DNA of 59,835 bases, taken from contig JAFUIS010000012.1 in NCBI GenBank assembly GCA_017468365.1, positions 1 through 59,835 of the forward strand. Reading direction: 5' to 3'. The DNA is from Oscillospiraceae bacterium (lineage in GTDB: Bacteria; Bacillota; Clostridia; Oscillospirales; Ruminococcaceae). The notes below the pieces were generated by a model. It saw nothing but the letters and a program-made list of their open reading frames with translations, was not told the DNA's origin and ran no database searches. The translations under genes were made by a program, and so were the position numbers. Positions 1 through 59,835 of this stretch are shown here, in pieces (positions within the stretch are counted from its first letter, which is position 1; each line of letters starts with the position of its first letter).

Positions 1-278
1 CATTGTCTGGCAGTAATCGGTTTTTCATCCGTAATATGAGCCAGATAATCTTCGAGAATTGCATCGAAACGATTTTCATCATCCCACTGTGCATTTGCGG
101 CAAGAATATACAACACTCGGTTCCTTACCAACGACTTTGGATGGTTCAGCAATGACGCAAAGGTATCAAAGTATTCATACCATTCATCGGTATCTTGACT
201 TTCGGAAATGATTTTATCAGCAATGGCACAAGCATATTTGTCATCTTTTGCTGTTAACTTTGCAATTATATCCTGCAT
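1..278 (-). CDS. Hypothetical protein, N-terminal part (runs off the window)
   Basis: An open frame starts at ATG 276-278 and runs off the left edge; about 92 residues are visible. The product begins MQDIIAKLTAKDDKYACAIA and continues with short amphipathic helices containing pairs such as SLLNHPKSLVRNRVLYILAA, which resembles one HEAT-like helical repeat of the kind seen in armadillo/HEAT proteins. No catalytic motif is visible, and no strong Shine-Dalgarno precedes the ATG, so the start is tentative. It could be a HEAT-repeat scaffold or a fragment of a larger helical protein. The function is not recognised. Confidence 0.55.
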   Translation of the reverse strand, partial: MQDIIAKLTAKDDKYACAIADKIISESQDTDEWYEYFDTFASLLNHPKSLVRNRVLYILAANAQWDDENRFDAILEDYLAHITDEKPITARQ

Positions 279-414
279 AGAAACTCACATCCAAATTCTT
301 ATTTATCGCTCAGTTTACTCTATCATATTTTTTTGCCGCTTTCAACGCATAGTGAAACTGACGAAGATAACATCCGTCAGTCCAAAAGTAAATTGGGACC
401 ATTTTTCCTCCAAA

Positions 415-443
415 TTGACTGAACCGGCAGTTTATGTTAAAAT
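415..443 (+). promoter_or_regulatory. Predicted sigma-A promoter of ylmH
   Basis: TTGACT at 415-420 and TAAAAT at 438-443 are separated by 17 bases. The element lies about 30 bases upstream of the ylmH start. Nothing else is seen between 279 and 414. Confidence 0.55.
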
Positions 444-473
444 CCATTATATCACAGAAAGGAGCGTGATTGT

Positions 474-1223
474 ATGGCTGACGAAGAAAATTTGCTTAAA
501 AAGCGTTTCGTTGAACTTGCAGACCGAGCATATTCAAAAAACATCTATACTTTCACCGAATTCCTTTCCCCTGCGGAACAGAATCTTTTGCGTTTTTCGG
601 TAAAAGGCGTTCCTTACCGCTTTGAAGGCGGCTATGAAAACGCCGAAAAAGCTATCTGCGTTTTCGGAAGCGAAGAGCTTTGCGGATACGATGAGCATGC
701 GCCTTTTGTATGGTTAAAGATCGAACCGTGCTCAATTAAATTTTCCGGCGAGCTCAGTCACCGTGACTTTCTTGGTTCGATAATGTCCCTCGGCATCAGA
801 CGAAGCACTTTGGGTGATATAATAGCAAAAAACAACGTTGCATATGCCCCATGCCTTGAAAATATGGCGGATTATATCTGTGAGAATCTTGTCGAGATAA
901 AACACACTTTTGTTCGGTGCTCAAAAATTGAAAACGTTCCGGAGGACGCTCTTCCCCAACCTTTTGAAAGTGAATTTGTGGTCGCATCTGAAAGGCTCGA
1001 TTCGGTCATTGCCTCGATTTTCAAGCTTTCGAGAAGCGAAAGCAAAATCCTTTGTGAGCACGAAAAAGTTCTTGTGGGCGGAATTCCCGTAACAAGCGCT
1101 TCTTACACTCCAAAAGAAAACGATGTCATCACCGTAAGAGGCCATGGAAAGTTTATCTACTGCGGAATAAAGCTTGAAACCAAAAAAGGAAGACTTCGCT
1201 GTATCGCAAAAATATATAAATAA
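474..1223 (+). CDS. ylmH: YlmH-type S4-domain RNA-binding protein
   Basis: A 249-residue protein of the YlmH family. The central block HRDFLGSIMSLGIRRSTLGD (about residues 97-116) is typical of the family, and the C-terminal 70 residues form an S4 RNA-binding domain (SERLDSVIASIFKLSRSES, then a VLVGGIPV strand). YlmH homologues act with RqcH in ribosome-associated quality control and are often encoded in the division cluster; here the gene stands alone but rqcH lies 3 kb away. The ATG follows AAAGGAG at the correct distance. A rho-independent terminator follows immediately. Identity is confident; the physiological role is inferred from the family. Confidence 0.9.
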   Translation: MADEENLLKKRFVELADRAYSKNIYTFTEFLSPAEQNLLRFSVKGVPYRFEGGYENAEKAICVFGSEELCGYDEHAPFVWLKIEPCSIKFSGELSHRDFLGSIMSLGIRRSTLGDIIAKNNVAYAPCLENMADYICENLVEIKHTFVRCSKIENVPEDALPQPFESEFVVASERLDSVIASIFKLSRSESKILCEHEKVLVGGIPVTSASYTPKENDVITVRGHGKFIYCGIKLETKKGRLRCIAKIYK

Positions 1224-1251
1224 AAAAGAGCCTTTCAAGGCTCTTTTTTTA
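1222..1251. terminator. Bidirectional terminator between ylmH and plsY
   Basis: The inverted repeat GAGCCTT-TC-AAGGCTC is flanked by A and T tracts, so it can end transcription from both sides. The last codons of plsY (encoding KKEP and a TGA stop) lie inside the hairpin. Confidence 0.85.
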
Positions 1252-1846
1252 CGTATTTGTTTTTTCTTCTGAAACCTATCTCAGTACCTCTGAAAAGGTT
1301 TGCCATGTTGCGGCGGTGTCTTATCCAGATAACGCTTCCGGCAAAAAGAAAAATTGCTGCACCGATTTTATTATTATTAATAATCAAAACATAAAGAGGT
1401 GTAAGCGCCGAAAGTGAAAAAGTTGCAATGCTGATATAGTCGGTAATAAGAGTTATTGCCGCAACAATAGCCGCATAAATAAGGAACATTTTCCAGTCGT
1501 AAAAAAGCACCAGCCCCATAAAAGGAGCAAAACCTTTTCCGCCGTTGAATTTTAACCAGAACGGAAAGCAGTGCCCGCAAACTGCCATTGCGCCGGCAAG
1601 AATAGCAGCGTTGAGATTTCCCTCAAAAATAAGGAATATGATTTCAGCTGACAAAAAGGATTTAAGAATATCGAGAGCGCCGACAAGGACGCCGTAACCA
1701 GCACCCATAGTGATAAAAACGTTGGATGCTCCGGGGTTGTTGGAACCGATATTTCTTATATCAACTTTTTTTATTTTTGCAATAACGCAAGCCGGATTTA
1801 TGCAACCGAAAAGATATCCGCACAAAGCCGCAACAATATATATCAT
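1235..1846 (-). CDS. plsY: Acyl-phosphate:glycerol-3-phosphate acyltransferase PlsY
   Basis: An integral membrane protein of 203 residues, the usual PlsY length. It transfers the acyl group of acyl-phosphate to glycerol-3-phosphate, the first step of phospholipid synthesis. The three family motifs are visible: GSNNPGASN near residues 34-42, FNGGKGFAPFMG near residue 100, and a C-terminal RHRRNMANLFRGTE. Multiple hydrophobic segments lie between them. The ATG is preceded by GGAGGATTTTCA. The tail is rich in Lys and Arg. The gene is convergent with ylmH and shares its terminator. Confidence 0.95.
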   Translation of the reverse strand: MIYIVAALCGYLFGCINPACVIAKIKKVDIRNIGSNNPGASNVFITMGAGYGVLVGALDILKSFLSAEIIFLIFEGNLNAAILAGAMAVCGHCFPFWLKFNGGKGFAPFMGLVLFYDWKMFLIYAAIVAAITLITDYISIATFSLSALTPLYVLIINNNKIGAAIFLFAGSVIWIRHRRNMANLFRGTEIGFRRKNKYVKKEP

Positions 1847-1987
1847 TGAAAATCCTCCAAAACGAACTTTGTTGATTAATTATATATTACCTTTGATATT
1901 TTTTCAACATTTATTGACTTTTCTCCTTTTCTTTTACTCGAATTTGCGATAAAATTATGATATTCTTTCCAAACATGAGGTTAATCT

Positions 1988-2893
1988 ATGAATAACAAAT
2001 CATCAATCGGAAATATCCTTCTTATACTTACGGCTTTTATCTGGGGCTGTGCTTTTGTTGCACAAAGCGTCGGTATGGAATATGTCGGACCTTTTACATT
2101 CAACGGAACAAGATGCATCATTGGCGGAATTTTTCTTATTGCCGCAAACCTTGTTTTTGACGCAGTTAAAAAGAAAAATAAAACTTATGTAAAGCCTTCT
2201 GAAAGCGAAAAAAAGGAACTTATAAAAGGCGGAATCATCTGCGGAATCGTTCTTTTTGCCGCTTCTTCCGTTCAGCAGATAGGAATTTCCATGACCACAG
2301 TCGGAAAAGCCGGTTTCATTTCCGTTCTTTATATTCTTATCGTTCCCTTTTTTGGACTTTTGCTGAGACAAAAACTTCCCAGAATGATATGGCTTTGCTG
2401 CGCTATCGCCCTTTGCGGACTTTATCTTCTTTGCATAAACGAAAGTCTTTCGCTCAGTAAAGGCGACGCCGTTGTTTTCATCAGCGCTGCGATTTATGCC
2501 GTTCATATCATGGCGGTCGACCGTTTTGCGCCCAACGTTGACTGCGTAAAACTCTCCTGCATACAGTTTCTTGTTGCCGGAATTATTTCGGTAGCCTTTA
2601 TGTTCATTTTTGAAGATCCGGAAATTGATAAAATTCTTGATGCTTGGCTTCCCATTCTCTATGCCGGAGCACTTTCCGGCGGCGTCGGATACACTCTCCA
2701 GACGGTTGCGCAAAAATGGACAAAACCCAGTGTTGCTTCTCTTCTTATGAGTTTTGAATCTGTTTTTGCGGTAATTGCCGGTGCTGTCCTTCTTTCCCAG
2801 GTACCTTCTCTTCGTGAAACCGCGGGCTGCATTCTTATGTTCATTTCTATAATTATTATTCAGCTTCCCGAAAAAAGAAAGGTGGAGGTATAA
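1988..2893 (+). CDS. EamA/DMT-family membrane transporter
   Basis: A protein of 301 residues with about ten hydrophobic segments arranged as two repeats of five, the plan of the drug/metabolite transporter superfamily (EamA domains). The start of the first repeat, ILLILTAFIWGCAFVAQSVG, has the family's Trp-Gly motif, and the C-terminal repeat carries GGVGYTLQTVAQKW. It is probably an exporter of a metabolite or drug in the cytoplasmic membrane; the substrate cannot be read from sequence. The following PPC-domain gene starts directly after its stop, so the two are probably co-transcribed. Confidence 0.88.
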   Translation: MNNKSSIGNILLILTAFIWGCAFVAQSVGMEYVGPFTFNGTRCIIGGIFLIAANLVFDAVKKKNKTYVKPSESEKKELIKGGIICGIVLFAASSVQQIGISMTTVGKAGFISVLYILIVPFFGLLLRQKLPRMIWLCCAIALCGLYLLCINESLSLSKGDAVVFISAAIYAVHIMAVDRFAPNVDCVKLSCIQFLVAGIISVAFMFIFEDPEIDKILDAWLPILYAGALSGGVGYTLQTVAQKWTKPSVASLLMSFESVFAVIAGAVLLSQVPSLRETAGCILMFISIIIIQLPEKRKVEV

Positions 2894-3325
2894 ATGATAT
2901 CCGAAATCGTTTCATCAAAAGGTAGTGCGGTGTTTCACTGCATAAGACTTCACCGCGGCGAAGATCTTTTGAAATCCATAAAAAACGTTTGCAAGGCGAA
3001 AAATATCCGATGCGGAGCGATTCTTTCCGGCGTCGGATGCATAAGCAAAGGAAAGATACGCGATGCTTCCGGAGTTACGATTCGCGAAATAAATGAAGAT
3101 TGCGAAATTGCAAGCCTCAACGGAACTGTCAGCGCAAACCGCTGTCACCTTCACATCGCTCTTTCAAAAGAAGATATGTCGACAATAGGCGGTCATCTTT
3201 GCGAAGGCTGCATCATTAATACCACCTGTGAAATTATCATTGAAGAACTTCCGGAAATTTATATTGATGTCGAAGATGACCCCGAAACCGGATATGACGA
3301 ACTTATATTTAAAAAAGCGGAGTGA
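2894..3325 (+). CDS. PPC-domain (DUF296) DNA-binding-like protein
   Basis: A protein of 143 residues made almost entirely of a PPC/DUF296 domain. Typical features are the RLHRGEDLLKSIKNVC opening, AILSGVGCISKG in the middle, and HLHIALSKEDMSTIGGHLCEG with its conserved His residues. In plants the domain is found in AT-hook proteins; bacterial single-domain members are trimeric and of uncertain role. The gene directly follows the DMT transporter with no gap and ends at a terminator. No AT-hook is present, so direct DNA binding is not demonstrated. Confidence 0.85.
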   Translation: MISEIVSSKGSAVFHCIRLHRGEDLLKSIKNVCKAKNIRCGAILSGVGCISKGKIRDASGVTIREINEDCEIASLNGTVSANRCHLHIALSKEDMSTIGGHLCEGCIINTTCEIIIEELPEIYIDVEDDPETGYDELIFKKAE

Positions 3326-3346
3326 ATTTCACTCCGCTTTTTTTAT
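3311..3346. terminator. Bidirectional terminator
   Basis: GCGGAGTGAATTTCACTCCGC is flanked by an A tract on the left and seven Ts on the right. It serves the PPC-domain gene (+) and the convergent MBL-fold gene (-). Confidence 0.85.
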
Positions 3347-4104
3347 AGAACTATACTACATTGTTCAAACTTAAACAAACCGCTTCCATGGCTGAGTTTA
3401 CCCTGTTTTTTAATATCCGTCAGACCTTTATTTACATCCAGAATCATATCCGTTGTTATATCAACGTTGTGATGTGCCGGAAAAATGCGTTTAATTGAAA
3501 GTTTAGATATTTTCTGAACAGATTCCAGATATTTTTCCGGGTCAGTTGATTCATAATTCGAAAAAAGAGTTCCTTCGTAAATCAAATCTCCGGAAAAAAG
3601 ATAGCCTGTTTTTTCTTCAAAAAAACACATATGACCCGGAGAATGTCCCGGAGTATGCAAAACTTTGATTTTTCTGTTTCCTAATTCAATAGTATCCCCA
3701 TCAATAAGAATCTTTTTGGGATTGCCACGAAAAACCGCATAATCATCAACATTTATATACTCTGTTAAGTTGTTATCCCTTACAAGCATTTTTCGTACAA
3801 ATTCATTCGAAAGAGGAAACTTTTCTTCGATCCACGCCTTTTCCAGTTCGTGAACGTAAAATTCAGAAAAATTCCACAATCCACCTATATGATCCCAATG
3901 AACATGTGTAGGAACAGCAATAACAGGTTTATCGGTTATTTTAAAGACTTCTTCTGAAATATCCGATACTCCGAGACCTGTATCAATAAGAAGAGCATTT
4001 TCTTTTCCGAGAAGAAGATAACAATTCGTTTCTTCCCAATGATTCGGCTCGCTTATAACAAACGTGTTCTCGTCAATTTGTTTTGTTAAAAACCAGTTTT
4101 CCAT
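3343..4104 (-). CDS. MBL-fold metallo-hydrolase
   Basis: A protein of 253 residues of the metallo-beta-lactamase fold, with two-metal-site motifs: THVHWDHIGG (the HxHxDH motif), a downstream metal His in HTPGHSPGHMCF, FSGDLIYEG, and a late HHNVD. Such enzymes are hydrolases or glyoxalase-II-like thioesterases; the substrate is not predictable. I chose the MENWF start at 4104 because the longer frame would run back into the end of rqcH. It is probably co-transcribed downstream of rqcH. Confidence 0.85.
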   Translation of the reverse strand: MENWFLTKQIDENTFVISEPNHWEETNCYLLLGKENALLIDTGLGVSDISEEVFKITDKPVIAVPTHVHWDHIGGLWNFSEFYVHELEKAWIEEKFPLSNEFVRKMLVRDNNLTEYINVDDYAVFRGNPKKILIDGDTIELGNRKIKVLHTPGHSPGHMCFFEEKTGYLFSGDLIYEGTLFSNYESTDPEKYLESVQKISKLSIKRIFPAHHNVDITTDMILDVNKGLTDIKKQGKLSHGSGLFKFEQCSIVL

Positions 4105-4105
4105 A

Positions 4106-5857
4106 TTATTTATTCTCAAAAATATTTTCGAACTGCGCCGGTCTTACATAAGCGGTTTTATAATGTTCATAGACCGCTTTTCCCGGTGCGGAACCGGAAG
4201 GCTTTTTGACGTTCTTTATCTCAGTATAATCCACCGGAACAAGCGAAGATTCGCGGCCTTTTGAATTATATGCCGCAACTATCGCTGCCTGCTGAATGGT
4301 GGTTTCCGGAACTTCCCTGCCTTCGGTCACAATAACGGTATGAGAACCGTGTATTTTCTGGGTGTGGAGCCAGATATCGTGCTTGCGGGAATCCTTGAAC
4401 GTAAGTTTATCGTTCTGGATATTGTTCCTTCCGCAAAATATCCTGAATCCGTCAGTAGAAACATATTCTTTCGGAAGAAGTTTTGCAGGTTTCTGATTGT
4501 TCTTTTTGTGGTTTTTAAGGTAACCCTGACTTACAAGTTCTTCGCGGATCGCGATAACTTCGTCGTCTGTTCTTGCCCTTGAAAGAAGATCGAAAACGGA
4601 ATCGATATATGAAAGTTCCGCCTCGCCTTTTTCAATGAACTTTTTCAGCATTCTTTCGGCGGTATCCGCTTTGCGGTATTCGCTGAAATAGTGCTGTGCG
4701 TTCTGGTTCGGCGTGAGTCTCGGGTCAAGTTTAACTTCCACCGGTTTGCAGTTATCATAAAAGTTTTCAAGAACGACGGAAGTCATTCCTTTTTCAAGCA
4801 TCCAGATGTTGGCGTGGATAAGTTCGCCCTTGACACGAAGTATTTCTCTTTCGGTGGAACGGGCAAGTTCCTGGCGCTGAACATCAAGTTTTCTGGAAAT
4901 TCTGTCCGCAAGGTTGACGACAAATTTAAAAAGGTCATTGGAACGCTGTTTCATTCTGTCGGCGCCGGAACGTTCGGAATAAAACTTATCAAGCATTGCG
5001 CTGAAAGAATCGAATTGCTTTACTTCCATCGAACCGCCATATTGTTTTATCGGCATGAAAGCAAAATCCACCGGATGTCCGTTTTCATCGATGACCATAT
5101 GTGGCGCGCAGCTGCCGTTATTAAAGCTCTCCGCAATACTCTCTATTGTTTCTACAAGATGACCGCATTCTTCATTTGTGAGGTCATGAGACCTTGTATC
5201 CATACCGTTCGTGACCGTTTCGGAAATTTCGCGGCAAATTATCGGAGAAACACCGTCAAGATTTTCCATAAGCGCCTTCGAAAGCGGAATATCTCTTCCG
5301 TTTTTAAGGCGCGAAACAAGCTCCATTCCGTCGATATCAAGGGTGTTCATCTTGTTCTGTGCCGGCGGAAAAACATAAGCCATTCCGGGCATTACCTGAC
5401 GAACGCTTGACATATCGGCGGTAACGCGTTTTATTGCATCGATGATCTTTCCTTCCGGTCCAATGAGCATGATATTACTGTGGCGGCCCATTATTTCAAC
5501 CGCAAGTTTTATAACGACCGGGTCGCCAAACTCATTGTAAGTAGAAAAAGAAAGATGAAGAAGCCTTTCAAGTCCGAACTGTTCAATTGCAATAAGTTTT
5601 GCTCCGCTGAGATGTTTTCTCATAAGCATACAGAACATCGGCGGGTTTTTGGGATTGTCAACAGAAGCTTCGGTAAAATGGATCCTCGGCGAAGAAGCCG
5701 AAGCGGAAATAAGAAGTTTTCCGTTTCCTCCGTTCCAGCGAAGAGACATCACAAGTTCTTCTTTTGAAGGCTGGTGTATTTTATCAACTCTTGCACCGAT
5801 GAGGTTTTCCGATATTTCATTTTTGAGCATGCTCAGCATGATTCCGTCAAGCGCCAT
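4106..5857 (-). CDS. rqcH: RqcH (NFACT/Rqc2 homologue), ribosome quality control
   Basis: A protein of 583 residues with the NFACT architecture: an N-terminal NFACT-N domain beginning MALDGIMLSMLKNEI with the RVDKIHQPSKEE motif, a helix-hairpin-helix and coiled-coil middle (residues about 270-420), and a C-terminal NFACT-R domain (FRIFCGRNNIQNDKLTF, then DIWLHTQKIHGSHTVI). Bacterial RqcH binds the 50S subunit with peptidyl-tRNA and adds C-terminal alanine tails to stalled peptides. Homologues have also been annotated as fibronectin-binding proteins. The gene is followed by the MBL-fold gene and preceded by the Nif3-like gene. Confidence 0.93.
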   Translation of the reverse strand: MALDGIMLSMLKNEISENLIGARVDKIHQPSKEELVMSLRWNGGNGKLLISASASSPRIHFTEASVDNPKNPPMFCMLMRKHLSGAKLIAIEQFGLERLLHLSFSTYNEFGDPVVIKLAVEIMGRHSNIMLIGPEGKIIDAIKRVTADMSSVRQVMPGMAYVFPPAQNKMNTLDIDGMELVSRLKNGRDIPLSKALMENLDGVSPIICREISETVTNGMDTRSHDLTNEECGHLVETIESIAESFNNGSCAPHMVIDENGHPVDFAFMPIKQYGGSMEVKQFDSFSAMLDKFYSERSGADRMKQRSNDLFKFVVNLADRISRKLDVQRQELARSTEREILRVKGELIHANIWMLEKGMTSVVLENFYDNCKPVEVKLDPRLTPNQNAQHYFSEYRKADTAERMLKKFIEKGEAELSYIDSVFDLLSRARTDDEVIAIREELVSQGYLKNHKKNNQKPAKLLPKEYVSTDGFRIFCGRNNIQNDKLTFKDSRKHDIWLHTQKIHGSHTVIVTEGREVPETTIQQAAIVAAYNSKGRESSLVPVDYTEIKNVKKPSGSAPGKAVYEHYKTAYVRPAQFENIFENK

Positions 5858-5879
5858 TGGTGCTCACCTCTTTTTTAAT

Positions 5880-6644
5880 TTATTTTGCCCAGTAACAAGC
5901 AGGGTCTTTCGAAACTTCGGAAACGATTATTTCCGTATCGGTAAATTCTTTTTCAAGTTTTTCCGCAAGTGGTTTTATTACGGTGTTTTCTGTGCAGAAA
6001 TGTCCTGCATCAAGAACGCAGAAGCCGTCTCTTCTCATATCAAGGAAAAGATTATACTTAATGTTTGCGGTAACATAAGCATCTGCACCGGCGTTCATTG
6101 CAAAAGGATAAAGGTCCCCGCCGCTTCCTCCGCAGACGGCAACTTTTTTTATCATTTTGTCTGTAGAAGTAAATTTTATTCCGCCGACGTTTATTTTTTC
6201 GGCGACGTATTTTACAAAATCGGTACAGGAAAGCTCTTTTTCAAGCTCACCCATTCTCATAAGGCCCTCGCCGTCGTCAACTTTTACAACATTTTCAAGG
6301 CCAAGAGCATTAGCAAGGCAGTCGTTAACTCCCCCGTCAGCAATATCAAGGCAGGTGTGGGCACTGATAACCGCTATACCTTTTTCGGCGGCAATAAAAG
6401 CTATGTTTTTCGGGTGTATTTCTTTAAGTGCACCGAAAATCACCGGGTGGTGACTTATAACAAGGTTAGCACCTTTTTCTTTTGCTTCTTCAATTACCTC
6501 TTCGGTAACGTCAAGAGCAACAACAACCTTTGAAACTGTTTTGTTTCCGTCACCCACAAGAAAACCGGAGTTATCCCAGGATTCCTGGGTTTCAAAAGGC
6601 GCAATTTTATCTATGAAATTATAAAAATCGATTATTCTGCTCAT
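5880..6644 (-). CDS. Nif3-like dinuclear metal-centre protein
   Basis: A protein of 254 residues of the Nif3/DUF34 family. Metal-binding motifs are visible: VISHHPVIFG near residue 65, ISAHTCLD near 95, and a C-terminal GHFCTEN. Members form hexameric toroids with two metals per site; the biochemical role is still debated. The ATG overlaps the trmK stop by four bases (ATGA), so it is translationally coupled to trmK. The adjacency of trmK and nif3 is common in Firmicutes. Confidence 0.92.
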   Translation of the reverse strand: MSRIIDFYNFIDKIAPFETQESWDNSGFLVGDGNKTVSKVVVALDVTEEVIEEAKEKGANLVISHHPVIFGALKEIHPKNIAFIAAEKGIAVISAHTCLDIADGGVNDCLANALGLENVVKVDDGEGLMRMGELEKELSCTDFVKYVAEKINVGGIKFTSTDKMIKKVAVCGGSGGDLYPFAMNAGADAYVTANIKYNLFLDMRRDGFCVLDAGHFCTENTVIKPLAEKLEKEFTDTEIIVSEVSKDPACYWAK

Positions 6645-7339
6645 CTTTCGTTCTCCGTTTCGTCAGCCTGTTCGTCTATCATATCTGCTAGCTGGATATG
6701 GATAAGCGCATGTTCTTTTTCTCTTTGGGAGCGAAGAAGTCCTTCCGCAATTCCGCGCTGAATTTTTGCTTGCCAGCGAAGATATTTTATCGAACAATCG
6801 TCGCTGTTTCCGGCAAGTTCTCCGGTAAGACAGTAAAAATCATCAGGAGTTTCGCTTCCGCCGATATAACTTGCGCTCATTACGGTATAAAGATGTTTTT
6901 CGACTTCGACGGCTTTTTCTTCGTCAATGGTCCAACCGTTTTCAAGAAGCCATTTTCTGAGCATATCCGCTCTGGACATGGGCTGAAGAACAAGATGAAC
7001 CATTTCGCTTTTTACCCATTTTGCTTTTTCGAGTATCCCACAAATGGTCTCTCCGCCCATTCCGCAGATAAGAACTTCATCTATTTCATCTTCCGGAAGA
7101 CCTTCAAGTCCGTCGGTAAGAACGGTCTCGATTTCTTCTTCAAGTTCCATTTCTTTGATAAGCGCTCTTGCACTTTCAAGAGGTTTTATATTGATATCCG
7201 TTGCAAATCCGCGGGTACAGATTCCTTCGTTTACAAGATGACAGATAAGATATCCGTGGTCTGTGCCGATATCTGCAGCAACAGTGCCCTCTTTTACAAA
7301 TTCAGCGGCAGCTGCAAGTCTTGAATCAAGTTTATCCAA
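6641..7339 (-). CDS. trmK: tRNA (adenine-22 N1)-methyltransferase TrmK
   Basis: A class I SAM-dependent methyltransferase of 232 residues. The SAM motif VAADIGTDHGYL is near the N-terminus and the family signature LICGMGGETI follows, then LQPMSRADMLRKWLLENGW. It methylates N1 of A22 in tRNA. I place the start at a TTG at 7337-7339, because GCGAGGA lies about eight bases upstream and the protein then begins LDSRLAAAAEFV as family members do; an ATG 19 codons further upstream has no better ribosome binding site. The stop overlaps the next gene by four bases. Confidence 0.9.
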   Translation of the reverse strand: MDKLDSRLAAAAEFVKEGTVAADIGTDHGYLICHLVNEGICTRGFATDINIKPLESARALIKEMELEEEIETVLTDGLEGLPEDEIDEVLICGMGGETICGILEKAKWVKSEMVHLVLQPMSRADMLRKWLLENGWTIDEEKAVEVEKHLYTVMSASYIGGSETPDDFYCLTGELAGNSDDCSIKYLRWQAKIQRGIAEGLLRSQREKEHALIHIQLADMIDEQADETENER

Positions 7340-7405
7340 AAATAATTCCTCGCTTTTTATAAAACTGAAGGCAGCCCTGAAACTCATGGCTGCCAATCTT
7401 TTTTA

Positions 7406-7618
7406 TCAGTTTTCTTTGTCCTCAAAGTATTTGTTGATCTTTGCTACGATCTCTTCACAGGAAACTCCGTGTACCTCACAGGCTTCTTCAATGCTTTCGC
7501 CTCTGGACATCGGGCATCCGAGGCAATGCATTCCCATTTCAAGGAAGAAAACTCCGGTGTCTTTATCGTAATCAAGGATGTCTCCGATAATGGATTCTTT
7601 AGTGATCTGGTATGCCAT
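7406..7618 (-). CDS. DUF1858-domain small protein
   Basis: A 70-residue protein of the DUF1858 family, recognised by the pattern in which a Gly-Met-His-Cys-x-x-Cys-Pro motif (GMHCLGCPMSRGES) follows an N-terminal helix ITKESIIGDILDYD. The two cysteines suggest a metal or redox role, but the function is unknown. AAAGGAG precedes the ATG. It is a small stand-alone gene between trmK and nth. Confidence 0.85.
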   Translation of the reverse strand: MAYQITKESIIGDILDYDKDTGVFFLEMGMHCLGCPMSRGESIEEACEVHGVSCEEIVAKINKYFEDKEN

Positions 7619-7695
7619 AACAACTGCTCCTTTAAAAGTTCTTATGTAATTATTATAATGCCCAAAAGGCTTTTTTTCAATATCTAATTATAAAA

Positions 7696-8334
7696 TCAGC
7701 CCTCGGTTTTTTGAGCATGCTCACAAATCTCTTTGAGCACACATTTATCACACTGGGGTCTTCTTGCAATACAAACCGCTCTTCCGTGAAGGACCATTCT
7801 GTGGCAAAAATTGTTTGACTCTTTTGGGTCAAGGATGTCGCGAAGTTCGATTTCGCATTTTGCCGGGTCTTTTGTTGTGGTAAAACCGAGAAGATTCGTT
7901 ATTCTTATGCAGTGAGTATCACAGACCACCGCCGGTTTTCCATAAATATCGCCCACAACAAGGTTTGCGGTTTTTCTTCCGATTCCGGGAAGTTTTATAA
8001 GTTCCTCAACCGTATCCGGAACGATTCCGCCGTATTCGTTAACAAGCATTTTTGAAGCAAGAGAAATATCGTGCGCTTTTGTTTTATAAAATCCGCAGGA
8101 ACGGATAATGTCGCTGATATCCTGCTCATCCGCTTCGGCAAGAGCTTCAAGTGTGGGATATTTTGAATAAAGCACCGGTGTTACCATATTTACTCTTGCA
8201 TCGGTGCACTGTGCCGCAAGCCTTGTTGCAAAAAGAAGTTCATGGGGTTTTACATATTCCAAAGAACAAAGCGCATCGGGATATTCCTTTTTAAGAAGTT
8301 CCACCGCTTTTGCGGCAAGCTGCTTTTTATCCAA
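7696..8334 (-). CDS. nth: Endonuclease III (DNA glycosylase/AP lyase)
   Basis: A base-excision-repair enzyme of 212 residues that removes oxidised pyrimidines. The helix-hairpin-helix LPGIGRKTANLV (about 115-126) carries the catalytic Lys, the catalytic Asp is in CDTHCIRI (about 139), and the C-terminal [4Fe-4S] loop has the Cys-x6-Cys-x2-Cys-x5-Cys pattern. I choose a TTG at 8332-8334 because GGAG lies eight bases before it; a GTG three codons earlier overlaps that ribosome binding site. This gives residue numbering nearly identical to E. coli Nth. Confidence 0.94.
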   Translation of the reverse strand: MDKKQLAAKAVELLKKEYPDALCSLEYVKPHELLFATRLAAQCTDARVNMVTPVLYSKYPTLEALAEADEQDISDIIRSCGFYKTKAHDISLASKMLVNEYGGIVPDTVEELIKLPGIGRKTANLVVGDIYGKPAVVCDTHCIRITNLLGFTTTKDPAKCEIELRDILDPKESNNFCHRMVLHGRAVCIARRPQCDKCVLKEICEHAQKTEG

Positions 8335-8464
8335 TTTGATCACTCCAATTATTTTTCTGTAAAAAGAATATAATTTTTAAGAGTTATTGTCAAGTTAACT
8401 CCTTGCTTTTTACGTTCAAATGGTATATCATGATAATATACCATCCAAAAGGAGTGTGCATTAA

Positions 8465-8896
8465 ATGGCTGATATTACCGTTAAAATAAAGGATAACCAG
8501 AAAGACGCTTATTCCGTAAGACTCGCTGTTTTTGTAGCGGAACAAAAATTCCAGAACGAATTCGACGATATCGATAATATCTGCGATTATGTCACCCTTT
8601 ATGACGGCGAAAAATGCATTGCTACCGGAAGATACTTCCCCGACCCCAAAGGCGCTGAAGATACTTTTGTTTTCGGTCGCGTTGCTGTTCTTAAAGCTTA
8701 CCGCAACGACCACGTCGGTATGGGTGTAATCGCCGCTCTTGAAACCGCCGCAAAACTTAAAGGCGGCAAAAAAGCTCTTCTTCTTGCAAAAGGCAGTGCC
8801 GTTGGTTTCTATGAAAAATGCGGTTTTTCCCGCATTGAAGCCCGCACTGTTTACAGCGAAGGCAGACCTTGCTATTGGATGGAAAAAAATATTTAA
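8465..8896 (+). CDS. GNAT-family N-acetyltransferase
   Basis: A protein of 143 residues with the GNAT fold. The acetyl-CoA loop region is FGRVAVLKAYRNDHVGMGVI, followed by the beta-bulge segment FYEKCGFSRI near the C-terminus. The beginning (QKDAYSVRLAVFVAEQKFQNEFDD) is typical of the ElaA/YjcF-like subgroup. The acceptor substrate is unknown. AAAAGGAG precedes the ATG, and the initiator tRNA follows under its own promoter. Confidence 0.88.
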   Translation: MADITVKIKDNQKDAYSVRLAVFVAEQKFQNEFDDIDNICDYVTLYDGEKCIATGRYFPDPKGAEDTFVFGRVAVLKAYRNDHVGMGVIAALETAAKLKGGKKALLLAKGSAVGFYEKCGFSRIEARTVYSEGRPCYWMEKNI

Positions 8897-8914
8897 AATA
8901 TTTTAAGAAAAGGC

Positions 8915-8943
8915 TTGCAATTTTTGTTTTGTTGTAGTATAAT
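8915..8943 (+). promoter_or_regulatory. Predicted promoter of initiator tRNA
   Basis: TTGCAA at 8915-8920 and TATAAT at 8938-8943 are separated by 17 bases. The tRNA begins 28 bases downstream. Confidence 0.7.
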
Positions 8944-8970
8944 AGTCAAGCACTCAAAAATTGCATATAT

Positions 8971-9047
8971 CGCGGGGTAGAGCAGCTCGGTAGCTCGTCG
9001 GGCTCATAACCCGGAGGCCGTAGGTTCAAATCCTTCCCCCGCAACCA
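8971..9047 (+). tRNA. Initiator tRNA-fMet (anticodon CAT)
   Basis: A 77-base cloverleaf with encoded CCA. Two initiator hallmarks are visible: the mismatched first acceptor pair (C1 with A72) and three consecutive G:C pairs in the anticodon stem (GGG CTCATAA CCC). The T-loop reads GGTTCAAATCC. Confidence 0.96.
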
Positions 9048-9048
9048 G

Positions 9049-9085
9049 AAAAAATCCCTCGGACAATGGTCCGGGGGATTTTTTG
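9049..9085 (+). terminator. Terminator after initiator tRNA
   Basis: The stem AATCCC-CGGAC / GTCCG-GGGATT is followed by TTTTTTG. It may also end the convergent gene at 9091. Confidence 0.85.
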
Positions 9086-9090
9086 TTGTA

Positions 9091-9891
9091 TTATTTTTCG
9101 TTTTTGTCTTCGCTTTTCTCTTCTTCGGAATAATTCACAAGAAACTTCTCGACAAATTTGTTTTCGATTTTTTTATAGCCGCCAACGGCTCCGTTTTCGA
9201 TTTTTTTATAACCGTTCACAACACCGTTCTCAATTGCTTTATATCCTTCGGTCACGGTTTCTGCGATTTTTTCGTTGATTTCAATAATTTTGGATTTTGC
9301 CATATTAATTCGCTTTCCTCCAATCAAATTTAGTCCCAATAAAAATACTGATAAGTAAACTGCTGTTCCGGTCGCTCCATTGAAAATCTTGATTTCCATT
9401 TCGGTAAGTCCTTCAAACGTTGCGAGCATCGTTCTCTGAAGCGAAAAAATCGATACCAGCGCGTCTGCGAAAGAAACGTTCCTTAAAGTTTTGGTGATAT
9501 AAAAATCTTTTCTGCCGGCTTTAATAAGATTGATGATCGCCAGAACTATTTTTGTAAACGCATAAAGAGCGATTGTGATAGCTACGATAATATTCTGTTC
9601 GGTTCCGCGGTTTTCTTCAAACGAAAGATAGGTTATTCCAGCAAGACAAACAGAAAGAATCATAAAGATCACACCGGTGAATCTCATCGAAAAGATTTCT
9701 TTTGAAAAGTCTCCCATGCACTTTTGTTTGATCCTGAGCAGGGAAAATCTTACGACACTGAGAACAGTGTAATAAAACGCAAGCGAAACGAGCCACCATG
9801 AATGATAGCTGATACCGAGATATGCGTTATATACCGCAAACGAAAAGTTTATCAAAAAACTTATCATCGTAAGTTTTAAAAGTCTTTCCAT
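9091..9891 (-). CDS. Membrane protein with C-terminal tandem amphipathic repeat
   Basis: A hypothetical protein of 266 residues. The first 190 residues hold about six hydrophobic segments in three pairs, with a charged loop SLLRIKQKCMGDFSKEIF after the second. The last 75 residues are different: three near-copies of an 11-residue unit (GYKAIENGVVN, GYKKIENGAVG, GYKKIENKFVE), then an acidic tail. The repeat looks like an amphipathic helix or membrane-surface segment. I do not recognise a characterised family. The gene stands alone, convergent with the initiator tRNA. Confidence 0.75.
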   Translation of the reverse strand: MERLLKLTMISFLINFSFAVYNAYLGISYHSWWLVSLAFYYTVLSVVRFSLLRIKQKCMGDFSKEIFSMRFTGVIFMILSVCLAGITYLSFEENRGTEQNIIVAITIALYAFTKIVLAIINLIKAGRKDFYITKTLRNVSFADALVSIFSLQRTMLATFEGLTEMEIKIFNGATGTAVYLSVFLLGLNLIGGKRINMAKSKIIEINEKIAETVTEGYKAIENGVVNGYKKIENGAVGGYKKIENKFVEKFLVNYSEEEKSEDKNEK

Positions 9892-10051
9892 TGTGCCGCA
9901 TTCCTTTCATAAATCATCTTTTCGACTTATCAATAATAACTTTTTTCTCCCGTGAAAAAGAACAACAAGATTTTGTAAAAATGTCGATTTGAAAAATAGG
10001 CAAAATTATTTTATTTATGCGCAAAAAAGGACAAATTTTATCTTTACCCAC

Positions 10052-10081
10052 TTGACAATATAAAGCCCCTGCAATTATAAT
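10052..10081 (+). promoter_or_regulatory. Predicted promoter of the YitT-family gene
   Basis: A consensus TTGACA at 10052-10057 and TATAAT at 10076-10081 are separated by 18 bases. Transcription would start about 95 bases before the coding region, leaving a structured leader. The rest of 9892-10051 shows nothing recognisable. Confidence 0.7.
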
Positions 10082-10092
10082 AGCAGATGTAT

Positions 10093-10150
10093 TAGGCGAA
10101 AGCCTCGATCCACGTTTGTCAGGGAAAATTTCTCGGCAAACGTTTTTTTA
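10093..10150 (+). promoter_or_regulatory. Leader hairpins with terminator-like element (possible attenuator)
   Basis: Two stems lie in the leader. The first is a small GGC-GAAA-GCC hairpin at about 10095-10104. The second has ACGTTTGTC at 10112-10120 pairing with GGCAAACGT at 10135-10143, followed directly by seven Ts. This has the form of an intrinsic terminator placed between promoter and gene. No T-box, B12, c-di-GMP, fluoride or other riboswitch motif that I know is present. Confidence 0.5.
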
Positions 10151-10181
10151 TAGCTGATTAAAATCGAAAGGAAAATTCAAG

Positions 10182-11069
10182 ATGGACCAGAAACAGAGCC
10201 TTTGGCAAAAAGTATTTCCGTTTTTATGCATTATTTTCGGTAATATCATTTATGCCCTGACAATCAAACTTTTTGTCCTTCCTTCCGGAATCGCTCTCGG
10301 AGGAACCACCGGTATCGCGCTTATTATCGAAAACTTTTTCGGAATTCCGATTTCCGCATTCGTTCTCGTTTTTAATATTGTAATGCTTTGCGTCGGATAT
10401 CTCATTCTCGGAAAAGCTTTTGCAATGACCACCATTCTCAGCTCTTTCTGCTACCCCGTTTTCCTTGAAATATCCAACCGCATTTTCGGAGATTATTATC
10501 TCACCGATGACGTTTTTCTTTGTTCCGTTCTCGGCGGTGTAGGAATCGGCTTTGCGCTCGGACTTGTAATCCGTTCCGGAGCTTCCACAGGCGGTATGGA
10601 TATTCCTCCCCTTGTGCTCAACAAACTTTTCCATATTCCGGTTTCTACCAGCCTTTATGCAATGGATTTTGTCGTTGTAATTCTTCTTGCTATGTTCAAA
10701 TCCATGGATCTTATTCTTTACGGAATAGTCTTCACATTTGTTTATACTTTCTTCCTTGACAAAACCCTTGTTCTCGGAAAATCCAGAACCGAGATAAAAA
10801 TCGTTACAAGGAAAGCCCAGGAAGTTACTGATGCTATCCTTACTGAAATCGACCGCGGCGTAACCCTTCTTCATGCCGAAACCGGTTACAAACATTATGA
10901 AACCGAAGTTGTTATGTCCATTGTTTCCAACCGTGAAATTGCAAAAGTTGAGCGCCTTGCTCACCGCATAGATCCCAAATGCTTCATCATTATCAGCCGT
11001 GTTTCCGAAGTTCGCGGAAGAGGCTTTTCCTCCGCCAGAAAATACAAAAAACGTCCGGAAGAAATGTAA
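10182..11069 (+). CDS. YitT-family membrane protein
   Basis: A protein of 295 residues. The N-terminal 200 residues are a five- or six-helix YitT membrane domain (IALGGTTGIALIIE; VIRSGASTGGMDIPPL), and the C-terminal 80 residues form a cytosolic DUF2179 domain (DRGVTLLHAETGYKHYETEV...ISRVSEVRGRGFS). The biochemical function of this family is unknown; transport has been suggested. The start follows GAAAGGAAAATTCAAG. The unusual feature is the leader with a terminator-like hairpin, which suggests conditional expression. Confidence 0.9.
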   Translation: MDQKQSLWQKVFPFLCIIFGNIIYALTIKLFVLPSGIALGGTTGIALIIENFFGIPISAFVLVFNIVMLCVGYLILGKAFAMTTILSSFCYPVFLEISNRIFGDYYLTDDVFLCSVLGGVGIGFALGLVIRSGASTGGMDIPPLVLNKLFHIPVSTSLYAMDFVVVILLAMFKSMDLILYGIVFTFVYTFFLDKTLVLGKSRTEIKIVTRKAQEVTDAILTEIDRGVTLLHAETGYKHYETEVVMSIVSNREIAKVERLAHRIDPKCFIIISRVSEVRGRGFSSARKYKKRPEEM

Positions 11070-11077
11070 TTTGAATA

Positions 11078-11116
11078 ATAAAAAACCCCCTGCCAAAAGG
11101 CAGGGGATTTTTTTAT
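11078..11116. terminator. Bidirectional terminator after the YitT gene
   Basis: CCCCTGCC-AAAA-GGCAGGGG is flanked by A6 and T7 tracts. It separates the YitT gene from a converging gene remnant. Confidence 0.88.
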
Positions 11117-11124
11117 TTGAAAAA

Positions 11125-11200
11125 TTATTTCTTTTTCTTGATTTTGTTGAGCTTTTTGTTAAGGGAAAGTCTGCCTTCGGGAGCATCGATATCGAACCAG
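11125..11200 (-). pseudogene. C-terminal remnant of an unidentified minus-strand gene
   Basis: A minus-strand frame reads about 25 residues (NWFDIDAPEGRLSL, then a Lys-rich tail NKKLNKIKKKK) to a TAA at 11125, next to the shared terminator. It has the look of a real protein C-terminus, but the frame upstream runs directly into the plus-strand kinase sequence. The rest of the gene is therefore missing. The junction lies near 11198-11205. This could be a natural deletion or an assembly join. The gene family is not recognised. Confidence 0.45.
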
Positions 11201-11790
11201 TTGAGAACTGCAAACGCGCATGCATCGCTGCAAAAGCAAAGGGCGTTAAGGTTTCCTGCGACCTCAACTACCGCGGAAAACTCTGGACCCGTGAACAGGC
11301 CCGCAAAGCAATGACCGAACTTTGCCGGTATGTTGACGTCTGCATTTCCAATGAAGAAGACGCAAAAGACATTTTCGGAATCGAAGCGGAAGATACCGAT
11401 ATCTACGGCGGTAAACTCAACCACGAAGGATACAAATCCGTTGCAAAACAGCTTGCCGACAAATTCGGATTTGAAAAAGTTGCAATCACCCTTCGTTCCT
11501 CCATTTCCGCAAGCGACAACGACTGGGCAGGTATGCTCTATGACGGTGAAAATTACTGCTTCAGCAAAACCTATAACCTTCGCATTGTTGACCGAGTAGG
11601 CGGCGGCGACTCTTTCGGCGGCGGTCTTATCTATGCTCTTCTCAGCGGTAAATCCACCCAGGATGCTATCAACTTTGCGGTTGCAGCCTCCGCACTCAAA
11701 CATTCCATTGAAGGCGACTATAACCGTATTTCCGTAGCAGAAGTTGAAAAACTTGCCGGCGGCGATGCTTCCGGCCGTGTACAGAGATAA
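11200..11790 (+). pseudogene. PfkB-family sugar kinase (KDG kinase-like), N-terminus missing
   Basis: The frame holds the C-terminal two thirds (about 195 residues) of a ribokinase/PfkB kinase. ENCKRACIAAKAKGVKVSCDLNYRGKLW is family sequence, and the ATP-binding and catalytic block is DRVGGGDSFGGGLIYALLSG, the PfkB signature with the catalytic Asp. The DLNYRxKLW motif is typical of 2-dehydro-3-deoxygluconate kinases. The first roughly 110-120 residues with the substrate site are absent, and the sequence before residue E in ENCKRAC belongs to a different gene on the opposite strand. An in-frame ATG exists at 10999 but lies inside the YitT gene, so it is not a natural start. The kinase is almost surely non-functional as shown. 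Confidence 0.75.
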
Positions 11791-11809
11791 TTCAAAACAT
11801 GCTCAAACA

Positions 11810-11845
11810 AAAACCCCGTGCTCATTTTGAGCACGGGGTTTTTTG
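11810..11845. terminator. Terminator between kinase remnant and HD gene
   Basis: CCCCGTGCTCATTTTGAGCACGGGG (25 bases; stem arms of ten) is flanked by A5 and T6 and acts in both directions. The same GTGCTCATTTTGAGCAC core recurs in the terminator at 16803-16836. Confidence 0.88.
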
Positions 11846-12397
11846 TTAACCGAATATTTTTATTGTAAGTTCACAATATTCTTCATAAGCTGCAGTATCT
11901 TTAAGTTCAGAAAGAGTATCTATAAAACTTTTATAATACCATGCATGCTCATTCTTATCTTTCTGGTTGAATCTGTTCCAGAGTTCATCGCCAAGTTTAT
12001 TGTAATCTCTGTATATTGCCCTGATGTTTGAAAGCTTATCGGAAAGAGCGATTATTTTTTCTTTTATATCCGCTTTACAGCGAAGATAATCAATTGTTTC
12101 CTGCTTACGAATTTTCCAGGTTTGTTCCGGCGGAAGGTTTTCTCTTTTATCTTCGGAATCACTTTCAATCAACCTGAGAACTTCGTTTCCAAATTCAATT
12201 CTGATTTCATCCGCAGTTACTGAAGTATCCTCAAGTGTATCATGAAGAATTGCGGCAGCTATGACATTTTCATCATCTGTAATTGAAGCTGCAATCGCAC
12301 CCGCTTCCATCGGATGTACGATATATGGAATTTTTGTACCTTTTCTAAAATTGCCGTAATGTGCTTTTGAAGCAAATATCATTGCCTTTTCAATCAT
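11846..12397 (-). CDS. HD-domain (p)ppGpp hydrolase-like protein (MESH1/SpoT-like)
   Basis: A protein of 183 residues consisting of one HD phosphohydrolase domain with the RelA/SpoT/MESH1 motif set: the metal His in AHYGNFRKGTKIPYIVHPME, the HD pair in AAAILHDTLEDTSVT, and a later Asp in ALSDKLSNIRAI. It lacks the synthetase and ACT/TGS domains. By family it would hydrolyse ppGpp or a related nucleotide such as NADPH. It lies directly after the PTS IIC gene and may be co-transcribed with it. Confidence 0.83.
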   Translation of the reverse strand: MIEKAMIFASKAHYGNFRKGTKIPYIVHPMEAGAIAASITDDENVIAAAILHDTLEDTSVTADEIRIEFGNEVLRLIESDSEDKRENLPPEQTWKIRKQETIDYLRCKADIKEKIIALSDKLSNIRAIYRDYNKLGDELWNRFNQKDKNEHAWYYKSFIDTLSELKDTAAYEEYCELTIKIFG

Positions 12398-12409
12398 ATA
12401 AAAAACCTT

Positions 12410-13480
12410 TCAGCTTTGAAGCTTCATGTCTCCGTCTTTGATAAATTTCATCTTTTTCATGATAAAATAGAAAACATAGGAAAGCACCGCCGGAAGAACA
12501 AAATAGCAAAGGAGCATACCTATCCACATATTGCTTCCTCCACCCATATCCGAAAGAGTTCCGAGAGGTCCCACAAGGCCGCAGGTTCCCATTCCGGCAG
12601 AAACTCCGGTACATTCCAGTTTAAAAACAAGTGTGCTTATAGGGCCGGTAAAGGCAGACGCAAGCGTCGGAGGAATCCATATAAGCGGCTTTTTTATGAT
12701 ATTGCTCATCTGGAGCATCGATGTTCCAAGTCCCTGAGCAAAAAATCCGCCCCATCCGTTATCAGCAAAACTTATGACCGCAAATCCTATCATCTGGGCA
12801 CAGCATCCTGCTGTTGCGGCACCGCCTGCAATTCCGCTTATGCCGATCATTGCGCATATTGCCGCTGACGAAATAGGAAGAGTAAGAATCATGCCAACGA
12901 CCACCGCAATTATAATACCCATAAGAAGAGGCTGCATTTCTGTTGCGGTGTTGATAAAATCTCCAAGATAATACATTATGTAGGCAACTGCCGGACAGAT
13001 AAGTTTTGCAACTGCATAACCTGCAATTATTGTGACGGTAGGTGTTACCAGAATATCTACTTTTGTCTTTTTTGAAACAAGCATTCCGATTTCAACGGCA
13101 ATAATTGCCGCAACATAAGCTCCTGCGGGACCCGCAGTATAGGCAATCGTGTTTCCGTCAGAAAGAAGGATTGTTGCTCCGAGCGAATAAGAAAGACTTC
13201 CCACTGCGGCGCAGGAAAACATTACAAGCGGATCCGCCTTAAGTGAATACGCAATTGCAACGCCTATTGCCATTCCAGAAGCACCCTGGGCAAAAGTTTT
13301 CATCTCAGAAAAAAATCCACCAATCGCATTTACAAAAGCGTTCGAAATGTAATCCGGTCCGAGATACGTTCCAAGAGTTCCGAAAATCGTTCCAATCAAA
13401 AGGGACGCAAAAAGACCGAGTGCCATTGCAGACATAGCATCAATAAAATACTTTTTTGCATATTTTTTCAGATTTTTCAA
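12410..13480 (-). CDS. PTS-type transporter subunit IIC (PTS_EIIC_2 family)
   Basis: A polytopic membrane protein of 356 residues, rich in Gly and Ala, with about ten hydrophobic segments. The sequence ADPLVMFSCAAVGSLSYSLG, the LPISSAAICAMIGISGIAGGAATAGCCAQMIGFAV block (positions about 200-235) and VGPLGTLSDMGGG fit the PTS_EIIC_2 family. These proteins lack adjacent IIA/IIB partners in many genomes, as here, so sugar phosphotransfer is uncertain. The start is a TTG at 13478-13480; GGGAG lies ten bases before it, while the nearby ATG is out of frame. Confidence 0.8.
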   Translation of the reverse strand: MKNLKKYAKKYFIDAMSAMALGLFASLLIGTIFGTLGTYLGPDYISNAFVNAIGGFFSEMKTFAQGASGMAIGVAIAYSLKADPLVMFSCAAVGSLSYSLGATILLSDGNTIAYTAGPAGAYVAAIIAVEIGMLVSKKTKVDILVTPTVTIIAGYAVAKLICPAVAYIMYYLGDFINTATEMQPLLMGIIIAVVVGMILTLPISSAAICAMIGISGIAGGAATAGCCAQMIGFAVISFADNGWGGFFAQGLGTSMLQMSNIIKKPLIWIPPTLASAFTGPISTLVFKLECTGVSAGMGTCGLVGPLGTLSDMGGGSNMWIGMLLCYFVLPAVLSYVFYFIMKKMKFIKDGDMKLQS

Positions 13481-13597
13481 CGTTTTTCATCTCCCAAACT
13501 TTGTTTGCAATTATATTTTATCACTTTATTCAATGCATTGCAAAATTTTTTAATTAATAATATAATATAAATATGATATTTTGCGGAGGAATAATTA

Positions 13598-14311
13598 ATG
13601 AAACCTTTTATCGGTATTTTACCTTCCTACACTTATGAAGCAAAACAAATTTTTCTTAACAAATCATATCTTGATGAAATAATGGCATCCGGAGCTGTCC
13701 CCTGTGTTCTTCCTCTTACTTCTGATGAGGAAACTATCTCCGAAATTCTTTCTCATATAGACGGTATTATCTTTTCCGGCGGCTCGGATATCAATCCCAA
13801 CTATTACGGAAAAGAAGATACCGGAAAAAGCAAGGAAATAAATCCTCTCCGTGATGAATGTGAAGAAATTTATATAAAAATTGCTCTTAAAAAAGATATG
13901 CCCATTCTCGGAATCTGTCGCGGAATGCAGGCTCTTAACGTTTTCTGCGGCGGAAGTCTTATAGAAGATATACCCTCAGAATATAAAATTGAAACCATCC
14001 ATAATCTGGAAAAACCGGATATTGCTTTCCACAAAATAACCGTTCTTCCCGATACTCCCCTTGCAGATATCATCGGCGCCGGAGTCCATACCGTAAACAG
14101 CTATCATCATCAGGCTGTGGATTCCCTTGCTCCTTATTTCAGCATTGCGGCGGTTTCCGAAGACGGAATCACCGAATCCATTTTTCGTAATGACAAACGT
14201 TTTGTCCTCGGCGTTCAGTGGCATCCCGAACGCGACCACATCCAGGCGGAATGCAATAAAATTATTATTGACAGATTTGTCGAAATCTGTTCCTCTTTGA
14301 AAGGCGAATGA
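13598..14311 (+). CDS. Class I glutamine amidotransferase-like hydrolase (peptidase C26, PuuD-like)
   Basis: A protein of 237 residues of the gamma-glutamyl-gamma-aminobutyrate hydrolase family. The nucleophile elbow is LGICRGMQALNVFCGG (Cys at about 108), the catalytic His-Glu is in VLGVQWHPERD near the C-terminus, and SGGSDINPNYYG is a family motif. It hydrolyses gamma-glutamyl bonds, for instance gamma-Glu-GABA in putrescine use; no other puu genes are nearby, so the substrate is open. GCGGAGGA precedes the ATG. The SDR gene follows one base after the stop, so they form an operon. Confidence 0.9.
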   Translation: MKPFIGILPSYTYEAKQIFLNKSYLDEIMASGAVPCVLPLTSDEETISEILSHIDGIIFSGGSDINPNYYGKEDTGKSKEINPLRDECEEIYIKIALKKDMPILGICRGMQALNVFCGGSLIEDIPSEYKIETIHNLEKPDIAFHKITVLPDTPLADIIGAGVHTVNSYHHQAVDSLAPYFSIAAVSEDGITESIFRNDKRFVLGVQWHPERDHIQAECNKIIIDRFVEICSSLKGE

Positions 14312-14312
14312 T

Positions 14313-15089
14313 ATGAAAAAAACTGCACTGATAACCGGAGCGTCCTGCGGTATCGGATATGAATTTGCAAAGATTTTTGCAAAAAATAAAATAAACGTTG
14401 TTCTTGTTGCAAGAAGCAAGGATAAACTGGAACGCATAAAATCCGAACTTGAAAAAGAATACGGAATTTCTGCATACGTTTATCCCAAAGATCTTCTTGC
14501 CGATAATTCCGCAAAAGAACTTTTTAATCAGCTTAAAACCGACGGCATCACTGTTGATTATCTTGTGAACAACGCCGGTTTCGGTGATAACCACGCATAT
14601 ACCGAAACTGAATGGAAGACCCATGAAGATATGGTAAAACTCAACGTTCTTTCGCTTATGGAACTTTGCCACCTTTTTGGAAAAGAAATGTGCGAAAGAA
14701 AATACGGAAAGATACTCAACGTTTCTTCCCTTGCCGCTTTTACCGGCGGACCATATATGTCCGTTTATTATGCCACAAAAGCTTTTGTTCTCTCTTTTTC
14801 TGAAGGAATAGCAGAGGAATTCAGAAAAAGTGGCGTGACAGTTACCTGTCTTTGCCCCGGTCCCACCGAAAGCAACTTCGGAACGGTTTCCGATTTCGGA
14901 AAATCCAACGCATTTAAATATCTCGGCGTTGCAAAGGCAAAAAGTGTCGCTGAAAAAGGATATAAAGCAATGATGAGAGGAAAAAGTCTTGTTTATCACG
15001 GTTTTAACGTAAAATCCATGGCTTTTCTCACAAGATTCTCACCCAGAAGCTTAAATACAAAGGTTTCTGCTTTTATGGACAAGCATTGA
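14313..15089 (+). CDS. Short-chain dehydrogenase/reductase
   Basis: A classical SDR of 258 residues. The NAD(P)-binding motif TGASCGIGYEFA is at residues 8-19, NNAGF at about 86, the catalytic Ser in LNVSSLAAFTGG and the Tyr-x3-Lys in YYATKAF. After the active site comes CPGPTESNF. Arg and Lys residues after the second strand (VARSKDKL) suggest NADPH preference. The substrate is unknown. It is co-transcribed with the C26 hydrolase. Confidence 0.92.
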   Translation: MKKTALITGASCGIGYEFAKIFAKNKINVVLVARSKDKLERIKSELEKEYGISAYVYPKDLLADNSAKELFNQLKTDGITVDYLVNNAGFGDNHAYTETEWKTHEDMVKLNVLSLMELCHLFGKEMCERKYGKILNVSSLAAFTGGPYMSVYYATKAFVLSFSEGIAEEFRKSGVTVTCLCPGPTESNFGTVSDFGKSNAFKYLGVAKAKSVAEKGYKAMMRGKSLVYHGFNVKSMAFLTRFSPRSLNTKVSAFMDKH

Positions 15090-15117
15090 CAATGCTGTAA
15101 AGTAATTAAACTTCACA

Positions 15118-15152
15118 ATAAAAAAAGACCGGCAAAACCGGTCTTTTTTTAT
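15118..15152. terminator. Bidirectional terminator between SDR and trpB
   Basis: GACCGG-CAAAA-CCGGTC is flanked by A7 and T7. It serves both converging genes. Confidence 0.9.
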
Positions 15153-15155
15153 TGT

Positions 15156-16388
15156 TTATTCAAAATATTTTTCGCCGAGTCCGTATTTTTCAACTACAAA
15201 GTCCATATCTTTGTCGCCGCGTCCGGAAAGGTTTACGAGTATAGAACCTGTATCGTGTTCTCTTGCATATTTCATTGCAAAAGCAACCGCATGAGCACTT
15301 TCTACCGCAGGAATGATTCCTTCAAAACGGCAAAGTTTATAGAACGCCTCTATCGCCTCTTCATCACTGATAGCGACGTAGTTTACCCTGCCCACATCAC
15401 GAAGGAATGCATGCTCGGGTCCGACAGACGGATAGTCAAGGCCGCTGGCAATAGAATAAACAGGGCTGGGATCGCCGTTTTCATCCTGAAGAAGATAACT
15501 GTTGAATCCATGGAGAATGCCTGGTTTTCCGTAAGACATGGAAGCGGCATTGTCACCGACGTTTCCGCCTCTTCCAAGAGGCTCTACGCCATAGATATCT
15601 ACCGGATCGCCGAGGAACGGAACAAACATACCAATGGAGTTTGAACCGCCGCCTACACATGCTGCAACAGCGTCGGGCATGATACCTGTCATTTCAAGAA
15701 ACTGCTCTCTTGCTTCGATACCGACGATGGACTGGAAGTCACGAACCATTTTCGGGAACGGATGAGGACCCACGACGGAGCCGATGCAATAGATAGCATC
15801 TTTATATTCGTGCATATATGCTTCAAAAGCGGCGTCAACAGCCTCTTTAAGGGTTTTAAGTCCGCTGGTGACCGGAATTACGTTTGCACCGAGAAGTTTC
15901 ATTCTGGTTACGTTAGGAGCCTGCTTTTCAATATCAACTTCGCCCATATAAACGTCACATTCAAGTCCGAAATAAGCAGCCGCGGTGGCAATGGCAACAC
16001 CGTGAGAACCTGCGCCGGTTTCTGCTATAAGCTTTTTCTTGCCCATATATTTTGCAAGAAGTCCCTCGCCCATGCAGTGGTTTATTTTATGAGCACCGGT
16101 ATGGTTAAGGTCTTCCCTTTTAAGATAGATCTGGCATTTGCCGAGGTGGTTGGAAAGTCTTTCGCAGTGGTAAACCGGGGTGGCTCTTCCCTGAAATTCT
16201 TTTCTGATGCGGCGAAGTTCGTTGATGAACTGCGCGCTGTGGCAAATGGTTTCATAAGCATCGTCTATTTCTTTGAATGCGGGAATAAGTTCATCGGGAA
16301 TGAACTGTCCGCCGTAAGTTCCGAAAAATCCTTCTTTGTTGGGGTAATCTTTAAGATAACGGTCAAAATCTTTATAGCTCATATACAT
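15156..16388 (-). CDS. trpB: Tryptophan synthase beta chain
   Basis: A PLP enzyme of 410 residues that condenses indole with serine to form tryptophan. The PLP lysine is in [14 protein letters not shown], the phosphate-binding loop is [12 protein letters not shown], and the N-terminus [20 protein letters not shown] is the TrpB1 type. No trpA or other trp gene is adjacent, so it probably runs on imported or salvaged indole, or pairs with a TrpA encoded elsewhere. The gene is led by a tryptophan T-box (16470-16740) and therefore responds to uncharged tRNA-Trp. AAGGA precedes the ATG. Confidence 0.96.
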
Positions 16389-16469
16389 AGTAATTAATTC
16401 CTTTCAAAATAAATTTGTTTTTTCAAAATTATTTTAAAATGCGCCATCGTTTCATAAATTTTACCTCCG

Positions 16470-16740
16470 AAAATAAAAAACGCCTTTGTCCCCTATCAAA
16501 AAACAGGACAAAGACAAAAATCTCTGCGGTGCCACCTGAATTGGCAAAAGCCCACTTTACGGATACTGACATATCCACCCGGTATGATAACGGTCCGGTT
16601 CCGACAGCCATTACTTGCAGAAACGCTTTCCTGCTGCCCTCATGAGTCCATTCATTTTTACTAAAGCTATGGCAATCGCACCGCCTGCCACTCTCTTTGA
16701 ACCGCCGTAAAAACTACTATTCTCAATCATCGGTTTATTA
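16470..16740 (-). promoter_or_regulatory. T-box leader, tryptophan-specific
   Basis: Read on the minus strand, the leader has an AGAGAGTGG stretch near 16690 in stem I, a specifier region with GAATGGACTC in which TGG (Trp) sits at 16648-16650, the conserved T-box AGGTGGCACCGC at 16526-16537, and then a terminator hairpin CTTTGTCC / GGACAAAG at 16481-16513 ending in a T tract. Uncharged tRNA-Trp would stabilise the antiterminator and turn on trpB. Confidence 0.93.
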
Positions 16741-16750
16741 ATATAAGTTA

Positions 16751-16779
16751 TTTATACCACCATAATACGCTTTTGTCAA
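16751..16779 (-). promoter_or_regulatory. Predicted promoter of the T-box/trpB transcript
   Basis: On the minus strand TTGACA (16774-16779) and TATAAA (16751-16756) are spaced by 17 bases, just upstream of the T-box. Confidence 0.75.
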
Positions 16780-16802
16780 GTAAATCGCTAAAATATTTCA
16801 AT

Positions 16803-16836
16803 AAAAAAGCGGTGCTCATTTTGAGCACCGCTTAAA
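16803..16836 (-). terminator. Terminator after eutBC
   Basis: AAGCGGTGCTC-ATTT-TGAGCACCGCTT is followed on the minus strand by TTTTTTA. It separates eutC from the trpB promoter. Confidence 0.85.
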
Positions 16837-16845
16837 TTATGTACC

Positions 16846-17703
16846 TTATGCTTTAAGGTCAAGACCTGAAGCTTTTTTGTCATACATCTGTTTGCAAAGT
16901 TCTGCAATGTATGCACCTGCTTCTACCGGAGGAGTACCTGCTTTGTGGATGTTGGAAACTACGGTACGGTTTGCTTCGGGAATGCCGGGATAGCCGCCAT
17001 ATACGCAGTATGCGGAAAGAGAGCTGGAGGTTGCAAGTCCGGGTCTTTCACCAAGAAGGATTACGGTTACTTTTGCGCCGAGGATCTGTGCAACGGAGTC
17101 TTCTGCACCAACACGTCCGTATTTTACAAAGAAAGGAGTACCGACTTTGAGGCCGGTTGATTTAAGACCGTTATAGATTGCGGGAAGAACTGCGTCGATG
17201 TTTGCTTCTACTGCGGAAGAAGAAAGTCCGTCGGAAACAACGATCTGAACGTCGGGATCGCTGATGCACTCTGCTTTGATCTTTGCTGCGGTTTCGTCAT
17301 CGAATACACGGCCAAGGTCAGGTCTGGTAAGATAGGTTTCTTTGCTGTCGCATTTGGTTTGGTAAGTTTTAAGATTGTTTTTTTCAAGATATTCTTCATG
17401 AACATCGTTGAAAACTGCGTCCATTGCAGCAGCGTTGTCTGCGCGGACACGAAGAGTAGTTCTGGTAAGAGGACGGGGGCCTGCTCTCCAAACGCCAAGA
17501 CGTGCGTCGGTTTTGGCTTTAAGTCTCATATACTCTTCTTTGTTGTAAGGATTCGGAATATTGAATTCTTCTCTGAGGCTATATGCGGAGATGTCGTCTA
17601 CTTCTCCGTCACAAACGCATTTGCATTCAGGAGCTGCTTTTTCGCCCTGAGTTGCCTGTGCGATAGCTTCACGGATGATTTTCATAAGTTCAGCATCATT
17701 CAT
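16846..17703 (-). CDS. eutC: Ethanolamine ammonia-lyase small subunit
   Basis: A protein of 285 residues, the small subunit of the adenosylcobalamin-dependent lyase that splits ethanolamine into acetaldehyde and ammonia. Typical sequence includes DARLGVWRAGPRPLTRTTLRVRADNAAAMDAV, IVVSDGLSSSAVEAN and GERPGLATSSSLSAYC, which form the cobalamin-contacting region. It starts 19 bases after eutB with AAAGGAGG before the ATG. No shell, eutA, eutL or regulator genes are near. Confidence 0.95.
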   Translation of the reverse strand: MNDAELMKIIREAIAQATQGEKAAPECKCVCDGEVDDISAYSLREEFNIPNPYNKEEYMRLKAKTDARLGVWRAGPRPLTRTTLRVRADNAAAMDAVFNDVHEEYLEKNNLKTYQTKCDSKETYLTRPDLGRVFDDETAAKIKAECISDPDVQIVVSDGLSSSAVEANIDAVLPAIYNGLKSTGLKVGTPFFVKYGRVGAEDSVAQILGAKVTVILLGERPGLATSSSLSAYCVYGGYPGIPEANRTVVSNIHKAGTPPVEAGAYIAELCKQMYDKKASGLDLKA

Positions 17704-17722
17704 TTAATTGCAGCCTCCTTTC

Positions 17723-19093
17723 TTATTTAGCAAAGAACATGGATGCGTCGCCTGCACGTTCGCCAAGACGGCCTTCTTCGTCGAGAATGCCCATCTTGAT
17801 TGCCCATTTGTGATATTCAGGAGCAGGTTTTCTGTGGCTGAGTTCACGCATGGTGTTGTCGTCGTGGAAGGAAACGTCCTGATATGCAAGCATTACGTCG
17901 TCGCCCATAGGAACGCCCATGTAGTAGTTGCAGTTTGCTGCGTTAAGAAGCAGGCAAGCGATTTCCTGGTCGTCCTGAGTAATGCCGGTGTGGTTGGTGA
18001 AGCAAGGAGCCATACCCATAGGAAGACCGATGATTTTTGCCATGAAATGGTCTTCAAGGTTACCACGGATCATTTCTTTACCGTCGTAAATGGTTTCCGG
18101 TCCGATGAAGCCGGTTACGTTGTTTACGCCGAAAGGTTCGAAGTTACGTGCAAAACCGTAAGTACGTGCTTCAAGGGTCATTTCGTCTGCGCCTTCATCG
18201 CAGTCGATGGACATTTCGGAACCTTGGCCGGTTTCGAAATAAAGTTTGTTCATACCGGTACCGTAGCATTCCTGTTTTGCGAGGTCATAAGCTTCGTTAA
18301 GAAGTGCTTTATCTACGCCGAATGCTTCGCAAGCGCTCTGGGTACCTGCGATGGACTGGAAGAACATGGAGAGCGGTGCGCCTTCGCGAACTGCCTGCAT
18401 CTGGGTGGTTACGTGAGAAAGAACGGAAATCTGGGTAGGAATCTCCCACTGATCTTTAAAATCGCGGAGTGCATGGGAAATTCTCTGGGTGGTTTCAACG
18501 GTGTCTTCTACGGGGTTGATACCGAAGCAAAGGTCACCGGAACCGAAGGAAACGGCTTCCTGAACACCAAGAAGAATGGTTTCGGGGTCGTCGGTACTGG
18601 AGTTGCACTGTGCACGGAAAGAAAGAGTTCCGGGAAGACCGATCTGAGTTTCGCAGCGGGTAGGTCTGCAGCATTTGCTTGCGCCATAAATAAGGTCGGA
18701 AGCGGAGCAGATTTTTGCGACTGCTGCAACGGTTTCACCAATCCAAGCATAGCTTGCACGGTAAAGATCGTTGGTAGTGGTTTTGTGGTCCATGATCCAC
18801 TCACGAACTTCGGCAATGGTATAGTTTTTGAACTTATCATACATGCGTTTGTTCATGGAGTCGATCTCGACTCTGGTGACCTCGTCTTTCTCATAAGGAA
18901 CTACGGGGTTTTCGGTGATGTCAGCAACAGTGAGCTCGCTGAGAACTACTTTAGCTGCAATTTTTTCGGAAACAGTTTCGGGAGCGATTCCGAGGTATCT
19001 GTCGCCGGATTTGGGCTCGTTAGCTTTTGCGAGAACGTCTTTGACATCACGGAATTCATAAGTTTTTCCGTTAAGTCTGGTTTTCAGTTTCAA
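17723..19093 (-). CDS. eutB: Ethanolamine ammonia-lyase large subunit
   Basis: A TIM-barrel catalytic subunit of 456 residues, the usual EutB length. Typical segments are YRASYAWIGETVAAVAKICSA, LPGTLSFRAQCNSSTDDPET, GDLCFGINPVEDT and IDCDEGADEMTLEARTYGFARNFEP. It begins with a TTG at 19091-19093 behind AAAGGAG; family members start at the same place (MKLKTRLNGKTYEF). It forms an operon with eutC. No ethanolamine microcompartment genes or reactivase are visible within this window, which is unusual for a working pathway. Confidence 0.95.
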   Translation of the reverse strand: MKLKTRLNGKTYEFRDVKDVLAKANEPKSGDRYLGIAPETVSEKIAAKVVLSELTVADITENPVVPYEKDEVTRVEIDSMNKRMYDKFKNYTIAEVREWIMDHKTTTNDLYRASYAWIGETVAAVAKICSASDLIYGASKCCRPTRCETQIGLPGTLSFRAQCNSSTDDPETILLGVQEAVSFGSGDLCFGINPVEDTVETTQRISHALRDFKDQWEIPTQISVLSHVTTQMQAVREGAPLSMFFQSIAGTQSACEAFGVDKALLNEAYDLAKQECYGTGMNKLYFETGQGSEMSIDCDEGADEMTLEARTYGFARNFEPFGVNNVTGFIGPETIYDGKEMIRGNLEDHFMAKIIGLPMGMAPCFTNHTGITQDDQEIACLLLNAANCNYYMGVPMGDDVMLAYQDVSFHDDNTMRELSHRKPAPEYHKWAIKMGILDEEGRLGERAGDASMFFAK

Positions 19094-19256
19094 GGTGAAA
19101 ACTCCTTTCCGTTTTCTGCCGAAACGGCTGAAAACTGATAAAATATTTTATCCGTTTTACGTGAAACCACGTCCCAAAACATCTCCGAATCTCGGACACA
19201 ATTTCACATAATTACGATTTTTACAGATGGAAATACTTTCCCACCTATACAGTTTT

Positions 19257-19285
19257 ATTATAAAGAAAAGAGCAGATTTTGTCAA
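19257..19285 (-). promoter_or_regulatory. Predicted promoter of eutBC with a roughly 155-base leader
   Basis: On the minus strand TTGACA (19280-19285) and TATAAT (19257-19262) are spaced by 17 bases. The leader between it and eutB contains several small inverted repeats (GTCCGAGATTCGGAG, ACGTGGTTTCACGT, AACGG) but no B12-box and no recognisable EutV dual-hairpin target. Confidence 0.7.
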
Positions 19286-19371
19286 CCAAACCTGCTCTTT
19301 TAAAATGTTGAATTTATTCAACAAATTTTGTGTAATTTTCCTTGTTTTTATAAAATTCAAGCAAGAAAACT

Positions 19372-20019
19372 TCATTGTCGGTTCTCTGCGGCAAATTTAT
19401 ATATGTCGACCAGTCCCCTGCCGATAATAATTCCGCCGATTATATCGGTAAGCCAATGTACTCCGGAAAAAAATCGCATAATCACCGTTAAAAATAAAAG
19501 TATCAGCAATCCAAAACATACAATGTTTTTGAGCACATTGTTTTTTATCCGTTTTTTGAGTTCCAAAGCCGCCGTGCTCATAACGCAAATCATGAGCACC
19601 GTTGTGGAAGACGGATACGATGCTTCAAGCACACCGTCGATAAGGACGGGTCTATAATTAATTATAAAAACCTCAAAAAACAAATATACTGCCGCCAAAA
19701 CAACGTAAAAAGCACCAAGCAGCAATATGCTTTTATCGACTTTTGTGATTTTTCTTCTTTTTATCCACTGAAACGATCCAAGCAAGGCAAACCCAAGCAT
19801 AATTGCAACCGGAATGAGGCTCAACCAATCGGTTACTAAATAAAGTGACATATTAATTCCGGTAGCTTCATGAACAAAACCGTTTATTGCTGCGAATCCC
19901 ACTTCTGTTCCTTTTGGACCGATGGCTGCAACGTCAAAGGTTTTTACCGCGATCGTCCAAAGAACGAACAAAAGTATTTCGCTAAGCGGAATATAAAGTT
20001 TTTTTATTTCTGTTTTCAT
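19372..20019 (-). CDS. PAP2-family phosphatase
   Basis: A membrane protein of 215 residues with about five or six hydrophobic segments. The PAP2 acid-phosphatase motifs are present in order: a divergent first motif near KKRIKN, SYPSSTTVLMIC (PSxH-like, with T in place of H) and RFFSGVHWLTDIIGGIIIGRG (the third motif with catalytic His and Asp). Members dephosphorylate lipid phosphates such as phosphatidate or undecaprenyl diphosphate. The change in the second motif (PSSTT) should be checked, because the His there is usually a proton donor. Confidence 0.8.
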   Translation of the reverse strand: MKTEIKKLYIPLSEILLFVLWTIAVKTFDVAAIGPKGTEVGFAAINGFVHEATGINMSLYLVTDWLSLIPVAIMLGFALLGSFQWIKRRKITKVDKSILLLGAFYVVLAAVYLFFEVFIINYRPVLIDGVLEASYPSSTTVLMICVMSTAALELKKRIKNNVLKNIVCFGLLILLFLTVIMRFFSGVHWLTDIIGGIIIGRGLVDIYKFAAENRQ

Positions 20020-20115
20020 TTTGTTTCCTCCTTTTGTTTATCCTTTGGACAAATCTTAGGACGGGAACAAAATCCATTCAAGAAACCCTGTGTCACATCG
20101 GCGACACTTTCGGTG

Positions 20116-20721
20116 TCATCGGATTTTTATCGCAAGAAAAGCCTTTATTGCAAGAAACGTCAGCAAAAATACCGCAGCATAAGGCTGCAAACTTACGATA
20201 AACAAAAACAAAACCGCCGTACTTAACATCATCGAAAAACGCCTTTTGTTTTTCAGCCAGAAATGATTTTCGTAAGTTTGCAAAGCAAGTATCGCTATTC
20301 CGCAAATTATCATTGCGGTCACAAAAACAAAATATAATATTTTTAAATAAGGCTGAATTCCTTCAATCGCCAGAAGAGAAACCCCTTTTATTGTCTCCCC
20401 TGTTTTTTCACCAAAAAACGGAAGAAAAAGCAGCAATGCCGCACAGCAGTCAAGAATTCCGAAAACAACGTCAGCAAAACGGTTTTCTTTTGTTTTGTTT
20501 TCTTCTTCCGCAAGCGCGAGCATTTCATCACCGGACAAAAGTTCGTCAACGGTAACGGAATAAAATTTTGATATCATTTTTAGAGAATCAATGCTCGGAT
20601 AACCTTTTCCTGATTCCCATTTTGAAACCGCTGTTCTTGAAACAAAAAGTTTTTCGGCAAGTTCTTCCTGGGTTATCCCCTTTTGTTTTCTTAAATTTCG
20701 GAGTTTTTCGTTAAATTCCAT
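20116..20721 (-). CDS. XRE-type HTH regulator with membrane tail
   Basis: A protein of 201 residues. The N-terminal 65 residues are a classic Cro/CI-type HTH (LRNLRKQKGITQEELAEKLFVSRTAVSKWESGKGYPS). After an acidic linker, three or four hydrophobic segments follow (AALLLFLPFF, ILYFVFVTAMIICGIAILAL, MMLSTAVLFLFIVSLQPYAA). This HTH plus transmembrane plan is common in Firmicutes and may sense membrane or peptide stress. I chose the ATG at 20719-20721 because AAAGGTG precedes it; a longer frame adds 23 residues unlike the family. The target genes are unknown; the PAP2 gene downstream is a candidate. Confidence 0.87.
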   Translation of the reverse strand: MEFNEKLRNLRKQKGITQEELAEKLFVSRTAVSKWESGKGYPSIDSLKMISKFYSVTVDELLSGDEMLALAEEENKTKENRFADVVFGILDCCAALLLFLPFFGEKTGETIKGVSLLAIEGIQPYLKILYFVFVTAMIICGIAILALQTYENHFWLKNKRRFSMMLSTAVLFLFIVSLQPYAAVFLLTFLAIKAFLAIKIR

Positions 20722-20782
20722 TTGTATCACCTTTATTGATAAAAAACAGGCACGGCAACAAAATTGCCGTGCCCGAAAACTA

Positions 20783-22609
20783 TCAGTCAACGTTCTTTTT
20801 GAAACGTGCTTTCATTCTCATGTTGTTATCAAGAATCTTTTTACGGATTCTGATATTTTTCGGAGTTACTTCAAGAAGTTCGTCATCTTTAAGGAACTCA
20901 ATGGAAGCTTCAAGGCTCATTCTTCTGTAAGGAACAAGACGAAGAGCATCGTCGGAACCGGAAGCACGGGTGTTGGTAAGATGTTTGGTCTTGCAAACGT
21001 TAACAGCAATATCCTCTGCTTTCGGAGATGCGCCGACTACCATACCTTCGTAAACGGGAACGCCGGGTCCGATAAAGAGCTGACCGCGCTCCTGAGCATT
21101 GAAAAGGCCGTAGGTAATGGATTCACCGGTTTCGAAAGAAATAAGGCTGCCGGTGGATCTGCGCTGGATATCGCCTTTATAAGGCTCATAGGAATCGAAA
21201 ACAGAGCTCATAATTCCCTCGCCTTTGGTATCGGTCATGAATTCATTTCTGTAACCGAAAAGGCCGCGGGAAGGAATTCTGAATTCAAGTCTCATACGGC
21301 TGCCGAAGGGAGCCATTTTGGTAAGCTCGCCTTTTCTGTTGCCCATTGCGGACATGATGTTGCCTACGCAATCTTCGGGAACGTCGATGGAAAGAAGTTC
21401 GACCGGTTCATGAAGTTTTCCGTTGATGGTTTTATAAAGAACCTTAGGAGTGGATACCGCAAATTCATAACCTTCGCGGCGCATGGTTTCAATAAGGATA
21501 GAAAGGTGCATCTCACCGCGTCCGCAAACGGAGAATTTATCGGTGGTATCGGTATCGGAAACACGAAGAGAAACGTCTTTAAGAAGTTCTCTGTAAAGTC
21601 TGTCGCGAAGCTGACGGCTGGTAACAAATTTACCTTCTCTTCCGGCGAAGGGGCTGTCGTTAACGCAGAAAGTCATTTCAACGGTCGGCTCGCTGATTTT
21701 TACAAAAGGAAGAGCCTCAACGGTATCAGGTGCGCAAACGGTATCGCCGATATAAATATCGGATACACCGGAAATGCATACGATATCGCCGACGGAAGCG
21801 GATTCGCAAGCCTCTTTGGAAAGGCCTTCGATCTGATAAAGAGTGGCGATTCTTGCTTTATAGTCAGCTTTTTCTTTGTGATAATCGGTAACAACGATAT
21901 CTCTGTTGGGGGTGATGCATCCGCGTTCGACTCTGCCAATACCGATTCTGCCGACATATTCGTTATAGTCGATGGAAGAAACGAGCATCTGGAGAGGACC
22001 TTCCTCGTCGCCTTCCGGTGCGGGAATGTGGTCAAGAATGGTGTCGAAAAGCGGTTTAAGGTCTTTGCCTCTGGTATAAGGGTCAAAGGATGCGGTGCCT
22101 TCGCGTCCGGAGCAGAAAAGCATCGGGCTTTCAAGTTGTTCTTCGGAAGCGTCGAGATCAAGAAGAAGTTCAAGAACTTCGTCGCCGATATCGTCAAGTC
22201 TTGCGTCAGGTTTGTCGACTTTGTTGACAACAACGATTACGGGGTGGTTGAGTTCAAGAGCTCTCTGGAGTACGAAACGGGTCTGGGGCATGGGGCCTTC
22301 TGCAGCGTCAACAAGAAGGATTACGCCGTCGACCATCTTGAGAACACGTTCAACTTCGCCGCCGAAGTCTGCGTGTCCAGGGGTGTCGATGATGTTGATT
22401 TTTACTCCGTTATAATGAACGGAAGTGTTTTTTGCAAGGATAGTGATGCCTCTTTCGCGTTCAAGGTCACCTGAGTCCATTACTCGATCCTCAACGACCT
22501 GGTTGTCACGGAAAGTACCGCTCTGTTTGAGCATTTCATCTACGATAGTGGTTTTGCCGTGGTCAACGTGTGCAATGATTGCAACGTTTCTTAAATCTTC
22601 ACGAATCAA
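20783..22609 (-). CDS. typA: Translational GTPase TypA/BipA
   Basis: A ribosome-binding GTPase of 608 residues of the EF-G superfamily. G-domain motifs: AHVDHGKTTIVDEML (G1), DTPGHADFGGEVERVL (G3) and NKVDKPDA (G4); the C-terminal TypA domain follows with RSTGSLISFETGESITYGL. It helps 50S assembly and stress adaptation. The start is a TTG at 22607-22609 behind AAGGAAGG. No linked partner. Confidence 0.95.
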   Translation of the reverse strand: MIREDLRNVAIIAHVDHGKTTIVDEMLKQSGTFRDNQVVEDRVMDSGDLERERGITILAKNTSVHYNGVKINIIDTPGHADFGGEVERVLKMVDGVILLVDAAEGPMPQTRFVLQRALELNHPVIVVVNKVDKPDARLDDIGDEVLELLLDLDASEEQLESPMLFCSGREGTASFDPYTRGKDLKPLFDTILDHIPAPEGDEEGPLQMLVSSIDYNEYVGRIGIGRVERGCITPNRDIVVTDYHKEKADYKARIATLYQIEGLSKEACESASVGDIVCISGVSDIYIGDTVCAPDTVEALPFVKISEPTVEMTFCVNDSPFAGREGKFVTSRQLRDRLYRELLKDVSLRVSDTDTTDKFSVCGRGEMHLSILIETMRREGYEFAVSTPKVLYKTINGKLHEPVELLSIDVPEDCVGNIMSAMGNRKGELTKMAPFGSRMRLEFRIPSRGLFGYRNEFMTDTKGEGIMSSVFDSYEPYKGDIQRRSTGSLISFETGESITYGLFNAQERGQLFIGPGVPVYEGMVVGASPKAEDIAVNVCKTKHLTNTRASGSDDALRLVPYRRMSLEASIEFLKDDELLEVTPKNIRIRKKILDNNMRMKARFKKNVD

Positions 22610-22748
22610 TTTTTTTCTTCCTTCCTTATGGTAAAGTTACCGGAATAAATGAACATAAAAAACGGACAATTCCCCGTTTTGTTAAATCGGCGGAAATGCC
22701 CGTTATTGGACAAATCTCTTAAAAATTTGCGCCTTTGGACTTTTTCAA

Positions 22749-22991
22749 TCAGTCCGGAAGATCTTCGGTGGGAAGATCGAGGTTTTCAAGAAGTCTGCGG
22801 AGTTCGCCGAGTTCTTCAGCGGTAAAGGTAAGACCTTTTGCCATTCTGCTGTGGTCGGGAGCCCATTCACGGATGTCATATTTTGCGGGGCGATCGTTCC
22901 AGCTTACGAGGTTGAGTTCTTTGGTCCAGCCGCGGGAGTTTTCGGAAATAACACCGCATTCTTCGGTGATTTTATAAGTAATTTCAGGCAT
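22749..22991 (-). CDS. YdbC-like (PC4-fold) nucleic-acid-binding protein
   Basis: A protein of 80 residues that fits the YdbC/PC4 family: YKITEECGVISENSRGWTKELNLVSWNDRPAKYDIREW followed by GLTFTAEELGELRRLLENL. PC4-fold proteins bind single-stranded DNA or RNA as dimers. The start at 22989-22991 follows GGAGGAATCTGAC at the correct spacing; a longer frame would add five residues. It is a single gene divergent from cotJABC. Confidence 0.83.
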   Translation of the reverse strand: MPEITYKITEECGVISENSRGWTKELNLVSWNDRPAKYDIREWAPDHSRMAKGLTFTAEELGELRRLLENLDLPTEDLPD

Positions 22992-23227
22992 GTCAGATTC
23001 CTCCAAGAAGTAAATATTATTTTACGCTTTTATATATTATATATTATAATTATAATATTTTATTTTGCAATATCATTTTTCAAAAAAATCACAAATTATC
23101 TTCGATTTTTTTGAATTTAAGCGGTCTATCCCGCTTTAACACAAATCCTTTGCAACTTTTTTGCCTTTTACATAGGATGTATTGCGCAGATATCTTTGCG
23201 CAATAACAAAAAACGGAGATATATCCT

Positions 23228-23407
23228 ATGGAAAATAACGGCAACAATATCCAGATCGGTTGTCCCGGAACCGAAGGAACTCTTGCCATGGCAAGAGTTC
23301 CCGTACAGCCCTGGGGACCCGTTTATGACGGTTCCACCGCACTTTCCCGGGGAACTCTCTTCCCTGCCCTTGATCTTCCTTATATCGGCAAGGAGGCGGT
23401 AAAATGA
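23228..23407 (+). CDS. cotJA: Spore coat-associated protein CotJA
   Basis: A small protein of 59 residues. It has the CotJA pattern: a Pro-rich start (VPVQPWGPVYDGSTALSRGT) ending in LFPALDLPYIG. It starts cotJABC, and its TGA overlaps the cotJB ATG by four bases (ATGA). The CotJ proteins form part of the spore coat in Bacilli and Clostridia and are made in the mother cell. A sequence CATAGGATG about 45 bases upstream resembles part of a sporulation sigma -10 element, but not well enough to call. Confidence 0.85.
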   Translation: MENNGNNIQIGCPGTEGTLAMARVPVQPWGPVYDGSTALSRGTLFPALDLPYIGKEAVK

Positions 23408-23658
23408 ACGAACGAAAAACTCTTCTTGCAAGGCTTGCGGCCTGCGACTTCATTCTTTATGAAACCGCGCTTTTTCTTGACACCCACCCGGACTGCAAAG
23501 ATGCTCTCGCTTTCTATCAGAAACATCTTGAAATGAGAAAAAAGGCAGAAGAGGAATACACAGAAAAATACGGTATGCTCCAGCATAAAGACTATAAAGG
23601 TCAAAACAGTTGGCAGTGGACCGAAGGTCCCTGGCCTTGGGAATATGAGGAGGGCTGA
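23404..23658 (+). CDS. cotJB: Spore coat protein CotJB
   Basis: A protein of 84 residues typical of CotJB: ARLAACDFILYETALFLDTHPDCKDALAFYQKH and the aromatic tail WQWTEGPWPWEYEEG. It is translationally coupled to cotJA and followed three bases later by cotJC. Its presence supports spore formation. Confidence 0.92.
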   Translation: MNERKTLLARLAACDFILYETALFLDTHPDCKDALAFYQKHLEMRKKAEEEYTEKYGMLQHKDYKGQNSWQWTEGPWPWEYEEG

Positions 23659-23661
23659 TTT

Positions 23662-24267
23662 ATGTGGATCTATGAAAAGAAACTTCAGCATCCGGTAAAA
23701 ATCGCAAGATGCGACCCGGCAATGGCAAAAATAATCATCACACAGCTCGGCGGTCCCGACGGCGAACTGGGCGCTTCCATGAGATACCTCAATCAGCGCT
23801 ATGCCATGCCAAACGACAAAGTAAAAGCTGCGCTTACCGATATCGGCACCGAGGAACTCGGTCATATGGAAATGGTAAGTTCTATCGTTCACCAGCTCAC
23901 TCGCAACCTTTCCATGTCCGAAATAGAAAAAAGCGGCTTTGCCCCCTATTTTGTTGACCACACAGTCGGAATCTATCCTGTGGATGCCAACGGAGTGCCT
24001 TTCAGCGCCTCTACGTTCCAATCCACCGGCGACCCCATTGCAGACCTTCACGAAGACATGGGCGCCGAACAAAAGGCACGTAAAACCTATGACAACATTC
24101 TGAACCTTTGCGACGACCCTGACGTACGCGATGTAATCAAATTCCTTCGCGAACGCGAGATCGTTCATTACCAGCGCTTTGGCGAAAGTCTTGAAAATAT
24201 TCTTGACGGCCTCAACAGCAAAAACTATTACGCCTTCAATCCCGCTTTCATCCCCAAAAAAGATTAA
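23662..24267 (+). CDS. cotJC: Manganese-catalase-type spore coat protein CotJC
   Basis: A ferritin-like protein of 201 residues. MWIYEKKLQHPVKIARCDPAMAK and YLNQRYAMPNDKVKAALTDIGTEELGHMEMVSSIV carry the Glu and His residues that bind the di-manganese site (EELGHME; later DMGAEQKARKTYDN and REIVHYQRFGE). It completes the cotJABC operon and ends at a terminator. Confidence 0.95.
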   Translation: MWIYEKKLQHPVKIARCDPAMAKIIITQLGGPDGELGASMRYLNQRYAMPNDKVKAALTDIGTEELGHMEMVSSIVHQLTRNLSMSEIEKSGFAPYFVDHTVGIYPVDANGVPFSASTFQSTGDPIADLHEDMGAEQKARKTYDNILNLCDDPDVRDVIKFLREREIVHYQRFGESLENILDGLNSKNYYAFNPAFIPKKD

Positions 24268-24277
24268 AACAAAAATA

Positions 24278-24316
24278 AAAAAGCCGTAAAGCTTTTAAGC
24301 TTTACGGCTTTTATTT
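24278..24316. terminator. Bidirectional terminator after cotJC
   Basis: AAGCCGTAAAGC-TTTTAA-GCTTTACGGCTT has an A-rich left flank and a T-rich right flank. It is shared with the convergent ABC permease gene. Confidence 0.88.
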
Positions 24317-24324
24317 TGTTTAAC

Positions 24325-25266
24325 TTATCTCTGTCCCTTGTCGTAAGGAATACCTTCTGCTTTAGGAGCTCTGGATTTTTTGGAAGTAAATGCAAGAACG
24401 ATAAGGCAGATGATATAAGGAAGCATGTTATAAATGGAACCCGGAATGTTAAGAGCAACAAGAATCGGGAAGCCGAAATAAACGTTGGAAAGTGCACGGA
24501 AGAAACCGAAAATAAGCGCTGCCATAGCGATTCTGGAGGGTTTCCACTGTCCGAAAATCATAACAGCAAGTGCAAGGAAACCAAAACCTGCTACGCCGTT
24601 TTCAAACTTCCATTCGGAAACACCGGAAAGAATATAGCAGATACCGCCGAGACCGCCATAAAGTCCGGAAATAAGAACGCCTGCCCAACGCATTTTATAA
24701 ACGTTGATACCAACGCTGTCTGCCGCCTGAGGATGCTCACCGCAAGCCATAAGGCGAAGACCGAATTTGGTTTTATAAAGAACTACATATGCAACAACAA
24801 CACCGATAAGCGCGATTGCCATGAACCAGCTGAATTCAAAGCTTCCTATGTTTACAATGAATGCTTTTTTCTCATCAACGTACTGAATGGTAGAGGAAAC
24901 GTCGTTGGGGTTGGTTGCAGTGTTGATTGCTTTAACGATAACGGTTGCCGCAGCAGTACCGAGCATATTCATTGCGGTACCGACGATAGTCTGGTTAGCT
25001 TTGAAGTTAATACAAGCCACACCAAGAAGCGAAGAATATGCAACGCCGAAAATCATTGCGGCAATAATAACGCAAATGATCATTCCAAATGCTCCAAAGC
25101 TGTCGGGAGCATATCTCATCATAAGAGCGCCACCGAGAGCACCCATTACCATGATGCCTTCAAGACCGAGGTTGATAACGCCGGAATGTTCAGCAAAACA
25201 TCCGCCAAGTGCAACAAGGATAAGAACAGAGGCAAAAATAAGTGTGTACTGAAGAAGTAATAACAT
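24325..25266 (-). CDS. Nucleoside ABC importer, permease 2 (BMP family)
   Basis: A membrane protein of 313 residues with about nine or ten hydrophobic segments of the BPD_transp_2 family. GGCFAEHSGVINLGLEGIMVMGALGGALMMRYAP and KTKFGLRLMACGEHPQAADSVGINVYKMRW are the family motifs. Together with the next two genes it makes the channel of a guanosine/nucleoside importer such as NupNOPQ. Its ATG overlaps the stop of permease 1 by one base (TAATG). Confidence 0.93.
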   Translation of the reverse strand: MLLLLQYTLIFASVLILVALGGCFAEHSGVINLGLEGIMVMGALGGALMMRYAPDSFGAFGMIICVIIAAMIFGVAYSSLLGVACINFKANQTIVGTAMNMLGTAAATVIVKAINTATNPNDVSSTIQYVDEKKAFIVNIGSFEFSWFMAIALIGVVVAYVVLYKTKFGLRLMACGEHPQAADSVGINVYKMRWAGVLISGLYGGLGGICYILSGVSEWKFENGVAGFGFLALAVMIFGQWKPSRIAMAALIFGFFRALSNVYFGFPILVALNIPGSIYNMLPYIICLIVLAFTSKKSRAPKAEGIPYDKGQR

Positions 25267-26417
25267 TATTTATCGCCTCCTTCCTGAGTTTTTGCTTCCG
25301 CTTCCGCTTCTGCTTTTGCTTTAAGTGCCTGTCTTTCTTCATTTTTATCAATGACGTAGTTCATCATATATTTGATGAAGAATACAAAACCGCAAAGGTA
25401 AATGATGATAGCGGAGATAAGGTCGGAAATCTGGGAGCAGTACATGGTTTTGTCAACGAATGCACCGCCGTTGGTAATGTGCTGAATGAAGTAAGAAGAG
25501 AAAATGGTTCCGATGGGGTTAAGGCCACCGAGGAATGCGGCTGCGATTCCGTTGAATCCCATTGCGGGTACTGCAGAAGAAGTGCAGGACCACTGCTCAA
25601 AGTCGGTAAGATAAAGGAAAGAAGCACCAAGAGATGCAATTGCACCGGAAATCATAAGAGTTACGATGATGTTTCTCTTTTCTGCCATACCACAATATTT
25701 CGCAGCGTTTTTGTTGAAACCGGTTGCTTTAAGTTCAAAACCAAATTTAGTTTTTTCAAGAACGACAAGAACAAGAACAGCGGTAAGGATGGAAAGTGGA
25801 AGAGCAATGGTAACTTTTTCGTTTCCGGCAAAGAGATTTTCAAGTCCCATGGTAGGAAGAATTGCCTGAGGACCGTCAGTGCTGAGATGGAAAGTATAAG
25901 GGCTGGTTCCCTCTTTAACATTTGTAAGAATCATATTGGTGCTGTAAAGAGCGATCCAGTTGAGCATGATACCGGAAATAACTTCATTTACGTTGCAATA
26001 GGATTTGAGAAGACCAACAATTGCACCATAAAGAGCACCGGCAACAGCTGCAAGAAGCATACAGGGTACCCAACCCATTCCAAGTGCAAGCGCACAATAA
26101 AGGCTTACGCAAATACCTACGCAATACTGACCTGCTGCACCGATGTTGAAGAGGCCTACTTTAAAAGCAAAGAGGATGGAAAGAGAGCACATGATCAGCG
26201 GAGCGGTTTTAACAAGGGTACCACCGAAGTTTTTAAGCTGAAGGTTTGCTTTTGAATAATGCATGAAGTTCTTGAGAACTTCCATAATCGCTTCCCCTGC
26301 TCCGGTAGGATTAATGAAAAGGAGAACAACATAGCCGATAGCTACACCGAGAATGATACAAAGAAGAGAAGCGAACAGAGACTGGAATGCCTCGTTTTTT
26401 AAAATTTTCTTAATCAT
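25266..26417 (-). CDS. Nucleoside ABC importer, permease 1 (BMP family)
   Basis: A membrane protein of 383 residues with the family segments APLIMCSLSILFAFKVGLFNIGAAGQYCVG and KTKFGFELKATGFNKNAAKYCGM. The C-terminal tail is charged and repetitive (KAKAEAEAEAKTQEGGDK). Its start overlaps the ATPase stop by four bases. It pairs with permease 2. Confidence 0.93.
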   Translation of the reverse strand: MIKKILKNEAFQSLFASLLCIILGVAIGYVVLLFINPTGAGEAIMEVLKNFMHYSKANLQLKNFGGTLVKTAPLIMCSLSILFAFKVGLFNIGAAGQYCVGICVSLYCALALGMGWVPCMLLAAVAGALYGAIVGLLKSYCNVNEVISGIMLNWIALYSTNMILTNVKEGTSPYTFHLSTDGPQAILPTMGLENLFAGNEKVTIALPLSILTAVLVLVVLEKTKFGFELKATGFNKNAAKYCGMAEKRNIIVTLMISGAIASLGASFLYLTDFEQWSCTSSAVPAMGFNGIAAAFLGGLNPIGTIFSSYFIQHITNGGAFVDKTMYCSQISDLISAIIIYLCGFVFFIKYMMNYVIDKNEERQALKAKAEAEAEAKTQEGGDK

Positions 26418-27952
26418 GCTTTCACCTCATCTCTCTTTGCACCGGCCATATAAAGACCAAGTTCATCTTCAGTTGTGGTCTTAGGATTAAGCTCACCTAC
26501 AATTTCGCCTTCATACATAACGAGGATACGGTCGGAAACGTCCATAACTTCTTCAAGTTCAAGGGAAACAAGAAGAACGCCTTTTCCTGCGTCACGCTGT
26601 GCTATGATCTGTTTATGGATATATTCAATAGCGCCAACGTCAAGTCCGCGGGTAGGCTGAACAGCAATAAGAAGTTCGGGGTTCTTGTCGATCTCACGTG
26701 CTACGATAGCTTTCTGCTGGTTACCGCCGGACATGCTTCTTGCAATGGTGATTGCGCCCTGACCGGAACGAACGTCATACTGTTCAATAAGTTTGTCAGC
26801 GTAATCTCTGATGTTTTTCTTTCTGAGGAAACCAAATTTATCGGTGAATTCAGGTTCGAAATAACGCTGGAGAACACAGTTATAATCGAGCGGATAGTCA
26901 AGAACAAGGCCGTGTTTATGTCTGTCTTCCGGAATATGACTCATGCCGGAAAGAAGTCTTTTACGGATAGGAGCTTTGGTAATATCCTCGCCGCAAAGAG
27001 TGATTTTACCGTCAACAAGAGGTTCGAGACCGGTAAGACCGTAAACAAATTCAGTCTGTCCGTTTCCGTCGATACCTGCAATACAAACAACTTCGCCGCG
27101 ATGTACTTTAAGGGATACGCCTTTGACTGCGTTGTTTTTGTGCATCTTGGATGCAACGGTCATGTTTTCGATATCAAGAACAACTTCTCTGGGAACGCTT
27201 TCTTCTTTCTGAACGTGAAGGTTAACGTTATGACCTACCATCATTGCGGAAAGCTCTTCGATCGTTGCGTCTTTGGTATCTACAGTACCGATATATTTAC
27301 CTTTTCTGAGAACGCTGCAGCGGTCCGCAACAGCTTTGATTTCGTTAAGTTTATGAGAAATGAAAAGGATGGATTTTCCTTCCGCAGCAAGGTTTTTCAT
27401 AATCTGCATAAGCTCTTCAATTTCCTGGGGAGTAAGAACTGCGGTAGGTTCGTCAAAAATAAGAACTTCATTTTCACGGTAAAGCATTTTGAGGATCTCT
27501 GTACGCTGCTGCATACCAACGGTGATATCCTCTATGTAAGCATCCGGGTCTATATGAAGACCGTATTTTTCAGAAAGTTCCAAAACTTTTGCTCTTGCTT
27601 CTTTTTTCTGAAGAAAACCGAATTTATTCGGTTCAACACCCATAATAATATTATCAAGAACAGTAAAGCACTCAACAAGTTTAAAATGCTGATGTACCAT
27701 TCCTATTCCAAGTGCATTTGCATCATTAGGGTTTTTGATCTGGACTTCTTTACCATCTTTTTTGATAATGCCCTCTTCTGCCTGATAAAGGCCGAAAAGA
27801 ACGCTCATCAAGGTAGATTTACCCGCACCGTTTTCGCCAAGAAGAGCATGTATCTCGCCTTTTTTAAGCTGGATAGTGATGTCGTCGTTAGCGATAATTC
27901 CGGGGAATTTTTTGGTAATATGAAGCATCTCTATTGCGTATTGATTCTCCAA
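26414..27952 (-). CDS. Nucleoside ABC importer ATPase (two ABC domains)
   Basis: A protein of 512 residues with two fused ABC modules. The first has Walker A ALLGENGAGKSTLMSVL and Walker B VLIFDEPTAVLTPQE with TVGMQQRTEIL as signature; the second has a degenerate GIDGNGQTEFVYGL in place of Walker A, as in sugar/nucleoside importers of the RbsA type, and signature MSGGNQQKAIVARE. It energises import of nucleosides. The start is a TTG at 27950-27952 behind GGAGGG. Confidence 0.94.
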   Translation of the reverse strand: MENQYAIEMLHITKKFPGIIANDDITIQLKKGEIHALLGENGAGKSTLMSVLFGLYQAEEGIIKKDGKEVQIKNPNDANALGIGMVHQHFKLVECFTVLDNIIMGVEPNKFGFLQKKEARAKVLELSEKYGLHIDPDAYIEDITVGMQQRTEILKMLYRENEVLIFDEPTAVLTPQEIEELMQIMKNLAAEGKSILFISHKLNEIKAVADRCSVLRKGKYIGTVDTKDATIEELSAMMVGHNVNLHVQKEESVPREVVLDIENMTVASKMHKNNAVKGVSLKVHRGEVVCIAGIDGNGQTEFVYGLTGLEPLVDGKITLCGEDITKAPIRKRLLSGMSHIPEDRHKHGLVLDYPLDYNCVLQRYFEPEFTDKFGFLRKKNIRDYADKLIEQYDVRSGQGAITIARSMSGGNQQKAIVAREIDKNPELLIAVQPTRGLDVGAIEYIHKQIIAQRDAGKGVLLVSLELEEVMDVSDRILVMYEGEIVGELNPKTTTEDELGLYMAGAKRDEVKA

Positions 27953-28043
27953 GTCTACCGTCCCTCCTATTTTGACTTATAGTTATAATAATAATACTAC
28001 ATAATGTAAATAATTACAAGCAAAATTTAAGGGATAAAAAACA

Positions 28044-28078
28044 TAAAAAAAGAACGGGCATGAAGCCCGTTCTTTTTA
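28044..28078 (-). terminator. Terminator after the BMP lipoprotein gene
   Basis: AGAACGGGC-TTCA-GCCCGTTCT read on the minus strand is followed by a T-rich tract. It may leave a partial barrier before the ATPase-permease operon. Confidence 0.85.
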
Positions 28079-28094
28079 AACACTGTGATAAAAA

Positions 28095-29204
28095 TTATTT
28101 GAGGTTTCCAAGATCGTTAACAGAAACAACAGTTACATAATCTGCTGCAGTGCCATCGATGGAGTTGTTAACAACGATTTCACCGTTGTAGATTGCTGCT
28201 ACGAGAGCATTGTAATCATCTTCAGTGAAGCTGTCGGACCACTGAGTAGTGGAAGGAAGCTGTACATAGTTTTCTTCAGAAACTTCGGAAACAAGACCAA
28301 GGTTTTCAACCTGTCCGCCAACGAATTCGTCAGCAACGATTCTTCTGAGAAGTTCTTTAACGGTAGGTGCAAGACCTTTCATTGCAGAAGTTACGGTCAT
28401 GTCTTCGCCGTAAGTTGCATCGATATTGAAGGACTGGTCAACGTCAACGCCGATAACTTTGCCGCCAACTTTTGCTGCTGCTTCAGCAACAGAAGTGTAA
28501 ACGCCGCCGCCGCATGCGAATACGAGTTCGGTGCCTTCACCGTACCAGGTATCCATAACTGCAGTGATGTCAGCATCGCCGTAGAACTGGTTTGCGTAAC
28601 CCCAAACAACGCTTACGTCAGCACCGGTTTCAACTGCTGCTGCGTCTGCGCCCTGAAGGAAGCCGTATCCGAAACGAAGAACTGCAGGAACAGCCATACC
28701 GCCGCAGTAACCAAGTTTGGTGTAACCAAGTTTAACTGCTGCATAGCCTGCGAAATAACCGGAGATCTCTTCCTGGTAAACTGCAGAGTAAACGTTTTCA
28801 GGAATGGTCCAGCCGTTGCCGGTGAGGTCGAATTCAGAAACGTCAAGTGCTACGAATTTAACTTCAGGATAGTTGTCTGCGGTTGCGATGATTGCATTAG
28901 CAAATGCAAAACCAGGAAGTACAACTACGTTGTAACCGCTGTCGATTGCGTTTTCGATCATAGCGATACGGTCATCGTCAGAGTCGGTTGCGGGTTTGAA
29001 GTACTCGAAAGTGAGACCTTCTGCTTCGCAGAATTCTTTGCAAGCTTCATAGGTAGTCTGGTTGAAAGACTGGTCGGTGATATCGCCGTAGTCAGTTACC
29101 ATTGCTACTGCAACGTCGGATACAGTGTTTTCTTCGGAGCCGCCGCATGCTGCAAGAGAAAGCATCATAACGAGAGCGAGAAGAAGTGCAAAAATTTTTT
29201 TCAT
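28095..29204 (-). CDS. BMP-family nucleoside-binding lipoprotein
   Basis: A protein of 369 residues with an N-terminal signal and lipobox (LALVMMLSLAACGGSEE; Cys anchored at about residue 20). The PnrA/BmpA domain follows: VAMVTDYGDITDQSFNQTTYEACKEFC and DVDQSFNIDATYGEDMTVTSAMKG. It captures purine or other nucleosides at the cell surface for the importer encoded just downstream. GGGGAGGAAAAATTAA precedes the ATG. Confidence 0.94.
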   Translation of the reverse strand: MKKIFALLLALVMMLSLAACGGSEENTVSDVAVAMVTDYGDITDQSFNQTTYEACKEFCEAEGLTFEYFKPATDSDDDRIAMIENAIDSGYNVVVLPGFAFANAIIATADNYPEVKFVALDVSEFDLTGNGWTIPENVYSAVYQEEISGYFAGYAAVKLGYTKLGYCGGMAVPAVLRFGYGFLQGADAAAVETGADVSVVWGYANQFYGDADITAVMDTWYGEGTELVFACGGGVYTSVAEAAAKVGGKVIGVDVDQSFNIDATYGEDMTVTSAMKGLAPTVKELLRRIVADEFVGGQVENLGLVSEVSEENYVQLPSTTQWSDSFTEDDYNALVAAIYNGEIVVNNSIDGTAADYVTVVSVNDLGNLK

Positions 29205-29247
29205 TTAATTTTTCCTCCCCTGTGTAATATTTTTTCACAGTACTTTT

Positions 29248-29276
29248 AATATAGCATATTACCAAAATAAGTTCAA
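29248..29276 (-). promoter_or_regulatory. Predicted promoter of the nucleoside importer operon
   Basis: On the minus strand TTGAAC (29271-29276) and TATATT (29248-29253) are spaced by 17 bases, upstream of the BMP lipoprotein gene. Confidence 0.65.
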
Positions 29277-29309
29277 GCAAAATTGACAACCTTTTTTAAA
29301 AATAACCTA

Positions 29310-29342
29310 GAAAAAAGCACGCCGAAAGGCGTGCTTTTTTTA
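29310..29342 (-). terminator. Terminator after udk
   Basis: AAAGCACGCC-GAAA-GGCGTGCTTT with T-rich flanks lies directly after the udk stop. It separates the salvage genes from the importer operon. Confidence 0.88.
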
Positions 29343-29343
29343 A

Positions 29344-29961
29344 TCATTCGTTTTCTCTTATGTATTCACGGATATATCCGGAAATAAGGTCGATGGCAGC
29401 TTTGTTTTTTCCGCCTTCAAGAATTACGATATCCGCATTTTTCTTGCTGGGCTCAACAAATTTTTCGTGCATCGGCTTTACAGTGGTCTCGTACTGGGTG
29501 AGAACGGATTCTATGCTTCTTCCCCTTTCGTTGATGTCGCGAAGAATTCTTCTTCCAAGCCTTACGTCCGCATCGGTATCAACAAAAATTTTAAGATCCA
29601 TGTTTTCGCAAAGTTCCTTATTTTCAAAAATAAGGATTCCGTCTACGATAAGAATTTTCGAGGGTTTAAGAGTGATGCTTTTTTCCTTGTCTCTGTTGTG
29701 GACGGTATAGTCATAATCCGGCTCTTCGACAGCCTCACCTGCGCGAAGTTTTTTAATATGTTCGATCATAAGATCGGTTTCAAAAGAATCCGGGTGGTCA
29801 TAGTTGACCTTGCATCTTTCCTCATAAGTAAGATGGTCGTTGACATTATAATAATTGTCATGATGAATGACCGTAACGTTTTCACCGAATTTTTCAACTA
29901 TTGCATCGGTAAAAGTTGTTTTACCGCTTCCGGTTCCTCCTGCTATGCCGATTACAAACAT
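29344..29961 (-). CDS. udk: Uridine kinase
   Basis: A P-loop kinase of 205 residues that phosphorylates uridine and cytidine. Walker A is GIAGGTGSGKTTFTDAI at residues 4-20; VIHHDNYYNV, NYDHPDSFET and LGRRILRDINERGRS are Udk motifs. It is transcribed with deoD and tdk upstream and lies next to the nucleoside importer, forming a salvage cluster. Confidence 0.94.
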   Translation of the reverse strand: MFVIGIAGGTGSGKTTFTDAIVEKFGENVTVIHHDNYYNVNDHLTYEERCKVNYDHPDSFETDLMIEHIKKLRAGEAVEEPDYDYTVHNRDKEKSITLKPSKILIVDGILIFENKELCENMDLKIFVDTDADVRLGRRILRDINERGRSIESVLTQYETTVKPMHEKFVEPSKKNADIVILEGGKNKAAIDLISGYIREYIRENE

Positions 29962-29989
29962 ATATCACACCGCCCAATATCAAATAATT

Positions 29990-30739
29990 TTATTTGCTGA
30001 TTTTTACAACAGTATCAAGAACAAGGGTAATCATATCGTGGAAAGAAGTCTGGCGTTCTTCGGAAGAAATGTTTTCTCCGGTAACAAGACTGTCGGAAAT
30101 GGTGCATACAGAAAGAGCTTTTTTGCCTGCTCTCGCCGCGTTCATGAAAAGAGCAGCGGATTCCATTTCGCATGCAAGAACGCCCATTTTTGCCCATCGT
30201 TCAAATACGGGCATACCTACGCATTTTTCGTTGAGGTCGTCGTTATAGAAAATATCGGAGGAAACGATATTGCCTACGTTATAATCGATGCCTTTTTCTT
30301 TTGCGGTCTCTACGCATGCGGAAAGAAGACCGTAGTCGGAAATCGGTGCGAATGCACCCGGAAGTCCGAAGTTGTTTGCATAGCTGGAATCATGGCATGC
30401 ACCCTGTGCAATAACAACGCTTCTCATGTTAACGTGAGGAACGATTGCACCCGCGGAACCGATACGAATGATGTTATCTACTTCAAAAAAATTGAAAAGT
30501 TCATAGCTGTAAAGTCCCATGGAAGGCATTCCCATGCCGCTTGCCATTACAGAAACTTTAACACCTTTATAAGTACCGGTATAGCCCTGTGCACCGCGGA
30601 CGTTGTTAACAAGTTTTGCGTCTTCAAGGTAAGTCTCTGCAATGAATTTTGCTCTGAGGGGGTCGCCGGGCATAAGCACGGTTTTTGCAAAATCTTCGGG
30701 GCAGGCTGCGATATGGGGAGTCGGATAAGGTTTAGTCAT
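29990..30739 (-). CDS. deoD: Purine-nucleoside phosphorylase (DeoD type)
   Basis: A protein of 249 residues of the hexameric PNP family. Family motifs: TPHIAACPEDFAKTVLMPGDPLRAKFIAE, SVMASGMGMPSMGLYSYELF, and VLACEMESAALFMNAARAGKKAL with the active-site Glu. It splits purine (deoxy)nucleosides with phosphate. The ATG at 30737-30739 follows AGGAGGAAAATACA; a longer frame adds 21 residues with no ribosome binding site. Confidence 0.95.
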   Translation of the reverse strand: MTKPYPTPHIAACPEDFAKTVLMPGDPLRAKFIAETYLEDAKLVNNVRGAQGYTGTYKGVKVSVMASGMGMPSMGLYSYELFNFFEVDNIIRIGSAGAIVPHVNMRSVVIAQGACHDSSYANNFGLPGAFAPISDYGLLSACVETAKEKGIDYNVGNIVSSDIFYNDDLNEKCVGMPVFERWAKMGVLACEMESAALFMNAARAGKKALSVCTISDSLVTGENISSEERQTSFHDMITLVLDTVVKISK

Positions 30740-30755
30740 TGTATTTTCCTCCTGA

Positions 30756-31328
30756 TTATTTATTAGAAATCGCTTTTTTCCAACATTTGTGACACATTGC
30801 AATATATCTGTCGTTACCGCCTATACATACCTGGTCACCGACAGTAACGATATTTCCGTTATCGTCCATTCTTGCGTTAACAGTAGCTTTCGCTCCGCAG
30901 TCGCAAATAGTTTTTATCTCGGTAATGGAGTCAGCAATTTCGAAAAGGCGCATGCTTCCCGGGAAAAGCTTTGTGACAAAGTCGGTGCGAAGTCCGAAAC
31001 ACATTACGGGGATATTGAGTTCGTCAACGATGTCTCTCAATTCATCAATCTGTTCCGGAGCAAGGAATTGAGCTTCATCGGCAATAATTACGTTGCAATC
31101 ACTGTTGTTTGCAAATTTTTCTTTGATGCTGTCGGTAAGAGCGATTTCTTCAGCGACCGCATAAAGACCGATTCTTGATTTAAGAATATTCTGGCCGTCT
31201 CGGGTATCGGTTTTCGGCTTTATGAGCCAAACTTTCATTCCGCGTTCTTCATAGTTATATTTGGTGATAAGCGCCTGGGCGGATTTTGAACTTCCCATTG
31301 CGCCGTATTTGAAATAAAGCTTTGCCAT
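30756..31328 (-). CDS. tdk: Thymidine kinase
   Basis: A type II TK of 190 residues. The P-loop is KYGAMGSSKSAQAL; VIIADEAQFLAPEQIDEL holds the catalytic Glu; a zinc site is formed by CDCGAKA and CHKCWKK. It phosphorylates thymidine. The start at 31326-31328 follows GGGGGAAAACC. It heads the tdk-deoD-udk group. Confidence 0.95.
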   Translation of the reverse strand: MAKLYFKYGAMGSSKSAQALITKYNYEERGMKVWLIKPKTDTRDGQNILKSRIGLYAVAEEIALTDSIKEKFANNSDCNVIIADEAQFLAPEQIDELRDIVDELNIPVMCFGLRTDFVTKLFPGSMRLFEIADSITEIKTICDCGAKATVNARMDDNGNIVTVGDQVCIGGNDRYIAMCHKCWKKAISNK

Positions 31329-31464
31329 GGTTTTCCCCCGTTTCATTTTTACAAAAAATTATGACAAATTTATACATTAAGATTATATCATAACATTTCT
31401 TTTTTTCATATAGTAAAAACAACATTATCTAACAGGAATTTAATAAATTTTTACATATCTTCTC

Positions 31465-31493
31465 TTGCTATAAAAGAAATTTTGTTGTACAAT
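31465..31493 (+). promoter_or_regulatory. Predicted promoter of ireB
   Basis: TTGCTA at 31465-31470 and TACAAT at 31488-31493 have a 17-base spacer. Confidence 0.6.
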
Positions 31494-31548
31494 ATAAACG
31501 TGATAATTTTTGTTTTGCATAGATGCAAAAATGAGAGGAGGATTTTCC

Positions 31549-31794
31549 GTGAACGAACCTACTATTTCCTTTTCCATCCGTGAGGACAAAGAAAAAGAAA
31601 TAAAAGCGATTCTTACAACTGTTTATGATGCTCTCCGCCAAAAAGGATACAACCCCATCAACCAGATAGTCGGATATATCCTTTCCGAAGACCCTACTTA
31701 TATTACCACCCATAACAATGCAAGAAGCCTTATCCGCCGTATCGATCGTGACGAGCTTCTTCAGATTCTGGTAAAAAACTATCTTAATGATTGA
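31549..31794 (+). CDS. ireB: IreB-family regulatory phosphoprotein
   Basis: A protein of 81 residues (DUF965/IreB). [64 protein letters not shown] is nearly the family consensus. In Enterococcus IreB is phosphorylated by the PASTA kinase IreK and restrains cephalosporin resistance. I use the GTG at 31549-31551, since GAGAGGAGG lies eight bases upstream; the longer frame adds 13 residues unlike the family. In many genomes it lies next to alaS or ruvX; here it does not. Confidence 0.93.
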
Positions 31795-31811
31795 TTATAT
31801 TGGAGGAAACT

Positions 31812-32102
31812 ATGTCTGAACAGTTCATGACCTACAAGGGACGTCCCCTTGTTCGCAGCAAAAAAATTCTTTATTACGGCGATATGCGCGATGCATATGT
31901 TGTTATGCTCCAGATCAACAACACCGTTGAATCCGCAGGCACCGAAGTTGCCGGTCACATCACTCTCCAGATGATGTCCACCGACCCCAACGCTGCCCCT
32001 ACCGAAATGGTAATCAAAAGAGCTGAACGTGACGGACTTTATTCCGCACTCGACCTTGCTTCCGCATGGCTTGACCGTCAGCTCGGTGAAGTTAAAGAAT
32101 AA
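31812..32102 (+). CDS. Conserved small protein of unknown function
   Basis: A 96-residue soluble protein (YKGRPLVRSKKILYYGDMRDAYVVMLQI, then GHITLQMMSTDPNAAPTEMVIKRAERDGLYSALDLASAWLDRQ). It is likely beta-rich in the first half and helical at the end. I do not recognise a named family with a known role. It starts 18 bases after ireB with GGAGG before the ATG, so it is in the ireB operon. The longer frame adds seven residues. Confidence 0.85.
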   Translation: MSEQFMTYKGRPLVRSKKILYYGDMRDAYVVMLQINNTVESAGTEVAGHITLQMMSTDPNAAPTEMVIKRAERDGLYSALDLASAWLDRQLGEVKE

Positions 32103-32107
32103 GCGAA

Positions 32108-32138
32108 CAAAAACCGCCCGAAAGGCGGTTTTTTATTT
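32108..32138 (+). terminator. Terminator after the ireB operon
   Basis: AACCGCC-CGAAA-GGCGGTT is followed by TTTTATTTT. Confidence 0.88.
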
Positions 32139-32157
32139 TATATAAAGAGGTGTTATT

Positions 32158-32184
32158 ATGAGGCTTCGTTTCGTTCTTTTTTGA
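32158..32184 (+). CDS. Possible eight-codon leader ORF
   Basis: ATGAGGCTTCGTTTCGTTC begins a nine-codon frame (peptide MRLRFVLF, then TGA) behind AAGAGGTG with seven-base spacing. It lies directly before a GNAT gene. It may be a translated leader, but such short frames occur often by chance. Confidence 0.25.
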   Translation: MRLRFVLF

Positions 32185-32205
32185 TAAAAATCGAAAGGAG
32201 AACTT

Positions 32206-32622
32206 ATGGAAATCACAATAAAGCAATATAAAAATTATAATGCAAATGAAGTATTGAAATTATATGAAAACGTCGGCTGGTGCTCATACACTTCCCGTCC
32301 CGATATGCTTGAGCACGCATTTGAGCATTCACTCAAAATATACAGTGCTCACGACGGAGAAAAACTTGTGGGAATAATCCGCGCCGTCGGCGACGGATAT
32401 TCGATTTTATTCATTCAAGATATCCTCGTCCTTCAGGAATATCAGCGAAAAGGCATAGGAAAACGGCTTCTTGAAACCATGCTCAAAGCTTATCCCAACG
32501 TTTACCAGACCGAGCTTGCCACCGACAATACCGAAAAAACCTGTTCGTTTTACAAATCCTGCGGACTTCTTCCCTATTCGGAAATAGGATGCGAAGGTTT
32601 TATGAAAATCAATTACAAATGA
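32206..32622 (+). CDS. GNAT-family N-acetyltransferase
   Basis: A protein of 138 residues with the GNAT motif A region LFIQDILVLQEYQRKGIGKRLLETML, which forms the acetyl-CoA pyrophosphate loop, and SFYKSCGLLPYSEIGCEGF at the end. The start follows GAAAGGAGAACTT. The acceptor is unknown. Confidence 0.92.
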   Translation: MEITIKQYKNYNANEVLKLYENVGWCSYTSRPDMLEHAFEHSLKIYSAHDGEKLVGIIRAVGDGYSILFIQDILVLQEYQRKGIGKRLLETMLKAYPNVYQTELATDNTEKTCSFYKSCGLLPYSEIGCEGFMKINYK

Positions 32623-32657
32623 AAAAAAGCGCTTCCCTTGCGGGAAGCGCTTTTAAT
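32622..32657. terminator. Bidirectional terminator between GNAT gene and groL
   Basis: AAAAGCGCTTCCC-TTGC-GGGAAGCGCTTTT. It is shared by the two converging genes. Confidence 0.9.
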
Positions 32658-32677
32658 TTTTTCAGTAAAACTTCTGA

Positions 32678-34348
<1,671 letters not shown>

Positions 34349-34364
34349 TTATCTGAAATTAAAA

Positions 34365-34652
34365 TCAGTCTTCAACAACGGCAAGAATGTCGTTCTGAGA
34401 AAGGATAATGATTTCTTCGCCGTCAATTTTAACGGTAGTGCCGGCATATTTGCCCATGATTACATGGTCGCCTACTTTAAGCTGCATTATAACTTCTTTG
34501 CCGTCAACAATGCCGCCGGGACCAACAGCGAGAACTTCTGCGATTTCAGGTTTATCCTGAGCGTTGGCAGTGATGAAAAGACCGCCTTTGGTTTTTTCTT
34601 CATAATCTACCATTTTAATAACAACTCTGTCTCCAAGGGGTTTTACGTTCAT
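34365..34652 (-). CDS. groS: Co-chaperonin GroES
   Basis: A protein of 95 residues, the usual length. VKPLGDRVVIKMVDYEEKTKGGLFI begins the fold; the mobile loop is EKTKGGLFITANAQDKP and the roof hairpin VLAVGPGG follows. GGAGGATTTCCA precedes the ATG. It forms the lid of GroEL. Confidence 0.97.
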   Translation of the reverse strand: MNVKPLGDRVVIKMVDYEEKTKGGLFITANAQDKPEIAEVLAVGPGGIVDGKEVIMQLKVGDHVIMGKYAGTTVKIDGEEIIILSQNDILAVVED

Positions 34653-34696
34653 TGGAAATCCTCCTAATTTATGTTATTTAAAATAAACAAATCGTG

Positions 34697-34723
34697 TTAG
34701 CACTCTTTCTTTTTGAGTGCTAA
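34697..34723 (-). promoter_or_regulatory. CIRCE operator (HrcA target)
   Basis: A perfect TTAGCACTC-N9-GAGTGCTAA inverted repeat. It lies between the groES promoter and start, so HrcA repression with release on heat shock is expected. Confidence 0.97.
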
Positions 34724-34727
34724 ATAT

Positions 34728-34756
34728 ATTTTATACCATATATATTCAAATGTCAA
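34728..34756 (-). promoter_or_regulatory. Predicted groESL promoter
   Basis: On the minus strand TTGACA (34751-34756) and TAAAAT (34728-34733) are spaced by 17 bases; CIRCE follows immediately. Confidence 0.8.
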
Positions 34757-34793
34757 TGATTTTAGGTCATGTTTTTTAAAATATGAGTAATTT

Positions 34794-35546
34794 TTAGTTT
34801 TTGTTCACATTTTCGGTGCTTTCATCATCATTTTTGAGCTGACTGATCGTTTTTTCGGGCTCACTGGCCACTTTTTCAGGTGGACTGACTGTTAATTTTT
34901 TTGCGATAAGAAATTTTATCGGTATTCCCTGCTCCGAAAACATCTTCTCATGTTCGGTTTCGATGTTGTCATCAAAGCCGGAATTATGAAGATCCTCTGT
35001 CACATAAGTAAGTTCAAAACCACATTCAACAAAATATCTTTTAGAAGAAAGGAAAAGGTCGTCGTTGTCGGTCTTGAATCTGATCTCACCGCCGTCTTTA
35101 AGAAATTCTCTGTACTGCATGAGCTGATTGTTGTGGGTAAGACGCTTTTTGTGGTCGTGGGTTTTAGGCCAGGGATTACAGAAGTTGATATAAATTCGGT
35201 CACACATATCCTCGGCTGAGAAAACTTTATTGATAAGCATTATCTCCTGACTGAAAATATAAACGTTGTCAACTTCCCTTTCCGCTGCGGCGTATTCCCT
35301 TTTTATATTGCGCATCGCAAGTCCGAGCATTTCACTTTTAATGTCAACGGCAATAAAGTTGATTTCAGGATGAGCAACGGCAAGTTTGGAGATAAAACCG
35401 CCTTTTCCGCATCCGAGTTCTATCATAAGAGGCGCATCGTTTTTAAAAACGGAGTGCCATTTTCCGCGGTTCTCCGCAGGAACGTCTATGCAGTTTTCCC
35501 ATTCGGCAAGTTCAGGTCTTGCCCAGGGCTTTCTTCTGATTCTCAT
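34794..35546 (-). CDS. trmB: tRNA (guanine-46 N7)-methyltransferase
   Basis: A SAM methyltransferase of 250 residues. MRIRRKPWARPELAEW at the start and IELGCGKGGFISKLAVAHPEINFIAVD as SAM site are family features; INFCNPWPKTHDHKKRLTH is the TrmB signature. Residues after about 220 form a polar, low-complexity extension not needed by the family. The ATG overlaps the tatD stop by four bases. It makes m7G46 in tRNA. Confidence 0.95.
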   Translation of the reverse strand: MRIRRKPWARPELAEWENCIDVPAENRGKWHSVFKNDAPLMIELGCGKGGFISKLAVAHPEINFIAVDIKSEMLGLAMRNIKREYAAAEREVDNVYIFSQEIMLINKVFSAEDMCDRIYINFCNPWPKTHDHKKRLTHNNQLMQYREFLKDGGEIRFKTDNDDLFLSSKRYFVECGFELTYVTEDLHNSGFDDNIETEHEKMFSEQGIPIKFLIAKKLTVSPPEKVASEPEKTISQLKNDDESTENVNKN

Positions 35547-36331
35547 TTTATACCCTCCGTTTTTATTCCGTATATTCTGCAGCCGTTTTCTCTTGCCATA
35601 TCAATAAGGCGCTGTGTATCTGTTTCCCGAAGTTCGGCAAGTTTTTCTGCCGTTGCGGGAATAAGAGTGCTGTCGCATCTCTGTCCTCTGAAAGGCACCG
35701 GCGCCATATAAGGACAGTCGGTTTCGAGAAGAATCCTGTCATCCGGAACTTCCTTTGCAGCAAGAAGAAGCTTATTTGCATTTTTGAACGTTACAGAACC
35801 GGTAAAACCGATATACATTCCAAGTTTTACAAATTCCCTTACCATTTCCGCAGAACCGGAAAAGCAATGGATGATTCCCTTAGGGCGGTATTTTTTCACG
35901 AGTTCAAGAGTATCCGCGTGGGCTTCTCTGTCGTGGATTATTACCGGAAGGTCAAGTTCGTTTGCAAGTTCAAGCTGTGCAGCAAAAACCTCTATCTGTT
36001 TTTCCCTCGGCGAAAAATCGTAATGATAATCAAGTCCGATCTCACCGATAGCCACTACTTTTTCGTTTTTTGCAAATTCTCTGACTTTTTCAAGCCAAGT
36101 TCCGTTTCCGTCGCTTTCGGCAGAATGGGGGTGAACACCGACTGCGGAATAAATAAAATCATATTTTGATGAAAGCTCAAGAGTCTTTTCACAGGTTTCA
36201 AGATCACAAGCCGGATCCACTACCAAGGAAACGCCGTGCTCAAAAAGACTTTTGAGCACGGTGTCACGATCCTCGTCGAATCTTTCGTCATCGTAATGAG
36301 CATGAGTGTCGAATATACCTTTATATTCCAT
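35543..36331 (-). CDS. TatD-family metal-dependent DNase
   Basis: A TIM-barrel hydrolase of 262 residues: FDTHAHYDDERFDEDRD (metal HxH), GEIGLDYHYDFSPREKQ, PVIIHDREAHADTLE, GIIHCFSGSAEM and ETDCPYMAPVPFRGQR. Members are 3'-5' exonucleases or other phosphodiesterases. It sits between metG and trmB (start overlaps the metG stop as TAATG), a frequent gene order. An inverted copy of GTGCTC / GAGCAC lies inside the coding sequence near 36236-36261. Confidence 0.94.
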   Translation of the reverse strand: MEYKGIFDTHAHYDDERFDEDRDTVLKSLFEHGVSLVVDPACDLETCEKTLELSSKYDFIYSAVGVHPHSAESDGNGTWLEKVREFAKNEKVVAIGEIGLDYHYDFSPREKQIEVFAAQLELANELDLPVIIHDREAHADTLELVKKYRPKGIIHCFSGSAEMVREFVKLGMYIGFTGSVTFKNANKLLLAAKEVPDDRILLETDCPYMAPVPFRGQRCDSTLIPATAEKLAELRETDTQRLIDMARENGCRIYGIKTEGIK

Positions 36332-38274
36332 TAATGAAGCCTCGTTCCTACCGGTACGGAATCATCAATAAAGGTTACACAGACAGAACCGTCTTCCCTA
36401 TCGCCTGCAAGAAGCATTCCGCAGGATTCAACTCCGCAAAGTTTTGCGGGTTTGAGGTTCGCAACAACAACAATCTTCTTCCCGATAAGCTCATCGGGAG
36501 TATAGTGCTGTGCAATTCCGGAAACGATCTGGCGACCGCCCATTCCGTCGTCAAGCTGGATCTTATAAAGTTTTTTTGCTTTCGGAACTTTTTCACATTC
36601 AAGGATTTTTGCTACGCGAAGTTCAACTTTGGTGAAATCGTCGATAGTGATTTCAGGCTGAAGCTCTATAACAGGCTTTTCGGAAGCTTTTTCTGCTTCA
36701 AGCTGTGCTTTGTGAGCTGCTTCAAGCTCTGCGATAAGTTTATCTGCATCGATTCTGGAGAAAAGCGGAGTTGCGGTTCCGACTTTTTCGCCGGCTTTGA
36801 GTCCGCCGAAGTTCTGAATGCTTTCATAAGTCTGTTCTTCGATTCCAAGCTGCTCCGCGATCTTTTTGGTGGTCTCAGGCATGATAGGAGCGATAAGAAC
36901 GGAAAGAATTCTGATTCCTTCAAGAAGGTTATAAAGAACGGTGCCGAGTCTTGCTTTGTTTGCTTCGTCTTTTGCAAGAGCCCAAGGCATGGTTTCGTCG
37001 ATATATTTGTTGCAGCGACGAGCAAGATCCATAATGCAGTCGATTGCATCGCTCATCTTGTATTCGGAAAGGTTTTTATCAAAACCTTCGATTGCTTTTT
37101 TTGCGGTGGCTTTGAGGTCTTCGTCAAACTCTCCGCAGCAGTCGCAGGGCTGGATAACGCCTTCAAAATATTTATTCTGCATGGTGACGGTGCGGTTTAC
37201 AAGGTTACCGAGGGTGTTTGCAAGGTCGGTGTTGAATCTGTCGATCATTTCCTCGTAAGTGATGGAACCGTCGTTTGCATGAGGCATTTCGGTAAGAAGA
37301 TAGTAGCGAACTGCATCAACGCCAAATACTTTGGTAAGGTCGTCTGCATAGATAACGTTGCCGCGGGATTTGGACATCTTGTCTTCGCCGAAAAGAAGCC
37401 ACGGGTGACCGTAAACCTGTTTGGGAAGAGGCTCACCGAGTGCCATGAGCATGATAGGCCAGTAAATGGTGTGGAATCTTACGATATCTTTACCGATGAT
37501 ATGAACGTCTGCGGGCCAGTATTTTTTATACTGTTCGGAACTGCCGTCCGGGTCATATCCGAGAGCGGTAATATAGTTGGAAAGAGCATCGATCCAAACG
37601 TAGATAACATGTTTCTCATCAAAAGTTACCGGAACTCCCCATTTGAAAGAGGTTCTGGAAACGCAAAGATCCTGAAGGCCGGGTTTGATGAAGTTGTTGA
37701 GCATCTCTTTTTTGCGTGCTTCGGGATAGATGAAGTTTTCGTTGTTTTCAATGAATTCTTCGAGCTGTTTCTGATATTTGGAAAGGCGGAGGAAATACGC
37801 TTCCTCTTTTGCCTTGCTTACTTCCCTTCCGCAGTCGGGACATTTTCCGTCAACAAGCTGGCTTTCGGTCCAGAAAGATTCACAAGGAGTGCAGTAAAGG
37901 CCTTCATATTCACTCTTATAGATATCGCCCTGATCATAGAGTTTTTTGAAGATTTTCTGAACGGTCTTCTCATGATAATCATCGGTGGTTCTGATAAAAT
38001 GATCATAAGTGGTGTTGAGAAGGTCGCATATCTCTTTGATTTCGCCTGCAACTTTGTCAACGTATTCCTTAGGGGTTACGCCGGCATCTGCAGCATATTT
38101 TTCAATTTTCTGTCCGTGTTCATCGGTACCGGTAAGGAAAAAGACATCATATCCCTGCATTCTTTTATATCTTGCAATGGCGTCGGTAAGAACGATTTCA
38201 TAGGTATTGCCGATATGGGGTTTGCGGGAGGTATATGCAATGGCGGTAGTTATATAAAATTTAGGTTTATCCAT
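36331..38274 (-). CDS. metG: Methionyl-tRNA synthetase
   Basis: A class I synthetase of 647 residues. The HIGH motif is PHIGNTYE near residue 20, the zinc knuckles are CTPCESFWTES and CPDCGRE, and KMSKS is in GEDKMSKSRGN. A C-terminal EMAP-II-like tRNA-binding domain (about residues 545-647; FTKVELRVAKILECEKVPKAKKLYKI) is fused. It heads metG-tatD-trmB. GGAGAAATAAAAA precedes the ATG. Confidence 0.97.
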   Translation of the reverse strand: MDKPKFYITTAIAYTSRKPHIGNTYEIVLTDAIARYKRMQGYDVFFLTGTDEHGQKIEKYAADAGVTPKEYVDKVAGEIKEICDLLNTTYDHFIRTTDDYHEKTVQKIFKKLYDQGDIYKSEYEGLYCTPCESFWTESQLVDGKCPDCGREVSKAKEEAYFLRLSKYQKQLEEFIENNENFIYPEARKKEMLNNFIKPGLQDLCVSRTSFKWGVPVTFDEKHVIYVWIDALSNYITALGYDPDGSSEQYKKYWPADVHIIGKDIVRFHTIYWPIMLMALGEPLPKQVYGHPWLLFGEDKMSKSRGNVIYADDLTKVFGVDAVRYYLLTEMPHANDGSITYEEMIDRFNTDLANTLGNLVNRTVTMQNKYFEGVIQPCDCCGEFDEDLKATAKKAIEGFDKNLSEYKMSDAIDCIMDLARRCNKYIDETMPWALAKDEANKARLGTVLYNLLEGIRILSVLIAPIMPETTKKIAEQLGIEEQTYESIQNFGGLKAGEKVGTATPLFSRIDADKLIAELEAAHKAQLEAEKASEKPVIELQPEITIDDFTKVELRVAKILECEKVPKAKKLYKIQLDDGMGGRQIVSGIAQHYTPDELIGKKIVVVANLKPAKLCGVESCGMLLAGDREDGSVCVTFIDDSVPVGTRLH

Positions 38275-38302
38275 TTTTTATTTCTCCTTTTGAGTTATGA
38301 TG

Positions 38303-39508
38303 TCAGAATTCTTCAATGTAAACGAGCATCTGGTCAACAAATTCATCCGCATCTGCCATAGATTTGAATACGTCAACGATGTGTCCGCAGAATTCATCGG
38401 AAAGGGTTTCGTTTGCTCCGTTTTTTACCGCAAATTCACCGGCAAAAACTTCGGGGGAATAAGTGGAAGAAGAAGACATATCCATATAAATATGTTTCAT
38501 GAAATCCTTTGCAAGTTCGGGTTCTTTTGCTTCAACGGGTATATACATTTCGGAGAAAGAAACGGTTGCAACAGGGCTTCCGGAAAGTGCGGGATATTTG
38601 CAGATAGCGTATTTTTCTCCGTCTTTGTTGAGTTCCTCAAGGTCGGCTTCGGTACCGGAAATGAAAAGTACTTCGCCGTTTTTAAGGCATTCGATTACGT
38701 CATCTCTGGTCTTGGTAGTGCTTTTGGAAACAACAAGGGATTTGATTTCCTCGATTTTATCGATGAAAGTTTTGATGCTTTCGTTTTTCCAAGCCTCTTC
38801 GTCATAAGAAAGAATCTTGCCCATTTCTTCTGCTCCGATTGCAGGAACAAGAGCCGCTGCAAAAATATCCGCAAATTCATCAGGCTCTGCGCCGGAATAG
38901 GTGAAGAAAGCGAATTTTTTATTTTCGCATGCTTTTGCGATGGAAACGAAATCGTCCCAGGTTTGGGGATTGCTGAAACCGTTGGAAGAAAGAAGTTCGG
39001 TGTTATAAATAAGTCCTTTGGTTTCAAAAAGAACCGGAGCAATATAAGAAACACCGTCGTCATAAGGTTTGCAGGTGTCGTTTTCAAAAATTCCGGCGGG
39101 AGCAGAAGCTTCAACATTGGTAAGCGGAAGCATTGCTCTGTCTTTGATAAGCGCTTCAGTTACGCCGTTTTCCTCACCCGAAGGAAGGAATACAAAGTCG
39201 GGAGAGTTTCCGGAAAGGATTCTGTCACGGACTTCATATGCTGCGTCTTTGGTAAAAACAAGGTTTACGGTAACGCCCTGATTTGCTTTTTCAAAACTGT
39301 CAACAACATTTTCCCAATATTCTTTATCGGCAGGTTCGTCTTCGCCTCTGTCATAAACAACAGCAGTAAGATATTTGTTAACCGCTTCAACTACGATAGC
39401 GTTTTCGCCTTCGCCTTCCACAACAACGTCATCGGGTTCTTTGTTGCATCCGGAAGCCATGGTGACCATCATCATAAGTGCAATAATAATAGAAAGAATT
39501 TTTTTCAT
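38303..39508 (-). CDS. Extracellular solute-binding lipoprotein
   Basis: A protein of 401 residues with a signal peptide and lipobox (MMVTMASGCNKEP; Cys at about 21). The rest is an SBP_bac_1-like periplasmic-binding fold (SGNSPDFVFLPSGEENG; GLIYNTELLSSNGFSNPQTWDDFV; FISGTEADLEEL). No ABC permease is next to it, so it is an orphan receptor or works with a transporter elsewhere; sugars are the usual ligands of this family. It precedes metG with a 28-base gap. Confidence 0.87.
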   Translation of the reverse strand: MKKILSIIIALMMMVTMASGCNKEPDDVVVEGEGENAIVVEAVNKYLTAVVYDRGEDEPADKEYWENVVDSFEKANQGVTVNLVFTKDAAYEVRDRILSGNSPDFVFLPSGEENGVTEALIKDRAMLPLTNVEASAPAGIFENDTCKPYDDGVSYIAPVLFETKGLIYNTELLSSNGFSNPQTWDDFVSIAKACENKKFAFFTYSGAEPDEFADIFAAALVPAIGAEEMGKILSYDEEAWKNESIKTFIDKIEEIKSLVVSKSTTKTRDDVIECLKNGEVLFISGTEADLEELNKDGEKYAICKYPALSGSPVATVSFSEMYIPVEAKEPELAKDFMKHIYMDMSSSSTYSPEVFAGEFAVKNGANETLSDEFCGHIVDVFKSMADADEFVDQMLVYIEEF

Positions 39509-39633
39509 GTTTTCCTCCTGGTCATAAAAATACAGATTAATATTACCACAAAACGCTTTCGATTTAAAGTGTTTTTAAAATTTATTTTACTTTACTTTTA
39601 AGTTTGTATCATATAAAATAAAGATAATAAATT

Positions 39634-40101
39634 TTGGATGTGATTTTTCTGTCAGATTATCTTTACCTGTTTTTCATATCAATGGTCCCGCTTGTTGAAC
39701 TTCGCGGCGCCATGATCTATGCAGCCGTGGCGGAAATGCCTTTTCTTCCCTCTTTGATATGCTGCGTATTAGGAAACATTCTTCCCGTTCCTTTTCTTAT
39801 AAAATTTGCAAAGACCGTACTTGTCTATCTTTCAAAAATCGATAAAATAGGCTGGATTTTTCAAAAGATTATCGACCGTGGAAATAAAAAAGCTAAAAAA
39901 GTCAATGATTTTGAACTTCTAAGTCTTTTTCTTTTCGTTGCGATTCCCGTTCCCGGAACCGGTGCATGGACTGCTTCTCTTGTTGCTACCCTTCTCCAGC
40001 TTCGCGTCGTGAAATCCACTTTTGCAATTCTTATCGGCGTTATCGCCTGCGGAATAATTATGGGCATACTCTCTTTTGGAATCGTTGATCTCGTTGTTTA
40101 A
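39634..40101 (+). CDS. Small multidrug-export (COG2426) membrane protein
   Basis: A protein of 155 residues with four hydrophobic segments. The start FFISMVPLVELRGAMIYAA, with the conserved Pro-x5-Arg-Gly, and the later LFLFVAIPVPGTGAWTASLVATLL match the small multidrug-export family. The start is uncertain: TTG at 39634 gives the longest protein, but no ribosome binding site is clear; a GTG at 39640 or a later ATG are alternatives. It shares an operon with the next gene. Confidence 0.82.
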   Translation: MDVIFLSDYLYLFFISMVPLVELRGAMIYAAVAEMPFLPSLICCVLGNILPVPFLIKFAKTVLVYLSKIDKIGWIFQKIIDRGNKKAKKVNDFELLSLFLFVAIPVPGTGAWTASLVATLLQLRVVKSTFAILIGVIACGIIMGILSFGIVDLVV

Positions 40102-40112
40102 GGAGGTTTATT

Positions 40113-40571
40113 ATGGAAAATAACATCATTGAAGTACCTGCAGCCGAAGAAAATTACCAGAAACTCATTTACGAAGAAAGCCTTAAACAGACCGAGCTTC
40201 TTGAAAAACAGACCGCCTGGATAAAAAAACAGACCATGATAGTTTCCGCAATAATGCTCGTTGTTGCCCTCGCTCTCATCGTTCTCAGCGTTCAGGTTGG
40301 TGGTGTTCTTGAAGAAGCAAACTCTGCCATTGCTGAAATCACCGTTCTCACTCAGGAACTTAACGCTGTTCTTGAAGAATCCAACATCACCGAACTGCTC
40401 AACAATGCAAACGTTCTTATTGCCGAAAGCGGCGATGCGCTCAAACAGGCGCTTGAAGGCGTTGACGATGCTCTTGCGACCGTTTCTGAAATTGATATTG
40501 AAACCCTCAACGATGCTATAGCTGACCTCAAAAAAGTCGTCGAGCCGCTTGCAAAGCTTTTTGGAAGATAA
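40113..40571 (+). CDS. Membrane-anchored coiled-coil protein
   Basis: A protein of 152 residues: an N-terminal polar helix rich in Glu and Gln (about 1-45), one transmembrane helix (IVSAIMLVVALALIVLSVQV, about 46-66), and an extracellular alpha-helical part of heptad-like repeats (AEITVLTQELNAVLEESNITELLN; VDDALATVSEIDIETLNDAIADLKK). The topology recalls methyl-accepting or phage-lysis-type stalks, but no family is recognised. AAGGAGG precedes the ATG. Confidence 0.78.
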   Translation: MENNIIEVPAAEENYQKLIYEESLKQTELLEKQTAWIKKQTMIVSAIMLVVALALIVLSVQVGGVLEEANSAIAEITVLTQELNAVLEESNITELLNNANVLIAESGDALKQALEGVDDALATVSEIDIETLNDAIADLKKVVEPLAKLFGR

Positions 40572-40583
40572 AGTAGTAATGAG

Positions 40584-40620
40584 ATAAAAAAAGAGCCGCT
40601 AAAAAGCGGCTCTTTTTTGT
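40584..40620. terminator. Bidirectional terminator
   Basis: AAGAGCCGCT-AAAA-AGCGGCTCTTTTTT. It is shared with the convergent glycerophosphodiesterase gene. Confidence 0.9.
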
Positions 40621-40622
40621 TT

Positions 40623-41330
40623 TTATTTAAGCTCTGTAAGCAAGTCCACCCTGTTTGTAAGCATTCCGTCCGCTCCCATATCAAGCATACGGCGCATTTC
40701 ATCGGGCTCATCGACTGTCCAGGGATAAACCTTTACACCGTGTTTATGGAAGTCATCCATGATTTCCTGCGTAAGAGCAAAGTGGTACGGGATAGTAATG
40801 GTAACGTTGCGCTTTTCGCAATATTCGCCGTAATCAAAAATCCAGTTATCAAACGGGAAGCAGATTTCGATATCCGGCGCCATGGCTTTGAATTTCATTA
40901 CGGAATAGTGGTTTGCGGAATAAATGATGACTTTTTTGCGAAGGTCATGTCTGTCGATGCATTCAAGCACCTTTTCTTCCATTCCGTCATATGTAATAAA
41001 GCTGTTTTTAAGTTCTACGAAAGTAACAAGGTCCTTATTCTGAACAAGGTCAAAATATTCGTCAAGGGTCGGTACTTTCTGGTCATGGACGTCGAATCCG
41101 TTGGAAGGATCGAGTTCACGCATCTCTGCAAGAGTCATATCCTTGACCCAACCTTTTGCACCGGTGGTTCTGGAAACTTCCTCATCATGGAAAACAACAA
41201 GTTCTCCGTCTTTTGTCATCTGAACGTCCATTTCAATGGCTTCCGGAGCATACTCAAGGCATTTTTCAAATGCGATCATGGTGTTTTCCGGATAAAGTCC
41301 TGCAAGGCCTCTGTGGGCAACGCGCATCAT
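40623..41330 (-). CDS. Glycerophosphodiester phosphodiesterase (copy 2)
   Basis: A protein of 235 residues with the GDPD TIM barrel: VAHRGLAGLYPENTMIAFEKCLEYAPEAIEMDVQMTKDGELVVFHDEEVSRTTGA contains the catalytic HRG, the metal ExD and the second catalytic His. It cleaves glycerophosphodiesters into sn-glycerol-3-phosphate and an alcohol. I choose the ATG at 41328-41330 because it overlaps the stop of copy 1 (ATGA). There is no signal peptide, so it acts in the cytosol on imported substrate. Confidence 0.93.
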   Translation of the reverse strand: MMRVAHRGLAGLYPENTMIAFEKCLEYAPEAIEMDVQMTKDGELVVFHDEEVSRTTGAKGWVKDMTLAEMRELDPSNGFDVHDQKVPTLDEYFDLVQNKDLVTFVELKNSFITYDGMEEKVLECIDRHDLRKKVIIYSANHYSVMKFKAMAPDIEICFPFDNWIFDYGEYCEKRNVTITIPYHFALTQEIMDDFHKHGVKVYPWTVDEPDEMRRMLDMGADGMLTNRVDLLTELK

Positions 41331-42061
41331 TCTCCGCATACTTCCTTTCTGATTTCAAGGAATCTTTCGGGACGGTTGGTGATAGCAATCTCGAGCTGGA
41401 GCTGAAGAGCTTTTTTCATATCGTCCTCGTCGTTAATGGTCCATGCGTTGATTTCGATTCCGTTGTTGCGAAGGTCCTGCATGTTTTCGTGGTTGAGGCA
41501 GTTGAAGAACGGGTGGAAACATTCCACTCCCCTGTTGCGGGTGTATGCACCGGGATGGATAAGCCAACTTTCTTCAAGGAAGCCGCATTTTACGTCCGGA
41601 GCAAGTTCTTTGAAACGTGTACAGGTGAAATGGTTGAAAGAACTGATGATAATTTTGTCGCGGAGCTCATATTCGTCCATAAGGGCGAGAACTTTTCTTT
41701 CGATTCCGCGGTATTCAAAAACGCCGCTTTTGATTTCGATATTGCATTCAAGTCCGGTCTCTACCATAAGTTCAAAAACTTCACGAAGAGTGGGCGGTGC
41801 TTCAAATTCAAATTCGCCTTTTTTTACAAAACCTGCATCAAGCGCTTTGAACTCTTCGAGGGTAAGATCTTTGATAAGAGCATCGACGCCGGTGGTACGA
41901 ATGGTGTTTTCGTCGTGCATTACAACGAGTTCACCGTCTTTGGTAAGATGAACGTCGATTTCAATACCTTCTGCGCCGATTTCTGCCGCTTTTCTGAAAG
42001 CGAGCATAGTATTTTCAGGATATTTTTCGGAAAAACCACGATGAGCATAAATTTTAGTCAT
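41327..42061 (-). CDS. Glycerophosphodiester phosphodiesterase (copy 1)
   Basis: A protein of 244 residues. IYAHRGFSEKYPENTMLAFRKAAEIGAEGIEIDVHLTKDGELVVMHDENTIRTTGVD has all catalytic and metal residues. It is a paralogue of the next gene, with which it is translationally coupled. GGAGGCAGTT precedes the ATG at 42059-42061. A terminator separates it from the ABC ATPase gene upstream. Confidence 0.94.
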   Translation of the reverse strand: MTKIYAHRGFSEKYPENTMLAFRKAAEIGAEGIEIDVHLTKDGELVVMHDENTIRTTGVDALIKDLTLEEFKALDAGFVKKGEFEFEAPPTLREVFELMVETGLECNIEIKSGVFEYRGIERKVLALMDEYELRDKIIISSFNHFTCTRFKELAPDVKCGFLEESWLIHPGAYTRNRGVECFHPFFNCLNHENMQDLRNNGIEINAWTINDEDDMKKALQLQLEIAITNRPERFLEIRKEVCGE

Positions 42062-42088
42062 AACTGCCTCCAAAAAACAAATTTTTAA

Positions 42089-42127
42089 TAAAAAGTGCCG
42101 GGAAGCAATTTGCTTCCCGGCACTGCT
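42089..42127 (-). terminator. Terminator after the ABC ATPase gene
   Basis: AGTGCCGGGAAGCAA-ATTGCTTCCCGGCACT on the minus strand is followed by TTTTATT. Some read-through into the two phosphodiesterase genes is likely, since no clear promoter is seen after it. Confidence 0.88.
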
Positions 42128-42147
42128 TCGCCTTTATTATAATACTA

Positions 42148-43155
42148 TCAAAGCTTGATGACAAGGTCTTTTTCTACAGAAACATAGACCTCATCGCCTT
42201 CATTGAATGCAAGCTCGCGCTCGAAAACAATGTCGGAATTGAGCCAGATTTCTTCATTTTCAACGCGGAAACGAATTACGTTACCATGAGAAATATAACT
42301 TGTGATTTTTCCTTTAAGCTGATAACAAGTATTGCAATCAACAGGTTCTTTGCTGAGTTTTACGATTTCAGGTCTGATTGCAACATCTTCACAATCAATT
42401 TCTTCGCCGCATGCGTTTCCGAATTTCTTTGCAGAAAGAAGATTATAGTTTCCGATGAAGGAAGCGGTAAACTTGGTTTTCGGAGTTACATAAAGATCAA
42501 CAGGGCTGCCGGACTGTTCAACATGTCCTGCATTGAAGAGATGGATGGTATCGGACATTACCATTGCTTCGTCCTGGTCATGAGTTACGAAAATGGTGGT
42601 AATGTTAAGTTCTTTCTGGATTCTTCTGATTTCGATCTGAAGGTTGTGACGAAGAAGTGCATCGATTGCGGAAAGCGGTTCGTCAAGAAGAAGAACCTTC
42701 GGCTCGGTAACGATAGCTCTTGCAAGAGCAACACGCTGCTGCTGACCGCCGGAAAGCTGCATCGGGAACTGGTCGATCTTATCGGAAAGACATACAATCT
42801 CAAGCATTTCCTTAACTTTCTTGTCGATTTCATCTTTCGGAACTTTTTTCATTTTAAGACCAAAAGCAACGTTATCTTTTACGCTCATGTTCGGGAAAAG
42901 AGAATACTGCTGGAAAACCATTCCGATTCCGCGGTCACGGGGATCGACGTCGGTGATATCCTCGCCATCAAGATAGATTTTACCGCTGGTTACTTTTTCA
43001 AGACCGGAAAGGCAGCGAAGAAGAGTGGATTTACCGCATCCGGAAGGTCCGAGAAGAGTTACGAGCTCGCCTTTTTCAACGTCAAGGTTGATATCCTTAA
43101 GAACGTGGTTATCTCCGAAAGATTTATTTAAATTTTCAAAACGAATATAAGCCAT
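42148..43155 (-). CDS. ABC importer ATPase (PotA/spermidine-type)
   Basis: A protein of 335 residues: Walker A LLGPSGCGKSTLLRCL, signature QLSGGQQQRVALARAI, Walker B KVLLLDEPLSAIDALLRH, and a C-terminal TOBE-like domain (about 240-335). This is the ATPase type used by spermidine, iron and 2-aminoethylphosphonate importers. It follows the two permease genes by six bases. Confidence 0.93.
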   Translation of the reverse strand: MAYIRFENLNKSFGDNHVLKDINLDVEKGELVTLLGPSGCGKSTLLRCLSGLEKVTSGKIYLDGEDITDVDPRDRGIGMVFQQYSLFPNMSVKDNVAFGLKMKKVPKDEIDKKVKEMLEIVCLSDKIDQFPMQLSGGQQQRVALARAIVTEPKVLLLDEPLSAIDALLRHNLQIEIRRIQKELNITTIFVTHDQDEAMVMSDTIHLFNAGHVEQSGSPVDLYVTPKTKFTASFIGNYNLLSAKKFGNACGEEIDCEDVAIRPEIVKLSKEPVDCNTCYQLKGKITSYISHGNVIRFRVENEEIWLNSDIVFERELAFNEGDEVYVSVEKDLVIKL

Positions 43156-43161
43156 TATAAC

Positions 43162-43971
43162 TTATCTCCCTTCTTTTTGGATTTTTTCGAGTTTTTGGCG
43201 GCTCTGGAAGAAAAGAACAAGAGCGGTTATTGCAAAAGTCATAAGCATAATGACTACAAATACCGCAGAAGCTTCCGCACTCGAATGTTTCATGGACTGA
43301 TAAAGGAAAACCTGAACGTTAGTGGTGCCGCTTCCGGAAAGGTTTCTGATGATTACATAGTCTCCGAAAAGGATACCAACTGCAAGAAGAGAAGATACGG
43401 TGATACCGGTTATAATGTTAGGAACAATTACACGGAAGAAAGCGTAAAGTTTGCTTGCGCCGAGCATTTCAGCCGCTTCAAGAAGCATCGGCATATTTAC
43501 GGCGTGCATGCTGTTTCTGATACCTTGATAGATATGCGGAAGAATAATGATGCAATAAGCGCCGATAAGCATTACCATTCTTTCACCAAGGACAGTTCCG
43601 CTCTTTCCGTAAAGAGAAAGAATAGATACGGAAAGGATAACGCCCTGAATGGTGTAAGGGATCATGCAGAGAATCTGAAGATATTTATCAAGACTTGGGA
43701 AATAGATGGTAACTACAAAAAGTGCAAGCAAGACAAGAACTATTGTAATGACTATCGGAACAATACAAAGGAGAATAGTCTGATAAATCGCAGTAAGGAA
43801 ACCCTGGTTTGAAAAGATAGTCACATAATTTTCCAAAGTAAATCCGGTGGGGATTATTCCGGTCCAATCTTTAAAAAGCGAATAAATAACAGTCGCTACA
43901 AGAGGAATTAAGAGCCATATGATAACGCAGGTCATCACGATGTTTGCATATACTTTTGTACGTTTATTCAT
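43162..43971 (-). CDS. ABC importer permease 2
   Basis: A membrane protein of 269 residues with six hydrophobic segments; the EAA loop is LLEAAEMLGASKLYAFFRVIVPNIITG. It starts at 43969-43971 behind GAGGTGAG; a longer frame adds seven residues. It forms the translocation channel with permease 1. Confidence 0.92.
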   Translation of the reverse strand: MNKRTKVYANIVMTCVIIWLLIPLVATVIYSLFKDWTGIIPTGFTLENYVTIFSNQGFLTAIYQTILLCIVPIVITIVLVLLALFVVTIYFPSLDKYLQILCMIPYTIQGVILSVSILSLYGKSGTVLGERMVMLIGAYCIIILPHIYQGIRNSMHAVNMPMLLEAAEMLGASKLYAFFRVIVPNIITGITVSSLLAVGILFGDYVIIRNLSGSGTTNVQVFLYQSMKHSSAEASAVFVVIMLMTFAITALVLFFQSRQKLEKIQKEGR

Positions 43972-43976
43972 ACCGC

Positions 43977-44855
43977 TCACCTCACCTTCCACTGGGTCGT
44001 CTTTTTGACGATATAGTTATCAATAAGGATTACCGCACAAAGGAGAATCATCATTACAACGGAAAGTGCCGCACCAAGTGCCGGCTGGCTTCTGATATCT
44101 CCTGTAAACGCTGCCGAAATATTTACCGGCAAGAGAGAGAAGTTGTTCATAAGAAGTGCATATGCGGTTGCATAAGCACAAAGTGCATTTGCAAAAAGAA
44201 CACTTATAGTTCCGAAGATACTTGGAATAAGAACCGGAATGCCGACTTTGAACCAGAAAGTGCTGCTGCTTCCGCCAAGAAGCATATTTGCTTCCTGCCA
44301 TTCTTTTCTTATTCCGTTAAACGCCGGAATCAAAAGAAGAGTTGAAAGCGGAATCTGGAAATAGATATACATTAAAATAATACCGCCGCTTGAATAAAGA
44401 TCAAAATTCTGAATGAATTCGATTCCGTAAACATTTGCTATTTGTTTAAGAACACCTGCGTTACCAATAATAATCATATAGGCAAACGCAAGCGGAACAC
44501 CCGCAAAGTTAGATGTCATATTGAGAACAGTCATAAATGCGTTTCTGAATTTTCCGCGGGAATTATGAGCTGCCTGTGCGCCGAGGAATGCAATAACAAT
44601 TCCAACGACAGTGGATACAAAAGTTATAATAAGGCTGTTTTTGATCGCGGTTTTATAACTTAAGGTAGTAAAAATTTTTTTATAATTCTCAAGGGTAAAG
44701 AGAACGGTTTTATCTGCATCCGAACCAAAGCTGTCGATTACGAGCATAATAAGCGGCAGAAGCTCAAAAAGAACAACAACGATTAGGAACGGAAGCAGAA
44801 CAAGCAGATATGTATATTTGCTTGCCATTTTTTTGCCGCCGGAAGCATTCTTCAT
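43977..44855 (-). CDS. ABC importer permease 1
   Basis: A membrane protein of 292 residues with six hydrophobic segments and an EAA-type loop RKEWQEANMLLGGSSSTFWFKVGIPVLIPSI. The start at 44853-44855 follows GAGTGAGGTG. A terminator-like hairpin lies just upstream, after the binding-protein gene, which would give more receptor than channel. Confidence 0.9.
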   Translation of the reverse strand: MKNASGGKKMASKYTYLLVLLPFLIVVVLFELLPLIMLVIDSFGSDADKTVLFTLENYKKIFTTLSYKTAIKNSLIITFVSTVVGIVIAFLGAQAAHNSRGKFRNAFMTVLNMTSNFAGVPLAFAYMIIIGNAGVLKQIANVYGIEFIQNFDLYSSGGIILMYIYFQIPLSTLLLIPAFNGIRKEWQEANMLLGGSSSTFWFKVGIPVLIPSIFGTISVLFANALCAYATAYALLMNNFSLLPVNISAAFTGDIRSQPALGAALSVVMMILLCAVILIDNYIVKKTTQWKVR

Positions 44856-44872
44856 AGGGTCACACCTCACTC

Positions 44873-44909
44873 AAAAAATGGGGCGTGCTTAAAAAGTACG
44901 CCCCATTCT
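44873..44909 (-). terminator. Attenuating hairpin between receptor and permease genes
   Basis: AATGGGGCGTACTTTTTAAG-like arm paired with GCACGCCCCATT, followed by TTTTTTG on the minus strand. It is the common device that keeps receptor mRNA more abundant than the membrane parts. Confidence 0.8.
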
Positions 44910-44953
44910 TATTACTCATGGAGTAAATTTTAAAAATTAAACATCAAATCGAA

Positions 44954-46024
44954 TTAAAGAAGCGGGATGATGTTTTCGCTCCACCAAATGGAGATCTGTT
45001 CGCATGCTGCTGCGTATGCTGCAGGATCGGAAATACCAACTGCGTTTGCATAAGTTTCGGGAGCAAAGATCTGGTCTGCTTCAGGAATTACAACGTCGGT
45101 TCTGGTGGGGATTGCACCTGCTTTAGCAAGGTTGATCTGGCCTGCATCGGAGAAGATGTATTCTCTTGCAAGAGCTGCTGCGAAAGGAGTATCGGAAGTT
45201 TTGTTGATGATGGAAGCATAACCAACAAGGATTGCGCCGTCGGAAGGAATACCGATGGTGATGTCATAGTTTTCAGCGCCGTCTCTGTATCCGGGAGCAT
45301 TGTAGGACCAGGTTACACCGCACTGAACTTCACCGGCCTGAATTCTTGCGGGGATAATGTCGCCTTCATCGATACGACCGGCTTCAGCCATTTCAGTCCA
45401 GAACTCGAAAGCGGGTTCAAGGTTTTCAAGGTCGCCGCCGAATGCGTATGCAGTTGCAACTACAACGCCCTGACCGGTTGCACCGCCGACTACGTCGCCG
45501 ATGGTAAGTTTATAAGAGCCTTCACGAACGTCTGCCCAGGAAGTAGGCATGGGTTCATCGCAGATATCGTTGTTATAGATGAAGGTGGTTGCGCCGGTAT
45601 AAGCGATCATCCAGAGACCGTCAGGATCTTTTGCCCAGTCCGGAACAGCATCCCAATAGGAAGTTTTGTAGGACTGTACAAGACCATCATCGATTGCCTG
45701 CTGAGTAAATGCAAGACCTACGTCACCGATGTCTTTGGTGGGGTCGTTTGCAAAAGTGGTAAGTTCTTCTGCGGAGCTCATATCTGCGTCGGCATGGGTG
45801 ATGCCATATTCAGCAGTAAGGCCTTCCCAGGAAGCGCCCCAGTTTGCCCAAGTATCAGGCATACCGACGGACTGAACGTCGCCCTCTTCCTGTGCTTTTG
45901 CAATAATTTCTTCAAGAGTGTAAGCGTTGAGATCTTCTGCGGGTTCATCAGTGCCACCGCCGCATCCTGCAAGTACAAGAGCGAGGGTGCAAAGAATAGC
46001 GATCATTTTAAGCATAGTACGCAT
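44954..46024 (-). CDS. ABC importer substrate-binding lipoprotein
   Basis: A protein of 356 residues with signal and lipobox (ILCTLALVLAGCGGGTDEP; Cys at about 20). The binding domain (SVGMPDTWANWGASWEGLTAEYG; TTFIYNNDICDEPMPTSWADVREG) fits the SBP_bac_8-like family of putrescine, iron, thiamine and phosphonate-type receptors. The ligand is not readable. Since two glycerophosphodiester phosphodiesterase genes follow in the same direction, a glycerophosphodiester or an organophosphate is a reasonable guess. AGAAGGAATAAA precedes the ATG. Confidence 0.9.
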   Translation of the reverse strand: MRTMLKMIAILCTLALVLAGCGGGTDEPAEDLNAYTLEEIIAKAQEEGDVQSVGMPDTWANWGASWEGLTAEYGITHADADMSSAEELTTFANDPTKDIGDVGLAFTQQAIDDGLVQSYKTSYWDAVPDWAKDPDGLWMIAYTGATTFIYNNDICDEPMPTSWADVREGSYKLTIGDVVGGATGQGVVVATAYAFGGDLENLEPAFEFWTEMAEAGRIDEGDIIPARIQAGEVQCGVTWSYNAPGYRDGAENYDITIGIPSDGAILVGYASIINKTSDTPFAAALAREYIFSDAGQINLAKAGAIPTRTDVVIPEADQIFAPETYANAVGISDPAAYAAACEQISIWWSENIIPLL

Positions 46025-46084
46025 TTTATTCCTTCTCTCTGAAATAGAATTAGTGCATTTATTAATATCTTTTGCACTGGTCAC

Positions 46085-46113
46085 ATTATAATGTTTTTTA
46101 CACTTTTTGTAAA
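46085..46113 (-). promoter_or_regulatory. Predicted promoter of the ABC importer operon
   Basis: On the minus strand TTTACA (46108-46113) and TATAAT (46085-46090) are spaced by 17 bases. Confidence 0.7.
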
Positions 46114-46199
46114 TTGATTTTCATAAATATCTCTATTTTGTTGTATATTAGTTTTACTGTTTTATTTATTTTTCACAAATATTTGTTGTTTTTTATCCG

Positions 46200-46228
46200 T
46201 TGCATATTCCTCAAGGGTTTGATATAAT
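46200..46228 (+). promoter_or_regulatory. Predicted promoter of pepT
   Basis: TTGCAT at 46200-46205 and TATAAT at 46223-46228 are spaced by 17 bases. Confidence 0.7.
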
Positions 46229-46274
46229 TTAATGTATAGAAAAGCAAAATTTCTGCTTTATTTTGGAGGTAAAA

Positions 46275-47504
46275 ATGAAAGCATACGAAAGACTTCTCAA
46301 ATACGTACAGTATCCCACCGCTTCCGATGAAAACAGCGAAACCTGCCCCAGCACTTCCGAGCAGACCATTCTCGGCATGGCCCTTGTTGACGAGATGAAA
46401 GAACTGGGAATTTCCAACGTAAATATCGACGATAACGGTTACGTTTACGGCGAGATCCCCGCATCCGAAGGCTGTGAAAATGCACCTGTAATCGGCTTTA
46501 TTGCCCATATGGACGTTGTTCGCGAAGTTCCTTTTACCAACATCAAACCGAAAATCGTTGAATATAACGGCGGCGACGTCCTTCTCAACGAAGCCGAAAA
46601 CATTTATCTTTCCGTAAAGGACTTTCCCGAAATGGAAGAATGCAAAGGCCAGCATCTCATCGTGACCGATGGTACCACCCTTCTCGGTGCGGACGATAAA
46701 AACGGCATTGCAGAAATTCTCACCGCCGCAGAAGAACTTCTTGCAAACCCTGAAATCAAACACGGCAAAATCATGATTGGTTTCACCCCCGATGAAGAAA
46801 TCGGACGCGGAGCAAACAGATTCGATCTTGAACGTTTCGGTGCAGATTATGCATACACCCTTGATGGCGGTGCATTCGGCGAAGTTGAATGTGAAACCTT
46901 CAACGCCGCTCATGCTCACATCACTTTCAACGGCGTTTCTGTTCATCCCGGCAGCGCAAAAGACAAAATGATCAACGCCGCACTTGTTGCAATGGAGTTT
47001 GATTCTCTTCTTCCCGAAGTGGAACGCCCCTGCCACACTTCCGGATATGACGGTTTTTATCACCTTACCGGTATGAAAGGAACCTGCGACAACGCAGAAC
47101 TTTATTATATCCTTCGCGATCACGATTCCGAAAAACTCACCTATCGCGTTGAATATATCAAACGCGCCGCAGATGAGATCAACCGCCGTTACGGCGAAGG
47201 CACTGCCGTCGCCGAAACCGGTTATGATTATAAAAATATGAGTGTTATTATCAAAGATCATTGGCACCTTATCGAAACTGCTCAGAAAGCGATCCGCGAA
47301 CTTGGCACAGAACCTGTAACCAACCCCGTCCGCGGCGGTACTGACGGCTGCGTTCTTTCCTTCATGGGACTTCCCTGCCCCAACCTTGGCACCGGCGGTT
47401 ATAACTTCCACGGAAAATATGAGTTTGCAAGCGTTGAACAGATGGACAAAGCAGTCGAAATGATCAAACTCATCGCAAAATATTACGGCGAACAGTCCAA
47501 ATGA
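46275..47504 (+). CDS. pepT: Peptidase T (tripeptide aminopeptidase)
   Basis: An M20 di-zinc peptidase of 409 residues. Metal and catalytic motifs: GFIAHMDVV, DGTTLLGADDKNGIAEIL and IGFTPDEEIGRGANRFD; FNAAHAHITFNGVSVHPGSAKDKMINAA is the dimerisation domain, and PVRGGTDGCVLSFMGLPCPNLGTGGYNFHG the last metal site. It removes the N-terminal residue of tripeptides. The ATG follows GGAGGTAAAA. Confidence 0.96.
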   Translation: MKAYERLLKYVQYPTASDENSETCPSTSEQTILGMALVDEMKELGISNVNIDDNGYVYGEIPASEGCENAPVIGFIAHMDVVREVPFTNIKPKIVEYNGGDVLLNEAENIYLSVKDFPEMEECKGQHLIVTDGTTLLGADDKNGIAEILTAAEELLANPEIKHGKIMIGFTPDEEIGRGANRFDLERFGADYAYTLDGGAFGEVECETFNAAHAHITFNGVSVHPGSAKDKMINAALVAMEFDSLLPEVERPCHTSGYDGFYHLTGMKGTCDNAELYYILRDHDSEKLTYRVEYIKRAADEINRRYGEGTAVAETGYDYKNMSVIIKDHWHLIETAQKAIRELGTEPVTNPVRGGTDGCVLSFMGLPCPNLGTGGYNFHGKYEFASVEQMDKAVEMIKLIAKYYGEQSK

Positions 47505-48083
47505 GCACCGTGCTCAAAGATTCAAAATTCCGTGCTCAAAACAGCAAATTCAAAAATCAGCTGATTGCTTTAACCGGAATTTTCGGATCTTGTTTTGTCA
47601 TTTCAGCATTTGCAAGTGTTTTTTATAAAAGCAGCTTATTATTTTCGCTTGCAATAACTTTCGGTGTTACGTTTTATCATTTTGCAGTTCGGCTTGTTAT
47701 CGGATATTCTGTCGACAGAATATTTAAAAACGGTATCAACTATAAAAAACGATGGTTTTCTCCAAAAAAAATTTGAACAGCGTCTTTATAAAAAACTGCA
47801 TGTTCACAAATGGAAAGAAAAAGTTCCGACTTTCGATCCTGAACAATTTGATATTGAACAGCATACTTTTGATGAAATAATCAGTTCAATGTGCGTTGCA
47901 GAAATAGTTCACGAGGTTATTTTTGTTTTTGCGCTTCTTCCTATTGTCTTGTCAATTCCATTTGGTGAATTTTGGGTTTTCTTTGTAACGTCGTTTTTTT
48001 CAGCTGCTTTTGATCTTATTTTTGTAATACTTCAGCGTTATAACCGACCTCGCGTTATTCGTTTGCTTAATCGAAAAACTTAA
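47501..48083 (+). pseudogene. CrtO-like membrane acyltransferase family gene, frameshifted at an A8 tract
   Basis: Two overlapping frames make one protein of about 190 residues. The first (47501-47776) encodes two hydrophobic segments and ends RWFSPKKI. The second continues KKFEQRLYKKLHVHKWKEKVPTFDPEQFD and ends with two more hydrophobic segments and QRYNRPRVIRLLNRK. This continuation resembles the glycosyl-4,4'-diaponeurosporenoate acyltransferase (CrtO) family. The frames meet at eight As (about 47765-47772); seven As would give a single frame. It could be an error in the assembly, a phase-variable tract or a slippage-rescued gene. The start overlaps the pepT stop (ATGA). Confidence 0.7.
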
Positions 48084-48119
48084 CAAAAACAGCCTCTTAT
48101 TCAAGAGGCTGTTTTTTAC
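48084..48119. terminator. Bidirectional terminator
   Basis: AACAGCCTCTT-ATTC-AAGAGGCTGTT with T6, shared by two converging genes. Confidence 0.9.
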
Positions 48120-48127
48120 TGTTCGGA

Positions 48128-49633
48128 TTAAAGTCCGTAAATGTCACTGAATTTCTTTTCAAGATATTCGACGTAATATGTCGGATCAAAAGGTGCTCCG
48201 CATACCATTTCGAAAAGCTCGTTGGGGTCATACATGCTCGCATGCTGATGGATTTTGTCTTTGAGCCAGTCTGCGATAGGTTTAAGGCTTCCGGAAGCGA
48301 TTACCGCTTCGACGTCAAGATCTTCGCGCATTTTTGCAAGCATCTGTGCGCCATAAGCACTGCCGAGTGCATAGGAGGGGAAGTAACCTACGTTACCGCC
48401 GGACCAATGGCTGTCCTGAAGGCATCCGTGTTCGTCGTCCGGTACATCAACGCCGAGATATTCTTTATAAAGTCTGTTCCACTCTGCGGGAATGTCGTCA
48501 ACCGTAATCTCGCCTGCGAACATCTTTTTCTCGACCTCGTAGCGAACCATTACGTGAAGGCAATAGGTAAGTTCGTCGGCCTCGATCCTGATGAGAGAAG
48601 GTTCGGATCTGTTGATCATTTCATATGTGGTCCTTGCATCGATATCGCCGTACTGTTCCGGGAAAAGTTCTTTAACTTTTGGAAGAATTGCGGTAATGAA
48701 TGCTTCGCTTCTTCCGATAAGGTTTTCAAAGAATCTGGACTGGCTTTCATGGATTCCCATGGAAACGCCGCCTGCAACAACGGTATATTTATGTTCGTCT
48801 GCACCGCCGAGTTCATAAAGTGCGTGACCGCCTTCATGGATAACGGAATACATGGAAGATTCAAAGTTATCTTCATAGTAATGAGTGGTGATGCGAACGT
48901 CATCTTTGGTGAATTCAAGAGTGAAAGGATGCTCGGTCTCACCGCAGACACAGTGATTGGGATCGATGCTCATAAAGTCCATGAGATATTTTGTGAATTC
49001 TTTCTGTTTTTCAACAGAAAAACCAGTTTTGACTGGAAGAGTCTCGTTCTTTCCGGTTGCAACGATTTTTTTGATAAGAGGAACGATATGCTCACGAAGA
49101 GTTGCAAAGAATTTATCGCATTTTTCCATGGTAAGACCGCGCTCGTACATATTGAGCTGGGTATTATAGGGCTCTTCGTCGGGTTTATAATATTTTGCAA
49201 AACGGATATTGTAATCGAAAACCTGTTTGAGATAAGGTTTGAAGGATTCAAAATCGTTTTCGAGTTTTGCTTTGTGCCATACGTATTCAGCCTTGCTGAG
49301 CACTCTCTGATATTCAACATATTCCTCTGCGGGAACGGTTTTCATGAATTCGTTGTCACGAAGAAGAAGTTCAACTTCTCTTGCCTGGTGAGCGGTAAGT
49401 TCGTCTTTGTGTTCTTTAAGATATTCAAGAAGCTCGATGGTTTCTTTCTTGGTGGAAAGGTCATACATATATTCGGTAAGGATTCCGAGAGCTTCGCTTC
49501 TTCCCTCTTCGGTGTCTTTGGGAGCAACGGTCGCGCTGTCAAGATAAATAGAGGAAGTTGCGTATCTGAATGCATAAAGTTTTTTCTGAAGCTCCGCAAG
49601 CTCTGCCAGTTTTGCGGTCATTTCTTCTGTCAT
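48128..49633 (-). CDS. M32-family (Taq) metallocarboxypeptidase
   Basis: A protein of 501 residues. The zinc motif HEGGH lies in SVIHEGGHALYELGG with the third ligand in GIHESQSRFFENLIGRS, a hallmark of M32. The helical fold is confirmed by YCLHVMVRYEVEKKMFAGEI near the C-terminus. It trims C-terminal residues in the cytosol. I use the ATG at 49631-49633, since AAAGGAGAAAGCAGAA lies before it; a longer frame would add 15 residues. Confidence 0.94.
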   Translation of the reverse strand: MTEEMTAKLAELAELQKKLYAFRYATSSIYLDSATVAPKDTEEGRSEALGILTEYMYDLSTKKETIELLEYLKEHKDELTAHQAREVELLLRDNEFMKTVPAEEYVEYQRVLSKAEYVWHKAKLENDFESFKPYLKQVFDYNIRFAKYYKPDEEPYNTQLNMYERGLTMEKCDKFFATLREHIVPLIKKIVATGKNETLPVKTGFSVEKQKEFTKYLMDFMSIDPNHCVCGETEHPFTLEFTKDDVRITTHYYEDNFESSMYSVIHEGGHALYELGGADEHKYTVVAGGVSMGIHESQSRFFENLIGRSEAFITAILPKVKELFPEQYGDIDARTTYEMINRSEPSLIRIEADELTYCLHVMVRYEVEKKMFAGEITVDDIPAEWNRLYKEYLGVDVPDDEHGCLQDSHWSGGNVGYFPSYALGSAYGAQMLAKMREDLDVEAVIASGSLKPIADWLKDKIHQHASMYDPNELFEMVCGAPFDPTYYVEYLEKKFSDIYGL

Positions 49634-49697
49634 TTCTGCTTTCTCCTTTTCTTTTGGGATGATTTGAGTATAACACATAATTCATTTCTTTTCCACA

Positions 49698-49724
49698 TAA
49701 AAAAATCCGCCTTTCGGCGGACGG
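49698..49724 (-). terminator. Terminator after msrA
   Basis: On the minus strand TCCGCC-GAAA-GGCGGA is followed by TTTTTTT. Confidence 0.88.
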
Positions 49725-49725
49725 T

Positions 49726-50214
49726 TTATTTTTTTCTTCCGGATTCAATTAATTCTTTTTCGAATTCAACAGGATGCTTTAAATAATAATCCTGATGTTC
49801 TTCTTCGGCTGTGTAGAAAGAATTAAAAGGCTCGAGCGCGATAAAAACCTTTTTTCCGGAAGATTTTTCAAGTTCAGTTATCGCTTTTTCAGCGATTTCT
49901 TTTTCTGTTATATCATTATAATAAATTGCAAGGGTATAAGAATATCCCCTGTCAATAAACTGTCCGCCTTCGTCAAAAGGATCAACCCCGCCGAGGAAGA
50001 TTTCAAAAAGTTCAGCAAAAGAGATTTTTTCAGAATCGTAATCAATTTTTATAGTTTCCCTGTGGCCGGTTTTCTGGCTTTTCACTTCTTTATAAGTCGG
50101 ATTTATCTCATCACCGCCGCAATAGCCGCTGGTTACTTCAAAAACACCGTCAGTTTCCTTAAATGTCGGTGTTATACACCAAAAACAACCGCCCGCAAAA
50201 TATGCCGTTTTCAT
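49726..50214 (-). CDS. msrA: Peptide-methionine (S)-S-oxide reductase MsrA
   Basis: A protein of 162 residues. The catalytic GGCFWC begins at residue 9; SGYCGGDEINPTYKEVKSQKTGHRETIKIDYD follows, then EPFNSFYTAEEEHQDYYLKHP. It repairs oxidised methionine. The start overlaps the stop of the next gene upstream by four bases, so the two are coupled. Confidence 0.96.
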   Translation of the reverse strand: MKTAYFAGGCFWCITPTFKETDGVFEVTSGYCGGDEINPTYKEVKSQKTGHRETIKIDYDSEKISFAELFEIFLGGVDPFDEGGQFIDRGYSYTLAIYYNDITEKEIAEKAITELEKSSGKKVFIALEPFNSFYTAEEEHQDYYLKHPVEFEKELIESGRKK

Positions 50215-50504
50215 ATAATCACCGTTCTTTTTAAAAAATTCAATACTTCTTCTTTATTACTATTATAAATAACAACTATTCCAAACAAATCGTCCCATTG
50301 AAAAACCATGTCCGGTTCAAGGCCTTCGATTTTATAACACATCTCACCAACTTCGATGATTTTACCCGAAAAATCTTTGTTAATTGTTTTTATAAAATCA
50401 GCAAACGGTACAAAATCTTCATACTGTTCCCCGTTATTGCAGTCTATCAAAATCCAGCTGTCTTTTTCATTGATATCAGCAATAGAATACTTAAAGTTTT
50501 CCAA
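50211..50504 (-). CDS. Hypothetical protein coupled to msrA
   Basis: An acidic protein of 97 residues (FKYSIADINEKDSWILIDCNNGEQYEDFVPFADFIKTI, then a C-terminal FQWDDLFGIVVIYNSNKEEVLNFLK). I choose the TTG at 50502-50504 behind AAAGGCGGTG. Its Trp/Asp-rich end recalls small immunity or SMI1-like proteins, but the match is too weak to name. No family is recognised. It is coupled to msrA. Confidence 0.7.
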   Translation of the reverse strand: MENFKYSIADINEKDSWILIDCNNGEQYEDFVPFADFIKTINKDFSGKIIEVGEMCYKIEGLEPDMVFQWDDLFGIVVIYNSNKEEVLNFLKRTVII

Positions 50505-50560
50505 GCAACCACCGCCTTTGGTTTCTATTATATCATTTATAAAAAGATTTGTATACGACA

Positions 50561-50590
50561 AAAAAGCTCATTCCGAAGAATGAGCTTTTT
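50561..50590 (-). terminator. Terminator after the tRNA operon
   Basis: On the minus strand AAAAAGCTCATTC-TTCG-GAATGAGCTTTTTT follows tRNA-Tyr directly. Confidence 0.9.
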
Positions 50591-50592
50591 GT

Positions 50593-50677
50593 TGGTGGGA
50601 GCGGGTGGGTTCGAACCACCGTAGTCACTGACAACAGATTTACAGTCTGCCCCCTTTGGCCGCTTGGGTACACTCCC
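50593..50677 (-). tRNA. tRNA-Tyr (anticodon GTA)
   Basis: A class II tRNA of 85 bases with a long variable arm and encoded CCA; the anticodon loop is CTGTAAA. The acceptor pair is GGGAGTG with CGCTCCC. It cannot read TAG in its standard form. Confidence 0.96.
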
Positions 50678-50702
50678 ATATAAATATTAAATTTTGTCTT
50701 GG

Positions 50703-50778
50703 TGGAGCTGGTGGACGGATTCGAACCCCCGACCTGCTGATTACAAATCAGCGGCACTACCAACTGTGCTACACCAGC
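50703..50778 (-). tRNA. tRNA-Thr (anticodon TGT)
   Basis: A 76-base tRNA with encoded CCA. The acceptor GCTGGTG pairs with CACCAGC, and the anticodon loop is TTTGTAA. It is transcribed before tRNA-Tyr from the promoter at 50860-50888. Confidence 0.96.
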
Positions 50779-50859
50779 CCATTTAATGCGAGTTGAACAG
50801 ATGATTTTTTGGGTTCTGTTCGGTTGATTATCAAGACTGATGTCTTAACAACAGTTGAG

Positions 50860-50888
50860 ATTATACCACCATTAATTAGTGTTGTCAA
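50860..50888 (-). promoter_or_regulatory. Strong tRNA-operon promoter at the chromosome/prophage border
   Basis: On the minus strand a perfect TTGACA (50883-50888) and TATAAT (50860-50865) are spaced by 17 bases. It drives tRNA-Thr and tRNA-Tyr. Phage coding sequence ends only 32 bases upstream, so the border lies close to 50889-50919. Nothing else is seen in 50779-50859. Confidence 0.85.
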
Positions 50889-50919
50889 TAGTTTTTTTAA
50901 ACTTTTTTTAAAAATATTT

Positions 50920-51126
50920 TTATTGGGTTTCGGTTGTGGGTTCGGCAGTTACAGGTTCTTCTTTTCTGCTGAAATAATAGGTTAAGATAATTAAGAAGGT
51001 GGTTAAGAAGTCCTCTCCCCCAATTACACCCTAAAATGCCAGAAAAGCAAAGCAGACAGTGAATACAAGGGTTACAAGGCTTTTAACATCAATTAAGTTA
51101 GCCAGTTTTTTAACAACTTTATTCAT
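50920..51126 (-). CDS. Holin-like phage membrane protein (one in-frame TAG)
   Basis: A small protein of 68 residues. KKLANLIDVKSLVTLVFTVC FAF.. forms one hydrophobic segment and FLTTFLIILTYYF a second, followed by a charged tail (SRKEEPVTAEPTTETQ). Codon 32 is TAG at 51031-51033; as Gln it joins FLAF and GVIGGEDFLTTF, as in other small phage proteins from lysis regions. The stop is TAA. GGAGGTTTTCTA precedes the ATG. It shares the operon of the gene at 51141. A holin role is inferred from size and position. Confidence 0.78.
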
Positions 51127-51140
51127 TAGAAAACCTCCAA

Positions 51141-51590
51141 TTATTCTTTACTTGTTTCTTTAATTAAAGCAAGAGCATTTTCATATTCTTCATTTTCATA
51201 ACTGATTTTTCTATTTAACCACTCATTAAGGTTAGCCAATTCTTTGTCATAATCCTCTTGGATTTTTGCCAAGTTATTGTCGTGGTTTTCAATATCTTTA
51301 TTGGCTTTTTCAAGTCTCCACTCAATAGTTTTCTTCTGTAATTCTCTTTCAATGTATTCTCTCTCAACACCAGAAGGATTGAGCCAATAGTAGTAAAATC
51401 TGTCTCTGCGTAATTTGCCTCTATCAAGAAGACCAGCATTAACAGCAGAAGTAAAAGTAGCAGGACTATAAGAAGTTCCAAGTTGATTATTCCACTCATT
51501 AGCACTCATCTTAATGTCAATTTTACACTCATTTTCAATTACATAGTCTTTCATTTGGTTGTAGAGGTAATAAGTATTGTAAGTAGCCAT
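51141..51590 (-). CDS. Phage protein of unknown function, no TAG codons
   Basis: A protein of 149 residues. The N-terminal 85 residues look like a small helical DNA- or protein-binding domain (MKDYVIENECKIDIKMSANEWNNQLGTSYSPATFTSAVNAGLLDRGKLRRDRFYYYWL at residues about 13-70, winged-helix-like), and the C-terminal 65 are a charged coiled coil. I do not recognise a family. Unlike its neighbours, it holds no TAG and has its own promoter, so it could be made before or without suppression. The stop is TAA. Confidence 0.75.
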   Translation of the reverse strand: MATYNTYYLYNQMKDYVIENECKIDIKMSANEWNNQLGTSYSPATFTSAVNAGLLDRGKLRRDRFYYYWLNPSGVEREYIERELQKKTIEWRLEKANKDIENHDNNLAKIQEDYDKELANLNEWLNRKISYENEEYENALALIKETSKE

Positions 51591-51642
51591 AGTTAAAATC
51601 CTTTCTTTTAAAAAATGTTATTTCTTTTTTTATTGTATATAT

Positions 51643-51671
51643 ATTATAACATTTATTTTTAATAAAAACAA
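51643..51671 (-). promoter_or_regulatory. Predicted phage promoter for the 51141 gene
   Basis: On the minus strand TTGTTT (51666-51671) and TATAAT (51643-51648) are spaced by 17 bases, in an AT-rich gap between the XhlA-like gene and the 51141 gene. Confidence 0.65.
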
Positions 51672-51683
51672 ATAAAGGGCCTA

Positions 51684-51932
51684 TTAGTCAGACCCTTTAC
51701 TCTTACCTTCTAATACAGTTATTCTTATCTCGTGGTCTTCTAACTCATTATCATAGCCCTCGTGTTTTTTCTCATTCTTTTCTTGAATAGCAATTAACTG
51801 GGCCATTTTGGTAGTTAGTGTAGTAATAGAAGTGTTTAGTTTAAGCATAGGAGTTACAATGGCAGTTACAAGACCTATAATGGTCACTATAACTCCTACC
51901 ACTATCCACTCTAAACTTACTATATCAGCCAT
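51684..51932 (-). CDS. XhlA-like phage membrane protein
   Basis: A protein of 82 residues with one N-terminal transmembrane helix (WIVVGVIVTIIGLVTAIVTPML) followed by a coiled coil (TTLTTKMAQLIAIQEKNEKKHEGYDNELEDHEIRITVLEGK). This plan is common to hemolysin XhlA/BhlA-type lysis proteins; family helix order can vary, so the assignment rests on size, layout and position next to the tail genes. It has no TAG. The stop is TAA. Confidence 0.72.
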   Translation of the reverse strand: MADIVSLEWIVVGVIVTIIGLVTAIVTPMLKLNTSITTLTTKMAQLIAIQEKNEKKHEGYDNELEDHEIRITVLEGKSKGSD

Positions 51933-51944
51933 TCTTTTACCTCC

Positions 51945-53549
51945 TTACAGTTGAATGTCAGTTCCGTTTTCTCTTTTGTAAATAGTTCCAGAAGAGGAAA
52001 TGTAAAGGCCATTTAACCTACCTTCATCTCCAAGCCATATACCACTATCAATTTGGCAGAGCATAGTCCCATTATCAATTTTAGTATCCATACCTACATC
52101 AAAAATTGAGGCCTCTGCTACCTTGCCTATTGCCACTCCATCTCCTCTGTTAAAGAAGTCAATCATAACTGGCTCTGTTGCTAAGGTGATGATTTTTGTG
52201 GTGGTTTCCCCTACTGTGTCAGTTAAAGTAAGTCTTATATAGTAAGATTTACTCTGTGAGTAGGTTCCATCTAATTGGTATGTGGTCCCAGAAACAGCAG
52301 AAGGTATCATATCAACCCACTGGCCTCCATACTCCTACACATCAATTTTATTAACTACTATTGAGTTATTTCCATCAAGTGTAGTGTAGGTCCAAGCCAC
52401 AGTAGTCTTACAAATACTACCTCTGCTATCCATTACTCCATTTTCCAAATACCTGTCAGCAGTAAAAGTAGTAATCTGGGGAGGTTGATATGCTAAAAAG
52501 GTTTTAGAAATTGAGGTTGATTTAGTATAACCTCTGCTGTCTGTTATTGTCAGTGTAAAGGTTATTGTTCCACTATTGGGTATATATCCAGTAGTGAAAG
52601 AGCCACTTGTGGAGCCATCGGTAATATTAACTGACTGGCTGGCATAAGTGATTTTAGTGTTGGCTATTGAGGCACCATTTGAGGGACTGACCCCACTAAA
52701 TGATACCTACAAGTCAGTGTGATTTTGAATATACAAGCCATCAATAGCAGTCTCATTTATATCAACTGTAAGAGTTCCAGCACTTATGCCATCATCTGTG
52801 GTGGTTACTGTGATATATGTTGAGTTGGTTCCTACTAATGTATAGTTATATCCAGAGGTATGGTAACTGTCCCAAGTTTCCGCAATTACTATAACCTGTG
52901 CTGTTGTTGAATTGGTTATATAATTATTGAGTTCTGTTGGAATTGTTAGGGTATATGTTCCCTCATCTTTAAAAATTAGTAGGTTCTTGCTTTGATAACC
53001 AGCATATTCTAATCTTACATATACACCAGCCATATCATCATAATCTTGGCCGGGGTTTGTAATTGTTACTGTAATCTGTCCTCCAACTGTTCCATTAGTA
53101 GCAGTTATAGTGGCTGGGACAAAGTATGTAGTATCACCTGTATCTCCTCCTCCACCACCACCACTGGAACCACCAGCATCAGTTACAGTTACAGTTACCG
53201 AGACTGAGCCAGATTTTGGTATGTAGTTGGTTGAACTCGTAACAGTCCAAGTTGCTGTGACTGTATAAGTTCCATTCTCACTTACCTAACCAGTTCCAGA
53301 GGTAGATTGGGTTAATCCAGCAGTAGAAGTATTAGGGTTGAGTGAGGTTACTGTTTTTGAGGCCAGTGTAGTCCCATCAACCTTAACTGCCAATGTTCCT
53401 GAGCCACCACTAAAACCAGAGGCTTTCCAAGTGTTTTTTAATGTTGCTGTGGCATAGATTAAATCCCCACTAACACTGGCTTCTACTTCAAGGGAGAAGG
53501 GATTGTTAGATGAGGCCCCAGAAGTTAAATATTTTGAGTTGCTCGCCAT
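51945..53549 (-). CDS. Ig-like phage tail protein (DUF859-like), three in-frame TAGs
   Basis: A continuous frame of 534 residues once TAG is read. It starts MASNSKYLTSGASSNNPFSL behind GGGAGGAATAATTAA and ends at TAA. It consists of three or four beta-rich repeats with many Thr, Ser, Val and a Gly-rich linker (SSGGGGGGDTGD), and a C-terminus with FFNRGDGVAIGKVAEA, typical of DUF859-type siphovirus tail proteins. TAG lies at 53286, 52707 and 52335. I read every codon between 52335 and 52710 and found no other stop. It is probably a tail fibre or decoration protein on the virion surface. Confidence 0.87.
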
Positions 53550-53553
53550 TTAA

Positions 53554-55800
53554 TTATTCCTCCCATATCAGTGATAGGTTTCCATTAGTTCGTGGGACAA
53601 ACTTAAAATTGCCTATCTGTAATTTACTTATAATCTTTCCATTAGTAATGTTGAACTCCTCATTAGAGATATAAGCAACCTCAATATTATTGTCTGTAAA
53701 ACTTAACTTGCTATTGGTTAAGTTGGTTTTAAATGAAGAGTTCTATGCCCCAATAATTAATCCTTCCTCTCCATTGAAGGTAAGGTATTGGGCCACTTCT
53801 CTTTTATATTTATCTAACTAATCATCAGCATACTATTCCATCTTACTCTCACTGGTCTAAATATCAGTATATACACTATCACTGAAATTATTGAAGTCAG
53901 TTTGATTTACAAGGTCTTGGGTTATTTGAGAAACAGCCTAAGTAGTAAGTTTATTAAAACTTAAACTCTATCCAGCAATAAAACTACCTACAATAGTTCC
54001 ATCTTGTGTAATTGCTGTTGTATAGGGGCCATTGTAGCCATAAGGAGAGTGAGCCAGTCCATTTTGGTTAAATCTCCATACATTTTGAGCCAGACTTATA
54101 CTCTGGCTATCCATTATTAAAATCTCATCTGGGTATTTACTCGTATAAGAAAGATTTACTGTTATTGTGTCTCCTTCTATTGGAGTTCCAGCATAAGTAA
54201 TTCCAAGACTTCCAATATCCACTACATTTCCTTCATAGGTCCAGCCAGAAGAAGAATAAGTGTAGGTATATATGCCAGCCAATGGGGACATATCAGCAAA
54301 TGTGGCACTATTTACAGCACAAGACCCATCTGTAATGGTAGTGGTGGATTGGCATTTATCTCCTCTGGTGTGGAAGACTACATAGCCACCATCAATTCCT
54401 GTGGTATTCTGTGTTATATTTAAAATTGCCTCATTTAGGTTATTATAGAGTTTATCAATAACTTTACTGGCTGAGGTATAAGAACTACTTAATTTAGCCT
54501 TTTCCTCGCTCTATCCATAACACTCAATAGTATCACTCATACCTCCATTGATATAGAGGGTGTGTTTCATAATATAAACAGGTAAGTGATAATAGAGAGT
54601 GGCTTTGGCATAATTTCCATCTTCTCTAACAATAAAATCAACTTCTATTTTATCTCCATCTTTTGGAGTGTAATTATAAGTTATTCCATAGTTTCCTAAT
54701 GTTGCTAATTGGTCCTCTAAATACCATTGATTAGTATTTATGTTATATACAAACTCTTGAATAGTTGATGTATTAAATGAAGTAAAGAATAAGTCAGTAT
54801 CAACATCAACCATATTTTTACTACTAAATATAGTGTCTATTTGGTCCCCAGCCTAAACAAGGGGGTTTCCTCTCCATCTAATCTCACAGGGCTAAAACTC
54901 TCTACCTCTAACCTTTTGGTAAATACTATCAATAGCCTCTGGGGTCATATAGGGACACTCATAATTAATATCACACCCTACTGTTCCATCACCAGCATAT
55001 ACTGGAAAGTCAGTAATGCCAGAAGTAATAGAAGTGATTGTTTTAGGTGTGTCTGTCTTCTTGCTGTTGGTTTCAAAGTATTGGTAGTCTCTTTCAAGTG
55101 TAAAGTCAAGTTCTTTATACCATTGGCTCTCCTAATCGAGACAACTAACAATATCAATTTCTCCATCTCTATCTACCCTAACAAATCCACCTAACATACC
55201 AGCAACATAACCAAGAGAAGAAAGGTAGGATTGGTCCGTCTAAACTTCAATCATATCCCAGCCCTAACCTTCGGGTAATGTCTTTTCTTTGAGTGTTTGG
55301 CCTGTGTAGGTCATAATTTGTGTTCTGAGGTCGTTGTAAAGGTCTTGGATTTTACACCCATCTGTATTGACTGTTGGAGTGTAGTTTTCATTTAATTTAC
55401 ATAAACAGTCATAAGCAATTAACTCTATTGTGTTTGAACCATCAACCTGTTCTATTTCAGTTATGTAGAAATAGCCAAGAGGACAGGTAATAAATCCCTC
55501 ATCAGTCTTGACATCAACATCAACTTTAATTTTCTTACCAGAGAGATTGCCTACTCTGCTTACTTTTTTATTGTAAGGGTCTTCAATTAGCCCTATTGTA
55601 ATTTTATTAGAGCAAGTTGAACCCATAATTATATTTTCAGTGTTTGAGTTAGCCACTTCTTCCAGCCTAATATACTGGATATTCTCATTATCTAAAATAA
55701 CATTAGGAGAGAGAGTAGTAAATGTTACTCTCAAACCTAATTGTCTTTCACCATCTAAACAGGCCTCATTGACCTATTCATATTGATTTATAAAATACAT
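53554..55800 (-). CDS. Prophage tail protein with fibre-like C-terminus, 13 in-frame TAGs
   Basis: A protein of 748 residues after TAG read-through, from ATG 55798-55800 (GAGGG before it) to TAA 53554. Part one (about 1-330) fits siphovirus tail-hub/endopeptidase proteins: NIIMGSTCSNKITIGL, GWDMIEV, YLSSLGYVAGMLGGFVRVDRDG and CEIRWRGNPLV-TAG-AGDQI, where relatives have Glu or Gln before Pro/Ala-Gly-Asp. The C-terminus (VAYISNEEFNITNGKIISKLQIGNFKFVPRTNGNLSLIW) fits the end of many tail-fibre baseplate proteins. TAGs start at 55774, 55264, 55240, 55132, 54892, 54853, 54511, 53968, 53938, 53857, 53833, 53818 and 53743. Confidence 0.9.
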
Positions 55801-55809
55801 TTACTACCC

Positions 55810-56172
55810 TCATTTCTCTACAAAGTTGGCTTGTAGATTTTCCCATAAATATTTATTCTCACTCTCATTCCACATATATAATGGGGCTGTCCTATCACCT
55901 ACATAGAAGGTTCCAGAACCCATACCACCCATCATAGCATCTGGGAAATCTAATCTAAAAAACTCATTATTCATAGCCTGTAAGAGTTGGCTAATTTCTT
56001 GATTATTGAGGCCAGTCCAACTACAACTAATCTTTCTTTTGGTAGTTACTCTGTCTCTAATCATATCTCCATTAGCGTTTCTTCCAGCAGTATCACTATC
56101 TATATCTTGAATAGCATACTATAAAGTGGCTGGGTCTTTAACAGCCACACCATTTATATACAATACAGCCAT
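55810..56172 (-). CDS. DUF6711-like phage tail protein, one in-frame TAG
   Basis: A protein of 120 residues from ATG 56170-56172 behind AAGGAGGG. MAVLYINGVAVKDPATL-TAG-YAIQDIDSDTAGRNANGDMIRDRV continues into TKRKISCSWTGLNNQEISQLLQAM; relatives from Firmicutes phages share this opening. TAG is codon 18 at 56119. It ends in TGA at 55810-55812, which shows that TGA is still a stop here. It follows the tape measure and is probably a distal-tail component. Confidence 0.87.
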
Positions 56173-56183
56173 TTAGACCCTCC

Positions 56184-59042
56184 TTATAACATTAATGGAC
56201 TTAATCCAGTTTGTCTAACTGTATCATTGTGATATTTAATAACCTTTTTAGCCACTAACTGACTATCAAGGTAAAGGTTAATGTTTTGGTCTTTTCCAGA
56301 AGAGAAGGAAGTCTCTAAAATAGCAGACATTACACCCTACTTGATACCTTCAATAATCTGGTTCTGGTTGGCTACTGCTGACTGTGTGCCTATTCTACCT
56401 ACTAACTCTGGACCAGCCTCATTAGCAATAAATAATTGGCCTCTATCAACAAAACCACCATTGGCTCTAACCATAACTACTCTGTTGCTTACTGCCCCTC
56501 CACTTCCACCTACTCTATTTCCAGAAGAAGAAGTGTTAGTAGTAGTCTGGACTTGGACCTAAACATTATTTCCAGCATTTTCAACATTTCTAATACTATT
56601 CCAAATATTAGAAACAATACCTCCTACTGTGGAGGCTACATTTTGAGCCACACTTATAATACCTGAGATTAAGTTTTTAATTGTATTGACTATTGGGCTG
56701 ATAGTGTTGTAAATATTTCTAATCTTGGAAGTGACTATATTGTAAAGATTATTGGCACTACCAGAAACATTGGAAACACCATCTCTAAATCCATTCTTTA
56801 ATTTATTGACTATGTTATCCCAGATACTTGTTACAGTAGTCTTGATACTTTCTATTGTAGTTCTAATCTTATTCTTTAACTCTTCCCATTTCTTTACAAC
56901 ATCATTAACAAGTTCATCACATTTAGATTTAACTTTTGATTTAATATTGTCCCACTTTGTTGATACTGTATCTTTAATCTTATCAACTATTTTGCCTAAC
57001 TCACTTACAAGTAGGTTCCAAGCCCTCTTAATTAACTCACAGCCATCATCAAAGTTTTTCCAGAACTTCTCTACATCAATTCCAAGACTTTCAAGGGTAA
57101 TTGATAGTGTATCTTCAAAGTTCTTAACAAAATCTTTAATTAAACCTCTTACAAAACTTACTGAGTTATCCCAGACTTTTCTAAACAGTTTTCCTACATT
57201 GTTGAAATAGGTCTCCTGTCTTTTAGCAGTGTCTTTGCCGAGTTTTTCCCAAGAGGCCATAATACCCTCCCAGTCCCCTTTAAATACACTTTCTAAAAGG
57301 TCTCCTATGTCTTGAAGGATTACTAAGTCTTGCTCATATAAATCCACAAGAGATAAATGCCACTCTAAAATAGCCTAAAAGATTTCCCTGAGGAAAGTAG
57401 ATAGTCTCTCACAAATATCAAGAACTAACTCAATGGCTGTTCCTATCTTCTCTATGAAAGGACCTAATACACTTCCCACTAATTCAATCCATTTTTGTAT
57501 CTCAACACCATTTTCTTCAAACCAAGAGGCCCAATCATCAAAGGTGTCAATTAAATGTTGTAATGCTCCGTCTATGACTTCTCCACACTTCTTGACAAAA
57601 TCACTAAGGGCTATATCATAGAAATCTTTAAAGGCTGGGACCAGAGCATCAGTAATCTAACTTGTAAGGCCTGTAAAAGCCCTTGTTAGAGAGATTACTT
57701 GGTTGGCTAATTTTCCAATATCAATGTCATTTAAAACATTAATTCCTATATCAATTACAAGAGAACCCCAGCCAGCCACAGTATTTAAAATATTGAGGCC
57801 TATCTATTCAAGGTCTTGTAATGCTTTTTCGCTATCAAAGTTGAACTCTAATTTAGGCAAATCACTGAACCATTTTTCAACTATGGCCTTTGCCTTATCA
57901 AAGAACTCTTGAAGTTTTCCTAATTGTCCTTCCTCTTGGGTTTCGGTAATTTCTGGGATAATGGTAGCATCTCCACCACCAGCACCTCCAATACCACTTC
58001 CTCCCAAGTCTTGATTTTCTGCTTTTGGAGCAAGGGTATTTAACTCATCAAATCCCATTAGAGTTCTTTGTAGTTTTTCTGCCTGTTTTTGGGCTGAACT
58101 GGCACTATCCCCTACATCTTCTAAGCCACTTGATACATCACCAAGTCCAGCAGTAGTAGTAGATGTGGAGGCTTGACTAATGCCTTTTCCACCAAAAACC
58201 TTGGCTATTGAGTTTCCTATCATAATTAAGAAACTCAATATTTGATTAAGTAATTTAACAACAGGGGTTAAGACAGCAATTAATCCACTTCCAATAATAC
58301 TTAATAACTGGCTCCACTGTTCTTTTAAAATCCTTACTTGATTGGCCCAACTTCCACTGGTTCTGGCAAAATCTCCTTGGGCCTAAGATGTAGCCTATAA
58401 AACATAAGCATATCTTAAAGCGACTTTTTCAGCCTATGACATTGAACTGTAAGATTTAGTTATACCTCTTGAAAGAGCAAATGCCTGTAAATTAGCCTCT
58501 GTAAGGACAATACCAAACTTTTTAAGGCTTTCTGTCTCACCAGTAAATACAGACTATAAGGCCGTATTAGCAACATCAACAGAGACATTGTAGAAACTCG
58601 CCATATCACCAGCCAAGCCAGTCAATACAGTAGCCATTTCTAAGCCTTTTTCAAGTGCTATTCCCATTCCATTAGACATAGCCATAAAAGTAGAGGCCAT
58701 CTGTTTATAGGTCAATTCACTAATTCCAAAAGCCATAATAGCAGTTTCCGCAAACTCATTTATCTAATAAGCCATACTTCCAAAGGTTACATTAACTACA
58801 TTTTCAACCTCTTCTAAATTACTGGCTAATTTAACAGCCTCTTTTCCAACTTGTGCTAATCCATAGAGAATAGCAGTAAAACTAATCCCAGCAAATAAGT
58901 TTTTAAAGGAGTTTTTAATTCTGTTAGCAGATTTAGCCACTGACTTTTCCATTGAGCCAAGTTGAGATTTAACCTACTTGATTTCTTTTTCCAAGCCAGC
59001 AGTTTCAGCAGTTATTAATATTTTAAGTTCATCAACTGTCAT
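56184..59042 (-). CDS. Phage tail tape-measure protein, 11 in-frame TAGs
   Basis: A protein of 952 residues when TAG is read. It begins MTVDELKILITAETAGLEKEIK behind GGAAGGGAG and ends TAA at 56184. The N-terminus is coiled coil, the middle has hydrophobic segments (NLFAGISFTAILYGLAQVG; LLSIIGSGLIAVLTPVVKLL), and the C-terminus is the typical ANGGFVDRGQLFIANEAGPELVG with QIIEGIK-TAG-GVMSAI, where relatives have Gln (GI-x-QGV). TAG codons begin at 58974, 58764, 58554, 58434, 58395, 58383, 57804, 57657, 57375, 56559 and 56337. It sets tail length. Its start overlaps the GT stop (ATGA). Confidence 0.94.
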
Positions 59043-59440
59043 TTTTTCACTCCCTTCCTTTTTTTGTTATGATAATTAGCAAAATCTATCATCTGTTCTT
59101 TATATAACATTATTCGTCTCATATCTTCTTCCTCTTTCTTCTTTTGGTCTTTGAAGAGGTCAGGGAAAAGTTCATATATCTGGGGTATTGGTTTTCCATC
59201 AACTTTAAGCAATACAAAACTGCTAATCATATCAGCCATATTGTAGTTGTAAATTAACTACTCTTTATGCTTTTCTTTATCCAACTTATCATAGTTAATT
59301 ATGACAGTCTCAACTTCTCCAAAAGTCATATTCCAAAAGTCAAAGATATTGATACCACATTGAAGGGCAACTGGGAGCGTGTAATTAAACAATTCTTCAA
59401 GAGTAGAGAACTGTGGCTATTCCTACTCTCTCACATTTGG
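59039..59440 (-). CDS. Tail-assembly chaperone T extension, reached by -1 frameshift, three TAGs
   Basis: A frame of 133 codons in -1 phase to G that begins just after the slippery site. It has no ribosome binding site or ATG of its own near its beginning. The product (CGINIFDFWNMTFGEVETVIINYDKLDKEKHKE; DMISSFVLLKVDGKPIPQIYELFPDLFKDQ) has the look of the T part of GT chaperones. TAG lies at 59423, 59417 and 59258. It ends in TGA at 59039-59041, overlapping the tape-measure ATG. Together with G it would give a 247-residue GT fusion. Confidence 0.85.
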
Positions 59441-59781
59441 GGGTTTTCAATTTCCTCTTCTTTGTTATCTTTAAAAAATCCACTTACTTTAAATACTTCC
59501 ATAAGGACAGGAACTAACTCCATTAAAGTATTTCCATCATCAACAAACTTATCATATAACTCATAGGTTTTATCCATAGTCATATTGTGATGGAAGTGCT
59601 GTAAAGAGCAGTGAAGGATTGTAATAAGGACATCTAACTGGGGGATTTCACCAGTCTGTCCTATTTTAGTGAATACATTGAGAGGGTTAGTGCCGAGTTT
59701 CTTTTCTAACTCTACACAGTATTTACAGTCTAATCTAAGTCTGTAATCTTCCCCATTAACAGTAAAAATTGAATATAACAT
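59431..59781 (-). CDS. Tail-assembly chaperone G
   Basis: A protein of 116 residues between the tail tube and the tape measure, the usual place of the G/GT chaperones that coat the tape measure during tail assembly. It begins MLYSIFTVNGEDYRLRLDCK behind AGGAGGAAAAATAATA, has a helical middle (DVLITILHCSLQHFHHNMTMDKTYELYDKF) and ends NPQM then TGA. It contains no TAG. The slippery site AAACCCC lies nine to fifteen bases before the TGA. Confidence 0.85.
   Translation of the reverse strand: MLYSIFTVNGEDYRLRLDCKYCVELEKKLGTNPLNVFTKIGQTGEIPQLDVLITILHCSLQHFHHNMTMDKTYELYDKFVDDGNTLMELVPVLMEVFKVSGFFKDNKEEEIENPQM
59440..59446 (-). other. Programmed -1 ribosomal frameshift site A AAC CCC
   Basis: The heptamer AAACCCC obeys X-XXY-YYZ in the zero frame of G (GA[A AAC CCC] CAA ATG TGA). 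A -1 slip enters the T frame exactly (AAA CCC CCA AAT GTG). The T frame is closed upstream by a TGA, so this is the only natural entry. Confidence 0.82.
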
Positions 59782-59799
59782 TATTATTTTTCCTCCTAT

Positions 59800-59835
59800 T
59801 TAATAAAAATGTAATTCAGAACGATCCTCCGCCTA
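59800..59835 (-). CDS. End of a probable major tail protein (runs off the window)
   Basis: The last 11 codons of a frame read TAG then AEDRSELHFY and TAA at 59800-59802. Its position before G and the acidic, aromatic ending suit a major tail tube protein. The TAG at 59833-59835 would be one more sense codon. Too little is visible for certainty. Confidence 0.45.

Follow-up and report, generated by a model that had tools for sequence, protein, structure and literature searches.

The window, i.e. the whole stretch of DNA analysed here, is an entire contig of 59 835 bp, and the phage segment within it is therefore cut off at the contig end. The phage material is split over two contigs of the same genome, the window contig and a second one, designated C25. 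The host is a standard-code bacterium, probably a member of the Oscillospirales. The features of the phage segment and of its junction with the host DNA are listed in Table 1.

Table 1. Features of the prophage segment and of its host junction in the window
Feature	Position	Strand	Evidence and remarks
tRNA-Tyr(GUA), host	50593..50677	-	Downstream of tRNA-Thr
Hybrid tRNA-Thr(UGU), prophage junction	50703..50778	-	ARAGORN; host 3′ part and phage attP 5′ 39 nt (50740-50778)
Phage-borne leader and predicted promoter ahead of the tRNA-Thr/tRNA-Tyr pair	50779..50919	-	TTGACA 50888-50883, 17-bp spacer, TATAAT 50865-50860
Holin-like small protein, 68 aa	50920..51126	-	phrog_13256, 1.7e-15, function unknown; 1 TAG (codon 32)
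149-aa phage ORF	51141..51590	-	No family match; TAG-free
82-aa phage ORF	51684..51932	-	phrog_1009, weak (0.0004); TAG-free
534-aa tail protein	51945..53549	-	phrog_372 tail protein, 7.8e-26; 3 TAG (88, 281, 405)
748-aa tail protein	53554..55800	-	phrog_5555 tail protein, 2.9e-18; 13 TAG
120-aa DUF6711/phrog_1194 protein	55810..56172	-	1.4e-41, PF20458; 1 TAG (18)
952-aa tape measure protein	56184..59042	-	phrog_1535, 1.3e-93; 11 TAG
Tail assembly chaperone, T part	59039..59434	-	phrog_2066, 2.6e-22; 3 TAG (4, 6, 59)
Tail assembly chaperone G	59431..59781	-	phrog_183, 4.3e-20, PF19591; TAG-free; ends in TGA
Candidate -1 slippery heptamer A AAC CCC	59440..59446	-	Near the end of the G gene; read by eye

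The tail genes match families found in Clostridia prophages. An earlier note, made from the letters of this DNA, had spoken of tail and lysis genes; the tail genes are upheld, but the lysis assignment is a weak one, no family match naming a lysis protein. The product of the ORF at 50920-51126 looks like a small membrane protein. The T part of the chaperone is probably reached from the G gene by a -1 frameshift; its label rests on its position in the -1 frame behind G, phrog_2066 having no stated function. In a megablast search, positions 50780-59835 matched none of the phage records. The middle of the prophage was not found in 15 contigs of the genome (nine whole and the first 20 kb of six) or in a whole-genome search with one terminase family. 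The same genome also holds a broken terminase-family match, at C24:120005-121681, with three in-frame TAA codons.

In-frame TAG codons and their probable meaning

Reading TAG as sense opens six minus-strand ORFs between positions 50920 and 59434, with 32 in-frame TAG codons; three of the nine phage ORFs of the window are TAG-free (51141-51590, 51684-51932 and 59431-59781). The frames opened by TAG that were proposed earlier are thus real, but re-calling yields six of them with 32 TAG codons, rather than seven with 33. Coverage by ORFs of at least 120 codons between stops, over positions 50901-59835, rises from 0.56 under the standard code to 0.93 with TAG open, the values with TGA or TAA open being 0.59 and 0.90, respectively. 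Opening TAG also brings the longest frame to 960 codons, compared with 271 codons in each of the other three cases.

Because a TAG-open ORF ends by definition at the first TAA or TGA, the lack of any other stop is informative only where homology fixes the length of the gene. Homology-supported stretches contain 28 of the 32 TAG codons of the window, and no TAA or TGA; for these 28 the claim that internal TAA and TGA are absent therefore stands, while elsewhere it is true by the definition of the ORF. All 11 TAG codons of the tape measure gene are homology-supported, the PHROG matches spanning residues 2-937 of 952. Homologues of the tail protein at 53554-55800 are present in 19 other genomes of the class, the matched stretch being without an in-frame stop. 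As a background, the two remaining frames of this strand contain 156 TAG, 259 TAA and 190 TGA stops, and the probability that 28 of 28 stops are TAG is approximately 3e-17, or approximately 6e-17 if weighted by the sense codons that are one change away. TGA terminates the phage genes at 55810, 59039 and 59431, as the earlier note had claimed. Each of the six TAG-free phage ORFs in the window and on C25, as called with table 11, has TAA or TGA, and not TAG, as its terminator; in the nine ORFs of the two contigs that bear TAG, the same follows by construction.

In the host part of the window (positions 1-50560), two of 42 ORFs end in TAG, and the host possesses RF1 (523 bits, against a family cut-off of 423). 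It may soundly be presumed that TAG works as a stop during lysogeny.

In the prophage, TAG is most likely a sense codon for Gln. The residues found in homologues at 11 TAG columns were scored, leaving out four loci recoded at TGA (see below). Gln was the best residue, with a summed score of 5.9 versus -0.5 for the next; as a control, 46 of 47 sense codons were called correctly. At codon 203 of the tape measure gene, the 160 homologues have Gln in 124 cases and Glu in 31; at its TAG columns 93 and 163, which are among the better aligned, they have mostly Lys. When ten residues were tried at TAG against the PHROG families, Gln scored highest for the two best families, and Asp, Glu or Lys outscored it for some of the weaker ones. 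Tyr, Trp and Leu were rejected, with column scores of -19.9, -22.2 and -15.2, respectively.

The integration site and the integrase end

The other end of the prophage, to which an extension of the contig had been suggested, was located on C25, where a TAG-free tyrosine integrase gene adjoins the native leader of tRNA-Thr(UGU) and the 39 bp displaced from the 5′ end of that gene. The phage-derived 39 nt of the hybrid tRNA gene differ from the displaced native copy (C25:3010-3048) at four bases, two of which form a compensating change in the D stem, from GCTC/GAGC to GCAC/GTGC. An identical 13-bp core lies at the junction (50740-50752). All 13 congener loci compared, and C25 as well, have the native leader and tRNA start, which the window lacks; in the congeners, the flanking host genes sit on either side of an intact tRNA-Thr gene, i.e. 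an empty site. An integrase gene and both att ends belong to a single chromosomal site that is empty in relatives, as expected of an integrated temperate phage. As judged from these sequences, the TAG-recoded segment of the window is an integrated prophage, joined to the host DNA by site-specific integration. The earlier proposal of a prophage segment with TAG as sense inside a standard-code bacterium is thus borne out by the homology-backed TAG codons, both junctions and the host RF1.

The tRNA-Thr/tRNA-Tyr pair is present in 13 of 14 congeners, and the bin, with 44 tRNA genes in all, has no tRNA-Tyr gene other than the tRNA-Tyr(GUA) gene of this pair. The leader that now precedes the pair differs from the sequence at all 13 congener loci and resembles the region upstream of the host tRNA-Lys gene. 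According to the Islander survey (PMC4383910), a minority of islands (159 of 3919) have a displaced fragment of the 5′ tRNA part; as in these, the attP of the present prophage carries a copy of that part, by which the tRNA is regenerated, with crossover near the anticodon, but here the predicted upstream promoter is replaced too. Mycobacteriophages with tRNA-dependent lysogeny, in which the host tRNA is described as broken and complemented by a phage tRNA (PMC10865867), likewise link lysogeny with a host tRNA gene, but in the present case integration reconstitutes a hybrid tRNA.

The phage part of C25 has five TAG codons in three of six ORFs (5/11 Gln-type codons). One of the TAG-bearing genes on the integrase side encodes a repressor-family homologue, and since three genes on that side carry TAG, a split between late and early genes is not a clean one. 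For these counts, a ribbon-helix-helix ORF was started at the ATG at C25:919, a GTG extension that holds a further TAG being omitted, and a plus-strand ORF was taken from the ATG at 1272 rather than the TTG at 1263. Of the Gln-type codons, 32 of 127 are TAG in the genes of the window and none of 19 in the integrase gene and its two neighbours (Fisher p 0.014); the avoidance is not significant when the integrase is counted by itself (0/11, p 0.068). Integrase homologues were found in six of 296 other genomes of the family, with just 27-31 % identity, and no close relatives were confirmed in IMG/VR by a peptide-pattern search from a single sequence.

TGA-recoded relatives

The relatives sampled comprised 80 of at least 567 confirmed in IMG/VR and 80 of 353 in genome_contigs. 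In-frame TAG was observed in the aligned stretch of none of these 160 homologous loci, and TGA, among the loci listed, in four. Close relatives of the tape measure protein were not confirmed by peptide-pattern searches from single sequences in either collection. The four IMG/VR contigs recoded at TGA (L156, L158, L159 and L170) were the top four matches for chaperones G and T among 225 loci compared, with 50-61 % identity for chaperone G; the next match was below 40 %. In a tape measure tree they are sister to the TAG prophage (support 0.66). No similarity was found between these contigs and the DUF6711 gene or the later tail genes of the TAG prophage. Their in-frame TGA, in place of TAG, is read here as Trp. 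Two of the four records contain a TGA-free integrase gene, in which none of 12 Trp-type codons is TGA, versus 54 of 186 (p 0.039). No tRNA genes were found in these records, which are fragments. The four are known as contig records, and integration has been mapped for the present prophage only.

Single in-frame stops were seen elsewhere, in L218 and L219 (TAA) and in G392, G707 and G1236 (TGA). When 229 loci were scanned generically for frames that TAG or TGA would open, GC-rich antisense frames swamped the result, which was discarded.

Proposed mechanism, alternatives and significance

The data argue strongly for a temperate, siphovirus-like prophage in a standard-code host, the structural genes of which use TAG as Gln and would be unlocked by decoding after induction. 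In the lysogen, RF1 would terminate translation at each TAG, so that no full tail proteins would be made even if their genes were transcribed, while the TAG-free integrase would be translated normally. After induction, a phage-coded decoder would compete with RF1 and unlock the structural genes. We infer the decoder and the timing of decoding; the former would most likely be a Gln-accepting tRNA with anticodon CUA whose gene lies in the missing prophage middle.

Recoding might be real and yet proceed with no phage suppressor tRNA, either through misreading of UAG by a host tRNA-Gln or through a phage protein that lowers RF1 activity. None of the 44 tRNA genes found in the bin has a CTA anticodon, although this proves little because the prophage middle is missing from the stretches searched. 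Matching tRNAs were reported for only 13 % of 285 TAG-recoded genomes of a Dutch cohort (PMC9610469), and a review gives 35 % and 40 % for TGA and TAG, respectively (PMC10136315). The 13 TAG codons in a single gene would, on the other hand, presumably demand highly efficient misreading, and this explanation is considered rather unlikely. Slightly less unlikely is that TAG spread neutrally once a suppressor was present, the TAG-free genes being simply short or poor in Gln and the arrangement no lock at all. The TAG-free ORFs other than the integrase gene are indeed short (82-149 codons), the result for the integrase alone falls short of significance, and TAG does occur in three genes on its side; against this stand the avoidance in the integrase and its two neighbours and the similar sparing of the integrase by the TGA-recoding relatives, both in small numbers.

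The remaining alternatives are far less probable. A phage adapted to a different host that reads TAG as Gln, with the present lysogen a dead end, is hard to reconcile with a phage tRNA-Thr half identical to its native counterpart at 35 of 39 positions and a predicted phage promoter that resembles the host's tRNA-Lys promoter, and is very improbable. That a recoded free phage was joined to a host contig by chimeric assembly or erroneous binning might be suggested by the extension of the phage segment to the contig end and by the missing middle; however, the junction falls within a tRNA gene, and the second contig has the displaced tRNA fragment, the integrase and a matching host flank. It is because the two junctions match that this possibility, hardly credible in any case, was rejected. 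Least probable of all, at the edge of what need be considered, is a cryptic prophage decaying through nonsense mutations. The same genome does contain the broken terminase-family match, but the homology-backed stretches hold TAG alone, 28 times, and frames of 534, 748 and 952 codons are intact, without a frameshift. Decay was rejected on this stop spectrum, mixed stops and frameshifts not having been encountered, and the argument made against random decay in the earlier note holds.

Borges et al. (2022, Nat Microbiol 7:918) reportedly described TAG-recoded (code 15) gut phages, temperate ones included. As far as that account goes, the present prophage resembles those phages in TAG being Gln and the host having the standard code, and in that recoded stops occur chiefly in structural genes, with a proposed lytic/lysogenic switch; it differs in that both ends and the tRNA target are mapped, and its decoder is unseen. 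Two papers that cite this work (PMC10607447, PMC10136315) already speak of recoded temperate gut phages, and the case is, on those accounts, less unstudied than had been claimed. For crAss-like phages, proteomics has demonstrated that TAG is read as Gln (Peters et al. 2022, PMC9523058); the reassignment proposed here, in structural proteins, is the same. The crAss-like phages are described as non-lysogenic (PMC10136315), whereas the present phage has an integrase and tail genes of the Clostridia prophage type. A recoded temperate phage is thus of a kind already known; for the present one, both insertion ends are mapped. Standard-code gene callers fragment such prophages, which can then look degraded, and recoded lysogens may therefore be undercounted.

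A broader hypothesis, put forward tentatively as possible rather than probable, is that one temperate tail-module lineage locks its structural genes by TAG or by TGA, sparing the integrase and leaving the other codon as a stop, and that the prophage, with its predicted promoter, also takes over the sole tRNA-Tyr gene detected in the genome. With both ends of this recoded prophage mapped and a host that uses the standard code, the idea of a translational lock becomes testable: if it is true, the lysogen would make integrase, and the tail proteins would be truncated until a decoder is present. The relatives recoded at TGA form a natural counterpart for comparison, in which a second codon perhaps serves the same purpose. 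If the lock by either codon is the correct reading, selection would act on the lock between lysogeny and lysis and not on a particular codon.

TAG codons in the phage genes and in their relatives

With TAG read as a sense codon, re-called ORFs gave six full-length frames at 50920–59434 on the minus strand. A codon count of the nine phage ORFs of the window (2900 codons) found 32 TAG codons, confined to six of them. The earlier note had reported 33 in-frame TAGs in seven frames; the TAG-opened frames were borne out, and the counts are amended to 32 and six. ORFs called with TAG open exclude TAA and TGA by construction, and the stop test was limited to gene lengths set by homology. Of the 32 TAGs, 28 fall where family match spans fix the gene length, and all 28 stops there are TAG. 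Since the remaining two frames of the same strand hold 605 stops, of which 156 are TAG, this has a probability of about 3e–17 (6e–17 when weighted by one-step neighbours of sense codons). The TAG-free phage ORFs of C5 (the window) and C25 (the contig bearing the other prophage end), called with table 11, terminate in TAA or TGA in six of six cases and in TAG in none.

Codons 4 and 6 of the chaperone T part are TAG, and the T frame's first TAG, read from the sequence, lies six codons past the probable shift site. Without TAG decoding, the G–T fusion would therefore terminate almost at once.

Features of the prophage in the window and on C25
Feature	Location	Strand	Basis or remark
Tail chaperone G	59431-59781	minus	PHROG
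Candidate slippery heptamer A AAC CCC, G–T junction	59440-59446	minus	read from sequence
Tail chaperone T part	59039-59434	minus	label from position
Tape measure	56184-59042	minus	PHROG, 1.3e–93
DUF6711 protein	55810-56172	minus	Pfam
Two tail proteins	window phage segment	minus	PHROGs
Tyrosine integrase	C25:1922-2866	minus	PHROG integrase, 1.2e–44
Five small ORFs	within C25:1-3009		alongside integrase; three of them are the TAG-carrying genes below
TAG-carrying gene	C25	minus	weak replication-initiation match
TAG-carrying gene	C25	minus	no function assigned
TAG-carrying gene	C25	minus	repressor-family homologue; ribbon-helix-helix-like by sequence reading
Truncated second tRNA-Thr, first 39 nt	C25:3010-3048		displaced native copy

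No in-frame TAG was observed in the matched tape measure stretches of 27 other genomes (394 searched, order) or 20 other genomes (398 searched, phylum), in the aligned tape measure stretches of 160 public loci, or in the matched stretches of the 748-aa tail protein in 19 other genomes (391 searched, class). In-frame TGA was found in four of the 160 loci, all from IMG/VR (L156, L158, L159 and L170), at 3 to 16 per matched stretch. Among 225 loci compared, these four are the top matches to chaperone G (50–61 % identity; next <40 %) and, by a small margin, to chaperone T, and in the tape measure tree they are sister to the window's protein (support 0.66, long branches). They have no similarity to the window's DUF6711 protein or later tail genes at 1e–4, so that kinship with the TGA-recoded contigs, as judged from these comparisons, is limited to the chaperone/tape measure module. 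In code 4 calls TAG serves as terminator of three ORFs in L170, three in L156 and five in L158. Integrases occur in two of the four records, and neither contains TGA (0 of 12 Trp-type codons versus 54 of 186 in L156 and L170 genes; P=0.039); TGA is present in the small genes beside them.

Glutamine as the probable residue at TAG

Column frequencies at the 11 tape measure TAG codons, taken from 156 homologous loci (118 effective) with the four TGA-recoded loci excluded, favour Gln (5.9), followed by Asn (–0.5) and Lys (–1.3). As a control, the same test returned the correct residue for 46 of the 47 sense codons having at least four usable columns. The strongest single column is codon 203, where 124 of the 160 loci have Q and 31 have E; in a smaller 36-locus set it is again Q (15) and E (5), with the other TAG columns scattered. 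In columns 93 and 163, K predominates; it is the columns taken together, and not every single one, that point to Gln. When ten residues were tried at TAG in PHROG scans, Q was best for the two best families (316, others ≤312; 181.9, others ≤176.1); D, E or K outscores it for some weaker families. In two crAss-like phages, proteomics supports TAG as Gln (PMC9523058).

Distribution of TAG and the standard-code host

TAG accounts for 32 of 127 Gln-type codons in the window phage genes. It accounts for none of 19 in the integrase and its two plus-strand neighbours (P=0.014 versus the window genes; integrase by itself 0 of 11, P=0.068), and for 5 of 11 in the three minus-strand C25 genes. The latter indicate that recoding extends beyond structural genes, with the integrase and its two neighbours spared.

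The host encodes RF1 (523 bits, cut-off 423), and TAG terminates 2 of 42 host ORFs of at least 150 aa (window 1–50560). Recoded structural genes, a spared integrase, an RF1-bearing host and integration are shown at the level of sequence. In the lysogen, RF1 would be expected to cut the tail proteins short at TAG, and a decoder acting after induction would let them be completed. No TAG decoder was found, and the stretches of the genome bin that were read did not contain the middle of the prophage, with its head genes and most of its early genes. The one terminase-family match genome-wide, C24:120005–121681, is broken by three in-frame TAA codons; it is apparently a second, decaying prophage remnant, and a useful contrast to the TAG-only recoded prophage.

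PMC10607447 and PMC10136315, citing Borges et al. 2022, state that code switching serves temperate gut phages in the lysis–lysogeny choice. PMC9610469 counts 285 representative phage genomes as TAG-recoded, and the collection it describes has vOTUs that include prophage contigs. No TAG-recoded prophage with mapped att sites appeared in the titles and abstract openings searched, most subscription journals being outside the search. TAG-recoded temperate gut phages are a known kind, of which this prophage is a new example.

Integration in tRNA-Thr and the presumed promoter of tRNA-Tyr

The source genome comprises 33 contigs (97.8 % complete), of which C5 is the window in full. The tRNA-Thr(UGU)/tRNA-Tyr pair is arranged as in the window in 13 of 14 congeners; the 14th (73 % complete) has just a weak match, at another place. 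The leader CGTCGCTGAGAT precedes the tRNA in all 13 and is absent from the window; the source genome's copy sits on C25, adjoining the truncated second tRNA-Thr. Beyond it lies a gene whose sequence reads as calcineurin/metallophosphatase-like; in 11 of 13 congeners tblastn places it 0.15–1.2 kb away from the intact tRNA, and the window-side flanking gene (49726–50214) is near the tRNA in 10 of 13. The other prophage end, which the earlier note had proposed to reach by extending the contig, was thus located on C25, with integrase, displaced tRNA-Thr 5′ part and native leader.

The C5 tRNA-Thr is of hybrid origin. Four substitutions set its 5′ 39 nt apart from the native copy, two of which compensate each other in the D-stem, and the two copies share an identical core of 13 bp. 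Together with the displaced copy, this indicates that the phage inserted near the tRNA-Thr anticodon, bringing a new 5′ half and a predicted consensus promoter. A displaced 5′ tRNA fragment is unusual but not new; Islander lists one in 159 of 3919 islands (PMC4383910).

The contig start C25:45–115 holds short repeats whose unit resembles CTAGATGGCTCAGCCATA; they are a possible cause of the assembly gap. Elsewhere, at C3:143969–144038, ARAGORN assigns the anticodon AAA (Phe) to a low-scoring tRNA-like gene that has short repeated motifs on its flanks; such an anticodon is unusual for bacteria.

The predicted phage-supplied promoter matches the consensus (TTGACA, 17 bp, TATAAT) and is closer to the host tRNA-Lys promoter (alignment score 59) than to that of the native tRNA-Thr (21). 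Downstream of tRNA-Thr, and in the lysogen behind this promoter (window 50593–50919), lies tRNA-Tyr. The 44 tRNA genes that score over the cut-off include no other tRNA-Tyr, so transcription of a presumably essential tRNA presumably starts at the phage promoter in the lysogen. Excision of the prophage would give tRNA-Tyr its native promoter back.
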